In this document: positions 1-11,170 of the stretch, piece after piece | How positions within the stretch are numbered: the stretch's first letter is position 1 | Layout: every line of letters begins with the position of its first letter | From: Bacteroidales bacterium | GTDB lineage: Bacteria; Bacteroidota; Bacteroidia; Bacteroidales; Tenuifilaceae | Reading direction: 5' to 3' | NCBI GenBank assembly: GCA_008933525.1 | Contig: WBUV01000066.1 | Location: forward strand, 1-11,170 | Length of the DNA stretch: 11,170 nt | Position numbers and translations under genes: made by a program | The notes under the pieces: generated by a model | Databases searched by the model: none | What the model was told of the DNA's origin: nothing | What the model saw: only the letters and a program-made list of their open reading frames with translations

Positions 1-2
1 AT

Positions 3-1133
3 GAAGATGAAGAGCTGTATAACGAAATGGTTAAGTACGGACGCAGGAATATTGCACTCCTAACCATTGCTCCTACAGGAACAACAAGCTTAATGACGCA
101 AACAACATCAGGTATAGAGCCTGTTTTCATGCCATACTACAAGCGTCGTAGAAAAGTAAATCCAAACGATAAAAATGTTACGGTTTCCTTTACCGATAAG
201 GTCGGCGACTCTTGGGAAGAATTTATTGTGTTTCATCATAAGTTCTTAACATGGATGGAGGTTAATGGCTACAACCCTGACGAGGTGAAATCATATTCCG
301 ATGAACAGGTACAAGAACTTGTGAAAAAATCACCCTATTTTGGAGCCACCTCAAACGATGTTGACTGGGTTAGCAAGGTGCGTATGCAAGGTATGATCCA
401 AAAATGGGTAGATCATTCCATTAGCGTTACAGTAAACCTTCCAGAAAATGTAACCGAAGAGGTTGTTGCAAAGGTTTACCAGACTGCATGGGAAAGCGGA
501 TGTAAGGGCTGCACGGTTTACCGCGAAGGCTCACGTGAAGGTGTTCTTATTTCCAACAAGAAAGAAAAGGTTGAAGAAAATGAGAACTTCCCGAATAAAC
601 GTCCTCAAGTACTAGAGTGCGATGTTATTCGTTTCAAAAATAACCATGAGGACTGGGTTGCATTCGTAGGACTTTATGAGAATAGACCATACGAGGTATT
701 TACTGGACTAACCGAGGATGATGTTCTTCCAATTCCAAAAGCCGTTACTAAAGGCAAAATTATCAAGATTAAGGATGAGAATGGCAGCCGGTACGATTTT
801 CAGTATGTTGATAAGTACGGATACACCAATACAATTGGCGGCCTATCCCATATGTTCAACAAAGAATTCTGGAACTACGCAAAGCTCATTTCCGGCGTAC
901 TCCGGAATGGAATGCCAATCCCAGATGTAGTGAACCTTGTATCGTCGCTCCGATTAGACAGCGAAACAATTAACACATGGAAGGCTGGTGTTGAGAGAGC
1001 TCTGAGGAAGTACATTCCCGATGGAACAAAGGCCAAAACAGGTAAAAAGTGTACAGAATGCGGATCAGAATCGCTGGTTTACCAAGAAGGTTGTTTGCAC
1101 TGTAAGAATTGTGGACACTCAAAGTGCGGATAA
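3..1133 (+). CDS. nrdJ: Adenosylcobalamin-dependent (class II) ribonucleoside-diphosphate reductase, C-terminal part (5' end outside window)
   Basis: This is the C-terminal part (about 376 residues) of a B12-dependent ribonucleotide reductase, which makes deoxyribonucleotides from ribonucleotides without needing oxygen. The open frame runs through the left edge with no stop, so the internal ATG at 27 is not the start. Visible family marks are APTGTTSLMTQTTSGIEPVF near the start of the window, the later GCKGCTVYREGSREGVL segment at the end of the barrel domain, and then a TSCPD-type domain. The protein ends in a cysteine-rich tail with four CxxC-like cysteines (CTECGS...CLHCKNCGHSKC), the zinc ribbon and redox tail typical of long NrdJ proteins. 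It is followed at once by a hairpin terminator, so it ends its transcription unit. The family call is very secure; the exact substrate (NDP or NTP) is by family precedent. Confidence 0.95.
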   Translation, partial: EDEELYNEMVKYGRRNIALLTIAPTGTTSLMTQTTSGIEPVFMPYYKRRRKVNPNDKNVTVSFTDKVGDSWEEFIVFHHKFLTWMEVNGYNPDEVKSYSDEQVQELVKKSPYFGATSNDVDWVSKVRMQGMIQKWVDHSISVTVNLPENVTEEVVAKVYQTAWESGCKGCTVYREGSREGVLISNKKEKVEENENFPNKRPQVLECDVIRFKNNHEDWVAFVGLYENRPYEVFTGLTEDDVLPIPKAVTKGKIIKIKDENGSRYDFQYVDKYGYTNTIGGLSHMFNKEFWNYAKLISGVLRNGMPIPDVVNLVSSLRLDSETINTWKAGVERALRKYIPDGTKAKTGKKCTECGSESLVYQEGCLHCKNCGHSKCG

Positions 1134-1157
1134 TTCCTAACAATTACTATAACAACC

Positions 1158-1197
1158 AATCCCTCTGGGCTATATGCTTAGGGGGATTTTTACTTTT
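1158..1197 (+). terminator. Rho-independent terminator after nrdJ
   Basis: A 13-bp stem (AATCCCTCTGGGC pairing with GCTTAGGGGGATT, three or so G-T wobbles) closes a TATAT loop and is followed by TTTTACTTTT. It lies 25 nt after the nrdJ stop and between two convergent genes. On the minus strand the downstream T-run is weak, so its role for the convergent deacylase gene is doubtful. Confidence 0.85.
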
Positions 1198-1205
1198 AGC
1201 AGGTG

Positions 1206-1709
1206 CTAAACATCTATAAACTCGAAAGAGTTTCCGACATGATCTAAATAGCGGTAAAATCCTTCGGTGGGTATAACCAGCGATGCAGTATTGAGATTTG
1301 GGTGAAAACTAAGATGGTGTGATTGTCTGAGCGAAGAATCGATAAATAAATGTACATGGTTATCTTTATCGTGTAAAAGGCCAAATGGAGAAACAGAACC
1401 GGGTAAAACTTTCAAAAATCGCATCATTCTCTCGGGGGATGCAAAAGTTAACTTACCCTGCCGGAGAAGTTTTTCCAGATCATGAATATTCAACTGTCGA
1501 GTATATTCAAGGATAACAAGGTAATGCCTATTGCCTTTATGATTTCTGAAAAATAGATTCTTGCAATGGGTAGAGTCAATTCCTTCCCAGTACTTAGCGG
1601 CCTCCTCAACTGTGTGTGCTGGTGGATGTTCGTGGTATTCGAAAGGGACACCTATTGTTTTTAGCGTTTTGTAAACGAGCGGATCGCCACGATAACTTTC
1701 TGGCTCCAT
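1206..1709 (-). CDS. YbaK/ProX-type prolyl-tRNA deacylase domain protein (trans-editing)
   Basis: This 167-residue protein is a freestanding aminoacyl-tRNA editing domain of the YbaK/ProRS-INS superfamily, closest in look to the PrdX/ProXp-ala group that hydrolyses mischarged Ala-tRNA(Pro). It fills the usual single-domain length. Family marks seen are HPPAHTVEEAAKYW (residues 28-41), the conserved lysine of the CKNLFF motif (K50) and the GxxxP loop GSVSP (104-108), followed by a C-terminal stretch with HPNLNTASLVI and FYRYL. The start is the ATG at 1709, only 3 nt after the stop of the upstream pRiA4b-like gene, so the two are probably translated from one message. Substrate choice (alanine versus another amino acid on tRNA-Pro) cannot be settled from sequence alone; the family call is strong. 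Confidence 0.9.
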   Translation of the reverse strand: MEPESYRGDPLVYKTLKTIGVPFEYHEHPPAHTVEEAAKYWEGIDSTHCKNLFFRNHKGNRHYLVILEYTRQLNIHDLEKLLRQGKLTFASPERMMRFLKVLPGSVSPFGLLHDKDNHVHLFIDSSLRQSHHLSFHPNLNTASLVIPTEGFYRYLDHVGNSFEFIDV

Positions 1710-1712
1710 ATT

Positions 1713-2237
1713 TTACCTGAGCACAATATTAGCCAAACGATTATTTGCAATGTTTATATCAAAATACTCTGGATCGTAATCTTCTCCATACCATTCAGCA
1801 ATAAGAGGATATTTCCTAAGAGTGTTAGTATTGTGGTGTTTTAAAAGGTCTAAAGCATCCTCGTAGCCTACCATTCCACCGCAATCCTCTGGGGGCGATT
1901 GTCTTTCACCGCTAGTGCAGATTGGTCGGATTCTACTATTTTGCGAGTCGTTATTAAGTAATTCGACATTTATTGTCCATGAATCGCCATAGTCATACAC
2001 ATATACAATAGGTTTTTTATCTGTTAAAACATCACATAGTAATGTTTGCTCCTCACCCTTAATTATATTTCCACTTAAATCGCTAAAGTAGTGCAGGTGT
2101 ACATTCCCCCAGTTAAAAACTGCCTGAAGTATTTCGTGTAAAATCTGAAGGTTCGTGTCACCATTCAACTTTATTACTCTATAAATTGGGGGCGTTGAAC
2201 CTATTATTGTAGTTTTTATTTCAAAAATTCTTGACAT
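1713..2237 (-). CDS. Plasmid pRiA4b Orf3-like family protein
   Basis: This is a 174-residue protein of the pRiA4b Orf3-like (MM3350-like) family, whose biochemical role is unknown. Family marks are the N-terminal IFEIKTTIIGSTPPIYRVI strand, the central HLHYF and VYVYDYGDSWTINVELL segments, and the conserved CGGMVGYEDALDLL near the C-terminus, followed by an acidic WYGEDYDPEYFD tail. Members occur both on plasmids and as plain chromosomal genes, so the name does not imply mobility. I chose the ATG at 2237 over the in-frame ATG at 2264: the family homology begins right after it (MSRIFEIK), and the longer start would lie inside the inverted repeat at 2254-2278. It is 3 nt upstream of the tRNA deacylase gene. 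What the pairing means functionally is unclear. Confidence 0.85.
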   Translation of the reverse strand: MSRIFEIKTTIIGSTPPIYRVIKLNGDTNLQILHEILQAVFNWGNVHLHYFSDLSGNIIKGEEQTLLCDVLTDKKPIVYVYDYGDSWTINVELLNNDSQNSRIRPICTSGERQSPPEDCGGMVGYEDALDLLKHHNTNTLRKYPLIAEWYGEDYDPEYFDINIANNRLANIVLR

Positions 2238-2253
2238 CGTGTTGGTTATAAAT

Positions 2254-2278
2254 AATGGAAGCAAAATTTGCTTCCATT
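2254..2278 (-). terminator. Perfect inverted repeat, likely terminator of the siaB-siaC operon
   Basis: AATGGAAGCAAA is followed after one base by its exact reverse complement, giving a perfect 12-bp inverted repeat; as a hairpin the stem would be about 9-10 bp with a small A/T loop. It starts 25 nt beyond the stop of the last SiaC gene on the minus strand and is followed on that strand by ATTTATAA, a weak T-tract. Terminator is the best reading, but the symmetry would also suit a dimeric DNA-binding protein just upstream of the pRiA4b-like gene. Confidence 0.6.
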
Positions 2279-2302
2279 AGAGTTGTCAGTTTTGCTATTG
2301 GA

Positions 2303-2710
2303 TTACGCGTTAATTTCGAAAAACTTAAATGGGACTTGAGCCATATCGGAAAGTTCTTCCCCAGCCTCACGCAACTCGTCATCATCTTTATCGTAATACC
2401 AATTTATATTAATAGGAAGTCCTTCCTTCTGCATATCGTTCAATAAAATTACTATATCGTATAAAAACTTAGCCGAAGATGAGTTGAAATAGATAAATTT
2501 AAAATCAAAGTTAACTGGATCAATAGATTTGCCTGTTTTTTTTGACTCTATAAGGGTTTTCCTAAATTCATCGAGCCAATTAATAATTGGGAAATAGAAA
2601 TCTCTAACGTTTTCGGGGCGTGAGTATCCAGCTAATATATACGTTCCTAAACTTGTATCAAAGTTTACGAATGGAGAAACATTGGTTTGTTCAATCTTGA
2701 GCGGATTCAT
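2303..2710 (-). CDS. SiaC-family regulatory phosphoprotein (DUF1987), paralogue A
   Basis: This 135-residue cytosolic protein belongs to the SiaC family (formerly DUF1987). In Pseudomonas aeruginosa SiaC is phosphorylated by SiaB, dephosphorylated by SiaA, and in its free form binds and activates a partner enzyme. Marks seen here: the N-terminal SPFVNFDTSLG, the SRPENVRDFYFPIINWL segment (residues 30-46), the phosphosite motif YFNSSSAK (74-81) and the acidic WYYDKDDDE stretch. The residue aligned with SiaC Thr68 is Ser77. A loop before the phosphosite strand (about residues 51-65) is some nine residues longer than in the paralogue at 10308. It is the last gene of the operon, 30 nt after the other SiaC gene. 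Family call strong; its partner is unknown. Confidence 0.9.
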   Translation of the reverse strand: MNPLKIEQTNVSPFVNFDTSLGTYILAGYSRPENVRDFYFPIINWLDEFRKTLIESKKTGKSIDPVNFDFKFIYFNSSSAKFLYDIVILLNDMQKEGLPININWYYDKDDDELREAGEELSDMAQVPFKFFEINA

Positions 2711-2740
2711 AGAATCTTTATGTTGATTTTAAACCTATAT

Positions 2741-3151
2741 TTAAGAATTTGGCGAAATTGGGATAAAGTTAAAAGTGTATCCTATCATATCGGAAATTTC
2801 TTCTCCCGATTCAAATATCTCATCATCATCTTCATCGTAAAACCAATTTATTTCTACGACATTTCCTTTGGAGTGAAACTTCATAAACTCAAGAAGTATA
2901 TCCAACAAAAACTTAGAAGAAGCGGAATTAAAGTAAGTCATCTTAAGGTTTACAACAAGATTACTCTTGCTGAATTCAGTATTATTACTGAGAACAATCT
3001 CATTATAATCTTCTAACCACTTTAAAATGGGCTTGTAGAATCCAACCACATTCTCAGGGCGCGAAAAACCTGAGATTTCAAATACCGAATTCACTGGATC
3101 TAGCAAGACTCTTGGAGTAAATTCGCTGGGCTCTATATACAATGGTTCCAT
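2741..3151 (-). CDS. SiaC-family regulatory phosphoprotein (DUF1987), paralogue B
   Basis: A second SiaC-family protein, 136 residues, directly after the kinase gene (5 nt gap), which fits translation from the same message. It keeps the family architecture: FTPRVLLDP near the N-terminus, SRPENVVGFYKPILKWL (residues 30-46), the phosphosite motif YFNSASSK (73-80) and WFYDEDDDEIFESGEEISDM. The residue aligned with Pseudomonas SiaC Thr68 is Ser76. It shares the longer loop before the phosphosite with paralogue A and reads as its tandem duplicate, yet the two differ widely outside the core motifs, so the duplication is not recent. Being next to the SiaB-type gene it is the most likely direct substrate of that kinase; this is inference from position. 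Confidence 0.9.
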   Translation of the reverse strand: MEPLYIEPSEFTPRVLLDPVNSVFEISGFSRPENVVGFYKPILKWLEDYNEIVLSNNTEFSKSNLVVNLKMTYFNSASSKFLLDILLEFMKFHSKGNVVEINWFYDEDDDEIFESGEEISDMIGYTFNFIPISPNS

Positions 3152-3156
3152 AACTT

Positions 3157-3675
3157 TTAAAGTTGTTGTGTGTTATGTAAAACCTTTATTTTCAAAGTAA
3201 AATAAGAATGATTATTGTCAACATCCTCAAAAGTGTAATCAAGCTTGTTTTCAGTAACTTTTGCAATGTTAACAATTCCTAAGCCTGCTCCACCTTTCTG
3301 TGAAACATTCCCGCTTAAGATGATTTCCTTATAGTAATCCTTTAACCCATTCTTATCCAGCATATTCACCTTATCCAATCGTTCCTTTAACGAAGGGGTT
3401 TTTCCCTTAGTAATGGAATTAGAAGCCGTTAAGCATATGTATTTTTCGTCGAGTTGGAGGCTAAATTTTGGCAAATAGTTTAAGTTTCCATCTATAACAT
3501 CTTGATGCTTATAAATATTCTCCAAACTCTCAACCATGGCAGCATATACCTTCTTTTTTACAGTAATGCCAAAAGCATACCGATCAAGTATTGCTGTCAT
3601 TTTATTTAGCAAATAACCTATCTCCTCATAGGAGAGCGGTCCGTAATGGCTAATTAATACTTCCTTTTTTTCCAC
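3157..3675 (-). CDS. SiaB-family protein kinase (GHKL fold, DUF6272)
   Basis: This 172-residue protein matches SiaB-family kinases, small proteins with a histidine-kinase-like ATP-binding fold that phosphorylate SiaC on serine or threonine. Visible marks are an N-box-like ESLENIYKH (E49, N53 to H57) and a glycine-rich loop KGGAGLGIVNIAK (127-139), followed by a closing strand YFTLKIKV. The usual DxGxG of sensor kinases is not seen; CLTASNSI (81-88) occupies that place. There is no membrane or sensor domain, so input must come from a partner. The start is a GTG at 3675, since no ATG occurs until residue 26 and conserved sequence begins before that. The first codons overlap, in another frame, the end of a possible membrane peptide. 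Two SiaC genes follow directly. Family call confident, activity inferred. Confidence 0.85.
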   Translation of the reverse strand: MEKKEVLISHYGPLSYEEIGYLLNKMTAILDRYAFGITVKKKVYAAMVESLENIYKHQDVIDGNLNYLPKFSLQLDEKYICLTASNSITKGKTPSLKERLDKVNMLDKNGLKDYYKEIILSGNVSQKGGAGLGIVNIAKVTENKLDYTFEDVDNNHSYFTLKIKVLHNTQQL

Positions 3676-3767
3676 GGGTACAATTCGTAATTTGGTACCA
3701 AATTAAAAAATCCTATTGGAATTAGAGCAAAAATTACAAAAAAAAAGATTGCCAACAGTTCTTTCAT
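3654..3767 (-). CDS. Possible 37-residue single-span membrane peptide overlapping the siaB-like start
   Basis: An ATG at 3767 opens a 37-codon frame ending TAA at 3654. It begins MKELLAIFFFVIFALIPIGF, one clear hydrophobic span (about residues 4-24), then a polar tail ending in the basic PWKKRKY. Its last 22 nt overlap the first codons of the SiaB-like gene in another frame, an arrangement common in coupled bacterial genes. It sits alone between the kinase gene and the terminator of the peptidase gene, so it would be first in the operon. I recognise no family. The hydrophobic run depends partly on A/T-rich homopolymers, so chance is possible; the sensible topology and overlap favour a real gene. 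A membrane anchor or signal-input peptide for the kinase is speculation. Confidence 0.4.
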   Translation of the reverse strand: MKELLAIFFFVIFALIPIGFFNLVPNYELYPWKKRKY

Positions 3768-3816
3768 CTATTAAATAGTGCAATTTATAAGGGTATTTTG
3801 ATGAACGATTATTTCC

Positions 3817-3828
3817 TGTTCACGAACA
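3817..3828. promoter_or_regulatory. Short inverted repeat upstream of the siaB-siaC operon (possible operator)
   Basis: TGTTC-AC-GAACA is a 5-bp inverted repeat with a 2-nt spacer, about 50 nt upstream of the first ATG of the minus-strand operon. A partial extra half-site (TGAAC) lies just on its operon side, near 3802. No perfect TAnnTTTG element is seen in 3768-3858 on the minus strand. A short match such as this can arise by chance. Confidence 0.2.
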
Positions 3829-3859
3829 TGCCAAATTGAGTACATGAATATTTATAAAG

Positions 3860-3884
3860 AAAGGGGGAATTTTGTTCCCCCTTT
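3860..3884 (-). terminator. Terminator of the S46 peptidase gene
   Basis: AAAGGGGGAA and TTCCCCCTTT form a perfect 10-bp stem around a 5-nt TTTTG loop, 20 nt beyond the peptidase stop codon. On the minus strand the stem is followed by T-rich sequence (TTTCTTTATAA when read outward). On the plus strand the 3' arm also runs into a T6 tract, so it could act in both directions. Confidence 0.85.
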
Positions 3885-3903
3885 TTTAAAAAGTAGATAA
3901 GAA

Positions 3904-6054
3904 TTACTCTACAATTTTCATTTCATCAATTAAACGAGTAGCGCCTGCATATTTATCAATTATGAAAAGCACATAGCGAATATCCACATTGATAGTCCGT
4001 TGGAGATTCTTCTCAAAAACGATATCGCCGCTCATTGCTTCCCAGTTACCATCGAATGCTAATCCAATAAGTTCACCATTGGCATTCATAATTGGACTTC
4101 CAGAGTTACCACCTGTGATATCGTTGGTGGAAATAAATGCCAATGGCATTTTCCCATTCTCGGCATAGCGACCATAATCTTTCGCATTATAAAGATCCTT
4201 AAGTTTTTGAGGAACTACAAACTCCCAGTTATCAGGATCTTCTTTTTCCATAACTCCGTCGAGGGTGGTTATGTAATCGTAGTGTACTGCATCCATTGGA
4301 ATGTAATCTAGCACTTCGCCATAGGTTAAGCGCATAGTAAAGTTAGCGTCAGGATACATTGCTTTACCTTGGTTCATCTCTAGAACTCCAGCAATGAACA
4401 ATCTTTGTCCACGTTGTAATTTCTGATTTAGAGGATCCATTTTTGCAAAAATCTCCTCGGCTTTTACATTTATTGATCTTGCTGCAATATAAGCGGGGTC
4501 TTTTTCCAAAGCCTTAAGGGTTGGCTTTGCAAGAAATGCATATAGTTTAGATGAGTCAACAAAAATTGATTTGCTGTACATCTCGTCAATAAATTTATCG
4601 AAATCGCCTTTATACTTGGTTCTAATTGTGTTAAAGATGTCTGGCTGATTTTGCAAAGGAACATTCTCTGCAAAAATTCTAAACATTGCTTTAGCAACTT
4701 TCTGATCGGTAGGAGCGTTGTAGTTTTTATAGAAGTTTACCGATCTGTTTTTAAGCATCGATACCAATTTGTCAATATCTTCTTTTTTTCCTGATTTTAA
4801 TGGTTCGTAAAGCTGAGCTCCAGAACTAGCTATACCAATTAATTCTGTTCCCCCAAAAAGCGATTCATTAATGTACTGCGACACATGAAGCAGTTCCTTA
4901 CGACCAGTAACAGCCTCGTTAATTAGGTTAAGTGCATCGCCATATTTTTTTACCCTTTCAGGATCTGCGTTTACCCATTTTGCGAACTCGTCCTCATTTG
5001 CTTTTTTATAGTCATAAACTTTCAAACGCTTAAGGGCTTTGTTCATTCCAATTGAGTTTTTCCAGTAGTTGCTAGAGCCTGCATATTTTGATGCATACTT
5101 AATGTTAACAGCTTTGTCGGCTTGCATATCTTTAAGAAGAATTTCCTGACGGATTCCTCTAACATATATTCTGCTAGCATTGCTAATCTTCATTCGCTCA
5201 TCAACCTCGCTCGATGTCATGTAACGTTGTGTGCTACCAGGGTATCCCATAATCATGGTGAAATCACCTTTCTTTACTCCTTTAATAGAAACTGGGAGAT
5301 GATGTTTGGGTTTATAGGGAACATTCTCTGTTGAATATGCAGCAGGTTTGTTGTCTTTGCTTGCATAAACACGGAAAACTGAGAAGTCGCCAGTATGACG
5401 AGGCCACATCCAGTTATCGGTATCGGCACCAAATTTACCAATTGATGAAGGAGGTGCTCCAACCATACGAACGTCGGTAAATTCTTCATAAACTAAAAGG
5501 AAGAATTGGTTACCACCAAAGAAACTTTGAACACGACCTCTATAGCCTGTTCCATCAGTAGCTTCTTTTGAAATTTTGCGACCTACCTCTGCAATGGTTT
5601 TGTTTCTATCGCCTTCACTCATGTCTGAGTTAAGAGCTGCATTTACTTTTTCAGTTACATCCTCAATTCGAACCAAGAATGTAGCAGTTAATCCTGGAGT
5701 TGGAATTTCTTCTTGAATTGTTTTTGCCCAAAAACCATCGGCAAGGTAGTCGTGCTCCGGAGTACTATGTTGTTGAATAGCACCATATCCGCAGTGGTGA
5801 TTAGTAAGAATTAAGCCTTGCTCCGATACTATTTCACCGGTACAACCTCTTCCAAAAATAATGATAGCATCTTTAATACTCGAGTTATTTACGTTGTAAA
5901 TATCCTCTGCAGTAAGTTTGAACCCTTTTTGTTGCATTGCATCAATGTTCAACTGCTTTAGCAACGGTAATAGCCACATTCCCTCATCGGCTTTGGCTAT
6001 AGTGCCGAACACGAAGAAAAACCCGGCAACTAGAACTAGCAAACGTTTTTTCAT
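3904..6054 (-). CDS. S46-family dipeptidyl-peptidase, DPP7-type specificity
   Basis: A 716-residue exported serine exopeptidase that removes dipeptides from the N-terminus of oligopeptides, typical of peptide-feeding Bacteroidota. The N-terminus is a clear signal peptide (basic MKKR, hydrophobic core, AKA cleavage site after residue 22), which points to the periplasm. The triad reads as His87 in TNHHC, Asp223 in PRHTGDFSVFRVY and Ser651 in GGNSGSP; Cys71 and Cys88 match the usual trypsin-fold disulfide. Eighteen residues after the serine lies Gly669. This position is glycine in DPP7 (hydrophobic P1 residues) and arginine in DPP11 (Asp/Glu), so I favour a DPP7-like enzyme. Length fits the family (about 700-720). 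It follows the ribonuclease HII gene by 53 nt but has its own likely promoter and terminator. Confidence 0.95.
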   Translation of the reverse strand: MKKRLLVLVAGFFFVFGTIAKADEGMWLLPLLKQLNIDAMQQKGFKLTAEDIYNVNNSSIKDAIIIFGRGCTGEIVSEQGLILTNHHCGYGAIQQHSTPEHDYLADGFWAKTIQEEIPTPGLTATFLVRIEDVTEKVNAALNSDMSEGDRNKTIAEVGRKISKEATDGTGYRGRVQSFFGGNQFFLLVYEEFTDVRMVGAPPSSIGKFGADTDNWMWPRHTGDFSVFRVYASKDNKPAAYSTENVPYKPKHHLPVSIKGVKKGDFTMIMGYPGSTQRYMTSSEVDERMKISNASRIYVRGIRQEILLKDMQADKAVNIKYASKYAGSSNYWKNSIGMNKALKRLKVYDYKKANEDEFAKWVNADPERVKKYGDALNLINEAVTGRKELLHVSQYINESLFGGTELIGIASSGAQLYEPLKSGKKEDIDKLVSMLKNRSVNFYKNYNAPTDQKVAKAMFRIFAENVPLQNQPDIFNTIRTKYKGDFDKFIDEMYSKSIFVDSSKLYAFLAKPTLKALEKDPAYIAARSINVKAEEIFAKMDPLNQKLQRGQRLFIAGVLEMNQGKAMYPDANFTMRLTYGEVLDYIPMDAVHYDYITTLDGVMEKEDPDNWEFVVPQKLKDLYNAKDYGRYAENGKMPLAFISTNDITGGNSGSPIMNANGELIGLAFDGNWEAMSGDIVFEKNLQRTINVDIRYVLFIIDKYAGATRLIDEMKIVE

Positions 6055-6094
6055 TTTTATTCTTTTAGGTTAAGTAATTATTTTGATGATTCGA

Positions 6095-6124
6095 CAAATT
6101 AACACTATTATGGTTTAATATCAA
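6095..6124 (-). promoter_or_regulatory. Possible promoter of the S46 peptidase gene
   Basis: On the minus strand, TTG is followed after 19 nt by TTAATTTG, one mismatch from the Bacteroidota -7 consensus TAnnTTTG and with accepted spacing. It overlaps the 3' end of the ribonuclease HII gene and would give a leader of roughly 35-40 nt before the peptidase ATG. This would let the peptidase be expressed apart from the housekeeping gene upstream. Confidence 0.35.
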
Positions 6125-6725
6125 GCTGTAATTTAAGTTGAGTATCGTTATTTAACAGTCGATATGTTAAGCGGTGATAGGGTGTAACCCCAAATTTTCT
6201 TATAGCATCGCGATGCGATTTGGTTGGATAGCCCATGTTTTCGTTCCATTTGTATTGAGGAAATTCCTGATGAATTCTATCCATAAACTCGTCGCGGTAG
6301 GTTTTTGCTAAAATAGACGCTGCAGCAATACTTTGATAAATTGCATCGCCATGAATTACACATGTATGCTGAATACCCGCAAAAGGTTTAAACCTATTTC
6401 CATCAACTAAAAGATGCTGGGGCTTAACTTTAGTTAACCCTGCTACAGCTTTTTGCATCGCTAAAATTGAAGCGTTTAGAATATTAATCTTGTCAATCTC
6501 TGTATTATCAACACTTGCAACCGCCCAGTCAAGCGCAGAATTTTGAATGATCTCCCGAACCTCAACTCTACGCTTGGCAGAAATTTGCTTGGAATCGTTA
6601 ATCAACGGGCAATCAAAGTCTGAAGGAAGTATTACTGCTGCAGCAAAAACTGGGCCCGCAAGGCATCCTCTTCCTGCCTCATCGCAACCAGCCTCAGTTC
6701 TACCTTCAATGCAAAATGTTTTCAT
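6108..6725 (-). CDS. rnhB: Ribonuclease HII
   Basis: A 205-residue ribonuclease HII, which cuts the RNA strand of RNA-DNA hybrids and starts removal of single ribonucleotides misincorporated in DNA. It acts in the cytosol with divalent metal. All four acidic metal ligands are in place: Asp15 and Glu16 in CDEAGRG, Asp108 in LLVDGNRF and Asp127 in [17 protein letters not shown]. The GRG loop that reads the RNA-DNA junction and the later [15 protein letters not shown] helix are also present. Length is normal. The ATG at 6725 is the natural start, a short distance before the AGCDEAGRG motif. It lies 131 nt after the glycosyltransferase gene on the same strand; the gap holds no perfect promoter element that I can see, so read-through from upstream is possible. 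Confidence 0.97.
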
Positions 6726-6856
6726 CCAAACAGAACACTTAGTTAATTATCTGTGTATTAAATTTCATTTCAATAATAATGGAGAAAATGGAGCACCTAT
6801 ATTTTGTTCACTTACGTTTGAGATTAACCTTATCATGGGTGTTTCATAATTCGAGG

Positions 6857-7981
6857 TTACTCCAAACACTTTAATATACTTTCGTAAAGTTTTGCGGCAG
6901 CAATATCCCAGCTGAATTTTTCGCGCTGAACTCGTCCATTTGCAGTTAAGCGATTTCTTAACTCATTCGAGTTAAAGAGTTGAACCATAGAGTCGGCAAT
7001 TGATTGCACATTTGCAGGATCGAAATAAATTGCAGCATCGCCAGCAACTTCGGGCATCGATGTAGTGTTTGAGACGGCAAGAGGAATGTCGCACTTCATT
7101 GCCTCCAAAATTGGTATTCCGAATCCCTCAAAGTGCGATGGATAAATCATTGCTAACGAAGCGCCAACGATATCTCTAAGGCCCTCCACCTCTCTCCGAC
7201 CTGCAAAGATAATGTCGTGCTTAAACCGACTCTGTTCATAAGCCCGACTAATTTCACTTGTTTTAAACATTGGCTCACCAACCAAAACTAGCTTTACAGC
7301 CGTTTGCACCTGTTCGCGAAATACAGCGTAAGCCTCAATTAGGCTTCCAACATTCTTTCGGGGATTAAATGCGCCCACAAAAACAAAATAAGGTTCACTG
7401 CTTGAAATCTCCACTCTTACATTTGATATTTCGGTCTGAGTTAATGGCCTAAAAACATCACTTGCTCCATTATAAACTACATCTATCTTATCCTCTTTAA
7501 TACCATAACTCTCAACAATACTTTTTTTGGATGACTGGCTGACAGTAACTATTCGAGTAGCTTTTGCCGCAAACTTTGGGAAAAAATGGTTTAAATACCA
7601 TGATGTTAGAAACGGTAAACCCTGAGGGTTGTAATGAAAGTTTATATCGTGAATTACAGCCAATTGCGGGATTTTTGATTTTAGCGAGATATAACCATCG
7701 TTCGACACAAATACATCAATACTATTATTTTTGATGAACCGATATACCGACCATTCGAACCAAATATACCAAAGAAACGGATGTCTGGACTGAGGGCGTA
7801 ATACAATTGGTGTAATATTATCCGAGAAAATGAAACTCTTATCGTACGGTCTATCAAAAATAAAAAAAAACTGATGTTCGGGGTGTTGCTGGGTAATTCG
7901 CAAAAAGTTTTCGAAGGTAAACCATCCAATCCCCTCTAGTTTCCCCTTTAAAAGTAGTCGTGTGTTTACAGCTATTCGCAT
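6857..7981 (-). CDS. Glycosyltransferase family 4 (GT-B fold)
   Basis: A 374-residue family 4 glycosyltransferase, retaining GT-B fold, which transfers a sugar from a nucleotide-sugar donor during assembly of a surface polysaccharide or similar glycan. The N-terminal half carries LAVIHDINFHYNPQGLPF, typical of mannosyltransferase-like acceptor domains. The C-terminal donor domain opens with VFVGAFNPRKNVGSLIEAY and holds the EX7E motif as E285 and E293 (EGFGIPILE), followed by AVSNTTSMPEVAGDAAIYFDP. There is no signal peptide or membrane span, so it acts on the cytosolic face. It is divergent from a Wzx-like flippase gene 215 nt away, and the two are a natural pair for making and exporting a lipid-linked glycan. 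The sugar and acceptor cannot be named from sequence. Confidence 0.92.
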   Translation of the reverse strand: MRIAVNTRLLLKGKLEGIGWFTFENFLRITQQHPEHQFFFIFDRPYDKSFIFSDNITPIVLRPQSRHPFLWYIWFEWSVYRFIKNNSIDVFVSNDGYISLKSKIPQLAVIHDINFHYNPQGLPFLTSWYLNHFFPKFAAKATRIVTVSQSSKKSIVESYGIKEDKIDVVYNGASDVFRPLTQTEISNVRVEISSSEPYFVFVGAFNPRKNVGSLIEAYAVFREQVQTAVKLVLVGEPMFKTSEISRAYEQSRFKHDIIFAGRREVEGLRDIVGASLAMIYPSHFEGFGIPILEAMKCDIPLAVSNTTSMPEVAGDAAIYFDPANVQSIADSMVQLFNSNELRNRLTANGRVQREKFSWDIAAAKLYESILKCLE

Positions 7982-8169
7982 TAAAAAAATTTTAGAGCTA
8001 ATTACAGAATTTTTCGTTCAATTTGCAAAATTTGAAAATGTGTAGGGTACGAACAGTACAATTAAACCGATAAACATCAATCCATAGAATAAATGCTTCA
8101 AAAAAAACTTTTTTTAAACCAATTTTTGTTTTTTTAAAGCTAACATGGCGGACTAATTTTAAATTTCTG

Positions 8170-8177
8170 TAGGTTTG
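8170..8177 (+). promoter_or_regulatory. Possible -7 element of the flippase gene
   Basis: TAGGTTTG is an exact match to the Bacteroidota -7 consensus TAnnTTTG, 19 nt before the GTG start of the flippase gene. No good TTG is found at the usual distance upstream. The rest of the 7982-8196 intergenic stretch is A/T-rich with poly-A and poly-T runs and holds nothing else I can name. Confidence 0.4.
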
Positions 8178-8196
8178 AGTAATTATATACATTAAG

Positions 8197-9648
8197 GTGA
8201 AAAGAGTTTTTACAACGAACCTCCTTCTTTTATTATTACTAAATATCCTGATTAAACCATTTTGGATATTTGGCATTGACAGAAGTGTGCAAAACTTACT
8301 GGGTGCAGGAGAATACGGGATGTTTTATACTCTTTTTAACTTCTCACTCCTACTTAACATTCTACTAGATTTAGGTATTACCAATTTTAACAACAGAGAG
8401 ATTAGTCGATACCCACAACTAATCGGTAAGTATTTTTCAAATATTGTTGGAATAAAAATTTTTCTGGCCTTAGGGTATGCCCTAATTACTATACTTATGG
8501 CCTTAAGCTTAGGCTATAACAACCGCCAAATAAGTCTTCTACTTTTACTCGTTTTCAATCAATTCTTATCATCCTTAATACTTTACCTTCGATCGAACCT
8601 GAACGGATTACATTTTTTTAAGCTCGATAGTGTACTATCAGTACTAGACAAAACATTGATGATTTTAATATGTAGCATTCTACTCTGGTCAAACATCTTT
8701 AGATACGATTTTACTATCGAGTATTTTGTTTTAGCACAAACAATCTCCTATGTTGCAACTGCAATAATTGCATTTATAATAGTAATAGGTAAAACTGGGT
8801 CAATTTCGTTCAAATTTGAACTACCGTTTTCTTTATCGATGCTAAGGAGTAGTTTCCCTTACGCAATGCTCGTATTGCTAATGACTGTTTATAGTCGAGT
8901 AGATTCGGTTGTTATCGAAAGAATTCTTCCAAACGGTGATGTTGCTGCTGGAATTTATGCCCAAGCATTCCGTTTAATTGACGCTGCAAACATGTTTCCT
9001 TTCCTATTTGCCAGCCTACTCCTTCCAATTTTCTCCAGAATGATTAAAAATAGCACTAAGATCTGCTCCTTTGTTGGTTTTTCGCTAGTGCTTCTTTTGG
9101 TTCCTGTCGTGTCCTTTTCCATTCCAACATTCGCATTCCGAGGACACATTATGGATATACTATACCACGAGCATGCAGTTTATTCCTCAGATATTTTGGG
9201 AGTGCTAATGGGCTCCTTCATTTTTATTGCTATGGGGTATGTTTTTGGAACACTGCTAACCGCAAAGGGTGAACTTAAAACGCTTAATTACATTTCGTTT
9301 GCAGCGGTTGTTCTAGGGATTAGTGTACAGCTTTTCCTTGTTAAGAGGTTTGGAATTTTAGGTGCAGCATATGGCAATCTAATTACAAATGGATTTGTTG
9401 CATCGCTCTCGATATGGTTTTCCATTAAGCTTTTCCAGTTCAACTTGGCAAAAAAATTTGCGATCAGATTTATTTCCTTTGCAATCACATCGATTGCCAT
9501 AACAGCATTGCTTTGTTATATCGATGATAAATCAAGCATAAATTACATAATTGCATTATTCCTAAGCTTTATATCGGCGTTTATATTTAAGTTGATAAAC
9601 TACAAAGAGCTGATCTCATTCTTCTCAAAGGAAACTTCGTTAAAATAA
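8197..9648 (+). CDS. Wzx-like oligosaccharide flippase (polysaccharide biosynthesis protein)
   Basis: A 483-residue inner-membrane protein with about 12-14 hydrophobic segments spread over its whole length, as in the MATE/MOP-type polysaccharide exporters that flip lipid-linked oligosaccharides across the membrane. The N-terminus (LLLNILIKPFWIFGIDRSVQ, residues 12-31) and the following VQNLLGAGEYGMFYTLF are the usual opening of Bacteroidota flippases of this kind. A later SMLRSSFPYAMLVLLMTVYSR segment begins the second half, with a charged R/D pair (SRVDSVV) as in relatives. The start is a GTG at 8197: an in-frame TGA lies at 8176 and the first ATG would remove the conserved first helix. It is divergent from the GT4 gene. 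Substrate unknown; family call secure. Confidence 0.92.
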   Translation: MKRVFTTNLLLLLLLNILIKPFWIFGIDRSVQNLLGAGEYGMFYTLFNFSLLLNILLDLGITNFNNREISRYPQLIGKYFSNIVGIKIFLALGYALITILMALSLGYNNRQISLLLLLVFNQFLSSLILYLRSNLNGLHFFKLDSVLSVLDKTLMILICSILLWSNIFRYDFTIEYFVLAQTISYVATAIIAFIIVIGKTGSISFKFELPFSLSMLRSSFPYAMLVLLMTVYSRVDSVVIERILPNGDVAAGIYAQAFRLIDAANMFPFLFASLLLPIFSRMIKNSTKICSFVGFSLVLLLVPVVSFSIPTFAFRGHIMDILYHEHAVYSSDILGVLMGSFIFIAMGYVFGTLLTAKGELKTLNYISFAAVVLGISVQLFLVKRFGILGAAYGNLITNGFVASLSIWFSIKLFQFNLAKKFAIRFISFAITSIAITALLCYIDDKSSINYIIALFLSFISAFIFKLINYKELISFFSKETSLK

Positions 9649-9681
9649 ATTTTTCTACAATTCGTAACCTTAAAATATGAA

Positions 9682-9707
9682 TTGATAAAAAAATATCGAT
9701 AATTTTG
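9682..9707 (+). promoter_or_regulatory. Likely promoter of the second SiaC gene pair
   Basis: TAATTTTG at 9700-9707 matches the TAnnTTTG -7 consensus exactly, and a TTG lies at 9682-9684, a little closer (15 nt) than the usual 17-23. Transcription would begin near 9712, leaving a leader of about 45 nt before the ATG at 9759. It gives the two SiaC genes transcription independent of the flippase and argues against any translation start at 9705. Confidence 0.5.
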
Positions 9708-9758
9708 AATATTTGGCAGCGAAGTAATATCTTTAAACAATTAACAAACAATATTTTC

Positions 9759-10268
9759 ATGGGGATTCTTTTAGATAAAACAACCGATTGCCCTTATATA
9801 AACTTTACGGAGGATGGTTTTCTTGAAATTGAAGGTCGCTCTATTACTGAGGATCCATTTTCGTTTTGGCAACCACTTCTGGAATGGGTTGAGAACTATA
9901 CACACCACGCTGCCCCAAAAACTCATGTTAATATATATTTAGAGTACTCCAACAGCAGTTCGAATAAATACATCAACGAGTTGCTTCGCAAATTGGAAGA
10001 CTCCCACGGCAAAAATACCGAAGTTATTGTTAACTGGAGATTCGAAGAGGATGATGAATCGGTGCTTCAGCTCGGCAAGGATTTTGAGTCGATGTTAAAA
10101 CTGCCCTTTAACTTCGAAGAGCTTGAAACAGAAAAGGAACGAACCCGACGAATCAAGATTAAAAACAAAAAAAGCGGAAATGAAGCAATAATTACCGCAC
10201 GATACTGGGATGCCATTGTTAGAAATGGACATGGCGAGGATTACCAAATTTTACAAGAATTTTCTTAA
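9759..10268 (+). CDS. SiaC-family regulatory phosphoprotein with C-terminal extension, paralogue C
   Basis: A 169-residue SiaC-family protein. The core (residues 1-121) follows the family: CPYINFTEDGFLEIEGRSI near the N-terminus, FWQPLLEWVENY, the phosphosite motif YSNSSSNK (63-70; Ser66 aligns with Pseudomonas SiaC Thr68) and NWRFEEDDE. It departs from the others in carrying Asn70-flanked NSSSNK instead of xSSxK with Ala or Ser, an EDPF segment where the others have PENV, and a C-terminal extension of about 48 residues: a basic linker (ERTRRIKIKNKKSG) then ITARYWDAIVRNGHGEDYQI. I chose the ATG at 9759 because family homology starts there and the longer frame would begin inside the promoter. 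The extension's role is unknown; an added docking module is a guess. Confidence 0.85.
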   Translation: MGILLDKTTDCPYINFTEDGFLEIEGRSITEDPFSFWQPLLEWVENYTHHAAPKTHVNIYLEYSNSSSNKYINELLRKLEDSHGKNTEVIVNWRFEEDDESVLQLGKDFESMLKLPFNFEELETEKERTRRIKIKNKKSGNEAIITARYWDAIVRNGHGEDYQILQEFS

Positions 10269-10307
10269 TATAATTTTTTTTTGCATATTTGTTTAAAATT
10301 GGCTTAA

Positions 10308-10697
10308 ATGGTAAAGTTTGAATTAAAAGAAACAGCAACCACCCCTTTTATTAACTTCGATCATACTATCGGGGTTATAAAAATGGAAGGTCGATCGATT
10401 CCCGAGAATGTGATTGACTTCTACCAGCCAATTCTTCGCTGGATTGATGAGTATGCACAAAATCCACTCCCAGAAACCTTGGTACATATGAAGTTTGAAT
10501 ACTTCAACACAAGTTCTTCAAAAAGAATTTTCGATATAATGAAAAAACTTGAGAAAATGGCCATTGACACTGGAACCAAAGTTACCATAAATTGGTACTT
10601 TGAGGAGGATGATGAAGATATCTATTTTGCATGCAACGACTATAAAGCACTAATTAACAAGGTTGAGTTCAACCTCATAGAGCTCAAACAAAACTAA
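10308..10697 (+). CDS. SiaC-family regulatory phosphoprotein (DUF1987), paralogue D
   Basis: A 129-residue SiaC-family protein and the most canonical of the four in the window. It has TTPFINFDHTIG, the full EGRSIPENVIDFYQPILRWIDEY segment (split here by position, residues 27-49), the phosphosite motif YFNTSSSK (65-72) and INWYFEEDDEDI. Thr68 falls at the same residue number and motif place as the phosphorylated Thr68 of Pseudomonas aeruginosa SiaC, while the other three copies have serine. It starts 39 nt after the preceding SiaC gene with no promoter element between them, so they are probably co-transcribed. A hairpin terminator follows. The nearest recognisable kinase gene is the SiaB-like one about 6.6 kb away. 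Confidence 0.92.
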   Translation: MVKFELKETATTPFINFDHTIGVIKMEGRSIPENVIDFYQPILRWIDEYAQNPLPETLVHMKFEYFNTSSSKRIFDIMKKLEKMAIDTGTKVTINWYFEEDDEDIYFACNDYKALINKVEFNLIELKQN

Positions 10698-10718
10698 ATA
10701 ATCTATAACAATCAGAAA

Positions 10719-10740
10719 AAAAGCACCTTTGGGTGCTTTT
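10719..10740. terminator. Bidirectional terminator between the SiaC pair and the GAF protein gene
   Basis: AAAAGCACC and GGTGCTTTT form a perfect 9-bp stem around a TTTG loop. The plus-strand side runs out into TTTTCTT and the minus-strand side into a T-run (the complement of seven A's), so it can end both convergent units. It lies 21 nt after one stop codon and 17 nt from the other. Confidence 0.9.
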
Positions 10741-10757
10741 CTTATTGCTGATGCTCT

Positions 10758-11170
10758 CTAATTCCGGTGAACAGTTTCGTTCCTTAACATTTCGTACTGC
10801 TCCCGGATAATCTCTAACTCCTCCAAGTTCTGACGCATACGCTCCTCGTTTTCCTGCATTTGCCTTGAGCTCTCCTTAAATTGATTAATCAATTTAATAT
10901 TTTGCTCATTCATCACCACATTGTGGATATTGTTAGCAACATTGTAGGCTACTTTTTCAACTAAATCTATTTCGGCCTGTGATAATGCATTAAAACTAGC
11001 CAACTCAACTACTCCTAATACCTGATTATCGAAGGTTAGCGGAGTTAATAATAAATTCTTTGGAGCAGCGCTTCCCAATCCTGAGTTAATTCTAAAATAA
11101 TCGTCGGGGATATCGGTAATTAACTGAATCTGATTTAATGTGTAGGCTGCCCCAACCAATCCGCTATCGG
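10758..11170 (-). CDS. GAF domain protein with C-terminal coiled coil, C-terminal part (5' end outside window)
   Basis: About 136 C-terminal residues of a larger protein; the frame is open through the right edge, so the TTG near 11159 is not the start. The first part is the second half of a GAF domain of the kind found in Bacteroidota sensor proteins: GLVGAAYTLNQIQLITDIP, then DYFRINSGLGSAAPKNLLL and VLGVVELASF, followed by the closing helix AEIDLVEKVAYNVANNI. A long Glu/Gln/Arg-rich helix follows (QMQENEERMRQNLEELEIIREQYE is its core region), very likely a coiled coil, with no catalytic domain after it. Such proteins often have N-terminal membrane or HAMP segments, which cannot be seen here. 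It converges on the SiaC pair. A sensory or scaffold role for that pathway is inference. Confidence 0.85.
   Translation of the reverse strand, partial: DSGLVGAAYTLNQIQLITDIPDDYFRINSGLGSAAPKNLLLTPLTFDNQVLGVVELASFNALSQAEIDLVEKVAYNVANNIHNVVMNEQNIKLINQFKESSRQMQENEERMRQNLEELEIIREQYEMLRNETVHRN

Follow-up and report, generated by a model that had tools for sequence, protein, structure and literature searches.

The DNA analysed here, hereafter the window, is an entire contig of 11,170 nucleotides from a Bacteroidales MAG with a completeness of 85%. It encodes four SiaC-family adaptors and one SiaB-family kinase, and is likely to be part of a SiaABC-type partner-switching network that extends through the bacterial family, is free of SiaD, and uses kinases shared between adaptors, as suggested by the gene counts. 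In the SiaABCD system of Pseudomonas aeruginosa SiaB is a kinase, SiaA a PP2C phosphatase, SiaC an adaptor and SiaD a diguanylate cyclase (PDB 6kko, 6k4f and 7e6g). By analogy with those proteins, SiaB would phosphorylate SiaC and so block its target-binding face, sensor phosphatases analogous to SiaA would strip off the phosphate on their signal, and the unphosphorylated SiaC would bind and switch its partner. The target would be other than SiaD, with the SiaC set controlling other outputs.

The four SiaC genes all match PF09345 in a Pfam scan (108–131 bits, cut-off 24.5) and the kinase matches PF19788, confirming at these positions the four SiaC paralogues and single SiaB-type kinase of an earlier, sequence-only reading. 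Starting at the left of the window, the phospho-adaptors SiaC1 (2303..2710, minus strand; 108 bits) and SiaC2 (2741..3151, minus strand; 111 bits) are followed by the kinase gene (3157..3675, minus strand), which has a GTG start. The second pair is on the plus strand, and comprises SiaC3 (9759..10268; 112 bits for the reading frame from 9705) and SiaC4 (10308..10697; 131 bits). SiaC3 was called as 9705–10268(+) from a TTG, but the ATG at 9759 is the more likely start. It has the conserved C-terminal tail YWDAIxRNGH (alignment A3), and a relative with 88% identity carries the name Tenuifilaceae, which together with Perlabentimonas is the basis for a probable placement of the MAG in that family. 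The nucleotide-binding motifs of the kinase are kept in the alignments, with the N-box E49..N53 and GGAGLG, and it scores 95.5 bits with PF19788/DUF6272 (cut-off 26.6) and 99.4 bits with NCBIfam NF038262 'SiaB family protein kinase' (cut-off 85). Comparison with the proteins of PDB 6kko gave E=3.4e-11 for SiaC4 against SiaC and E=1.5e-5 for the window kinase against SiaB. The stricter NCBIfam equivalog models are not reached: all four SiaC score 70–79 bits with NF038265 (cut-off 150) and the kinase 43.6 bits with NF038264 (cut-off 225). No STAS match (PF01740) was found in the four SiaC at E up to 1.

The phosphosite, equivalent to T68, is serine in SiaC1 (YFNSSSAK), SiaC2 (YFNSASSK) and SiaC3, and threonine in SiaC4 (YFNTSSSK). 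It is serine in all 16 distinct aligned rows of SiaC1 (the window among them), in 19 of 19 for SiaC2 and in 18 of 18 for SiaC3, and threonine in 19 of 19 for SiaC4. The four genes are under constraint, with pN of 0.03–0.11 and synonymous sites close to saturation; because of that saturation dN/dS is incalculable for most genes.

From the genome-wide count the four window paralogues belong to a much larger set. The same genome has 14 SiaC matches (two of them fragments at contig ends), four SiaB, 23 SpoIIE matches spread over 22 frames, and no GGDEF match. Each of the 27 family genomes searched, this one included, has 11–21 SiaC, 3–10 SiaB and 13–38 SpoIIE/PP2C matches. Among 60 relatives, again with this genome included, SiaC and SiaB are present in an identical set of 39; SpoIIE matches number at least four in all 39 and at most two in the remaining 21, and high SpoIIE numbers are confined to SiaC-bearing genomes. 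GGDEF is found in none of the 60, two one-contig genomes included, while 8 of 14 control genomes were positive. The sequence-only reading had seen neither GGDEF nor SpoIIE/PP2C. This is true of the window, where a Pfam scan of ten proteins reported no GGDEF family and no SpoIIE match occurs, but for SpoIIE it does not extend to the genome, where the suggested search for SiaA-like PP2C genes returned the 22 frames. The SiaD-like diguanylate cyclase that would have reduced the set to copies of the known system is likewise absent from this genome and its relatives at the level of GGDEF matches. The two one-contig genomes (G002 and G017) belong to different genera and have five SiaB against 16 SiaC apiece, a disproportion that makes kinase sharing likely. 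Their SiaC form 16 one-to-one orthogroups, which are old.

Ascending from the kinase gene, a terminator-like hairpin predicted by consensus scan (3864..3881, minus strand) lies in the gap before an S46 peptidase gene, and suggests that SiaB-SiaC2-SiaC1 is a transcript of its own. The Dpp7-like S46 peptidase (3904..6054, minus strand; PF10459, 878 bits; NF053519, 892.8 bits, below the cut-off of 1200) and RNase HII (6108..6725, minus strand; named from reading of the sequence and synteny) are syntenic neighbours. Next is a GT4 glycosyltransferase (6857..7981, minus strand; PF00534, 103 bits), divergent from a polysaccharide flippase-type membrane protein (8197..9648, plus strand; PF01943, 69 bits) directly upstream of SiaC3. 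Beyond SiaC4 a second terminator-like hairpin from the consensus scan (10716..10743, both strands) precedes the C-terminal part of a convergent GAF gene, truncated by the contig end (10758..11168, minus strand; PF13185, 42 bits). This gene probably encodes a 7TMR-DISM/GAF membrane sensor with no recognised output domain; its relative in G002 (L075:4209-6221) is full length, with 670 aa and a 7TMR-DISM+GAF composition. The adjacency to the second SiaC pair pointed out in the sequence-only reading is real, but the gene probably lies outside the switch: the adjacency is limited to the window's own genus among the loci read, the genes are convergent and the hairpin stands between them. The consensus scan gave 14 terminator-like sites against 7.7 in shuffles and 31 sigma-70-like sites against 34.8, and a Bacteroidales-type promoter consensus gave no match against 0.73 expected.

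The two SiaC pairs are the ends of a divergent block, with flippase-SiaC3-SiaC4 in one direction and GT4-RNase HII-S46 peptidase-SiaB-SiaC2-SiaC1 in the other. Comparison of gene order around SiaB and SiaC homologues, a check put forward with the sequence-only reading, found this block in four genera. SiaC2 is immediately behind SiaB in all 15 loci of one compared set, and is followed by SiaC1 in 12 of these, one of the other three loci ending there. The flippase adjoins SiaC3 in 14 of the 15 compared loci that hold SiaC3, and SiaC4 does so in all 15. ORF calling overlooked the SiaC of L092, L141 and L148 and SiaC4 of L126, which were recovered by profile or coordinates.

The regular adjacency would fit an arrangement in which SiaC1/SiaC2 and SiaC3/SiaC4 form heterodimers or a 2+2 complex, making two switches rather than four. 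This is possible though doubtful. The SiaC-SiaD complex does contain four SiaC monomers bound as two dimers (PMC8457831), but SiaC2 is found without adjacent SiaC1 (L112 and L113), SiaC1 is found alone on a separate contig (L121 of G009), and in G002 a tandem arrangement is lacking for nine of the 16 orthogroups.

It is unlikely that the block is a local hub, with its single SiaB phosphorylating all four SiaC and these acting on four different targets. Both pairs do lie in one block in four genera, and no SiaB is nearer to the second pair in the loci read. A separate SiaB for that pair just outside the window, raised earlier as a simpler explanation, has no counterpart in G002 or G017, where none stands beside it. 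In addition 12 of the 16 SiaC in G002, as in G017, have no adjacent SiaB, which requires phosphorylation in trans if all are substrates. Against this, the block is split in G017, with the second pair 2.2 Mb from the kinase along the contig (∼1 Mb taking the shorter route, should the contig be a closed circle) and the window-type kinase remaining with the first pair. The four other SiaB in G002 and in G017 could serve the second pair, and SiaC3 and SiaC4 fall apart from SiaC1/2 in the tree. The branched partner switching with undescribed, non-SiaD targets proposed in the sequence-only reading gains support from the lack of GGDEF among the relatives, but the control of all four SiaC by one kinase does not. 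In the family-wide network with shared kinases that we prefer, the window kinase would most likely serve SiaC2 and SiaC1 of the same gene run, with SiaC3 and SiaC4, located behind the flippase, as secondary substrates at most.

The phosphatases of such a network would come from the many SpoIIE/PP2C proteins of this genome with sensor-like modules (the domain scan covered 21 of the 22 frames, all but that of C165, and lists 25 of 36 families). The block itself has no SpoIIE match in the window, in L075 (G002) or in L130 (G001); in G017 and G009 the stretch with SiaB-SiaC also holds a SpoIIE. Elsewhere in this genome SpoIIE genes adjoin SiaB (C288) and SiaC (C50); we take the SpoIIE of C50 to carry TPR repeats. 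That these enzymes act instead on RsbV-like STAS proteins, leaving the SiaC set as a side branch with few phosphatases, is improbable. STAS and RsbW-like HATPase_c_2 genes are present in the family and may take part of the SpoIIE, but STAS matches number 1–5 per family genome against 13–38 for SpoIIE, and there are therefore few STAS substrates for these enzymes, too few to be the main ones. The restriction of high SpoIIE numbers to SiaC-bearing genomes and the adjacencies in C288 and C50 also speak against it. HATPase_c_2 matches number 4–16 per family genome; among those listed most are in frames of histidine-kinase length and small RsbW-like frames are few.

The position equivalent to T68 is Thr or Ser in 41 of 44 SiaC rows (G000, G002 and G017). 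It is glycine in all three rows of orthogroup C150, the one such case among the 16, and the scheme therefore does not fit every adaptor. This glycine is what might be expected if the SiaC copies were duplicates that are redundant or in decay, or served as phosphate sinks with no target, but that is very unlikely given the retention of 16 one-to-one orthogroups between two genera and the 96% identity of SiaC4 between the window and G002, compared with 66% for its flippase neighbour.

A standard SiaABCD system with a missed SiaD can be dismissed almost entirely, since, although the MAG is 85% complete and distant members of the phylum (L139 and L140) have stalk-GGDEF proteins next to SiaC, GGDEF is lacking throughout the 60 relatives and neither a credible stalk nor a meaningful docking motif was found in the family loci scanned. 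The SiaD-type stalk profile gave best E values of 0.045 (L087) and 0.11 (L021) in ∼0.94 Mb of family loci, including some overlapping stretches. The strict docking motif ISDxxQ has one match, seven genes from the nearest SiaC, in 199,139 residues from the ORFs of part of the family loci (excluding L114-L131), against 1.65 expected by shuffling. Residue 31, a SiaD contact, is aromatic in none of the 44 family SiaC.

With ∼16 adaptors kept and no c-di-GMP enzyme, the family adaptors probably control other things. The neighbour of SiaC in other Bacteroidota is either a docking-helix protein or a TerB-ABC exporter. The docking-helix proteins have GGDEF, histidine kinase or PP2C domains or the stalk alone; we take that of L141 to be a histidine kinase and L145, to which the family scan assigned no family, to have a membrane segment. 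A SpoIIE-SiaB-SiaC-ABC module is present in this genome (C288) and also beyond the family, in G054 and G032 from two further families of the order and in G108 and G205 from a different order of the class. Within this genome it is the sister module with the best conservation, and its linked partner is a TerB-ABC-2 exporter. Among other neighbours, the RNR and Lpx genes and the kinase and regulator of C505 are presumed identities, from reading of the sequence. For SiaC3 and SiaC4 our best guess, held with low confidence, is a function in the envelope or polysaccharide export.

In SpoIIAA/SpoIIAB/SpoIIE and RsbV/RsbW/RsbU a GHKL kinase and a PP2C phosphatase act on a phospho-adaptor that binds its partner when unphosphorylated. 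The family switch would work in the same manner, but the window adaptor belongs to SiaC rather than STAS by Pfam, and no sigma factor target is in evidence. HsbA/HsbD and BgrV/BgrR, named in PMC8457831, are partner-switched diguanylate cyclases; the output would similarly be gated by adaptor phosphorylation, but those systems use STAS adaptors and GGDEF outputs, neither of which is used here. With P. aeruginosa SiaABCD are shared the SiaC and SiaB families, the phosphorylatable loop YxN[TS], the kinase N-box and G-box, and PP2C phosphatases in the genome. The family differs from it in having no GGDEF and numerous sensor phosphatases, in carrying 16 SiaC (G002 and G017) where P. aeruginosa has one, with adaptors outnumbering kinases, in SiaC and SiaB that fall short of the equivalog models, and in SiaC with no aromatic residue 31. 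Nor does a SiaA-type PP2C adjoin siaBC in the window; SpoIIE is elsewhere in the genome, and adjacent in the C288 module.

SiaC may, tentatively, be a general phospho-gated adaptor and more than a partner of diguanylate cyclases, with ∼16 anciently separate SiaC, ∼5 kinases and ∼20 sensor phosphatases forming in this family a bus that replaces c-di-GMP. Its outputs would include the ABC exporter, polysaccharide export and others, and elsewhere in the phylum a portable helix that docks SiaC would be built into cyclases, histidine kinases or phosphatases. The literature on SiaC, in the parts consulted, has one worked-out target, SiaD. That SiaABC is kept and multiplied where no diguanylate cyclase was found suggests a switch that can operate apart from c-di-GMP, and the TerB-ABC exporter and docking-stalk proteins are concrete candidate partners. 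The family is also a natural case in which to study how sixteen related adaptors are kept apart where kinases may be shared and sensor phosphatases are numerous.

A Pfam scan of the window's proteins bears out the four SiaC proteins (PF09345) and single SiaB-type kinase (PF19788) of the sequence-only reading. SiaC1 (2303–2710), SiaC2 (2741–3151; together pair 1) and the kinase (3157–3675) are on the minus strand, and SiaC3 (9759–10268) and SiaC4 (10308–10697; pair 2) on the plus strand of contig C202, which the window covers in full, within a metagenome-assembled genome of 3.39 Mb that is 85% complete. Pseudomonas SiaB and SiaC of 6kko are the top PDB matches. The kinase falls in the NCBIfam SiaB kinase subfamily (99.4 bits against a cut-off of 85), while none of the five proteins reaches the NCBIfam equivalog models of SiaB and SiaC. 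According to PMC7647112 SiaB acts as a kinase on SiaC, and according to PMC8457831 P. aeruginosa SiaC is phosphorylated at T68. The aligned residue is serine in SiaC1, SiaC2 and SiaC3 and threonine in SiaC4, and is invariant across 16, 19, 18 and 19 distinct orthologue rows respectively, the window included. Alignments of the kinase show that the N-box glutamate and asparagine and the GGAGLG box are retained. We infer the switch chemistry of the family's network by homology. SiaC3 also has a conserved C-terminal tail (10140–10268) with YWDAIxRNGH, absent from the other three window SiaC proteins.

The genes lie in a block whose order, SiaC4–SiaC3–flippase and, divergently, GT4 glycosyltransferase–RNase HII–S46 peptidase–SiaB–SiaC2–SiaC1, recurs in many loci of the family (probably Tenuifilaceae). 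The full divergent block is present in the window, in G001, in G002 of the same genus, and in genomes g4, g5 and g7. SiaC2 directly follows SiaB in 15/15 loci of one set, with SiaC1 next in 12 (the sequence of L104 ends there, and L112 and L113 lack SiaC1). In a second set of 18 loci, some on the same contigs as the first, SiaC3 is present in 15; SiaC4 adjoins it in all 15 and the flippase in 14, the exception being G009. Terminator-like hairpins, from a consensus scan only, lie between S46 and SiaB and between SiaC4 and the GAF gene. Compared with their G002 counterparts, the window's four SiaC proteins are 83–96% identical and SiaB is 90% identical, against 83% for S46, 76% for RNase HII, 69% for GT4 and 66% for the flippase; synonymous sites are close to saturated in all block genes compared. 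A 313-aa ORF, perhaps a transposase, is found three times in G002 with an identical N-terminal sequence (L072:4086–5027, L075:13176–14117 and L084:8015–8956); one copy lies between S46 and SiaB, where the window has none. A SiaB–SiaC block with a 70% identical SiaB is also found in L102, a record titled Rikenella microfusus, a name that appears doubtful.

In G017, a one-contig genome of the family, and in its genus the two arms of the block are apart. The kinase of G017 remains with pair 1; if its 3.2-Mb contig is a closed circle, the shorter path from there to pair 2 is ∼1 Mb. Since no SiaB lies within 200 kb of pair 2 there, a separate kinase for this pair, which the sequence-only reading had named as evidence against its shared-kinase network, is not found, and the window kinase is at most a candidate for serving it.

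The window's own genome contains 14 SiaC matches (two being contig-end fragments), 4 SiaB and 23 SpoIIE matches in 22 frames. The reported absence of a SpoIIE/PP2C phosphatase holds for the window alone (0 matches). That of GGDEF holds genome-wide, with 0 matches here and in all 60 relatives (own genome included), the control search being positive in 8/14 known genomes. Among these 60, SiaC occurs in 39 and SiaB in the identical 39; every one of these has at least 4 SpoIIE matches, and none of the 21 SiaC-free genomes has more than 2. On this sequence evidence the SiaABC-type network is real and conserved and, in the genomes searched, has no GGDEF enzyme.

All 27 family genomes searched have 11–21 SiaC matches. 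The SiaC:SiaB match ratio in the family has a median of 3.0 (range 1.1–4.3), and across the order's 12 SiaC-bearing genomes outside the family one of 1.3 (0.75–2.2), SiaB matches being domain counts with two in some frames. Of 395 genomes drawn from the phylum, 22 (own included) have SiaC, the remaining SiaC-bearers having 1–4 copies as lower bounds. These gene counts suggest that kinases are shared between adaptors. STAS matches number only 1–5 per family genome, so that, as possible SpoIIE substrates, SiaC proteins outnumber STAS proteins.

Among the matches listed for the 21/22 own SpoIIE frames scanned for domains, 7 frames match two-component-propeller, 7 Y_Y_Y and 8 TPR families, and GAF, PAS, CHASE4 and HAMP match one frame each. 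Two-component-propeller sensors (Reg_prop, Y_Y_Y) with a SpoIIE phosphatase output in place of the histidine kinase are observed, for example L030:7462–10767 of this genome. The block carries no SpoIIE match in the window, in G001 and G002, or at the loci examined in g4, g5 and g7. In G009, in G017 and in four further genomes of the G017 genus, one SpoIIE is on the same stretch as block genes; given 13–38 SpoIIE per family genome, this proximity may be due to chance.

The one-contig genomes G002 and G017, of different genera, have 16 SiaC and 5 SiaB each, and tree and synteny give 16 one-to-one SiaC orthogroups between them. Judged from these comparisons, the adaptors are old, separate lineages. 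Four SiaC of G002 adjoin a SiaB (SiaC1, SiaC2 and those of orthogroups C288 and C47, named by own-genome contig), the other 12 lack an adjacent SiaB, and two SiaB stand without an adjoining SiaC. The neighbours common to both genomes vary from orthogroup to orthogroup: a TerB-ABC-2 exporter, GAF-PAS SpoIIE and CheB (C288); an ABC protein paralogous to that of C288 and 48% identical (C47); a histidine kinase and response regulator, assigned by sequence inspection, and a protein that in G017 matches GH16 (C505); a molybdopterin oxidoreductase and Fe-S/DmsC-like protein (C503); SpoIIE and OmpA (C50); VTC and DUF4956 proteins (C403); and an ECF-type sigma factor (C150). The C150 gene lies downstream of the sigma-factor gene and has glycine at the phosphosite in 3/3 genomes (L021:2037–2444, L077:7113–7520 and L098:7313–7723).

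Possible partners were surveyed at 20 SiaC loci outside the family, drawn from the order and the wider phylum. A TerB-ABC protein relative adjoins SiaC in eight (L132–L135, L137, L142, L143 and L149), a protein with a common ∼80-residue helical stalk in nine, and neither in three (L136, L144 and L148). G108 and G205, with one SiaC match each, have the order CheB–GAF protein–SpoIIE–SiaB–SiaC–ABC–lipoprotein-like. A CheB–GAF–SpoIIE–SiaB–SiaC–TerB/ABC–lipoprotein module is kept beyond the order (L017, L076, L085, L132, L134, L142 and L143), and a second, paralogous SiaB–SiaC/ABC module is seen in L015, L084 and L095. The stalk is fused to GGDEF (L139, L140), histidine kinase (L138, and L141 by sequence inspection) or SpoIIE (L151), has an apparent membrane segment (L145) or stands alone (L146, L147 and L150). 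Single proteins at L145:10162–12039 and L147:7919–9640 combine a response regulator with SpoIIE phosphatase and SiaB-type kinase domains.

Both motifs by which SiaD binds SiaC in 7e6g align with the stalk motif [ILMV][SG]DxxQ, by a weak profile match (E = 0.17) that DNA gyrase A chains about equal (E 0.11 and up). PMC8457831 describes Ser82, Asp83 and Gln86 of the SiaD motif as making contact with T68 of SiaC and residues near it. The stalk, with its SiaD-like motif, is likely a portable SiaC-docking module. No stalk is found in ∼0.94 Mb of family sequence around SiaC, SiaB or SpoIIE genes (best matches E 0.045 and 0.11), and scanning 199,139 family residues for the strict motif gives 1 match against 1.65 expected. 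At SiaC residue 31, which contacts SiaD, Tyr or Phe occurs in 8/9 stalk-linked SiaC, 2/11 others and 0/44 family SiaC, which fits a different target in the family, the comparison being confounded by descent.

The literature searched, mostly outside subscription papers, contained no report of SiaC expansion or a GGDEF-free form, nothing on the SiaC or SiaB family by those names or on partner-switching with SpoIIE in Bacteroidetes, and no mention of DUF6272 (PF19788). DUF1987 was met only in PMC8457831, which calls it widespread and proposes that its members modulate adjacent proteins. The window SiaC proteins may bind something other than SiaD; beyond the window, the TerB-ABC and stalk proteins are candidate partners of the SiaC that they adjoin.
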